Origin: an uncultured Desulfosporosinus sp.
GTDB lineage: Bacteria > Bacillota > Desulfitobacteriia > Desulfitobacteriales > Desulfitobacteriaceae
Length of the DNA: 32,431 nucleotides
Direction: 5' to 3'
NCBI GenBank assembly: GCA_927405585.1
Contig: CAKMJS010000080.1
Coordinates: forward strand, 1-32,431
Shown: piece by piece, positions 1-32,431 of the stretch
How positions within the stretch are numbered: the first letter of the stretch is position 1
How the letters are laid out: the number at the start of each line of letters is the position of its first letter
The notes under the pieces: model-generated
Told to the model about the DNA's origin: nothing
What the model saw: only the letters and a program-made list of their open reading frames with translations
The model's database searches: none
Position numbers and translations under genes: made by a program

Positions 1-65
1 AAGCCCGCCATCAGCTGGAAAAAGGTCACTATGAGGGGAATGTGATTGTTAATGAGTGGGATTGA
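1..65 (+). CDS. MutS2-like protein, C-terminal end only (cut by window edge)
   Basis: The first 65 bases read, in the third frame, as a 20-residue protein tail ARHQLEKGHYEGNVIVNEWD followed by TGA. It is nearly identical to the last residues of the MutS2-like gene that ends at 11015 in this same window (RHQLEKGPYDGYVIVNEWDGK). This tail sits after the KOW-like domain in MutS2-like proteins that lack an Smr domain. The similarity at DNA level continues about 20 bases past the stop, which points to a duplicated segment rather than only a conserved protein end. Everything upstream lies outside the window, so whether this copy is intact cannot be seen. Confidence 0.75.
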   Translation, partial: ARHQLEKGHYEGNVIVNEWD

Positions 66-129
66 AAATGAAGATAACTCACACTTGCCATTTGAAACAA
101 GTCAGTTTTACGATGAAAGGAAGAATACG

Positions 130-738
130 ATGAGCATAACAATTCGTCTGGAAAACGAAAACCATTATCAAGAAGTAGAGCATTTAACACGAGAAGCTTT
201 TTGGGATCTCTATCACCCAGGATGTAGTGAGCATCTGATCGTTCACAAAATCCGCAAGGGTTCCGCTTTTATACCCGAACTGGATTTTGTAGCTTTACTG
301 GACGATAAAATTGTCGGCAATATTATTTATACCAAATCAACCGTTGTGGACAAAGATAACACTGAGCATGAGGTGATAACCTTCGGTCCAATAAGTGTTT
401 TACCGTCTTGTCAAAAGCAAGGAATTGGATCAGCTCTGATTGCACATACCAAAAAGCTGGCTCAAACTATGGGATATAAAGCCATTATCATCTTCGGAAA
501 TCCTGCCTACTATCACCGGTTTGGTTTTGAAAATGCAGCAAACTTTGAGATAAGTACTGCCGAAGGAGCAAATTTTGAAGCATTCATGGCGTTAGAGTTG
601 TATAAAGGCGGTCTGCAAGGCATAACTGGAAGATTCCATGCAGATCCTGTCTTTCATGTCAATCAAGAGGAACTAGAATCTTTTGAAAAGAACTTCCCCT
701 ATAAAGAAAAACACGTTACTGATACGCAGTTCAAGTAA
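130..738 (+). CDS. GNAT-family N-acetyltransferase
   Basis: A 202-residue soluble protein of the GNAT superfamily, which moves an acetyl group from acetyl-CoA to an amine; the acceptor cannot be told from the sequence. The N-terminal half carries the usual opening strand and helix (IRLENENHYQEVEHLTREAFWDL), and the acetyl-CoA pyrophosphate-binding motif A is visible as GPISVLPSCQKQGIGSALI around residues 95-113, followed by the ALGF-like block YYHRFGFENAANF near residues 140-152. It resembles the YhbS type. I chose the ATG at 130 because GAAAGGAAG precedes it at proper distance; an in-frame start at 46 would lie inside the preceding MutS2-like tail and has no ribosome binding site. Single gene; a loose hairpin follows at 752-795. 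Confidence 0.88.
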   Translation: MSITIRLENENHYQEVEHLTREAFWDLYHPGCSEHLIVHKIRKGSAFIPELDFVALLDDKIVGNIIYTKSTVVDKDNTEHEVITFGPISVLPSCQKQGIGSALIAHTKKLAQTMGYKAIIIFGNPAYYHRFGFENAANFEISTAEGANFEAFMALELYKGGLQGITGRFHADPVFHVNQEELESFEKNFPYKEKHVTDTQFK

Positions 739-1042
739 TCTCTTAGAAAGCTGCCGGACTACTACCGCGGCCCTCACAAAACTTGTTTTCCGGCACAGGC
801 ACCACAATGACATCAGAGCACTTCGATAAAGGAGAATTTGCCATGCGGCTTATTTGATTACTATACCTATATGTCCTATAGATCATTTTAAGGATCAGAG
901 TCTTTTGTCTTGGTTTATTTTATACATTTGGTATTAAACTCATAGTACGTTTTTCATGAAATCCGAATTGGCATATTCTCATCATGGATTAATCCAAGAA
1001 ATATCAAGCAGGCTGACTTATAAATTAAGGGGGTGCAAGTAT
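739..1042 (+). other. Intergenic stretch with loose hairpin and a minimal ORF remnant
   Basis: About 300 bases without a recognisable gene. A 6-bp stem TGCCGG/CCGGCA (752-757 with 790-795) encloses a 32-base loop and may be a weak terminator for the acetyltransferase. At 830-837 there is a textbook AAAGGAGA ribosome binding site in front of an ATG (843) that is followed after only three more codons by TGA (Met-Arg-Leu-Ile). This looks like the start of a lost gene; nothing of its body can be recognised. Confidence 0.4.
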
Positions 1043-1045
1043 CTG
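1027..1045 (+). promoter_or_regulatory. Ribosome binding site that indicates a CTG start for sfsA
   Basis: The sequence AAGGGGGTG at 1027-1035 matches the anti-Shine-Dalgarno complement AAGGAGGTG with one mismatch and stands seven bases ahead of an in-frame CTG at 1043. The protein from this CTG begins (M)KYPSVKDAKF, which is where SfsA proteins normally begin. The only upstream ATG in frame (956) has no ribosome binding site. Confidence 0.6.
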
Positions 1046-1732
1046 AAGTATCCATCTGTTAAAGATGCAAAATTTATTAAACGTCCTAATCGATTTATAG
1101 CTCACGTGCTTGTCGACAATCATGAAGAAATTGTTCGTGTTAAAACCACCGGGCGGTGCCGGGAAATACTACAGGAAGGAACTGTGGTGTTTTTGGAAGA
1201 AGCAAAAAATACGGAACGGAAGACTAAGTACTCCCTTATAGCCGCTTATAAGGAAGATAAACTGATCAATATCGATTCACAAGTCCCCAATCTAGTAGTC
1301 TATCATGGTATCAAGGAGGGGGTAATCAAGGAATTTGATCAGGTTACTACGCTATCCAAAGAGATTGTTTACGATAATTCGAGATTTTTTGATTTGTACT
1401 TTGAGACCACAGAACAGAGAGGGTTCATTGAAGTAAAAGGGGTCACTCTTGAGAATGAAAGTATCGCTCTGTTTCCAGATGCTCCTACTCAAAGGGGCTG
1501 CAAGCATATTTATGAAATGATTAAAGCTGTGGAAGAAGGTTATGCAGGGTTCATTTTCTTTCTCATCCAGATGAAGGGCGTAAAGTATTTTACACCCCAT
1601 GAGATAAGGGATCCGGAATTTGCCAAGGCCTTAAAGCTTGCCAGTGAAAACGGAGTGACGATCCTGGCCTATGACTCTATAGTCTCCGAAGACGGGATAA
1701 CCATAGGAACTTCGGTGGAAGTTCGTTTATGA
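1043..1732 (+). CDS. sfsA: SfsA family protein (sugar fermentation stimulation protein homologue)
   Basis: SfsA proteins are nucleic-acid-binding proteins with an OB-like N-terminal domain and a nuclease-like C-terminal domain; the cellular role is poorly defined. The family signature is clear: FIKRPNRFIAHVLVD near the start, VKTTGRCREIL (the H/CxxNxGR region), KYSLIAAYK, then the catalytic-like core FFDLYFETTEQRGFIEVKGVTLEN (an acidic residue followed by EVK), FPDAPTQRGCKHI, and IQMKGVKYFTPHE. With the CTG start the protein is 229 residues, the normal family size; with ATG at 956 it would carry 29 extra residues that do not resemble the family. A bidirectional terminator follows at 1767-1799. 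The identification is firm, the start codon less so. Confidence 0.9.
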   Translation: MKYPSVKDAKFIKRPNRFIAHVLVDNHEEIVRVKTTGRCREILQEGTVVFLEEAKNTERKTKYSLIAAYKEDKLINIDSQVPNLVVYHGIKEGVIKEFDQVTTLSKEIVYDNSRFFDLYFETTEQRGFIEVKGVTLENESIALFPDAPTQRGCKHIYEMIKAVEEGYAGFIFFLIQMKGVKYFTPHEIRDPEFAKALKLASENGVTILAYDSIVSEDGITIGTSVEVRL

Positions 1733-1766
1733 AAAACTCGCCAGCAACAACGTTAAATCCATTTGT

Positions 1767-1799
1767 CAAACTTATGAATTGGTTCGATTCATAAGTTTG
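1767..1799. terminator. Bidirectional terminator hairpin between sfsA and the convergent membrane gene
   Basis: CAAACTTATGAAT and ATTCATAAGTTTG form a perfect 13-bp stem with a 7-base loop. It lies between the ends of two convergent genes; the stop codon of the minus-strand gene (1789-1791) actually lies inside the hairpin. Confidence 0.75.
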
Positions 1800-2064
1800 A
1801 ATAAAAAACTGTAATGAGTACAAAGACGTTGGCAATCGTGCCCCATTTTGCGTCCGGCCACCAAATCGTGATCAAAAATTGCGATACCACAACAGCAACA
1901 TAAGCAACAACTTTCCACCAGTGCTGATTCGTAGCCAGACCTCCTACTGCTAACAAAAACAAGACTACAACGCCGAGCCACAGCAATCCAAATAAAATTT
2001 GCATATCCGTTACTGAAATTAAGGTTTTCCCAGAAAGCGCTTCAACCTTTGCAAGACCTAGCAT
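1789..2064 (-). CDS. Small membrane protein resembling the N-terminal membrane part of DUF6544 proteins, truncated
   Basis: From the ATG at 2064 (preceded by GGCGGAG at good distance) this reads as 91 residues with two to three membrane segments (MQILFGLLWLGVVVLFLLAV; WWKVVAYVAVVVSQFLITIWW) and the block WPDAKWGTIANVFVLI, which I associate with the membrane N-terminus of DUF6544-type proteins. Two things suggest damage. The reading frame upstream of the ATG still encodes WYSYVHGLIHLIGGVN (about 2065-2115), matching the first helix of the family (HGLIHLxG), but contains no ATG, GTG or TTG early enough to include it. At the other end the frame runs into the terminator hairpin and lacks the soluble domain. 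I therefore read it as a gene that has lost both ends, possibly still expressed. Family assignment is from memory and moderate. Confidence 0.5.
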   Translation of the reverse strand: MLGLAKVEALSGKTLISVTDMQILFGLLWLGVVVLFLLAVGGLATNQHWWKVVAYVAVVVSQFLITIWWPDAKWGTIANVFVLITVFYSNL

Positions 2065-2190
2065 ATTCACTCCGCCTATAAGGTGAATTAAACCGTGAAC
2101 ATATGAATACCAAAAACCGGTATCCCAAACATTATCCCATTCATATAGAACAATCTTACAGGTCTCTCAAAAAAGTTAAACTGCGCTGCC

Positions 2191-2673
2191 TTGATCTTTA
2201 TCCAATTCTTGTTTTCATCCTGCTTCAATTTACCATCACAAACTACTCTCATATTAATAGGCTATGAAAAAAAGAAATTAAAAAGGTTTAAGCAACTTAT
2301 GCTCAGTATACAATCATCATCTAAGTTACGGCATATGATTAGTAAAGACGACATTAAAACATATTCAAATAATGTAAAAGCCGTATCAAAAATTATTGAT
2401 CAAAACTGGCAAAAAGAATTTATCACAAAAAACTATTATCATATAAATGTAATTGCTGTTGCCCAAGAAGAACGTGGTAAGGGTAATTTAAGAGCATTAA
2501 TTACCCCAATAATTACATATTGTAACGAAAATAGTATTCCTATAGTTTTAGAAACAGTTAACGCTAATCAAATAACTATGTATGAACATTTCGGGTTTAA
2601 TTTAATTAAGAGTATGTCAGATAGCACTATCGGCCTTAGTCAATATTGTTTTATTAAATATCCCAATTCTTAA
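2191..2673 (+). CDS. GNAT-family acetyltransferase, probably degenerate at its N-terminus
   Basis: The C-terminal half is a recognisable GNAT core: YYHINVIAVAQEERGKGNLRALI (motif A, with RGKG in place of the usual QGKG) at about residues 83-105, PIVLETVNANQITMYEHFGF at about 120-139, as in acetyltransferases whose acetyl-CoA strand reads YLxxLxVxPxxQGKG. The first ~80 residues do not resemble the family; the start at 2191 has no ribosome binding site, and the next likely start (ATG 2299, after AAAAAGG) would give an even shorter protein. The gene is very AT-rich and lysine/asparagine/isoleucine-rich compared with its neighbours, so recent transfer or lack of constraint is likely. Substrate unknown. 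Confidence 0.5.
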   Translation: MIFIQFLFSSCFNLPSQTTLILIGYEKKKLKRFKQLMLSIQSSSKLRHMISKDDIKTYSNNVKAVSKIIDQNWQKEFITKNYYHINVIAVAQEERGKGNLRALITPIITYCNENSIPIVLETVNANQITMYEHFGFNLIKSMSDSTIGLSQYCFIKYPNS

Positions 2674-2694
2674 TTGTGTCATATATCTGGGGGG

Positions 2695-2712
2695 GACGCC
2701 ATCCATGGCGTC
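2695..2712 (+). terminator. Short hairpin after the second acetyltransferase
   Basis: GACGCCA TCCA TGGCGTC is a perfect 7-bp stem with a 4-base loop, followed by TTCGGTTTCCC. It lies 20 bases after the stop codon of the preceding gene. Confidence 0.5.
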
Positions 2713-2863
2713 TTCGGTTTCCCAGGGCATCCTAGACATTTGTCTATGAAATCAGGTCTGCAAAGTATTAATATGTGATAATGAGACAGGGTTATTGACA
2801 CAATGATGGTCATTCGTAGGAGTATCAGCGCTAAAGTATATCTACAATTATAGGGAGAATGAT

Positions 2864-3472
2864 ATGGCATATTCAGATGAAAATACAGAGAATCGGATAT
2901 TGTCCGAGAATAACGTATATTTAGTACCTTTATATGATAAGAGTCGCAGCAATCTTAGAGCTGACTGTAAAAAGTGTTTCGGTTTGTGCTGTGTCTCACT
3001 GTACTTTTCAGCTTCGGAAGGCTTCCCAATCGACAAAGACCCAGGGGACCCTTGCATCAACTTGCAATCAGACTTTCAATGTTGTGTTCACAGAAGCCTT
3101 AAGGAGCGTAACCTTAAAGGTTGCATTACCTTTGACTGCTTTGGCGCGGGACAAAAGGTTGCCCAAATCAGTTTCGGCGGAAACGACTGGCGGAAAGTCC
3201 CAGAATACTCAAAGCAGATGTACGAGGTGTTCCTAATTATGCGGCAACTCCATGAGTTACTCTGGTATCTTACAGAAGCGCTGACGTTACAACCAGCCCG
3301 CGGCATCCATGATGCGCTCGGCTCCATGCTCTACGAGACAGAACGCCTCACTCACCTCAGCCCTGACTCTCTCACGGAACTGGACGTGGCAGTACACCGA
3401 GCATCTGTCAATTCTCTGCTCCTAAAGACCAGTGAACGTGTGCGAGCCGAAGCCCGTCGCGGGCAGGGATAA
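2864..3472 (+). CDS. Cys-rich protein of the pentapeptide-repeat-associated family, without the repeats
   Basis: 202 residues, start ATG 2864 after GGGAGA. The region of about residues 30-105 (LRADCKKCFGLCCVSLYF, then GFPIDKDPGDPCINL, FQCCVHRSL, LKGCITFDCFGAGQ) is the Cys-rich N-terminal module that, in the proteins I know, precedes a long pentapeptide-repeat beta-helix; the following helical part (MYEVFLIMRQLHELLWYLTEAL) also belongs to that module. The six to eight conserved cysteines (CxxCxxxCC and following) suggest metal binding, unproven. In its relatives the helix ending VRAEARRG is followed directly by the repeats, whereas here a TAA comes after RRGQG. So this is either a truncated gene or a free-standing version of the module. 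Function unknown. Confidence 0.65.
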   Translation: MAYSDENTENRILSENNVYLVPLYDKSRSNLRADCKKCFGLCCVSLYFSASEGFPIDKDPGDPCINLQSDFQCCVHRSLKERNLKGCITFDCFGAGQKVAQISFGGNDWRKVPEYSKQMYEVFLIMRQLHELLWYLTEALTLQPARGIHDALGSMLYETERLTHLSPDSLTELDVAVHRASVNSLLLKTSERVRAEARRGQG

Positions 3473-3562
3473 ACATTTCCAGCTGTTGGCAGATTAACTT
3501 TGGAATACAAAAGACATAACTATACGAAGATTCAGCTTAATATGCTAATAGTGTTAATACCC

Positions 3563-3690
3563 ATTATTCTTAGTAAGTTATCTGGAGTTAGGCGTAAGAA
3601 AACTCAAGTCTGATTAGGACTTGAGTAAACTTGGAGAAGGATTTCGTTTAAAATCTTCTTACCTAACTTTGGCAACTTACTAAGAATAAT
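3563..3690. repeat. 128-nt nested inverted-repeat element (possible MITE or structured RNA)
   Basis: The ends are a perfect 17-bp inverted repeat, ATTATTCTTAGTAAGTT (3563-3579) with AACTTACTAAGAATAAT (3674-3690). Inside, AGTTAGG (3586-3592) pairs with CCTAACT (3662-3668) and, after a 2-base bulge, TAAGAA (3595-3600) pairs with TTCTTA (3656-3661). Within that lies a separate perfect 9-bp hairpin ACTCAAGTC/GACTTGAGT (3602-3610 with 3618-3626) and a weaker stem TAAAC/GTTTA (3626-3630 with 3646-3650). The whole would fold as a long rod ending in two hairpins. No coding sequence is inside and no clear target-site duplication flanks it. Confidence 0.65.
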
Positions 3691-3799
3691 CTTATTGATT
3701 AGCCTTGAGTGCGAATGCCCCCCAAAACTTTGCACCTTCCATCCCCCATAAACCTCATATTTACATCCTTATCACCTTGAATCCCACGACTAATAAGTA

Positions 3800-3838
3800 G
3801 AAGAGCAGTTTTACCACTTATGGGTAAAACTGCTCTTC
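3800..3838. terminator. Strong hairpin, probable bidirectional terminator
   Basis: GAAGAGCAGTTTTACC pairs perfectly with GGTAAAACTGCTCTTC (16 bp, 7-base loop), followed by ATTT. It stands alone in the 574-base stretch 3473-4046, between a plus-strand gene and the minus-strand rhomboid gene, so it could stop transcripts from both sides. Apart from it and the nested repeat at 3563-3690, I see no gene in that stretch. Confidence 0.7.
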
Positions 3839-4046
3839 ATTTCCGAAATAACCTGTTCTTCTAAGCTTGCTTCCATTATAATTTCAAATCGTTCATCATT
3901 AGGGAATTTAAATAGTCAGCATATATATTTTCTGATCTTCTAGAGATAATGGCATTTAATTTCGATTCCTTTCTCTATGCTCAAGGCGAGAAATTGATTG
4001 AACCTATCTCTTGCTATCAATCATGAGCTAGAATTATAAAATTTAA

Positions 4047-4613
4047 TTAGGTACGTCTGCGTGGAAGACCTAAAGCGGCACCGCAGATTCCTCCGATAAT
4101 ATGAGATATATGAGATATCCCATCTTTCGATCCAACACTTAATATCTCGCCCCCAAGATAAATAATTATAACCAATATGAGGGTGAGTGGGATTTTTCCA
4201 TCCTTCATGCCTGCAACTGAGGATAAGACTATCATCATAAATACAATACCACTTGCACCTAGTAAAACAGTACTCGGAAATAATAAAACATGAAATAGAC
4301 CAGACACCACTGCAGTGATCGCAATCATTCTTAAAAAAGATTGCGATTTATATTTTTCTTCAAGTATGGGTCCCAATACCAGAAGTAGCACCATATTGCT
4401 GGAGTAATGGCTCCAATCCGCATGGCCAAGCACATGACCAAACAATCTGAAGTAAGTCAAAGGATCGGCCCAAGATGATCGATATACACCAAAAAGCAAA
4501 TTTGTAGTTAGTCCGTCTGTTATATAGCCTAACAGCAAGATAACTAAGGAAACAAACGTAAATGTCAGGGTTACCGGTGAATTATACTGGAGTTTTCCCA
4601 AAAGTTCCTTCAT
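4047..4613 (-). CDS. Rhomboid-family intramembrane serine protease
   Basis: 188 residues from ATG 4613, with about six membrane helices. The catalytic features are visible: HADWSHYSSNM (residues 64-74, the HxxxxHxxxN motif that forms the oxyanion site), GASG at 119-122 with the nucleophile Ser121, and HIIGG near 171-175 with the catalytic His171. Rhomboids cut the membrane segments of single-pass proteins; the substrate cannot be inferred. An upstream in-frame TTG (4643) would add ten residues, but ATG 4613 fits the family N-terminus better; AAGGAAGGG stands somewhat far upstream (about 10 bases). No linked genes on the same strand. Upstream lies only pseudogene debris. Confidence 0.88.
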   Translation of the reverse strand: MKELLGKLQYNSPVTLTFTFVSLVILLLGYITDGLTTNLLFGVYRSSWADPLTYFRLFGHVLGHADWSHYSSNMVLLLVLGPILEEKYKSQSFLRMIAITAVVSGLFHVLLFPSTVLLGASGIVFMMIVLSSVAGMKDGKIPLTLILVIIIYLGGEILSVGSKDGISHISHIIGGICGAALGLPRRRT

Positions 4614-4719
4614 ATATTTCGTCCCTTCCTTATTCCATAACAATATTTCTTTCGGTTGCTGAGTCGGTTCAGATCAACGTAAACCCTATTTGGTCGCAAA
4701 AAAATACTCTGGAAATAGA

Positions 4720-4770
4720 TTCCCCTGCATTTCCTATCATATCATATAATCCCCACTGATTCGGTGCGTA
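4720..4770 (-). pseudogene. Remnant of a formylglycine-generating-enzyme (FGE-sulfatase) domain
   Basis: The minus strand here encodes YAPNQWGLYDMIGNAGE, which matches the highly conserved block PNxxGLYDMxGNVWEW of sulfatase-modifying-factor domains. Only this short block is recognisable; on the C-terminal side the expected VWEW continuation is lost, and on the N-terminal side nothing of the family remains. It is too short to be functional and is a gene remnant. Confidence 0.55.
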
Positions 4771-4828
4771 ACACCCCATAATGATCATAATCCACAGTCT
4801 AAGCTGCGTGACAAATTCTTGTTTGTCG

Positions 4829-5101
4829 TTATTCACTCTCACATGAATGAAACACCATAGATTCGAATATCTGCCCATCTATGCTGATTATTTCATCAAT
4901 GGGGATCGCAGTGCCATCGGTCATAACGACAACCCGTTCATATTCGTCTATCTTTTTAGCTGTACTGATAGCAGTAACATAGGCGCCGCCATTCTTCTTC
5001 GCATCCGGCTGAAAGTAGGTTATTGCGATTTCGGGATGCTCTTTAATCCGAACTGCTATGATTTGCAGCCTATCACTCAAAGCGTCCTTCACATATTCAT
5101 T
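4829..5101 (-). pseudogene. YolD-like protein, C-terminal portion
   Basis: The stretch NEYVKDALSDRLQ ... ITYFQPDAKKNGGAYVTAIS ... KKIDEYERVVVMTDGTAIPIDEIISIDGQIF (quoted in parts) matches the YolD-like family: the ITYF-pD-kK-GG strand pair, KKIDEY and the closing IPIDxIxxIxG. YolD-like proteins usually stand next to a Y-family DNA polymerase (UvrX/DinB type) and are damage-inducible. Here there is no polymerase neighbour, the conserved N-terminus of the family is missing, and the frame runs on upstream (to 5233) as unrelated sequence. I read it as a fragment. A short new protein starting at an internal TTG or GTG cannot be excluded. Confidence 0.6.
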
Positions 5102-5298
5102 CAAATTTACTCTCTCGTCAGTCAGTCTTGCGGGCAGACAGACCTCCTCTACAAAGCTAATCCTGGATGCCGTCACAGATCTGTTTGAACGCATTGTTGA
5201 CAAAAATTTCCTGATCAGAAGAGTCAACATCACAGCGAATCATGTTGTTGATGAGGCAACTGTTCAAAAGACGGACAACTTTGAACAGCTTGATCTCT

Positions 5299-5634
5299 TT
5301 ACGGTAACCCCGTCCCTACGACATTATCTACTATTAGGTGATGATCTTCAGCATCCGCCTTTGTTGTATGAACCGTGCCGCGCGGATGTTGAGGCGGTGC
5401 ATAGATAGAGTACAATTTAAGCGGTACACGGCCGATATTTATCAGATTATGCCACTTACCTGCTGGTATCCATATGGCATAATTATCGCCCACTCTTTGT
5501 TGGTAATATAGCTTGTCTCTGCTGTCTCCCATTAAAGCATGGTCTTGACCTTGTTCAACGCGAATAAACTGATCAACATCAGGATGCATTTCAGTGCTAA
5601 TTGGGTACTGTTTGGGTCCGAAGAATTGTATTCA
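5299..5634 (-). pseudogene. Cupin-domain protein, N-terminally truncated
   Basis: From ATG 5589 the frame gives 96 residues: MHPDVDQFIRVEQGQ, WIPAGKWHNLINIG and LYSIYAPPQHPRGTVHTTKADAE. This is the second half of a small mannose-6-phosphate-isomerase-like cupin; the two metal-binding motifs of the fold (HPDxDQFxxVExGxG and PAGxWHNLxN) are both present. Ahead of the ATG the frame continues as GPKQYPISTE, which does not match the family, until a stop near 5635. The usual N-terminal strands and the first histidines are therefore missing. No ribosome binding site precedes the ATG. Confidence 0.6.
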
Positions 5635-5679
5635 AGATACATGACAATAAATTATAGACGAACGAGTCACTTTAAGGGT

Positions 5680-5704
5680 ATACTTCAATCTAGAAATGAA
5701 GTAT
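5680..5704. promoter_or_regulatory. Inverted repeat upstream of the pyruvate:ferredoxin oxidoreductase gene
   Basis: ATACTTCA and TGAAGTAT form a perfect 8-bp inverted repeat with a 9-base AT-rich spacer, about 200 bases ahead of the oxidoreductase start. It could be an operator. It does not match the Rex or Fnr consensus as I know them. The rest of 5635-5907 holds no gene. Confidence 0.35.
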
Positions 5705-5907
5705 ATGAGGTCTATATGGGTCTATCCGGGCCTATATATGCTATATAAATAGTTCATTCTGACATACTATACCTTGTTATCTTTTATGCTGAATAGTCTG
5801 AATTTTCCAATAGTTTTTACTTTTTTGGACTTAGGGCATAACGAGGGTACACCTCCAAAAAGCCTTGAAGTTAGATTTCTTACATCATATTAAGGAGGAT
5901 ACGAATA

Positions 5908-8900
5908 ATGGCTAAAGTAAAAACTATGGATGGCAACGAAGCCGCCGCCCACGCGTCTTACGCATTTACAGAAGTTGCTACAATTTTCCCGATCACCCCC
6001 TCATCAACTATGGCTGAATTGGCTGATGAATGGGCTGCTCATGGAAGGAAAAATATTTTTGGGCAAACTGTTAAGGTAGTGGAGATGCAATCGGAGGCAG
6101 GTGCTGCTGGAGCAGTACACGGTTCACTTCAGGCAGGGGCATTAACTACGACTTATACTGCTTCGCAAGGGTTACTTTTAATGATTCCCAACATGTATAA
6201 AATTGCCGGTGAACTTCTGCCCTGCGTATTCCATGTTAGCGCCCGTGCTTTGGCAACCCATGCACTTTCAATTTTTGGTGATCATCAGGATGTTATGTCC
6301 GTACGGTCGACTGGTTTTGCCCAGCTTTCTTCCCACAACGTTCAAGAAGCTTTGGACATGGGCTTCATTGCTCACTTAGTAACGGTCAAATCCCGTATAC
6401 CGTTTCTTCATTTCTTTGACGGATTCCGTACGTCTCATGAAGTTCAAAAAATTGAAGTACCAGAGTATGAAGAAGTTGCAAAACTCTTAGATATGGAAGC
6501 AGTGCAAGCCTTCCGTGACAATGCTTTGAATCCAGAGCATCCAGTTCTGCGCGGATCGGCTCAAAACCCAGATGTCTACTTTCAAGGTCGTGAAGCTTCT
6601 AATCGCTTCTATGCTGCTGTTCCAGATTTAGTTGAACAATCCATGCAAGAATACAAGGAGCTTACTGGCCGTGAATATCATCCTTTCCAATATTACGGTG
6701 CAGACGATGCAGAGTATGTCATCGTGGCAATGGGCTCGATCTGCGACACGATTGAGGAAACAATTGACTATCTCGTGGCTAAAGGGGAAAAAGTTGGGGT
6801 CGTGAAGGTTCACTTGTATCGTCCGTTCTCCAGTGATTACTTCTTTAAAGTGTTGCCTAAAACTGTTAAGAAGATTGCAGTTCTTGACCGTACAAAAGAA
6901 CCCGGTGCCATAGGCGAACCTCTTTATCTGGACATTAATGCTATCTTTTACACAAGCGATATCAAGCCAGTGATTGTGGGCGGACGCTACGGCTTGGGTT
7001 CTAAAGATACGACCCCTTCTCAAGTTCTGTCAGTGTACAAAAACCTAAAATTAGAAGAACCGAAAAATGGCTTTACCATAGGTATCGTGGATGATGTCAC
7101 TTATACATCACTAGGCGAAGATGAAATCATCGACACTGCTCCTGAAGGGACGATTTCCTGCAAATTATGGGGGCTCGGTGCTGATGGCACAGTCGGTGCA
7201 AATAAGCAAGCGATTAAGATTATTGGGGATCACACCAAGCTATATGCACAAGCTTATTTCCAATACGACAGTAAGAAATCCGGAGGCATTACTGTTTCTC
7301 ACCTTCGTTTTGGTAAAAAACCAATCAAATCTCCGTACCTAACGTTGAGCGCGAATTATATCGCTTGCCATAATCAAACCTATGTTTATCAATATGACCT
7401 CCTAAAAGGTATCAAGAAGAGTGGCAACTTTGTGTTGAACTGTCAGTGGACGGCGGAAGAACTGGAAGAAAAACTCCCGGCTGCGATGAAACAATCGCTT
7501 GCAAAAAATAATGTTAACTTTTACATTATTGATGCTGTATCAATTGCTCGTCAAATTGGTCTCGGTTCACGAATTAACATGATCATGCAAGCTGCCTTTT
7601 TCAAACTTGCAAATGTGATTCCTGTCGAAGAAGCCGTTGATTATCTTAAAGATTCCGTCATAAAAACCTATGGTAATAAGGGACAAAGCATTGTAGATAT
7701 GAATATTGCAGCAATTGATCACGGCGTTTCTTCCCTTATTAAGGTAGAAATCCCGGCTGAATGGGGAAATGCCGATAACGCACAAGCTCAGGCTGCCGCG
7801 TCGGTCGAAGAACCAGACTTTGTGAAGACTACTCTTCGCCCGATGAATGCCTTAGAAGGAGATAGCCTCCCCGTGAGCACCTTCCTAGGGCGTGAAGATG
7901 GAACGTTCCCAGTAGGAACCGCCAGTTTTGAAAAACGTGGCATCGCTGTCACCGTACCTGAGTGGCAGATCGGTAAATGTATCCAATGCAATCAATGTTC
8001 TTATATTTGCCCACACGCGGCAATTCGCCCGTTCTTAATGAACGAGGCTGAGAAATTAGATCATTATTATGCCAGCGCTCACTTCAAGATCAAGAAAATT
8101 CGGGAAACGCAGGCAGATGAGAAGCAAAACAAAAAGGAAAAAAACATCCTGGAAACTTTCACTACCAAGAAAGCCGCTGGTAAAGGGGCTGAAGGTCTGC
8201 ACTTCCGTGTTCAAGTGAGTACGTTAGATTGCACAGGGTGTGGGAACTGTGCTGAAATTTGCCCAGCTAAAGGTAAAGCTCTGATTATGAAACCAGCAGC
8301 GGAACAAATAGAACAACAAGCCGAGAACTGGGAATATGCGATGACCATCACAAACAAGAGCAAACTTTTTGATGTGACAACAGTTAAGGGTAGCCAGTTT
8401 GCTCAGCCTTTACTTGAGTTCAACGGGGCATGCCCAGGGTGCGGTGAAACACCTTATATCAAACTGCTCACTCAACTTTATGGCGACCGTATGATGATTG
8501 CCAATGCAACTGGCTGTAGCTCAATCTGGGGTGGCAGTGCTCCAGCAGTTCCCTATACCACCAACCATGAAGGTAAAGGACCGAGTTGGGCTAATTCCTT
8601 ATTCGAAGATAACGCAGAGTTCGGCTATGGTATGTTCTTGGGCGTTCGTCAACTCCGTGAAAAACTCGTTGATTTACTCAATCAGGCGTTGGAGATGGAG
8701 ATTAGTGCTGAACTGAAGGAAGCTTTCCAAGAGTGGCTTACGGGTTGGGATGACGCTGAGGCTTCTAAAGCAGCGACAGCAAAGATTCTGGCTGGACTGA
8801 AAGGATACGCCGGGGATAACACAGTCCTCGCCGAGATTATTGGTTTAAAAGATAATCTGATTAAAAAGTCTCAGTGGATCCTTGGTGGAGACGGTTGGGC

Positions 8901-9522
8901 TTATGATATCGGATTTGGTGGATTAGACCACGTCTTAGCTTCAGGTGACGATGTAAATATTTTTGTCATGGATACCGAGGTTTACTCCAATACTGGAGGT
9001 CAGTCTTCCAAGTCCACTCCGAGAGCAGCGGTGGCAAAATTCGCTGCAGCGGGTAAGAAAATTCGGAAGAAAGACCTAGGCATGATGGCTATGAGTTATG
9101 GATATGTTTATGTCGCGCAAATTGCGTTGGGTGCTAACATGGCTCAAACGATAAAGGTGATTAAGGAAGCCGAAGCTTATAAGGGACCTTCGTTGATTAT
9201 TGCTTACTCGCCCTGTATCAGCCATGGCCTGAAGGCAGGAATGACTATGAGTTTACAAGAGTCGAAGAAAGCCGTTGATTCCGGTTACTGGCATCTCTAT
9301 CACTATAACCCAGATCTGATCGAGGAAGGCAAGAATCCATTTAGCCTAGATTCTAAAAAGCCAACAACGTCATTCCGGGAATTCATCATGGGTGAAGTTC
9401 GTTACTCTTCCTTGCAGAGTATTTTCCCTGAAAGTGCAGAAGAACTTTTTGAGGGTGCCGAAAAATATGCCAAGGTCCGCTATGATTCTTACAAACGTCT
9501 GGCTAACCAACACTGGGACTAA
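5908..9522 (+). CDS. nifJ: Pyruvate:ferredoxin (flavodoxin) oxidoreductase, single-chain
   Basis: A 1204-residue cytoplasmic enzyme that converts pyruvate and CoA to acetyl-CoA, CO2 and reduced ferredoxin; usual family length. Domains in order: pyruvate/TPP pyrimidine-binding domain with FPITPSSTM near residue 30; domain II and III with the gamma-type block; a ferredoxin-like domain with two 4Fe-4S motifs, CIQCNQCSYICP (about 691) and CTGCGNCAEICP (about 775); the proximal cluster cysteines starting CPGCGETPY (842); and the TPP-diphosphate/Mg motif GDGWAYDIGFGG (994) with EVYSNTGGQSSKSTP. All cluster cysteines are present. The start is set by TTAAGGAGGAT nine bases upstream. Monocistronic, closed by the terminator at 9551-9580. 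Main route of pyruvate oxidation in such anaerobes. Confidence 0.97.
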   Translation: MAKVKTMDGNEAAAHASYAFTEVATIFPITPSSTMAELADEWAAHGRKNIFGQTVKVVEMQSEAGAAGAVHGSLQAGALTTTYTASQGLLLMIPNMYKIAGELLPCVFHVSARALATHALSIFGDHQDVMSVRSTGFAQLSSHNVQEALDMGFIAHLVTVKSRIPFLHFFDGFRTSHEVQKIEVPEYEEVAKLLDMEAVQAFRDNALNPEHPVLRGSAQNPDVYFQGREASNRFYAAVPDLVEQSMQEYKELTGREYHPFQYYGADDAEYVIVAMGSICDTIEETIDYLVAKGEKVGVVKVHLYRPFSSDYFFKVLPKTVKKIAVLDRTKEPGAIGEPLYLDINAIFYTSDIKPVIVGGRYGLGSKDTTPSQVLSVYKNLKLEEPKNGFTIGIVDDVTYTSLGEDEIIDTAPEGTISCKLWGLGADGTVGANKQAIKIIGDHTKLYAQAYFQYDSKKSGGITVSHLRFGKKPIKSPYLTLSANYIACHNQTYVYQYDLLKGIKKSGNFVLNCQWTAEELEEKLPAAMKQSLAKNNVNFYIIDAVSIARQIGLGSRINMIMQAAFFKLANVIPVEEAVDYLKDSVIKTYGNKGQSIVDMNIAAIDHGVSSLIKVEIPAEWGNADNAQAQAAASVEEPDFVKTTLRPMNALEGDSLPVSTFLGREDGTFPVGTASFEKRGIAVTVPEWQIGKCIQCNQCSYICPHAAIRPFLMNEAEKLDHYYASAHFKIKKIRETQADEKQNKKEKNILETFTTKKAAGKGAEGLHFRVQVSTLDCTGCGNCAEICPAKGKALIMKPAAEQIEQQAENWEYAMTITNKSKLFDVTTVKGSQFAQPLLEFNGACPGCGETPYIKLLTQLYGDRMMIANATGCSSIWGGSAPAVPYTTNHEGKGPSWANSLFEDNAEFGYGMFLGVRQLREKLVDLLNQALEMEISAELKEAFQEWLTGWDDAEASKAATAKILAGLKGYAGDNTVLAEIIGLKDNLIKKSQWILGGDGWAYDIGFGGLDHVLASGDDVNIFVMDTEVYSNTGGQSSKSTPRAAVAKFAAAGKKIRKKDLGMMAMSYGYVYVAQIALGANMAQTIKVIKEAEAYKGPSLIIAYSPCISHGLKAGMTMSLQESKKAVDSGYWHLYHYNPDLIEEGKNPFSLDSKKPTTSFREFIMGEVRYSSLQSIFPESAEELFEGAEKYAKVRYDSYKRLANQHWD

Positions 9523-9550
9523 GGCCCGTAACAATATCAATAAAATTTCT

Positions 9551-9580
9551 GAAGAGCAGGTTAACCTGCTCTTCTTTTTA
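9551..9580 (+). terminator. Rho-independent terminator of the oxidoreductase gene
   Basis: GAAGAGCAGG TTAA CCTGCTCTTC is a perfect 10-bp stem with a 4-base loop, followed directly by TTTTTA, 29 bases after the stop codon. Confidence 0.92.
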
Positions 9581-9670
9581 TGCGTGTTATACCCAGTTAC
9601 CACAATGATCAGTTTACCTTTAACTTTATGCCAAATGGTGGCTCTGCCACACCGAAATATTCACTCATAC

Positions 9671-9830
9671 TCCTGGAGGAGTTAGAACTTGGGTCGTAAT
9701 TGACGCTTAAGTACTTACTAAACAATAAGTTGTTGAGGCGATGGATAAGTTGGTGTCAGGAACTACAGGTACAAGGGTTCCTATTGCGTTTATCCAACTA
9801 CGCAGGAACGATGGTTGTCTGGATCACTTT
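9671..9830. repeat. Mosaic of short dispersed repeats with nested hairpin
   Basis: TCCTGGAGGAGTTAGAA at 9671-9687 recurs exactly at 29222-29238, and the phrase GATAAGTTGGTG(T)CAGG at about 9744-9759 recurs at about 11140-11155. Around 9742-9797 GGATAA pairs with TTATCC and encloses AGGAAC/GTTCCT. These look like pieces of a REP-like repeat family (GTGTCAGG...GTTCCT), an inference. No gene is recognisable in 9581-9879. Confidence 0.4.
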
Positions 9831-9879
9831 AAAAATGGCATTATACTAAAATAGTGTAATCTTAAAAGGTGGAGTATTG

Positions 9880-9915
9880 ATGTCGGTTCTGTCTGTTACG
9901 GTGGGTCTCAACTAA
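9880..9915 (+). CDS. Candidate leader peptide (11 aa) of the MutS2-like gene
   Basis: AAAAGGTGGAGTATTG precedes ATG 9880, giving a well-spaced ribosome binding site, and the frame encodes MSVLSVTVGLN and a TAA. The stop codon lies in the 5' arm of the first of a series of RNA hairpins (9909-9924). A short, well-translated frame overlapping a hairpin and followed by terminator-like structures is the arrangement of translation-controlled attenuators. The peptide itself resembles nothing I know. A possible -10 element TATACT lies at 9842-9847 without a convincing -35. Confidence 0.5.
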   Translation: MSVLSVTVGLN

Positions 9916-10125
9916 ATATAGTTGCAAAAGGCGTTCGATTTACGGGAAGTATCCCGTTTGTTGTGTTGCCCTTTTGAAAACATACCTAACAGATTGCTTC
10001 TATACTTCCAATTATTGATGCGTGACAGGGTGTGCTTGTCGCGTTGTTTTTATGTTGAGATTTTGCCCGCAGGAGCATTTTGCACTTTTACAGGTGTAGT
10101 ATGTTTGATGGCGGGCTTTTTATTT
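9909..10125 (+). promoter_or_regulatory. Attenuator-like structured leader in front of the MutS2-like gene
   Basis: Successive stems can be read: CAACTA/TAGTTG (9909-9924, tetraloop); CAAAAGG/CCTTTTG (9925-9931 with 9970-9976) enclosing ACGGGA/TCCCGT (9942-9947 with 9952-9957); GCGTGACAG/TTGTCGCGT with wobbles (10020-10028 with 10036-10044) followed by TGTTTTTA; and GCCCGC/GCGGGC (10065-10070 with 10111-10116) with an inner stem, followed by TTTTTATTT. The last two have the form of intrinsic terminators ahead of the coding start at 10154. Together with the 11-codon frame this suggests conditional readthrough. It matches no riboswitch class I recognise. Confidence 0.5.
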
Positions 10126-10153
10126 ATTAATTTTGTTATAAGGAGATACCCAA

Positions 10154-11015
10154 ATGAAAAATTATATAACTCTGGAATTTGATGAAATCCTAAAGCAACT
10201 TGCAGATAAAGCACAGTCTAATATTGTTAAAGCTCGCTATCTCGCACTGGTTCCTTCATTAAACGAGGCGGAAGTAATACGGCGCCTGGACGAAACAACC
10301 CAGGCCAAAAGAATTATTGAACAGATTGGCACCCCGCCACTTCCCACAATGACGGATTTGCAGAAGGTCATTGACCTGATAGCCATTGATGCAATTCTGA
10401 TGCCTGATCAGATTGCCCATGTGACCTCCTTCCTTGTATCCTGCCGAAGAATAAAAGCCTACCTTGAGAAAGCCAAGTCCACAGATATCATCATCGCCTG
10501 GTACGGTGAATCCATCAACGAATTATCCGAGCTTGAAAAAGAATATTGCGGAAAGGCTGGGTATGCAACAACACATGCTAATACGCGCTCACGAAGCTGC
10601 CTATGGAAATTCTACAAAGCAATACGGAGATGCGCTACAGCAAAGTAATCCTTTACCTGATAAGGCCGCTATTGTACCGCAGATTGTCAAACAAGAAGCA
10701 CCCAATGCAAAAGTGCAGTCTCGCAGCGATACATTTAATCTTGGTGACAGTGTTATCGTCTATCCTCAAAAGGAAACCGGCATTATCTACTCGCGTTCAA
10801 ACGCTAAGGGCGAAATTGGCGTTCAGATTAAGGGCAAGAAAACCCTGATAAACCATAAACGGCTAAAATTGCAGATAGCAGCCAGTGAACTCTACCCCGA
10901 TGACTATGATTTTTCTATCATCTTTGACAGTGTGGCCAACCGGAAAGCCCGCCATCAGCTGGAGAAAGGTCCTTACGATGGGTATGTGATTGTTAATGAG
11001 TGGGATGGAAAATGA
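10154..11015 (+). pseudogene. MutS2-like protein, internally deleted and frameshifted
   Basis: ATAAGGAGAT precedes ATG 10154. The first frame (to about 10541) gives the N-terminal core/lever part of a MutS2-type protein: TLEFDEILKQLADKAQS, ALVPSLNEAEVIRRLDETTQA, GTPPLPTMTDLQKVIDL. The frame from about 10541 gives the end of the ATPase region and beyond: IAERLGMQQHMLIRAHEAAYG, then a KOW-like domain FNLGDSVIVYPQKETG...GEIGVQIKGKK, and the tail ELYPDDYDFSIIFDSVANRKARHQLEKG. There is no Smr domain. The Walker A/B ATPase domain is entirely absent: from the family size I estimate about 340 codons lost, with the two ends joined out of frame. MutS2 proteins act in recombination control and, in Bacillus, on stalled ribosomes; this copy cannot work as an ATPase. 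A paralogue ends at position 65. Confidence 0.8.
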
Positions 11016-11080
11016 AAAAGAAAATTAGCACACTGTAGGGATCTGACTAACAATAAGTGTTCTCTACCACACCAAAAAAA

Positions 11081-11110
11081 GAGAGTCAAAGAATTCATTC
11101 TTTGACTCTC
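11081..11110. terminator. Hairpin after the MutS2-like remnant
   Basis: GAGAGTCAAAG and CTTTGACTCTC form a perfect 11-bp stem with an 8-base loop. A run of seven A's precedes it, so on the minus strand it has a U-tract; on the plus strand it is followed only by ACATTAGTTTTT. Confidence 0.65.
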
Positions 11111-11229
11111 ACATTAGTTTTTATCAGTTATACTGAGCGATAAGTTGGTGCAGGCACTAAGTTCCTCTTTGCTTTTCCAGTGAGAATTATATAATATAAA
11201 CTACAAATAGCATGGAGGTGAAAAAAGTC

Positions 11230-11418
11230 ATGAACCTTAAAGAAGCCTTAGAGCTTTCTGTTAAAGAAGAGGCCTCTGCGGTAGAAAGATATAAAAAGCT
11301 GGCTAGCCAAGTTGAAGATCCAGAAACCAGGTTAATGCTGGAGCAGATCGCCAAGGAAGAAGCTGGCCACCTGAAGCAACTCAAAGAAAGATTGAAGGCA
11401 ATCAAACTATTAGGTTAA
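11230..11418 (+). CDS. Small ferritin-like/rubrerythrin-type protein
   Basis: 62 residues from ATG 11230, set by GGAGGTG nine bases upstream (an in-frame ATG at 11212 lies ahead of that site and is unlikely). The sequence MNLKEALELSVKEEASAVERYKKLASQ...LEQIAKEEAGHLKQLKERL is two amphipathic helices with the ExxxxERY and EExxHLxxL motifs of the rubrerythrin/ferritin-like diiron fold, i.e. half of a four-helix bundle. It would need to dimerise to build a diiron site, as other two-helix ferritin-like proteins do. No rubredoxin-like Zn/Fe domain. Role in oxidative stress or iron handling is possible but inferred. Monocistronic. Confidence 0.72.
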   Translation: MNLKEALELSVKEEASAVERYKKLASQVEDPETRLMLEQIAKEEAGHLKQLKERLKAIKLLG

Positions 11419-11508
11419 ATTCATCTTTGTTTGATGCATGGTTACTACAGCATTAACGCTTTGTAGATTATTACATAAGAAAAAACGGCCTCTTGTGCAC
11501 CTTACTCT

Positions 11509-12852
11509 CTAATGGGTTACACCTTGACTTCTAGCTATAACGCTGCCGACCACCGTCAGAATAAAGATTAACAATAGCAGAATGCTGGTCAGGATTAGTT
11601 TTCTGCGCACATGAATATCACCCTGCATATATTCAGCCAGCAGATGAGTTACTAGGACCGCACTTCCTGAGAACAACATGACGACGATAAACTGAATCCA
11701 ACTCGGTATGACTGTATATGCAGTATGTTCGAGATGTGACCAGAGGGTATGGCTATAATAAGCTATGATAATAAATTCGATTAAGCCGGCAGCATATTGA
11801 AAAACCAGGCTTTGCTTTTGCATGGCTGTATTAACTTCCAGTAATCCTTTGATTTGCTGTTGAGTAACGATATTAGTTCGGTTGTTCATCACCTCTATCT
11901 TACTTTGCACTACCTCTATAGCCGCCTTATAATTTTCCCTCACCAGGTTTAGTTCTTCGTAAGTATGACGTAATTCTACAAGACGCTCTTGGTAGGTTTG
12001 ATTCATTTGCTGAAGCATATTTAAATACATCTGACGCACAGGTTCTTGTACAATTTGTCTCTTCAGACTGTCTAGCATCGAATTTAGTCGGTTGATCCCA
12101 TCGCTGATCAGGCTTTGGTCACCGAGCACCTTACCAAAAGCAGTTGCCAGACCCTCGATCTCTCGTTCCAAGTCCTCTGAGGCCAAAATGGAAACCTGAT
12201 TCATGACCAGTTTCGTGTGCAGGATTCTTATCAGGGCGTGTTCTAGCTCTTCCTTCTCCCCGCGTATGGAAAAATTGCGGTCTTTCAGTATTCCATCTAA
12301 CGTCTGTAAACGTATGACGCTGCCATGTATCATCGGCATTCTCCGGGTCAAGAATGGAATCGAAATCGACTCAGGATCATCTAGGCTGTAGAGAAAAGAA
12401 GCTTCCTGCTTTCTGTCAACTGATAGGCGGACCAGCGGCCTATATTCCAGTCCAATACTACCTGCTTCTTGGTAAGAAAGAAGAGTGGCAGCGTCTTCCA
12501 AGAGCTCAGTCCATTTACCCTGTGGGCCCACCAGCACCGTTAGCTTCCCCATAAGCTCATCAGAACTCAATTCCGCTTCTGTTTCCCATTCTTGCAGCTG
12601 CATCAACGTTGTCGCCCAACTACCTACTTCAGACAGGGTCTTAATCGTGAGAATGTTCATTTTACCCGAAGCGTCATTTAACGTATAAAAGACTCCAGCC
12701 TGGTCCAAAAACTTTGCTGGAAGATTTTTGTCGAAGGAAATTAACGAGTTTTGGTTAAAAACAGTCACCAAGCGTTCCAATGACTCGGTTTCATCCTCGA
12801 GGAAATAGTAATAACGCATAATAAAATGAGACGTAGGATTCAACTCCTCCAC
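11509..12852 (-). CDS. Unrecognised coiled-coil membrane protein, 447 aa
   Basis: I do not recognise the family. The first ~350 residues are soluble, mixed alpha/beta then strongly helical; residues about 255-345 (LNSMLDSLKRQI...LRHTYEELNLVRENYKAAIEVVQSKIE, quoted in parts) have heptad character and should form coiled coil. The last ~95 residues contain three membrane helices (about 355-372, 385-408 and 420-440). A large soluble domain, long helix and C-terminal membrane part recalls the CorA layout, but the CorA GxN loop is absent. The longest frame starts at GTG 12852, but GGAGGAG lies just after that codon, so the true start may be a TTG directly behind it or the ATG at residue 12 (MRYYYF). 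Single gene; membrane-anchored sensor or channel are both open. Confidence 0.7.
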   Translation of the reverse strand: MEELNPTSHFIMRYYYFLEDETESLERLVTVFNQNSLISFDKNLPAKFLDQAGVFYTLNDASGKMNILTIKTLSEVGSWATTLMQLQEWETEAELSSDELMGKLTVLVGPQGKWTELLEDAATLLSYQEAGSIGLEYRPLVRLSVDRKQEASFLYSLDDPESISIPFLTRRMPMIHGSVIRLQTLDGILKDRNFSIRGEKEELEHALIRILHTKLVMNQVSILASEDLEREIEGLATAFGKVLGDQSLISDGINRLNSMLDSLKRQIVQEPVRQMYLNMLQQMNQTYQERLVELRHTYEELNLVRENYKAAIEVVQSKIEVMNNRTNIVTQQQIKGLLEVNTAMQKQSLVFQYAAGLIEFIIIAYYSHTLWSHLEHTAYTVIPSWIQFIVVMLFSGSAVLVTHLLAEYMQGDIHVRRKLILTSILLLLIFILTVVGSVIARSQGVTH

Positions 12853-12951
12853 TCTAAAACTTCGTTTTGATCCTAATAATTAGTGGGCACTCTCATTCTT
12901 CAGCTCAATAATCGCTTTTTTTAGTGCCTATAATGTCAGAACTGGTCAACC

Positions 12952-13836
12952 TTATCCGGTTGTGGAATCACACTGCTGGCGCTTCTCCTGCAAGGGGTAC
13001 CTTCCTACTTTTGGTAACTCTAAATTTGTTTTATGCTCTAAGCGACCAAGCAGAGTGGCTACAATGGACCCCACAAGAAACATTGCTATACACAAGATCG
13101 CAGACGTAATAGTTATTGGCAATCCAGGGAAAATGACAATAATTGATCCTAAAACTAACCCTATCATAACAGCGTATGTTAGCGTGCTAAATTGGCTAAA
13201 CAAGAATTGTATAAGTTTGCTTGTAATGATTAAACCAATGGTAATTCCTAACCCTAAAATGAGAATAACAGAAATATTAAAGCTAGAAATTGCATTTATT
13301 ACTGTTGGATAAACTCCAAGCAATAAAAAAACCAAAGAACCACTTATTCCAGGTAAAATCATTGCAGAGCTTGCAATCCAACCTGAAAAAAATAAGAATA
13401 GGTAACTACCAAAGGTCAAATTAGTAAAAATTGACACCATATTATCTCCACGAATATAGATAGTAGATGCCACTAAACTTGCAGCTAAGACAAGTACACC
13501 ATAATGACGAAATTTAAATGTTTTCTTGAAATTCGCTGTCCGAAGTAAAAATGGAATTATTCCTAAAATCAGTCCACTAAAAAAGAAGAACAATAGCTGA
13601 GAGTGAGAGACGATAAGCCATTCAATTAAGCGACTAAATATTACCAAAGCAAAACCAACACCTAATACTAGTGGTGCTAAGAATAATAAATGTCTCCGCC
13701 AATCCTTGCTGAAAATACCGTTAATTGAAGCAATTAGCTCATGATAAATACCTAAAATCATTGCAATTGTACCACCGCTTATACCCGGAATCAGATCGGT
13801 AATTCCCATTATGATACCACGAACAACATTATGCAT
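12952..13836 (-). CDS. popT: DUF368 family membrane protein, PopT-type undecaprenyl-phosphate translocase
   Basis: 294 residues from ATG 13836, chosen because AAGGG stands eight bases upstream; an in-frame ATG ten codons earlier has no such site. About nine membrane helices. The family signatures are GITDLIPGISGGTIAMILGIY close to the N-terminus and the related MILPGISGSLVFLLLGVYP around residues 155-173, an inverted-repeat pair typical of DUF368. Members of DUF368 (PopT) recycle the lipid carrier undecaprenyl phosphate across the cytoplasmic membrane for wall synthesis. The C-terminus (RYPLQEKRQQCDSTTG) is polar. It lies 53 bases downstream of a CorC-type gene on the same strand and could be co-transcribed with it. 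Confidence 0.87.
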   Translation of the reverse strand: MHNVVRGIIMGITDLIPGISGGTIAMILGIYHELIASINGIFSKDWRRHLLFLAPLVLGVGFALVIFSRLIEWLIVSHSQLLFFFFSGLILGIIPFLLRTANFKKTFKFRHYGVLVLAASLVASTIYIRGDNMVSIFTNLTFGSYLFLFFSGWIASSAMILPGISGSLVFLLLGVYPTVINAISSFNISVILILGLGITIGLIITSKLIQFLFSQFSTLTYAVMIGLVLGSIIVIFPGLPITITSAILCIAMFLVGSIVATLLGRLEHKTNLELPKVGRYPLQEKRQQCDSTTG

Positions 13837-13889
13837 TTTATTTACCCTTATCTCCTCTATGGTCATTCAATTGAAAAGCTCCAACTTCT

Positions 13890-15173
13890 TCAACCAGCCT
13901 TAGTTTCTTGGATTTCTACAATTACTTTCTGGATCCGGTGATTCCGAACTTCCTCAATATAAATTTTGAAGTCTCCAAACACCATGGTTTCTCCCTTTTT
14001 AGGTAGATACCCTAAATTTTCCGAAACCCACCCACTTAACGTATTACAAGAAGTTTCAATTGAATACACATTTAAAACATCACAAAATGTATCAATTGAT
14101 ATTCCTCCACTTAAACGAATTTTATTCTCGCTAATATTTTCAACTAGGATTTCTTTTTCTTCATAATCATCATTTTCATCCCAAATTTCTCCAACAATTT
14201 CTTCCAAAATGTCCTCAATTGAAATTATACCTAAAGTTCCTCCATACTCGTCTAAAACAATAGCTAGGTGAACTTTTCTTTTCTGTAATTCTTTTAAGAG
14301 ATTTGAAATTTTAACCGATGAAATTACAAAATAAGGTTTCCTAAGAATTATTCCTATGTCAAATATATTATGCTGTACATATTGTTCAAAGAAATCTCTG
14401 TGCGAAATAACACCAACTATATTGTCGGTTGTCCCGTCGTATATAGGCATCCGTGAATACTTTTCTTGAATAAAGATATCTTTTATCTGATCTATCGTTG
14501 AATTGATAGATACCGCTACCATATCTGGTCTTGGCGTTAAGATGTCTTTAACGACAATATCATCAAACTCAATCGCATTATGAATTAATTCTTTTTCTTG
14601 AGTAAGAAATTTTCCTTCTTCTTCACCAATTTCAACTAATGCTTTAACGTCTTCATCCGTAACAGTTGATTCTTCATGGTTTGATCCAATAACCTTTGCA
14701 ACACCTACCCTTAATTTAACAAAAAGCCAGGTAATAGGATGAAAGACTATCATAACGATCCCTAAAGAAGCTGATACAGTCATTAAAAACTTTTCTGCAT
14801 ATGGTTTTGCTAAAGATTTTGGTAAAACTTCACCAAATGTTAAAACTAAAATCGTTATGACTACTGTTGTAACAAAAAGTGTACTACCGCTATCCCCAAA
14901 CATATCTGTTGCAATCTTAGTAGCAATAGTGGCCATGGCAATATTTACAATGTTATTGCCAATTAAGAGGGTCGATAAGGTTTGATCGAAATTTTTCATC
15001 ATCTTTAACGAGCGATCGATTTTTACACCATCATTTTGTGCTTGGTTTCGCAATTTGACCTTACTTGCACTTGTAAGTGCCGTTTCTGAGCCTGAAAAAT
15101 AACCTGATAGTATTAATAATGCCCCTAATAGAATGATCCAGTCATAGGGTATACTGTCCAAAACTTTTATCAC
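13890..15173 (-). CDS. CNNM/CorC-type transporter with DUF21, CBS pair and CorC_HlyC domain
   Basis: 427 residues. Order: an N-terminal DUF21 (CNNM) domain with three to four membrane helices (about 1-190, including YFSGSETALTSASKVKL and LLIGNNIVNIAMA), a CBS pair (about 205-330, DILTPRPDMVAVSI ... IVLDEYGGTLGIISIEDILEEIVGEI in parts) and the C-terminal CorC_HlyC domain (about 345-423). These proteins are linked to Mg2+/Co2+ efflux or Mg2+ transport; the CBS pair binds Mg-ATP. The frame opens with GTG 15173, but GGAGTG overlaps that codon; a TTG at 15161 is eleven bases behind the site and is an alternative start. It is divergent from a paralogue at 15380 across a 206-base AT-rich gap. Confidence 0.9.
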   Translation of the reverse strand: MIKVLDSIPYDWIILLGALLILSGYFSGSETALTSASKVKLRNQAQNDGVKIDRSLKMMKNFDQTLSTLLIGNNIVNIAMATIATKIATDMFGDSGSTLFVTTVVITILVLTFGEVLPKSLAKPYAEKFLMTVSASLGIVMIVFHPITWLFVKLRVGVAKVIGSNHEESTVTDEDVKALVEIGEEEGKFLTQEKELIHNAIEFDDIVVKDILTPRPDMVAVSINSTIDQIKDIFIQEKYSRMPIYDGTTDNIVGVISHRDFFEQYVQHNIFDIGIILRKPYFVISSVKISNLLKELQKRKVHLAIVLDEYGGTLGIISIEDILEEIVGEIWDENDDYEEKEILVENISENKIRLSGGISIDTFCDVLNVYSIETSCNTLSGWVSENLGYLPKKGETMVFGDFKIYIEEVRNHRIQKVIVEIQETKAG

Positions 15174-15379
15174 ACTCCAAAGTTAATATTAAATTGCATT
15201 CAAGTTCTAATATTAGCATAATAATTACGACTTTTCAATTTTGGCGAGTCATGAAAAAGCGAATGCGTGTATTCAATTTTCAATCATAGGGCACTATGTC
15301 TTGTAAGGACAAAATCGTTTACCATGCAAAAAAACCTAAGCGGATTTGTAAAGTGAAAATTGAGGAGATTAAAAATTAA

Positions 15380-16666
15380 ATGCTTACGATTAATCTATTG
15401 ATTATTGTTATCCTTATCATTGCAACAGCATTTTTTGTCGCTACTGAGTTTGCTATTGTTAAGCTTAGACCGAGCCGTGTGGATCAAATGGTATTGGAAG
15501 GTAGGAAAAATGCGCTAGCAATACAAAAAGTGACAAGTAATTTGGACGGTTATTTATCTGCCTGTCAGTTAGGAATCACCGTTACTGCTTTAGGATTGGG
15601 GATGCTTGGTAAACCGACAGTTGAGACGATTCTTTATCCAGTTTTCGAGCAAACGAATATGCCAGCTGAAGCTGTATCCCTAATATCTTATACTATAGCA
15701 TTTTCTTTAATAACATTCTTACATGTGGTCATAGGAGAACTGGCACCCAAATCATTGGCGATCCAAAAGGCAGAAATAGTGAGTATTGTGTGTGCAAGAC
15801 CCATTATAATGTTTTATAAAATAATGTATCCTTTTATTTGGGTTTTGAATGGTTCAGCCAATCAGTTCATACGATTATTTGGTCTAAAACCTGCTAAAGA
15901 GCACGAAGAAGCACATTCTGAAGAAGAATTAAGGATCATTTTATCTGAAAGTTATAAATGCGGTAAAATCAATCAATCGGAATATGGATATGTCAATAAA
16001 ATTTTTGCTTTTGACGATTTAATGGCTAAGGAAATTATGGTTCCTAGAACGGATATGGTTTGTTTAGATCGTTTAAATTCTCTTGAAAAAAATGAAACAA
16101 TTATGCGTGAAGAACAATATACCCGATTTCCCATTATCCACGAGGATAAAGATCATATTATTGGTTTGATCAACACAAAAAAATACTTCATGAACTGTGA
16201 AAAGGGAACAATTCTTGATCTACAGAGCATCATGCAATCCGCTTTGACTGCACCAGAAACTATTCGAGTTAAATCACTATTAAAAAAAATGCAGAAAAAT
16301 GAAGTGCAAATGGCTATTTTGCTGGATGAGTATGGCGGAACTTCTGGTCTCATTACAATTGAAGATATATTGGAGGAAATTGTTGGTGAAATTCGCGATG
16401 AATTCGACGTAGATGAAAATCAAGAGTTTGAAATCATAGATCAAAATCACATTATTGTAGATGGAAAAGTGTCTTTATCCAACATATTTAACCATTTTAG
16501 TGTTGAATTTGAAACGGAAGGCTTGGATACAATAGGCGGATGGTTGAGCTCGCAAAATGCAACTTTCAAAAAGGACGATATTTTGGAAAAAGAAGGTTTA
16601 ACGTTTACTGTCCTTGAGAAGCAGCATCATCGAATTAAACGAGTGAGAATTCAAAGGAATCCATAA
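15380..16666 (+). CDS. CNNM/CorC-type transporter, second paralogue
   Basis: 428 residues with the same architecture as the divergent gene: DUF21 membrane domain (about 1-190; ATAFFVATEFAIVKLRPSRV, LSACQLGITVTALGLGML, HVVIGELAPKSLAIQKA), CBS pair (about 205-325; EIMVPRTDMVCLD, AILLDEYGGTSGLITIEDIL) and a CorC_HlyC domain (about 340-425). The DUF21 part is of the YhdP/YrkA type (GITVTALGLGMLG), different from the GNNIVN type of the minus-strand gene, so these are two old lineages and not a recent duplication. GAGGAG stands twelve bases ahead of the ATG, rather far. Probable role in divalent cation homeostasis. Confidence 0.9.
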   Translation: MLTINLLIIVILIIATAFFVATEFAIVKLRPSRVDQMVLEGRKNALAIQKVTSNLDGYLSACQLGITVTALGLGMLGKPTVETILYPVFEQTNMPAEAVSLISYTIAFSLITFLHVVIGELAPKSLAIQKAEIVSIVCARPIIMFYKIMYPFIWVLNGSANQFIRLFGLKPAKEHEEAHSEEELRIILSESYKCGKINQSEYGYVNKIFAFDDLMAKEIMVPRTDMVCLDRLNSLEKNETIMREEQYTRFPIIHEDKDHIIGLINTKKYFMNCEKGTILDLQSIMQSALTAPETIRVKSLLKKMQKNEVQMAILLDEYGGTSGLITIEDILEEIVGEIRDEFDVDENQEFEIIDQNHIIVDGKVSLSNIFNHFSVEFETEGLDTIGGWLSSQNATFKKDDILEKEGLTFTVLEKQHHRIKRVRIQRNP

Positions 16667-16736
16667 CTACATGATCTCCCAGGAAGTGTGACCTCGTGGC
16701 AACGCATAATCAAGAGTACTGTTCAAAAGCTGTACA

Positions 16737-16764
16737 TTGTCAGTTAAGTAACCTGTGCTATAAT
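16737..16764 (+). promoter_or_regulatory. Sigma-A-type promoter
   Basis: TTGTCA (16737-16742) and TATAAT (16759-16764) are separated by 16 bases. This is the best vegetative promoter I see in the window. It drives a transcript that would meet a terminator at 16872-16915, about 100 bases after the expected start. Confidence 0.7.
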
Positions 16765-16769
16765 TAGTT

Positions 16770-16920
16770 CATCAAAATAATCTGCAAATGTTAATCCTGA
16801 AGAGACAGATGAAGTAGTAAGGTGTGTTGGCTATCGGAAATAAACAAGCGATTAAAAGTAAGCTATTTTGTAAGGACATAATGAACCGTTAAAACAGGTT
16901 CATTATGTCCTTTTATTTTT
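16770..16920 (+). ncRNA. Short leader RNA or sRNA ending in a strong terminator
   Basis: Between the promoter and the terminator lie about 100 bases with no reading frame. ATCTG...CAGAT (about 16782-16815) could close an upstream stem. The terminator is AAGGACATAATGAACC paired perfectly with GGTTCATTATGTCCTT (16872-16887 with 16897-16912), followed by TTATTTTT. A promoter, a short untranslated RNA and a terminator directly ahead of a cation-transporter remnant is the layout of a riboswitch or attenuator. It does not match the M-box, yybP-ykoY or NiCo consensus as far as I can judge by eye. It could equally be a free small RNA. Confidence 0.5.
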
Positions 16921-16927
16921 TACATGA

Positions 16928-17494
16928 ATGATGATCGATATCGGTGATGAAAAAGGAACAATATATAAAACTGAACATCGGATGATTGACAATGTTCTCG
17001 AGTTTAATAATAAGACTGTTTCGGACATTATGACACACAGAACTGATATCGTTGCCCTTCCTCTTGGAGCAAGCCTTGATGAAACTCTTGATCTAATTAA
17101 TAAAGAGAAGTATTCGAGAATACCCGTATATAATGATAATATTGACGATATTATAGGATTGTTGTACTCAAAAGACATGATTCAGTATCTCAGAGATAAT
17201 TGTAACCATGAGAATTTTTCTTTGAAGAAACTACTCAGACTACCCTATTTCGTACCGGCTTCAAAAAGAACCGACGAACTGTTTAACGAACTCCAACGGA
17301 ACAGGATGCATATAGCGATTATTATCGATGAATATGGAGGAACAGCAGGAATTGCTACGTTAGAAGATTTACTTGAGGAGATTGTTGGAGATATATTTGA
17401 CGAAGACGATGAAGAAGAAACGTTTTTTGATAAACTCGATGAAAACACATTCATGATCGATGGTTCTGCAAGTCTGGAAGATGTTCAGGATTAG
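16928..17494 (+). pseudogene. CNNM/CorC-type transporter remnant lacking both ends
   Basis: The frame begins in the middle of the family, MMIDIGDEKGTIYKTEHRMI, the linker after the DUF21 domain, and continues through the CBS pair (DIMTHRTDIVALPL; IIIDEYGGTAGIATLEDLL) to DGSASLEDVQD, where a TAG cuts off the C-terminal CorC_HlyC domain. The whole membrane domain is missing; its place is taken by the promoter-leader-terminator unit at 16737-16920. The ATGs at 16928/16931 follow the terminator's T-tract and have no ribosome binding site. Third member of the family in this cluster, and most likely not functional. Confidence 0.8.
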
Positions 17495-17543
17495 GATTGA
17501 TCTTTAAAGCGGAGGAAGTTATTTCTTTATCGGAAACTAGAAA

Positions 17544-17566
17544 AGGCGCTCCATTTGGGAACGCCT
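17544..17566 (-). terminator. Terminator of the nrfHA operon
   Basis: On the minus strand AGGCGTTCC AAAT GGAGCGCCT form a 9-bp stem with one mismatch, followed by TTTTCTAG. It lies about 70 bases after the nrfA stop codon. Confidence 0.65.
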
Positions 17567-17636
17567 CGTACAAAAGTGTCGAAGGACCGTCCCCTCGAAC
17601 GGATAAGAGTTGAATGCTTCGCTGCTCTGATCCAGC

Positions 17637-18989
17637 TTATTGCTTAGGAGTCGTCTCAGGACCAGCGGCTTCAACGGAAGTTCCTGCTCCGGGAGTTTTG
17701 CCTGCATCAGCCCCGGCTGCACCTTCAACGGCAGCTCCTACTGCTAAATTGGCTTTAAGTTGAGCTTGGCGAGCCATATCAATCCCTTCACCGAGAATTC
17801 TTAACGCTTCTTTGGGGCTGTGCCAGCCCATACTGTTTTCAGAAGAGACGAAATCCCAACGCCACCCTGCCTTGCGATGCAAGGACCGAGCTTGAGTCAT
17901 CATGTCTGCCTTAGCAGCAGGGTTCTTGGCTGCAATTGTGATGGCATCAATGGCGTCTGAGAGCGCAGTTTCTAATAAAACCTTAGTCTTAAAAACAGTT
18001 TCCTGAGTCCCGATCACTTGATTCTTTAAGTATTCTTCGCTTTGCTTATGACAGGTTTGACAGGATTGAGAGATATGATTGAGGGGGCTTTGCAGATGAT
18101 GCGAGGATATTTTGGTTTGACCTTGTTTTACATAGGGCATATGGCAATCCGCACAGGCGACACCGTTCGCTGCGTGAACACCCGTCGAAAATAGTTCGTA
18201 ATCTGGATGTTGAGCCTTTAGCATCGGTGCCTGACTTTCTTTATGATCCCAGTCTTTAAAATTTAACTCCTCATACAATTTTTCAGCATCATCCATTTTC
18301 AACCCATATTTCCAGGGAAACGTGACTTTCTTATTATCAGGCTTGAAATAGTATTCGACATGGCACTGGGCACAGACCATGGTTCGCATTTCTTGTCGAC
18401 TGAATTTGACTGGATCGATTCCTCTCGTTTTCAAAGCGTCGAGAAGGGGGATACTGGTAATTGCTAGGGCCATTGTTTTTGGGTCATGACAGTTAGCACA
18501 GGCGATGGGATGCTTGATCTGATCCTTCAACTCCAAAAAGGGAGTTGCCCAAAAGGTATCTCCCATTTTATCGACCAGGGGTTTAACGTTAGGGCTTTTA
18601 CAATTCCAGCAGGAACTGATGGTTTTTGGCCCAATACGTTGGGTGTTGATTACATCTTCCAAAGCCCAAATATGGCCTCGTTCTTCGTTATAATCTTCAG
18701 AAAAGGGATAGCCCGCAAACAGCTTAACTTGGGCAGGAGATTCTTTAAGATGGGATTCAGGGAGGGAACCGCCGAATTTCGAATTCCCCTTTGTTTGTTC
18801 CTTCTGCTTAAGATAGCTGGCATAGTGATCAGGGTATACTTTTCCCCATACGGCGGGATCAAGTTCACCCTCAGGTATTGTAGCAGTCGTGGGTTGATTC
18901 GGTGCTTTTTGGGTACACCCAACGAAAAGAACTCCCGTCATTACTAGGATGAGACAGAGCAACATAACACTGCGCCAGGATTTTTGCAT
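17637..18989 (-). CDS. nrfA: Cytochrome c nitrite reductase, catalytic subunit NrfA (lipoprotein)
   Basis: 450 residues; reduces nitrite to ammonia with six electrons. A type II signal peptide with lipobox LFVGC puts the mature N-terminus at Cys25, so it is anchored outside the cytoplasmic membrane, as in Gram-positive ammonifiers. Five haem motifs are present: the catalytic CWNCK (127-131) with lysine in place of histidine, then CANCH (164-168), CAQCH (206-210), CADCH (279-283) and CQTCH (310-314). The active-site tyrosine fits VEYYF (211-215) and further haem ligands fit HPDYELFSTGVHA. After about residue 410 comes a 40-residue Ala/Gly/Pro-rich tail not seen in the core family. GGAGG stands well ahead of the ATG. 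Second gene of the nrfHA operon, 18 bases behind nrfH. Confidence 0.96.
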   Translation of the reverse strand: MQKSWRSVMLLCLILVMTGVLFVGCTQKAPNQPTTATIPEGELDPAVWGKVYPDHYASYLKQKEQTKGNSKFGGSLPESHLKESPAQVKLFAGYPFSEDYNEERGHIWALEDVINTQRIGPKTISSCWNCKSPNVKPLVDKMGDTFWATPFLELKDQIKHPIACANCHDPKTMALAITSIPLLDALKTRGIDPVKFSRQEMRTMVCAQCHVEYYFKPDNKKVTFPWKYGLKMDDAEKLYEELNFKDWDHKESQAPMLKAQHPDYELFSTGVHAANGVACADCHMPYVKQGQTKISSHHLQSPLNHISQSCQTCHKQSEEYLKNQVIGTQETVFKTKVLLETALSDAIDAITIAAKNPAAKADMMTQARSLHRKAGWRWDFVSSENSMGWHSPKEALRILGEGIDMARQAQLKANLAVGAAVEGAAGADAGKTPGAGTSVEAAGPETTPKQ

Positions 18990-19007
18990 AAAATTGCTAC
19001 CTCCATT

Positions 19008-19493
19008 TTAGCGTATTGGTGTGTAAACAGCTTGGCTACTGAAAGGTTGAGTAGGTGTATCATGTGGTTCTCCGCGATGGCACTCAAAACATTGCAAACC
19101 ATTACTGATGTTAATTTGTGCAACCACCGTAGAATGACATCGAAGGCAGTTGCGTTGAAGTATTTTTTTACTCCATTCCTTTGTATGTAGTACATCCGGT
19201 GGGGCAAAAGTGTTTTTATAATAATCCCTGGCCCCTGAATAGCCTTTGTAAGCGATTTGCTCAAGAATATTATCATGAGGGATGTGACAATCCTTACACC
19301 CCATACCGTTTGTCTCGCGATGTACGCTGTGAAAAGAGGCTTCGTAGGGGATTTTCATGATGTGACAGGTTGTTCCACAATATTGTGTGGTCGATGTCCG
19401 TTCATATTGCATAAATAGAAAGACTCCAGCAATAACCAGCAGTGGCAATCCAATGAGAAGCCGTTTTTTTGCTCGTGAAGATATATGTTTCAT
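19008..19493 (-). CDS. nrfH: NrfH, membrane tetrahaem quinol dehydrogenase of the NapC/NirT family
   Basis: 161 residues: one N-terminal membrane helix (about 11-28, LLIGLPLLVIAGVFLFM) and an extracytoplasmic tetrahaem domain. It takes electrons from menaquinol and hands them to NrfA. Haem motifs: C39-GTT-CH-IM (39-46), CKDCH (66-70), CLRCH (116-120) and CFECH (135-139). The first has the methionine of the NrfH CxxCHxM signature, but the spacing is CX3CH rather than CX2CH, which the DNA confirms. The start is fixed by GGAGGAGG five bases upstream. A palindrome AAACT-N5-AGTTT lies just ahead of it (19508-19522). Confidence 0.93.
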   Translation of the reverse strand: MKHISSRAKKRLLIGLPLLVIAGVFLFMQYERTSTTQYCGTTCHIMKIPYEASFHSVHRETNGMGCKDCHIPHDNILEQIAYKGYSGARDYYKNTFAPPDVLHTKEWSKKILQRNCLRCHSTVVAQINISNGLQCFECHRGEPHDTPTQPFSSQAVYTPIR

Positions 19494-19507
19494 AAGAACC
19501 TCCTCCC

Positions 19508-19522
19508 AAACTGATCTAGTTT
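19508..19522. promoter_or_regulatory. Palindrome in the nrfH leader
   Basis: AAACT GATCT AGTTT is a perfect 5-bp inverted repeat, placed immediately upstream of the nrfH ribosome binding site. It could be an operator for a nitrite- or redox-responsive regulator; it does not match the Fnr consensus. Confidence 0.3.
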
Positions 19523-19601
19523 AGTATGAAGTCATAAGCGTATTTTTATGTAAGTAGGTTGTTTTCACATCCCCACTTTTACTTCTAATCAACAAAACAC
19601 A

Positions 19602-19640
19602 AGCGTCCTCACTCCACTTTGATAGTGAAAGGAGGACGCT
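19602..19640 (-). terminator. Terminator of the two-component/ABC operon
   Basis: AGCGTCCTC (19602-19610) and GAGGACGCT (19632-19640) form a perfect 9-bp stem; on the minus strand it is followed by TGTGTTTTGTTG. It lies about 45 bases after the permease stop codon and separates this operon from nrfHA. Confidence 0.75.
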
Positions 19641-19686
19641 ATAGGTGTTGAAATGGTGTGACAGGAAACACTTGCTTACGACACCC

Positions 19687-22299
19687 CTAAATACTCTCCT
19701 GCTTCAAAGCGTCCACAATATTCTGCTTCTTAACTTTAGTGCTGGAATACAGCATTGCCGAGCTGACGATAGCAAACACAGCAATGATGACATAACCAAT
19801 ACTCGCCCAAGGGAGTGTAAAGCCATAGCTAAAGCTGTTCATCAAAGATCGGTGGATGGCATACATAGCCACGACGCTGAGCGGAAGTCCGTAAACTAAC
19901 GACTTAATCCCATAAAAAATACTTTCATAGTTGATCATTTTATTAAAGCCTTGGGGTGTCATTCCCACAGACTTCAACATCGCAAATTCCCGTTTGCGCA
20001 GGGAAATGCTCGTCGAGATCGTATTGAAAATGTTGGCAATCGAGATTGCCGTAATTAAGACGATAAAGCCATAGGTAAATACGGATATTAACAGGATCAT
20101 CTGCTCATCGTTTTGTCGAACCTGATACAGATTATTAACATATACGTTCCGTTCTTTCATATCCTCGATGGCATGTTGAGTAGCCATTGGATCCGTACTT
20201 TTCAAAAAGAGTTTGGTTTGGAAGTTGGCAATCTCCTGATCACCCATCACTTGATCCAGGACTTCTTCGGAGACAATGATCGTTAACCCTCCGACCACTG
20301 CTGGTAAAACACCCATCGGCGCTTGATCTGTCAAGGCGGCGATTTCTAATGGACTCAAGGAGGTCTCTACGCCTGTCTCCGAAGTCCCCGATTTAATGTA
20401 GAAGAGCTCAATGCTTTGACCAATCTCAGAATTAATGGCCTTTGTTTCCACATACTTCCCCGCATCCCTATCCTCATAGCGGATCGTCTCGATCACAATC
20501 CCAGTCAGCTTATCGAGATTGACGAGTGCTTCGTAATCAGCACCTACCTCTTTGGCGTAGACTTTGAGATTTTCCTCATTTAAAGCATGCAGATTAAGAT
20601 AGTAAGGATAGTTTCCGTTCTTAAGGATGCTCGGGTCCTCCGTTACCCGCTTTTGTAACTCCTTAGCGATCTCTGCTTCCTTGATCCAAGCGTTCACACT
20701 CAGTTCTTTCATAACGCTATACTCGCTGACATCCGGCAGAGAAGCAATGGAGTTAAGCAACTGAACATCAGTTTCAGAATACTCATGGTCTATGGATACT
20801 TCAATATCATAATTCAAACCCTCCTGAGAGAGCTCCACTGATTTTACTAAATTGGCGGTGAAAAAGGATACAGCTAAAAACAAGACAATACTTATGACCA
20901 GTGAAAAGACCGTCGCTTGGTACCTGCGCTTGTTTCGTTTCAAGTTTTTCAAGCCAATTTCTGCTTCGATTCCGAAGAGCTTTCGAATCAATTTCGAAGT
21001 TTTAACGACTTTACCGGTCAGCTTAACCTCGGTTGTTTGCCGAATCGCATCAATCGCTGAAATTTTAGAGGCTTTTTTGGCGGGCCAATACGTGGAAATG
21101 AAGATAGTCAGCATGGAAACTGCGCAGGCAATCACGATCGATACTGGAGTCACAGAGACTCTAAACGATTCCGTCACGTTTAAAGTTCCATCAATGATCG
21201 GGTTAATGAACCAAAACGTAATCCCCATTCCGCCCAGACCTGCCAGGATTCCAATCGGGATACTGATCAATCCAATGATCGCCCCCTCAAAGAATACCGA
21301 GTTTCTCTTCTGCCGTTTCGTTGCTCCCACACTCGAAAGCATCCCTAAATGACGGGACCGTTCGGACACAGAAATCGCGAAGGCATTATAGATTAAGGAA
21401 ACCGAGCCAATCATGATGATCGCCATAATGACCGCCGAGAGCGAATAAAGGGTGCTCTGCAAATTATCGTTATTCGTCACACCATAAAAGCGCAGTAACG
21501 CATTATTGAACTTGACTTCAGCGATGTTGTGTTGCTTCGCCAAAGTTTCGGCATGAGTATAAAGGGAGCGCTGAACTTTCTTTAAGACAACCATGGCCTG
21601 AACGGTCTCCCGATCCTGGGAACCGATCATAGTTTCATCAAGATAGCTGAGGATGGTATACCCCGGCGCCCAGGTTGGTTCCCAGGTCGGACGTTCTATG
21701 ATTCCTACCACGGTGTAACGTTGGGTTGTTTGAACGATTAAGGTTTCGGCGATTGCACCTTTCACCATTTGTAATCGGTTATTCTGGGTAAGGGGTTGTT
21801 TCTCACCTTCCGCTGCGAACCGTTCGCCAATCTCCAGTTCTAGGCGATCACCGATCTTATAGGCGACTTTGGCACTCTCCGCCATTTCTTCCGAGATGAT
21901 CACTTCATGGTCGGCTTGGGGAAGTCGCCCTTCACTCAGTTGAATGGGAAATTGTTCAAATCCTTGGGCATTATACTCTTTAATAAACACATAGGGCTTA
22001 TTTTTATTTTGGGCCCCTTCTAAGAGGGCATAACCACGATCTCTGGAAATGACCACGGTCTTCGTTGCTTGATCGTTTTTTATCCCCTCGAACTGTTCTT
22101 TGTTGACATCTTGGTACTGGACATGCCATTCTCCTTGACTTGCAATCGTCTGCCTCTGCATTAATTCCATGTAGGCGACACTGATCGTGGCCACCGCCAT
22201 CACCATGGCCACTGAAATAATCACGCCCAGGATGGTCACCAGGGTTCGTCGTTTATTCTGCCTCAGATGTCGGATCGTGAGTTGATTGATAATATTCAT
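19687..22299 (-). CDS. ABC transporter permease with two FtsX domains
   Basis: 870 residues. An N-terminal membrane helix (about 17-40), a large extracytoplasmic domain (40-270), an FtsX core (about 280-410, ending in WPAKKASKISAIDAIR), a second helix near 455, a second extracytoplasmic domain (480-720) and a second FtsX core (about 740-860, LRKREFAMLKSVGM... KKQNIVDALK). This double-FtsX layout is that of MacB/VexP/BceB-like exporters and mechanotransmitters, which handle peptides or lipoproteins or sense envelope damage. The ATG overlaps the stop codon of the ATPase gene by four bases, so translation is coupled. The substrate cannot be told, but an adjacent short-loop histidine kinase suggests a peptide-antibiotic or envelope-stress response. 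Confidence 0.9.
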   Translation of the reverse strand: MNIINQLTIRHLRQNKRRTLVTILGVIISVAMVMAVATISVAYMELMQRQTIASQGEWHVQYQDVNKEQFEGIKNDQATKTVVISRDRGYALLEGAQNKNKPYVFIKEYNAQGFEQFPIQLSEGRLPQADHEVIISEEMAESAKVAYKIGDRLELEIGERFAAEGEKQPLTQNNRLQMVKGAIAETLIVQTTQRYTVVGIIERPTWEPTWAPGYTILSYLDETMIGSQDRETVQAMVVLKKVQRSLYTHAETLAKQHNIAEVKFNNALLRFYGVTNNDNLQSTLYSLSAVIMAIIMIGSVSLIYNAFAISVSERSRHLGMLSSVGATKRQKRNSVFFEGAIIGLISIPIGILAGLGGMGITFWFINPIIDGTLNVTESFRVSVTPVSIVIACAVSMLTIFISTYWPAKKASKISAIDAIRQTTEVKLTGKVVKTSKLIRKLFGIEAEIGLKNLKRNKRRYQATVFSLVISIVLFLAVSFFTANLVKSVELSQEGLNYDIEVSIDHEYSETDVQLLNSIASLPDVSEYSVMKELSVNAWIKEAEIAKELQKRVTEDPSILKNGNYPYYLNLHALNEENLKVYAKEVGADYEALVNLDKLTGIVIETIRYEDRDAGKYVETKAINSEIGQSIELFYIKSGTSETGVETSLSPLEIAALTDQAPMGVLPAVVGGLTIIVSEEVLDQVMGDQEIANFQTKLFLKSTDPMATQHAIEDMKERNVYVNNLYQVRQNDEQMILLISVFTYGFIVLITAISIANIFNTISTSISLRKREFAMLKSVGMTPQGFNKMINYESIFYGIKSLVYGLPLSVVAMYAIHRSLMNSFSYGFTLPWASIGYVIIAVFAIVSSAMLYSSTKVKKQNIVDALKQESI

Positions 22300-22979
22300 C
22301 GCCGAAGCACCTCATCCTTGGTGATCCGCCCATCATCGATGGTCATGATTCTGTCAGCCTGCAAGGCGATACGCTCGTCGTGAGTAATTACGATCAGAGT
22401 TTGACGAAGGGATTTATTGAACATTTTGAGCAATTCAACGATTTCATAACTGCTTTTACTATCCAGATTTCCCGTCGGTTCATCGGCCAACATGAGGGCA
22501 GGATTACTGATCAGCGCTCTCCCGATCGACACTCGTTGCTGTTGCCCGCCTGACAGCTGATTGGGCAGATGGTTTAAGCGATCCGCCAGACCCAATGTGT
22601 TGATAATTTGCTCAAGCTGCCCTTTTTCGGCCTTGCGACCGTCCAATAATAACGGCAGCGTAATATTCTCCTCGACACTCAAAACAGGGATCAGGTTATA
22701 AAATTGATAGATCAGACCGATTTGCCGACGCCGAAAGATGGCCAACTTGGTTTCGTCCAGGGCATAAATATCCGTATTCTCAATCAACACCTTGCCACTC
22801 GTTGGCGTATCCACACCCCCTAAGGTATGCAGTAGGGTTGATTTTCCAGAGCCTGAGGGTCCAATAATAGCCACAAATTCGCCTTGGTTTACCGAGAAGG
22901 ATATATTATCCAGGGCCTTGACAGCTGTTTCACCCTTCCCATAGATCTTAGACAGATTTTCCACCTTTAATAGTTCCAT
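22296..22979 (-). CDS. ABC transporter ATP-binding protein (MacB/LolD/BceA type)
   Basis: 227 residues with all nucleotide-binding motifs: Walker A GPSGSGKST (40-48), Q-loop near YQFYNLIP (91-98), signature LSGGQQQR (142-149), Walker B LMLADEPTG (162-170), D-loop NLDSKSS and H-loop VITHD (about 197-201). The length and the FYNLIPVLSVEENI phrase are typical of ATPases that pair with FtsX-type permeases. It is followed with a 4-base overlap by that permease. AAAAGGAGTGAG precedes the ATG. It stands 81 bases behind the histidine kinase gene; that gap contains direct repeats that may be the target of the adjacent response regulator. Confidence 0.95.
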   Translation of the reverse strand: MELLKVENLSKIYGKGETAVKALDNISFSVNQGEFVAIIGPSGSGKSTLLHTLGGVDTPTSGKVLIENTDIYALDETKLAIFRRRQIGLIYQFYNLIPVLSVEENITLPLLLDGRKAEKGQLEQIINTLGLADRLNHLPNQLSGGQQQRVSIGRALISNPALMLADEPTGNLDSKSSYEIVELLKMFNKSLRQTLIVITHDERIALQADRIMTIDDGRITKDEVLRR

Positions 22980-23028
22980 ACTAACTCACTCCTTTTCCTC
23001 ACTAAGGCTAGTATATCTGTCTAAGATT

Positions 23029-23064
23029 ACTCTAGAGTGACACTCTGGGTGACAGTTTTGTCAC
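23029..23064 (-). promoter_or_regulatory. Direct repeats, probable response-regulator operator ahead of the ABC genes
   Basis: Read on the minus strand, TGTCAC occurs at 23054-23049 and again at 23042-23037, each followed by C(C/T)C...AGAG, giving a 12-base direct repeat of the type OmpR-family regulators bind (TGTCACCCAGAG, TGTCACTCTAGAG). A GTGACA (23064-23059) facing the first copy makes a short palindrome with it. The block overlaps the end of the kinase gene and lies 60-80 bases ahead of the ATPase start. Confidence 0.5.
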
Positions 23065-24062
23065 ACAACCCCTTTATAGAATTTAATCGTGAACTCAGTG
23101 CCTTGATCTTCTTCACTGATCACTTCAATCCGACCGCCTTGGTTTTGGACAATGCTTTGGGACATGGCTAGGCCGATCCCGATACTGTCATGGTGAGCAT
23201 TTTTCCCCTTGTAAAATCGATGAAAGATGTGGGGTAAGTCCTCCTTACGGATACCCTGACCATTGTCGAAGAGTTTGATAGTCGTGGATAGTGGGGTTTC
23301 TCTAAAGCTAATCCCAATGGTTCCACCAGAAGGGGTATGCTCAATGCAGTTTTTTATTATGTTAGTCAGTGCTTCGGAGGACCAATAATAATCGCCTATA
23401 AAGCTTGTCCGGTCATCTCCGCTGATTTCTAGAGTTTGCTCTTTTATTTCCATAGGGATTCGCAGGTGCTCAAGGGATCGATGGATCAGGTCTTTGACCT
23501 GCACAGTCTCCTTCTTAAACTCAATGCTGCCAGCATCAATCTTCGACAGTTTGAGTAAGGATGACACAAGCCATTGCAGTCGTTCAAGCTGTGAGTGAAT
23601 ATTTTGCGTGAATTCCATACGCTTATCCTGGGGTAGGTTTTCGTCACGGATTAGGTCTGTCATCACAAACATCGAGGTGATGGGCGTTTTCAGCTGATGA
23701 GAAATATCCGAAATCGAATCCGCTAGATAATGCTTGTCCTTTTTTAGGAGACGGGCTTGCTCACGGAGGGTTACAGTGACTTTATAGAGTTCACTTTTGA
23801 GAATGCTCAGCTCACCCTCATCACTATCTCTAATATCTAAGGAGTACTCGCCCCCTGCAATCCGCTTCAGATATTGGGATAACTCGTCAAGTTGCTGATA
23901 TCTCCATCTTGTAAAAATGAGCGATGCACCACACATGAAAAGCAGCGCTAAGAAGGCAATGAGTCCTGAGATGGGATCAATATAAAAGCAGGCAGCCGAC
24001 CCTAGGACCAAAATTATCGCCATCAAGGTAATATATCGCTTGATTTCTTGATTTCGCAACAC
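23061..24062 (-). CDS. Sensor histidine kinase with short extracytoplasmic loop
   Basis: 333 residues. Two closely spaced N-terminal membrane helices (about 10-28 and 30-50, separated by only a few residues, FYIDP), a HAMP-like linker (52-105, YLKRIAGGEYSLDIRD), the H-box SDISHQLKTPITSM (His near 124), the N-box IIKNCIEHTPSGG (about 237-249) and the G-boxes DNGQGIRKEDLPHIFHRFYKG and IGIGLAMSQSIV. The lack of an extracytoplasmic sensor domain marks it as an intramembrane-sensing type, which often takes its signal from a partner ABC transporter, here encoded just downstream. One base separates it from the response regulator gene, so the two are co-translated. Confidence 0.94.
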   Translation of the reverse strand: MLRNQEIKRYITLMAIILVLGSAACFYIDPISGLIAFLALLFMCGASLIFTRWRYQQLDELSQYLKRIAGGEYSLDIRDSDEGELSILKSELYKVTVTLREQARLLKKDKHYLADSISDISHQLKTPITSMFVMTDLIRDENLPQDKRMEFTQNIHSQLERLQWLVSSLLKLSKIDAGSIEFKKETVQVKDLIHRSLEHLRIPMEIKEQTLEISGDDRTSFIGDYYWSSEALTNIIKNCIEHTPSGGTIGISFRETPLSTTIKLFDNGQGIRKEDLPHIFHRFYKGKNAHHDSIGIGLAMSQSIVQNQGGRIEVISEEDQGTEFTIKFYKGVV

Positions 24063-24063
24063 C

Positions 24064-24744
24064 TTAGCTACCCCCTATATAGCCAAGTCCACGCACGGTT
24101 TTGATGATCGAGGGGTTTTGACTATCCTCTTCAATCTTTTCACGCAGACGCTTAATATAGACCGTTAACGTGTTGTCATTGACAAAATCTCCCGCGTAAT
24201 CCCATAAACCTTCTAAAAGCTGATGACGGCTCAGGACTTGTCCCTCGTGATTGGCAAAGATTAAGAGCAAGCGATACTCCAGCGAGGTTAAAATGATCTC
24301 CTGCTCCCCTTTATACACCTTGGCCTGTGCCATATCGATCTTTAAGGGACCAAACTTATTGATCATGGTTTTGCCAGAGTCCGACTTGTCATACCTGCGC
24401 GTCACAGATTTAATGCGCGAAAGCAACTCTCTGATTCGAAACGGCTTGGTGATATAATCATCCGCTCCCATATCGAGTCCCATCACGACATTCACCTCAT
24501 CATCGATGGCGGTTAAAAATAGGACTGGGATATCTTCTTTGGCCTTAATGATCTTGCAAAGGTCGTAGCCATTGCCATCGGGCAGGGATAAATCCAGGAT
24601 CGCTAAGTCAAAGCGAGTTTCCTGGATCAACCTTTTGGCTGACTCGACATTTAAGCAGTGCGTTACAAGATACCCCTCCTGGGTTAGTGAATAGCAAAGC
24701 CCTGAGGCAATGATTCGATCGTCTTCAACAAAGAGTATTTTCAT
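24064..24744 (-). CDS. OmpR-family response regulator
   Basis: 226 residues: receiver domain (1-120) with the acidic pair EDD (7-9), phosphoacceptor Asp51 in AILDLSLPDG, conserved Thr in LFLTA and Lys in ITKPF; then a winged-helix DNA-binding domain (about 130-225, GPLKIDMAQAKVYKGEQEIILT ... VNDNTLTVYIKRLREKIE in parts, closing RGLGYIGG). AAGGAG lies ten bases ahead of the ATG. First gene of the four-gene operon; likely targets are the repeats ahead of the ABC ATPase gene. Confidence 0.95.
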   Translation of the reverse strand: MKILFVEDDRIIASGLCYSLTQEGYLVTHCLNVESAKRLIQETRFDLAILDLSLPDGNGYDLCKIIKAKEDIPVLFLTAIDDEVNVVMGLDMGADDYITKPFRIRELLSRIKSVTRRYDKSDSGKTMINKFGPLKIDMAQAKVYKGEQEIILTSLEYRLLLIFANHEGQVLSRHQLLEGLWDYAGDFVNDNTLTVYIKRLREKIEEDSQNPSIIKTVRGLGYIGGS

Positions 24745-25156
24745 GGTACAAGAACTCCTTTATAGATCTAATCCTTCTCTCTAGTTCCGAATTTTCATCT
24801 TCTTCTCCGACTGTAACTTCCAGACCAGCGGGGAGAATTCCTGCACGAATGTAATTAACAAAACAAAAGAGCCAGATCGTTTTTCAAAAACGATTCAGCT
24901 CAATACGTTCCCCACACATTCAATCCAAGTATTCTTAATTCCAAAACTAGAATACTCGGATTATTTGTTATCCTATCTTTTTAAGGGCTCACCGTATAAT
25001 CAGTGTATCATGTACAGTACGAAAATAATTTAACTTATTGATGTCTTTAAACTTAATAGTAATAGAATTATGAGCAATCAGATTTCCATAAGTTTTAAAT
25101 CTCATTGCAGAGCGCATATTTAACGTTCTGCAATGAGATTTGACTAATCCATTAAA
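24745..25156. other. Intergenic region with hairpins
   Basis: No gene is recognisable in these 412 bases. It contains a snap-back ATCGTTTTT-C-AAAAACGAT (about 24878-24896), a stem AGTATTCT/AGAATACT (about 24929-24957), and a phrase around 24881-24912 (GATTCAGCTCAATACGTTCCCC) that recurs in altered form near 30156-30177. The promoter of the response-regulator operon must lie at its left end. It closes with the terminator at 25097-25141. Confidence 0.5.
25097..25141 (-). terminator. Terminator after the small membrane protein gene
   Basis: AAATCTCATTGCAGA and TCTGCAATGAGATTT form a perfect 15-bp stem with a 15-base loop, 15 bases behind the stop codon of the minus-strand gene ending at 25157. 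Confidence 0.7.
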
Positions 25157-25753
25157 TTACATAATGAATTCTGATGTACCTTCTTTTTTATTGGGATTCA
25201 AATCTGAGTATATAGGTTGGACAGTATTTCTTTTCGTTTCTTTCATTTGTTCGCTCGTTTTCTCAGTCGGCTTCAGGTAATCGTTTTGAGGGGGAACGTC
25301 ATAAAGCGAATCATGACCTAATTTAGCTGCTACGTAAGTAGTAAGTAACCCATATACCATGTTGCTGAAAACGTAAGAAAGGTTACTTGCTGCATCTTTC
25401 GGCTTAACGCTGTTCTGGGGTACAACATTAGGGATGGCTGTGGCAATGGCTCCAATTCCAATTCCTGCTAATATTCCTTTTGGTATAAGGTTATCCCGCC
25501 CATTTTTTGACATGTCATTAATTATATATTTTGCTCCTAAAATGCTCACAGCAGCATTCATGATGACCCCAAGAGCTTGCCCATTTATACTTCGAGCTTG
25601 TCTCTTTGTAACAAACACCCCCGCTGCCGCTTCCCTATATGACCTTTTAGATAAACCTGCACTACTTGAGACTGTATCAACTATTATAATCCCTGCTTGT
25701 CCAATAATTCCTGAGATTATAGCAAGTGTGTTTCTATCCTTTATTTTTTCCAT
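25157..25753 (-). CDS. Unrecognised membrane protein, 198 aa
   Basis: I do not recognise a named family. The first ~145 residues hold three to four hydrophobic segments (LAIISGIIGQAGIIIVDTV, ALGVIMNAAVSILGAKYI, GILAGIGIGAIATAIPNVV, VFSNMVYGLLTTYVAAKLG) separated by short basic loops (SKRSYREAAAG, TKRQARSING); the last ~50 residues are polar, charged and probably disordered (QNDYLKPTEKTSEQMKETK). Glycine-rich helices with conserved-looking short motifs suggest a small integral protein of clostridial membranes or spores. GGGGGAGAAGG lies directly ahead of the start. Monocistronic. Confidence 0.7.
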   Translation of the reverse strand: MEKIKDRNTLAIISGIIGQAGIIIVDTVSSSAGLSKRSYREAAAGVFVTKRQARSINGQALGVIMNAAVSILGAKYIINDMSKNGRDNLIPKGILAGIGIGAIATAIPNVVPQNSVKPKDAASNLSYVFSNMVYGLLTTYVAAKLGHDSLYDVPPQNDYLKPTEKTSEQMKETKRNTVQPIYSDLNPNKKEGTSEFIM

Positions 25754-25919
25754 ATACCTTCTCCCCCTTTAAGCTTTATCTTTCACTTATTATTTGAGAA
25801 GGTTGGCGAATTTAACCTAAGTATTTATGTAAGTAGAGGTTATTTGTACCATTTCCTTCAATTTAGACATTCGCGCCTGTTTCCTTAAACTCCCTTTATT
25901 CTTAAACCCAGTAGTAGAA

Positions 25920-25952
25920 ATGCCGTTTAACCTCTATGTAGGTGGACGGCAT
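25920..25952. terminator. Weak hairpin after the KaiC-like gene
   Basis: ATGCCGT (25920-25926) pairs with ACGGCAT (25946-25952), with an inner ACCT/AGGT. On the minus strand TTTC follows. It lies about 45 bases behind the stop codon of the minus-strand gene ending at 25995. Confidence 0.4.
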
Positions 25953-25994
25953 ACTAGGTACTAGGTATAATGGCACTGCCCGCCTATTCAGATT

Positions 25995-27397
25995 TCATTT
26001 TGCTTGTGTAGCTACAAAAGTTGAGTTTTTTATAGTACTAATTATTTGGGTAATTTCAAAAGGTTTAGCTATAATTCTAATGCCTTTTTCTTGGAAAACC
26101 TTAGCCTTTTTCTGTGGGAAATCCCCCATAACTATCATGTTAATTCTAGGCCAATACTTATGTATGTCTTCTAGTTTTATTAGCGTGTCCTCGTCAAGTG
26201 ATCCCTCAATAATCACGATCTTCGGTAAGATGTCGTTAATATCAATAGTACCATTTTCAAAATCCTTCATCTCAAGAACTTTAACGCGATAATCGAGCGC
26301 GTTCAGGGCCTTCTCCAACGAATAGCCTAAGATTTTATCCTGGATGATTAAGGCAACGTCAACTTCTTTCCTCTCGAAGCTGGCAATCGGTAGTGTAAAA
26401 GTAAAGAGTGCTCCACCTTGTGGCATATTGCTTGCTTCGATTTCACCATCGTGATTATGAATGATCGCTTTAACTACAGCGAGGCCTAAACCTGTTCCTC
26501 TTTCTTTGGTCGTGAAGAATGGCGTGAAAAGTTGATCTAATACACCAGAGGCAAAACCCAGTCCGTTATCTTGAATACGCACCTCAACCATCTCATTGAT
26601 TTGACGTAATGAGATTTTGACTATTCCAGTTTCACCCAACGACTGAACAGCACGTATCGCTAAATTCGCATAACCCCTTGTTTGTTTTAAATACCGTTTT
26701 AATTGGAGACCTTCTTCTTTAAAGGCCAACAGTAATAAATTATCAGCTACAAAGCTGATTCCATGTTTTGTCATGGCTGATCCTGCTAAGGAATCGCGCA
26801 TTTCGTGGGTCATTAAAACGGAAACTCCATGGCACTTAAAATAATCGGTAAGTCCCCAAATGTAATCGGTATATCTCACCTTATCACTCATTCCAATTTC
26901 GAAGGATGAGATTGAATCAAAAATCAATCTCTGAGCTCCTATCTCACGTACAAGTTCCTGAATTTTATAGACATGCTCATCGACATCTAGCTCAACTGGA
27001 GAAACGTAGACGATATGTAAAATACCTTCCTGGGATATAGGGTTTAATGTCCTGACCAAGTAGACTAAAATTATTGATTATTTGTAAAGGATTTTCTTCC
27101 AAACTTACAAACACAGTTTTATTACTTGACTTTATACCTTCTAACGCAAAGCTAAGAGCTATTATAGTTTTACCCGAACCTGAAGGCCCTGTGACTATGG
27201 TCGTTGATGCTTTAGGAATGCCTCCCCCCATGAGTACATCTAATTTCAACACCCCAGTCGAAAGGCGTTCCGAATACTGGGTGAACTCTTGTTTCATGAC
27301 CCTGGAATTTATACGAGGAATAGATACTTACTCCATTAATCTTAAAGACAGCTTCACCATTAGAATGGTTGGTTCCTCTCATTTTCAAAACCCGCAA
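25995..27397 (-). pseudogene. KaiC-like ATPase fused to HATPase and receiver domains, broken by deletion and frameshifts
   Basis: Reading from 27397 leftward: first a tail of one KaiC domain in one frame (RVLKMRGTNHSNGEAVF... , about 27407-27300); then in another frame a second KaiC domain (LSTGVLKLDVLMGGGIPKAS, Walker A GPSGSGKT, SLEENPLQIINNF); then, after a one-base shift at the CCC run complementary to 27032-27034, the rest of that domain (EGILHIVYVSPVEL, LIFDSISSFE Walker B, LMTHEMRD) leading into a histidine-kinase ATPase (VRIQDNGLGFASGV...TTKERGTGLGLAVV) and a degenerate receiver-like domain to the end. Removing one C restores the frame exactly. Most of the first KaiC domain is missing, so the gene is dead in its original form, though the downstream 354-residue frame is intact. 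The kinase part lacks an evident H-box. Confidence 0.75.
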
Positions 27398-27589
27398 GTA
27401 TCGTTTCTGTTGCCTTTTTTCCTATTCCTGTGACGATTATCACTGGTTCAATCCCCTCAACGGAAAATTTACCACCTGATGATACATACCAGGCTTTAAT
27501 AATCAAACCTTTTGATCTACAAGAATTGATTGTTACCGTCGAAAGATTATTGCTTAATTCAAAACTGACACTCTTCAACACTAAAACAA

Positions 27590-27631
27590 AATGCGTGGTG
27601 TGAGAATTTCTATCTTCTCACACCACGCATT
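27590..27631 (-). repeat. Repeat hairpin, copy 1
   Basis: AATGCGTGGTGTGAGAA and TTCTCACACCACGCATT form a perfect 17-bp stem with an 8-base loop (TTTCTATC). On the minus strand it is followed by TTGTTTT, so it can act as a terminator in that direction. A second copy with compensating changes in both arms and the same loop stands at 32325-32363. Confidence 0.8.
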
Positions 27632-27788
27632 AAATATTCCTTCATTAAATTCTTCAAAATCAGAAACCTCCTGGACAAAAGAGCCGTACTTTTTATTTTC
27701 CAATTATATAATCTGAAATCACTGGGTTCTTATATTCTTTTTGAATTCATTATCTGAATAAGTTAATATTAGGGGAAGGGGAGATTAG

Positions 27789-27914
27789 ATGGAGACCACC
27801 ATACTATTACTTCTTGGACTGCATTAAGCAACTTCTTGCCTATATTATCGAACTTTAAGGAAAGGTGAAGAAGGAATTAAAAAGCAAAAAGTAGAAAGTT
27901 ACACATACACATAA
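27789..27914 (+). pseudogene. Small ORF with an in-frame stop (membrane micropeptide remnant?)
   Basis: GGGGAAGGGGAGATTAG precedes ATG 27789. The frame reads METTILLLLGLH, a TAA, and then continues open for 28 more codons (ATSCLYYRTLRKGEEGIKKQ and so on) to a TAA at 27912. Hydrophobic start and basic end give the look of a single-pass membrane peptide with one nonsense codon. It may be a decayed gene or a 12-residue peptide; I cannot assign a function. The rest of 27632-27946 holds nothing recognisable. Confidence 0.35.
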
Positions 27915-27946
27915 AAATAGAAAATGGAACACGAGGGTGATTGCGA

Positions 27947-28639
27947 ATGAAGGAAGCACTTTTTGACCACGTTGCTGCACATTATGATTCCTGGTATGAT
28001 ACTGAGCTTGGATCAGTCTCTGATCAAGTTGAACGCCACCTGGCCCAGTCCATGTTTAAGGCATCGGGTCCCAAGGTTCTTGAGATCGGATGTGGTACCG
28101 GACAATATACCAGCTGGCTTGTGCAAGAGGGATATGAAGTCACTGCTGTCGATATTTCCGGTGAAATGATGGCTCTAGCCCAAAAGAAACTAGCGACGCT
28201 TGAGGAAAACACCGCAAAAGCTAAGCCAGTTCACTGGTGGCATGCTGATATTACAGCAATTATGGATCAACTGGAAACCTATGATGGGATTATTTCCATG
28301 ACCGCCTTTGAATTCGTTCCTGAACCGGAAAACGTCTTGCAAAAACTTTTTAGTCGTTTAAAGCCCGGGGGCTGTATGATGATCGGACTCATCGCTGGCA
28401 TGAGTGCCTGGAGCGAATACTATGCGGAGGCAGCTCGTAACAACCCCACTTCTGTCTTCGCCCGTGCTGCTCTTTATACCAAAGCGGAAATATGTTCCTG
28501 GCAAATCGGTGTACCTGTCGAAATTGGAGAATGTCTTTTCTTCCCACCGAATGTTCAAACAACAGCTGAGGCCCTTTCTCTCGAGGAGAAAAGAGAAGGA
28601 AATCCTGGGTTTGTGGTCGCAAAGTGGGTAAAGTGCTGA
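27947..28639 (+). CDS. Class I SAM-dependent methyltransferase
   Basis: 230 residues from ATG 27947 (GAGGGTGA six bases upstream; an in-frame TTG at 27941 overlaps that site). Rossmann-like methyltransferase fold: motif I VLEIGCGTGQYTSWL (about 44-58), motif II VTAVDISGEMMALAQKKL (about 66-83) with the acidic residue that binds the ribose of S-adenosylmethionine, motif III/IV WWHADITAI...YDGIISMTAFEFV, and LKPGGCMMIGLI (motif VI). UbiE/Methyltransf_11-like. The substrate is unknown; there is no neighbouring biosynthesis gene to indicate it. Single gene. Confidence 0.88.
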   Translation: MKEALFDHVAAHYDSWYDTELGSVSDQVERHLAQSMFKASGPKVLEIGCGTGQYTSWLVQEGYEVTAVDISGEMMALAQKKLATLEENTAKAKPVHWWHADITAIMDQLETYDGIISMTAFEFVPEPENVLQKLFSRLKPGGCMMIGLIAGMSAWSEYYAEAARNNPTSVFARAALYTKAEICSWQIGVPVEIGECLFFPPNVQTTAEALSLEEKREGNPGFVVAKWVKC

Positions 28640-29190
28640 TGAAATTGCCGAGTCAAGTTCCCCAAAAAGGAAGTCCAGTATACTGGGCTTCTCATTGTAT
28701 CCATTGTTAATTACTTATGGGGTAAAGGAATTGGAGCACCTGTATAAGCGGGAATAAGAGTATTTGACATTGTCCCCATAATGTCTTTTCCGATTATTGC
28801 CGACGTTGTTAATTTCCTCCATTGCTGAGGCAATAGATATACTTACATCCATTACTGCTCCCAAAGCACCAATCAGTATTCCTGCAAAGAGTAAGCCTTG
28901 GAAATCAAATTGTATATCTTGAGGTATATACATGAGCATTTGGGCTTCTTCACCGCTTAAACCCCGAAGCTTGGTCAGCTTACCAAAAATCATGGAGATT
29001 GTTGCTGCAGTAAGGAGACCACAGCGGTACCTAAGATAGCAGGTATACTTTTTCTTAGTTATTCCCCCGATTATCAAAAAGGTGACGTTTGCAATGATAA
29101 TCCCAGATATTAAAGCCAGTAACACAGGATTATGCCCTCGAAATAATAAAGGTAACAGGAATTTACCAATTACTGAAAGCGTAAAAGCGA
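28640..29190 (-). pseudogene. YibE/F-like membrane protein remnant with frameshifts
   Basis: The minus strand between about 29190 and 28715 encodes the C-terminal half of a YibE/F-type multi-pass protein in pieces: LSVIGKFLLPLLFRGHNP and VLLALISGIIIANVTFLIIGG in one frame (the match starts ahead of the first ATG at 29125), a disturbed stretch, then FGKLTKLRGLSGEEAQML and LLFAGILIGALGAVMDVSIS. After ASAMEEI the frame is lost, but a different frame resumes with IIGKDIMGTMSNTLI (about 28800-28755) and ends near 28713. At least one, probably two, frameshifts, and the N-terminal half is absent. Function of intact relatives is unclear (possible transporter). Not functional here. Confidence 0.72.
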
Positions 29191-29221
29191 GTGTGTGCCG
29201 TTAACGTTTTTTGTCTCATAA

Positions 29222-29262
29222 TCCTGGAGGAGTTAGAAATCGGGTGTCAGGTTCCTCTTTTA
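29222..29262. repeat. Dispersed repeat fragment
   Basis: TCCTGGAGGAGTTAGAA is identical to 9671-9687, and the following GGGTGTCAGGTTCCTCTTT resembles pieces at about 9753 and 11150-11165. Probably debris of the same REP-like family. Confidence 0.4.
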
Positions 29263-29898
29263 TTCAAGTATAGAAGTTAATACTTTAAATCCAGCATTAT
29301 TCAATATATTTACTACCGGTTCTAAGTCACGGGTATCTAAACGGATTAAAATTTTTTGTAAATCCATCAATTGAAGATCATACATGAAAATGCTTCTAAC
29401 ATTGTATCCGTTCTTGGACAAAGTCTTTGTTAACGTTGCCAAACGACCCTTAGTATCACTGACTAGCACTTCAACCCGTACCCCTTTTTTATCGATGCCC
29501 AATACATTGGCCATCGCCTCAAGTAATATCCGCCTGGTAAGGATTCCAATAAACTCATTTTTCTGGTTATAAACGACAATGAATTGCATACGCATATCTA
29601 TCATTTGTTTAATTGCTGTTTCTAACAAATCTTGTTCATAAATGTATTTAAAATTAGTCTTCATAATTTCGCTCACAATTGTATTGGTAATAAATGATTC
29701 CTTATTGCTTTCTTCAGTAAAGTTAATCTTATAGATATGTTGTTTTGAAATAAGTCCGGCTAATACATTTTCTTCATTAATAACTGGTAAAGCGTCATGT
29801 CCATGCTTCTCCATCAATTGGAGAGTTATCTTTAAGTTTTCTTTTTCATTTACTGTAATCAGTCTAGTTAAAGGAATGAGGTGATTCTTAACAAACAT
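29260..29898 (-). CDS. CBS-CBS-ACT domain protein
   Basis: 212 residues, cytoplasmic. Two CBS domains (about 5-55, ITVNEKENLKITLQLMEKHGHDALPVI, and about 78-130, IMKTNFKYIYEQDLLETAIKQM ... FIGILTRRILLEAM) followed by an ACT domain (about 138-212, VRVEVLVSDTKGRLATLTKTLSKNGYNVRSIFMYD). CBS pairs bind adenine nucleotides and ACT domains amino acids or other small ligands, so this is a two-input sensor; AcuB-like proteins share the layout. GGGAGG precedes the ATG at a distance of about nine bases. No operon partner is visible. Confidence 0.85.
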   Translation of the reverse strand: MFVKNHLIPLTRLITVNEKENLKITLQLMEKHGHDALPVINEENVLAGLISKQHIYKINFTEESNKESFITNTIVSEIMKTNFKYIYEQDLLETAIKQMIDMRMQFIVVYNQKNEFIGILTRRILLEAMANVLGIDKKGVRVEVLVSDTKGRLATLTKTLSKNGYNVRSIFMYDLQLMDLQKILIRLDTRDLEPVVNILNNAGFKVLTSILE

Positions 29899-30610
29899 CT
29901 TCCATAACCTCCCATTTTTTCACATTCAAAATATCTATGTAGCTAGATACACCAAAGGCCTACTGAATTTTCTTATCGCTTTAAAGAGCAAATCGTACTT
30001 AAATAAATGGTGATATGTCTATAGGACTCCTGTATATCCTCAATTATATTCCGCATCCTTCCTTATATTTTCTTCAATACTTCCACACTTTTCGCTCATA
30101 TCCTTCCTTGAAAGTAATAGTAATCCAATAATAACAAAAAAGTCAGACCTTCCGATCTAGCTCAATATATTCCCCTATATGACATGATAAAACGAACATC
30201 CAACTCTACAACCCGCTCATACCAGGATTTCACTTAAGACAAATAGCACTATTACGCACTCAACGTGCGTTGGTGTTACTTCAATACCTTTTATTAAAGC
30301 TATTAACGTGTCTCGGTGTTCCGTATGGACTCGTTAGAAAATACAGTAATGCGTACGATATGTTCGCAACTCTTTGCATTGCCACCAAAGATTAGCGGCT
30401 TTGGCCACAAGTAGATTTATTTAGTTAATGTCCTCACTAAACATTTTAACCATTGTGTTCGAAAAATGGGTTGTGCATGCATAACTTCTCTCGGAGTTAT
30501 ATGGATTTTGTGAAGTATAGTTAATAGGAAATTACTGTAACAAATAAGAATTATACAGAATATCGAAAATCAAAAGTGTAAATACTAGATGAAATTATTG
30601 TAATGGAGGT
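29899..30610. other. Long AT-rich intergenic region with a few hairpins
   Basis: About 710 bases without a recognisable gene on either strand. Visible structures are ACGCAC/GTGCGT (30254-30259 with 30265-30270) inside a weaker AGCAC/GTGTT stem, and CCAAAG/CTTTGG (about 30386-30405). A phrase near 30139-30177 resembles one near 24866-24912. The promoter of the DUF3231 gene must lie at the right end. Confidence 0.45.
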
Positions 30611-30616
30611 TTGAAT

Positions 30617-31696
30617 ATGAACAATATAGAGCAGGGTGTAAATGTTAATAGTGGCAATGAGCAACTTCCATATAGTGCTATTCAACATAACGTAGATAAT
30701 ATACGTTTAAATTCTTCAGAAATCGGTCAACTTTGGAATACTTATATGGCTCAAAGTATGTCTAAGTGTATGGTCTCGTATTTAGTGGCAAAATGTACAG
30801 ACCCTGATATGCGTTCAGTCTTACAATTAATATTAGATGTATCTAATCGACACGTTAATTCTATTACAGAGATATTTAATAAGGAAAACTTCCCCATACC
30901 CCATGGTTTCACGGATGAAGATTTTGATGTAAATGCAAAAAGCTTATTCTCTGATACTTATATGGTGTTGTATTCAAAATTCATGACAAAATATGGTTTA
31001 ATCAACTTTAGTTTTGCACTTGCATCGATATACCGTCCCGACATCTTCGCGTTCTATAAGGGCTGTATACTTGATTTTACAGAAATAACTGGAAAGATAA
31101 ATATTGTTCTTTTATCGAAGGGTCTTCTTGAAAAGACACCTTACATTCCAATTCCCGACAGGATGGAATATGTATATCCTGAAACCAACTTTTTTAAAGG
31201 AATCTTAGGGGAGAAGCGACCTCTCAACGCTCTGGAAATTGGGCATATTTTCATTAATGCCAACACGAGGCAATACGAAGACGCAATGTTTATGGGATTT
31301 GGCCAAGTTGCAAAATCCAAAAAATTAGTAGATTATTTTTCAAGGGGGAAACAAATTGCTGATAAGCAGACAGGGGTTCTTGGTTCACTCTTGGAAGACG
31401 AGGACTTACCAAAACCTGTGAATTTTGACCATCTTATAACCGATTCTACAGAATCTCCATATAGTGATAAATTGCTATTATTCCATTCGACTATATTTAT
31501 GTCGCTTAGCATCCAAGCATATGGACTTGGATTGGGAAATTGTGCAAGACCTGATGTTACATCGGCTTTTGCTCGACTCACAGCCGAACTTGGTATTTAT
31601 GTAAAAGATGGACTTGATTTAATGATTGAACACGGTTGGCTAGAAAGAATTCCCGAAGCCGCTAACCGAAAAGAATTAAGGACAACGAATAATTAA
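30617..31696 (+). CDS. DUF3231 family protein (two-domain, spore-associated type)
   Basis: 359 residues from ATG 30617, set by TGGAGG seven bases upstream (TTG 30611 lies inside that spacing). Two homologous helical DUF3231 units of about 170 residues: unit one LNSSEIGQLWNTYMAQSMSK ... SYLVAKCTDPDMRSVL ... FTDEDFDVNAKSLFSDTYMV (in parts), unit two LNALEIGHIFINANTRQYED ... DLPKPVNFDHLITDSTESPYSDK ... GWLERIPEAANRKEL (in parts). The fold is a ferritin-like helix bundle related to CotF-type coat proteins, and members are common in spore formers; biochemical function is unknown. A hairpin CCTTATCCC/GGGTTAAGG (31731-31760) follows. A degenerate paralogue lies 240 bases downstream. Confidence 0.88.
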   Translation: MNNIEQGVNVNSGNEQLPYSAIQHNVDNIRLNSSEIGQLWNTYMAQSMSKCMVSYLVAKCTDPDMRSVLQLILDVSNRHVNSITEIFNKENFPIPHGFTDEDFDVNAKSLFSDTYMVLYSKFMTKYGLINFSFALASIYRPDIFAFYKGCILDFTEITGKINIVLLSKGLLEKTPYIPIPDRMEYVYPETNFFKGILGEKRPLNALEIGHIFINANTRQYEDAMFMGFGQVAKSKKLVDYFSRGKQIADKQTGVLGSLLEDEDLPKPVNFDHLITDSTESPYSDKLLLFHSTIFMSLSIQAYGLGLGNCARPDVTSAFARLTAELGIYVKDGLDLMIEHGWLERIPEAANRKELRTTNN

Positions 31697-31730
31697 TGAT
31701 CACAAATAAATTATAATATAGAGAAAACTT

Positions 31731-31760
31731 CCTTATCCCAAGTTAACACTCGGGTTAAGG
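31731..31760 (+). terminator. Terminator after the DUF3231 gene
   Basis: CCTTATCCC and GGGTTAAGG form a 9-bp stem with one mismatch and a 12-base loop, followed by TTCCTCTTC, 35 bases after the stop codon. Confidence 0.6.
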
Positions 31761-31933
31761 TTCCTCTTCACCTCATTTTTCAACAATTCAAGCGCTTAAT
31801 CACTGCTCCGATATTACTTTCATCGTTTTGATAAAGTGTACATTTAGTCGTCCGTTGAATAGGGAAACGACGCAGACTATCAGAAAATCAAAGGGTAAAT
31901 GAAAGATGTTTGTAATAATAATGGAGGTTTGCT

Positions 31934-32280
31934 ATGAGCGACTTACAACAACAATATAATCAAGGCAATACAGAACAAGTTCCTTTTGGAGCCGTGATTT
32001 ACCTCAACCAATAATAACGTCCAATTTAGTGACCGAATCGACTGAATCTCCACATAGTGATAAATTAATCATGTGTCACGTTACCGTTGTTCTCGGGACT
32101 ATTATTCTTGAATACGGACTTTCGGTTGCAAGTACTGCCAGAGTAGATTTGGCCGCTACCTTTGCTAATTTTACAGTTGACGTTATTGCTTTAGCAAAAG
32201 GTGGATCAGAATTAATGATTGAAAGCGGATGGCTTGAAAGAGTCCCCCAAACAGCTGACCGTAAAGAATTAATGAACTGA
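31934..32280 (+). pseudogene. Second DUF3231 gene, internally deleted
   Basis: TGGAGGT precedes ATG 31934, and the leader resembles that of the intact copy. The first ~20 codons (MSDLQQQYNQGNTEQVPFGA) match the N-terminus of the neighbouring DUF3231 protein; then, in a different frame from about 31996, the sequence jumps to the C-terminal part: DLPQPIITSNLVTESTESPHSDK, then GWLERVPQTADRKEL and a TGA at 32280. By comparison with the 359-residue neighbour about 250 codons are missing, and the junction is out of frame, so the N-terminal frame ends at 32014. A 26-residue peptide may still be made. Confidence 0.8.
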
Positions 32281-32324
32281 GTGTTAATTCCACCCTCAAC
32301 CCACTCTTCTCATCAAAAACAAAA

Positions 32325-32363
32325 TGCGTTGGCGTGAGAATTTCTATCTTCTCAACCAACGCA
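32325..32363 (-). repeat. Repeat hairpin, copy 2
   Basis: TGCGTTGG (32325-32332) pairs with CCAACGCA (32356-32363), and TGAGAA with TTCTCA inside it; the loop and inner stem are identical to copy 1 at 27590-27631, as is the flanking AAAACAAAA. In copy 1 the outer arms read TGCGTGG/CCACGCA, so both arms have changed together. The right arm overlaps codons of the rpsG fragment. Confidence 0.75.
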
Positions 32364-32431
32364 GTCCGAGTGTAGTACGTCGATCTGCACGCACTTCGAT
32401 AGGCACTTGATAATTCGCTCCGCCGACACGG
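32344..32431 (-). pseudogene. rpsG: 30S ribosomal protein S7 fragment, cut by window edge and truncated at its C-terminus
   Basis: The minus strand at the right edge encodes RVGGANYQVPIEVRADRRTT followed by LGLRWLRR and TAG (32344-32346). RVGGxxYQVPxEVRxxRRxxLGLRWL is the unmistakable central signature of ribosomal protein S7 (around residues 75-100 of about 156). In S7 the sequence goes on for some 55 more residues; here a stop follows two codons after TrpLeu, inside the repeat hairpin. The gene therefore loses its C-terminal third at exactly the place where the repeat begins. A functional rpsG must exist elsewhere, or the break is an assembly join. The 5' part is outside the window. Confidence 0.8.

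Follow-up and report, generated by a model that had tools for sequence, protein, structure and literature searches.

A putative ribosome-mediated transcription attenuator upstream of an Smr-less MutS2-like gene family

The leader and the decayed gene of the window

The window, that is the whole stretch of DNA analysed here, comprises 32,431 nucleotides of contig CAKMJS010000080.1 from an uncultured Desulfosporosinus sp. It carries the remains of a MutS2-like gene, preceded by a leader with a short upstream ORF (uORF) (Table 1). A sequence-only reading of the window had proposed a Shine-Dalgarno (SD) stretch, a leader ORF, a hairpin at its stop codon, a compound stem and two terminators, and each of these elements was found at the position given for it; in the compound stem, leader codons (9891-9902) pair with 9984-9993. 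The 312-nt leader folds at -94.7 kcal/mol (z -4.63), and 0 of 100 shuffles folded as well. A terminator scan of the window returned three sites, against 0.5 expected from shuffles: one at 9551-9574, standing behind the previous gene, a second at 10020 and a third, weak, at 9942. The terminator at 10065 was missed because its loop exceeds the length permitted in the scan.

The same reading had taken the local gene copy to be decayed and a paralogue to end at position 65, and both points hold. Compared with the intact copy at locus L055, to which the window is 91% identical over 716 nt, 1,064 nt are absent near position 10543. The deletion takes the whole ATPase; its length is not a multiple of 3 and the remainder is out of frame. 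Similarity to the L055 copy starts only at window position 9831, so that the window's copy has lost the consensus -35 that intact ones carry; the best promoter match left in the window is 8/12. On this comparison the window's MutS2-like copy is dead. The second copy, cut off by the contig start, retains 22 residues including the stop region (82% identity, match 3-68). A GNAT gene lies directly 3' of the MutS2-like gene in four loci (L055, L059, L062, L068), and likewise at 1-738 of the window.

Two other groups of genes in the window were noticed by eye. At 13890-17494 three membrane proteins of the CBS type (TlyC/CorC-like) lie side by side, the last of them only a fragment. An ABC transporter with a large permease, a histidine kinase and a response regulator, which resemble peptide-antibiotic sensing modules, occupy 19687-24744.

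Table 1. Coordinates of the leader, the MutS2-like gene and the second copy in the window.
Feature	Position	Strand	Evidence or remark
-10 promoter hexamer TATACT of the leader	9842-9847	+	-35 of intact copies not recognisable in the window
Shine-Dalgarno stretch of the leader ORF, AAAAGGTGG	9864-9872	+	kept among close relatives in alignment A2
Leader ORF (uORF) MSVLSVTVGLN*, 11 codons	9880-9915	+	homologous uORFs at other loci
Anti-antiterminator helix, 5' strand (leader codons), predicted	9891-9902	+	fold, swap and covariation tests
Hairpin spanning the leader stop codon, CAACTAAATATAGTTG	9909-9924	+	98.3% of cells paired in the leader alignment
Second internal hairpin, within the compound stem	9926-9975	+	fold, RNAalifold
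Anti-antiterminator helix, 3' strand, ACCTAACAGA, predicted	9984-9993	+	fold, swap and covariation tests
Antiterminator helix, 5' strand, CAGATTGCTTC, predicted; overlaps the anti-antiterminator	9990-10000	+	swap test, masked folds
Terminator 1 (stem 10020-10044, T tract after)	10020-10051	+	terminator scan
Terminator 2 (GCCCGC...GCGGGC and T tract)	10065-10121	+	absent from the terminator scan
Antiterminator helix, 3' strand, GGAGCATTTTG, predicted; inside the 5' side of terminator 2	10072-10082	+	swap test, masked folds
Ribosome binding site of the MutS2-like gene	10140-10148	+	sequence
Decayed Smr-less MutS2-like gene, N-terminal part	10154-10543	+	TIGR01069, 8.7e-16
MutS2-like gene, C-terminal part (KOW-like region, YPxDYDF tail), past deletion and frameshift	10543-11015	+	
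Second MutS2-like copy, C-terminal end, truncated by the contig start	3-65	+	
GNAT acetyltransferase directly behind the second MutS2-like copy	130-738	+	start codon chosen within ORF 46-738

Leader conservation and predicted switch helices

The upstream regions of intact Smr-less homologues bore out the expectation that the short frame and the stems would recur there: the frame is conserved, the stems are paired and some covariation is present. A plausible SD-led short ORF was seen in all 50 leaders (49 loci and the window) under a loose ending rule that was set after some of them had been seen; L058, L068 and L088 (less than 300 nt upstream) and L090 and L104 (no gene start) were left out of the leader counts. 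Under a generic criterion (SD-led ORF of 7-11 codons ending in Asn) the leader was detected within 640 nt in 44 of 49 homologues, versus 9 of 161 other ORFs within 500 nt. The comparison ORFs were of at least 200 aa, came from the same loci and were called mechanically, so that not all are genes; some loci are near-copies. The pattern had been derived without 17 of the homologues; an SD-led Asn-ending ORF of 6-13 codons stands within 650 nt of 15 of these and of 0 of 12 canonical MutS2 genes. A leader common to canonical MutS2 genes was thus rejected, as was a leader peculiar to the decayed copy, since it recurs before intact copies elsewhere.

The leader peptides fall into the types MSVLSVMVIIN, LLNVSVMVIFN, MSDLSVKVNNN, MSVNVLN and MLGVVLN. 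An Asn-ending ORF was not in the expected place in six distant homologues, several of which show other short frames when read by eye (LSDLVL, VSVASI and VSAVGTK, for example), and the Asn-ending ORF of L155 at -599 was not counted as a leader. Of 43 leaders (the window's and those of 42 loci), 38 have a promoter match of at least 10/12 (no shuffle control), usually 30-35 nt before the ORF. Within 400 nt upstream, at least two terminators stand before 33 of 47 homologues, versus 0 of 12 canonical MutS2 genes and 3 of 93 background ORFs, and at least one before 45 of 47, 3 of 12 and 18 of 93, respectively; these background ORFs, too, were mechanical and not all genes. In two Desulfosporosinus loci (L056 and L103), about 310 nt of extra and nearly alike sequence, which may be a small mobile element, lies between terminator 2 and the gene, and the leader ORF stands at -587 and -585, versus about -275 usually.

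Searched with Rfam at gathering cut-offs, the window gave no match. In seven leader-bearing loci nine matches at E<=0.1 were obtained (tRNA, c-di-GMP-I, microRNA models and rliD), none of them at the leader, which lies at about 1501-1640 in six of these loci and at 571-709 in L192. The leader was accordingly rejected as an Rfam-known element. One of the loci, L196, has a c-di-GMP-I riboswitch match above gathering score at 2245-2327, near the leader-bearing locus.

In the Clostridia leaders, codons of the leader ORF (UCUGUNA.GGU) can pair with a downstream ACC.UNACAGA, forming a putative anti-antiterminator. The overlapping CAGAxUGCUUC can pair instead with GGAGCAUUCUG, forming a putative antiterminator; GGAGCAUUCUG lies within the 5' arm of the last terminator, GCCCGC...GCGGGC. 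In type B leaders UGCUUC/GGAGCA is replaced by UACUUC/GGAGUA. We compared the pairing of each leader with its own and with swapped partners. Thirteen of the 50 leaders had been excluded beforehand (ten of a Bacillales/Alkaliphilus/Natronincola type, and L086, L089 and L094), and L087 had no antiterminator partner, leaving 36 leaders, 34 of them distinct. Permutations as good as the real arrangement numbered 0 of 5000 for the anti-antiterminator and 29 of 5000 for the antiterminator; the permutations ignore relatedness.

RNAalifold, applied to 29 leaders, predicted the anti-antiterminator unprompted, with pair 34-171 occurring as AU (14), UA (9), UG (5) and CG (1). In this helix 96.7% of cells are paired and the covariation score is 0.164 versus 0.107 (0/500 shuffles); pairs with two-sided change (33/500 shuffles) and the number of pair types (110/500) are unremarkable. 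The double-sided switches, at pair 34-171 and from G-C to A-U in the antiterminator, may each be one event in the tree. The partner-swap and covariation tests together support the predicted helices, on few independent changes.

Predicted folds of transcripts ending before the 3' arm of terminator 2 gave the anti-antiterminator in 33 of 34 leaders and the antiterminator in none when the leader was free. With the leader ORF masked, transcripts of the same length reached six antiterminator pairs in 23 of 34 leaders; the other 11, the window's included (3.1 pairs), stayed below six. In full-length masked folds, inspected for eight leaders, it is mostly the completed terminator 2 that prevails, and the switch would therefore need cotranscriptional folding. 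The ten Bacillales/Alkaliphilus/Natronincola leaders follow the same logic with other sequences, GUUCUUAAC-stop pairing with GUUAAGAAC and AACAGCGG with CCGUGCUGUU. Nine of the ten have a usable antiterminator (no swap control); L108 has no convincing one. An unguided search of each single leader for pairing with its downstream sequence gave only a weak signal: 17 of 51 reached 10 or fewer of 200 shuffles (median z -1.1), and the controls gave 0 of 21 at 5%. Taken from comparison and prediction, and not from probing, the anti-antiterminator, the antiterminator and the terminator are mutually exclusive, and the helices as predicted fit transcription attenuation of the vmlR/hflXr kind.

The protein family and the genes behind the leader

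Intact homologues are proteins of about 640 aa with the MutS2 core, the ATPase, a KOW-like domain and a conserved tail of their own, and without Smr. That the gene is MutS2-like and lacks Smr, as had been supposed, is confirmed by two intact homologues that were scanned: TIGR01069 scores 583.8 and 579.2 bits (curated cut-off 400), and an Smr domain gave no match at E<=1. Tandem ABC-F domains are absent from these two; instead there is a single MutS domain V ATPase, whose motifs TGPNTGGKT, LSTFS-H and DE are invariant in 32 of 32 rows. In a profile search of the PDB, MutS2 bound to a collided disome (7qv3) matched best, covering query residues 2-596 over 596 positions, and in an AlphaFold2 model built from 32 sequences (pLDDT 82.4) Foldseek ranks 1-13 are all MutS2 structures. 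The KOW-like region forms beta strands in the model, and the HMM aligns to 7qv3 up to residue 684; the region's own profile found no solved KOW structure and no independent KOW match, and its weak profile matches are to the KOW part of MutS2 frames of 781-848 aa.

A tree of 66 proteins placed 54 Smr-less rows on one side of a branch and 12 canonical MutS2 proteins on the other, with support of 100/100. The Desulfosporosinus type-A protein groups with members from Oscillospiraceae, Desulfallaceae, Syntrophomonadaceae and Peptococcaceae, which suggests, as an inference from the grouping, horizontal transfer. Among 60 genomes, made up of the window's own and 59 relatives, the C-terminal part occurs in 22. 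These 22, the window's own among them, all belong to the genus, and many have it in frames of 648-733 aa; it was found in 0 of 31 relatives outside the genus, and the family is patchy. Scanning of a species-genome collection yielded 54 loci, mostly from Clostridia and Bacilli, the closest intact ones being from Desulfosporosinus.

A profile made from the last 99 residues tells the family apart from canonical MutS2. Of 398 phylum genomes, 31 gave a full match (E<=1.4e-16), a count that takes in the window's decayed copy. There were weak matches, only to the KOW part of the 781-848-aa frames, in 33 of 398; five genomes have both kinds. An Smr-bearing frame of 781-805 aa exists beside the Smr-less paralogue in all eight other genomes checked, of which five had been preselected as having both and three (G014, G080, G386) had not. 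Unlike its relative G014, the window's own genome (G000, 98.6% complete) showed no Smr domain and no canonical MutS2 ATPase.

Matches in plasmid and phage collections amounted to 98 and 35 records, of which 6 and 7 cover at least 80% of the query, all at below 60% identity. Two phage-labelled contigs with Enterococcus and Listeria hosts (L211, L212) carry distant Smr-less homologues (~35% identity) preceded by the short GTG-started frames VSVVGI and VSVAGI; in our judgement both records resemble bacterial more than phage DNA. Noticed by eye at 208-2040 of L002 was a MutS-like ATPase of 610 aa with hydrophobic stretches in its N-terminal part.

A covariance model built from the 5' part of the leader was run on 60 genus-to-order genomes and 398 phylum genomes. 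The former gave 23 matches in 21 genomes, 21 of which lie, by position, before a MutS2-like gene or its remnant. Of the other two, one precedes an ABC-2 exporter operon and one is a relic joined to a GNAT remnant (by eye). Of 13 matches in the phylum genomes, eight precede a MutS2-like gene (the window's included) and five other genes: two broken exporter-type ATPases (by eye), one GNAT gene and two methyltransferase genes. In three of the four reused leaders compared (L192, L206, L208) the helix energies are like those of the MutS2-like leaders; the antiterminator and terminator energies of L207 were excluded, a wrong hairpin having been picked.

At 571-3417 of L192 the exporter operon and, in front of it, an intact leader, MSVPSVMVRVN, are found. 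The operon's ATPase has drrA as best NCBIfam match, at 184 bits and below the model's cut-off, and with its two PF06182 permeases the operon is a candidate drug exporter. In L206 a GNAT gene like that at 130-738 of the window lies directly behind the same leader. The matches before methyltransferase genes are weak (29 bits); in L209 and L210 a related short leader, with uORF MSVIL, an TCTGTAAGG/CCTTACAGA helix and a terminator, precedes a class I methyltransferase.

Proposed mechanism, alternatives and known systems

We consider it likely, with real doubt remaining, that the leader is a ribosome-mediated transcription attenuator placed before an Smr-less MutS2 paralogue, whose product most probably binds drug-stalled ribosomes and splits or rescues them. 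The leader transcript would start at the promoter. During normal translation of the 11-codon leader, the leader codons would refold with the downstream segment into the anti-antiterminator, and terminator 2, probably together with terminator 1, would stop transcription. A ribosome stalled on the leader, with a ribosome-targeting antibiotic as the most likely cause, would cover the leader strand; the freed CAGAxUGCUUC could then pair with GGAGCAUUCUG in the 5' arm of terminator 2, and transcription would run on into the gene. The ~640-aa product would most likely bind and split or rescue drug-stalled ribosomes, as HflXr does beside HflX.

The conservation of the leader ORF and of the terminators, the promoter-like hexamers, the helices as predicted, the separate clade, the ATPase motifs and the reuse of the leader can all be read from the compared sequences. 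The stalling trigger, the drug, the activity on ribosomes and the passage of terminator 1 are inferred, and there are no induction data. The attenuation that the sequence-only reading had put forward is thereby supported, and its two further suggestions, antibiotics as inducers and action of the protein on ribosomes, remain inferences. More tentatively, and with somewhat less than an even chance of being right, the attenuator may be a portable device of Bacillota that senses a ribosome-targeting natural product and switches on not only an Smr-less MutS2, which would clear drug-stalled ribosomes without collisions, but also a drug-type ABC exporter, a GNAT acetyltransferase and a methyltransferase.

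The same attenuator might instead serve an ATPase of DNA repair or recombination, with translation stress acting merely as its inducer. Existing annotations of the family as DNA mismatch repair protein MutS or endonuclease MutS2 speak for this, as does MutS domain V, a strong Pfam match. We nevertheless regard it as unlikely: the family is closest to MutS2, described in the part of PMC10897456 available as a splitter of stalled ribosomes in B. subtilis, its profile aligns to the disome-bound MutS2 of 7qv3, and reuse of the leader with exporter, acetyltransferase and methyltransferase genes fits a drug response.

Rather improbable, too, is that the leader senses asparagine supply or the general translation rate and not antibiotics. 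The Asn codon that ends the leader ORF in 44 of 49 homologues would be expected of such a sensor, yet there are one or few Asn codons and no long run, distant homologues do without the Asn end (VSVAGI, LSDLVL and VSAVGTK, for instance), and the downstream genes are not biosynthetic. Moreover, the Asn codon of the Bacillales leaders falls within a base-paired stretch, and therefore RNA pairing alone could fix it.

A riboswitch, with the structures sensing a ligand and the short ORF incidental, is suggested by how long and strongly folded the leader is (z -4.63); we hold this to be very improbable, since an ORF of the same length class, with its SD, start and stop, is found again in both of two leader types unrelated in sequence, the sensing helix is made of the codons themselves and no Rfam match fell on the leader. 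Hardly any weight is left for a meaningless leader, composed of ordinary terminators after the upstream gene and a chance ORF at a decayed locus: the lost gene body and -35 and the separate terminator (9551-9574) ending the upstream gene count towards it, and it does hold for the present use of the window's copy, yet over 716 nt that copy shares 91% identity with the intact locus L055, and at other loci the leader stands before intact copies, which refutes it for the family.

If the attenuator reading is true, MutS2 takes its place beside HflX and ABC-F proteins, as one more ribosome factor of which a duplicate was put to use in a defence that drugs induce. Proteins now annotated as mismatch-repair MutS or endonuclease MutS2 would then form a candidate class of resistance factors. 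Nature would also have provided, in the Smr-less paralogue, a test of whether MutS2 must sense collisions in order to split ribosomes. The leader offers a ready-made biosensor whose inducer can be screened for directly, and its reuse before other genes a route to further resistance genes.

No report of an Smr-less or attenuated MutS2 was met among the literature matches listed, most subscription papers being outside their scope, and the portions of PMC5418344, PMC11633108 and PMC3200294 that were accessible do not mention one. The control scheme itself is already known, as far as the partial texts on vmlR (PMC9226507) and hflXr (PMC6310831) go. According to the former, the leader of the ABC-F gene vmlR of B. 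subtilis likewise has a short uORF, an anti-antiterminator over the uORF, an antiterminator freed by a stalled ribosome and an intrinsic terminator before the gene, and its uORF, MIN, ends in Asn as do most leaders here. It differs in having a uORF of three codons, one terminator together with an SD-sequestering hairpin, and an ABC-F gene in place of a MutS2 paralogue. The cplR and lsaA leaders, in the excerpted text of PMC10201436, show the same uORF-controlled induction, and the lsaA uORF MAGN also ends in Asn, but their uORFs have 3-4 codons and the genes are of the ABC-F type. Whether a shared drug class lies behind the Asn ends of vmlR, lsaA and the leaders described here is undecided, RNA pairing also constraining the codon.

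The protein is best compared with B. subtilis MutS2. From what could be consulted of PMC10897456, that protein has the same order of core, ATPase and KOW, the last of which the KOW-like region here may match; Smr and KOW recruit it, and its ATPase drives the splitting of ribosomes; a mutS2 deletion is hypersensitive to chloramphenicol, tetracycline and erythromycin. In that source Smr helps to recruit MutS2 to collisions, and the paralogue, which has no Smr, should therefore, by inference, be recruited differently. It further departs from B. subtilis MutS2 in its own C-terminal tail, its leader-controlled expression and its occurrence beside canonical MutS2. The hflXr/rli80 locus of Listeria monocytogenes, as covered by the available part of PMC6310831, likewise combines an extra ribosome-splitter paralogue with uORF transcription attenuation, beside a housekeeping copy. 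There the protein is of the HflX family, the uORF encodes 14 aa with an RLR macrolide motif that is not seen in the leader peptides here, and resistance has been shown for HflXr, whereas none has been shown for the MutS2-like protein. With trigger and protein function inferred, our best reading of this analysis is that the MutS2 paralogue is the MutS2 counterpart of HflXr.
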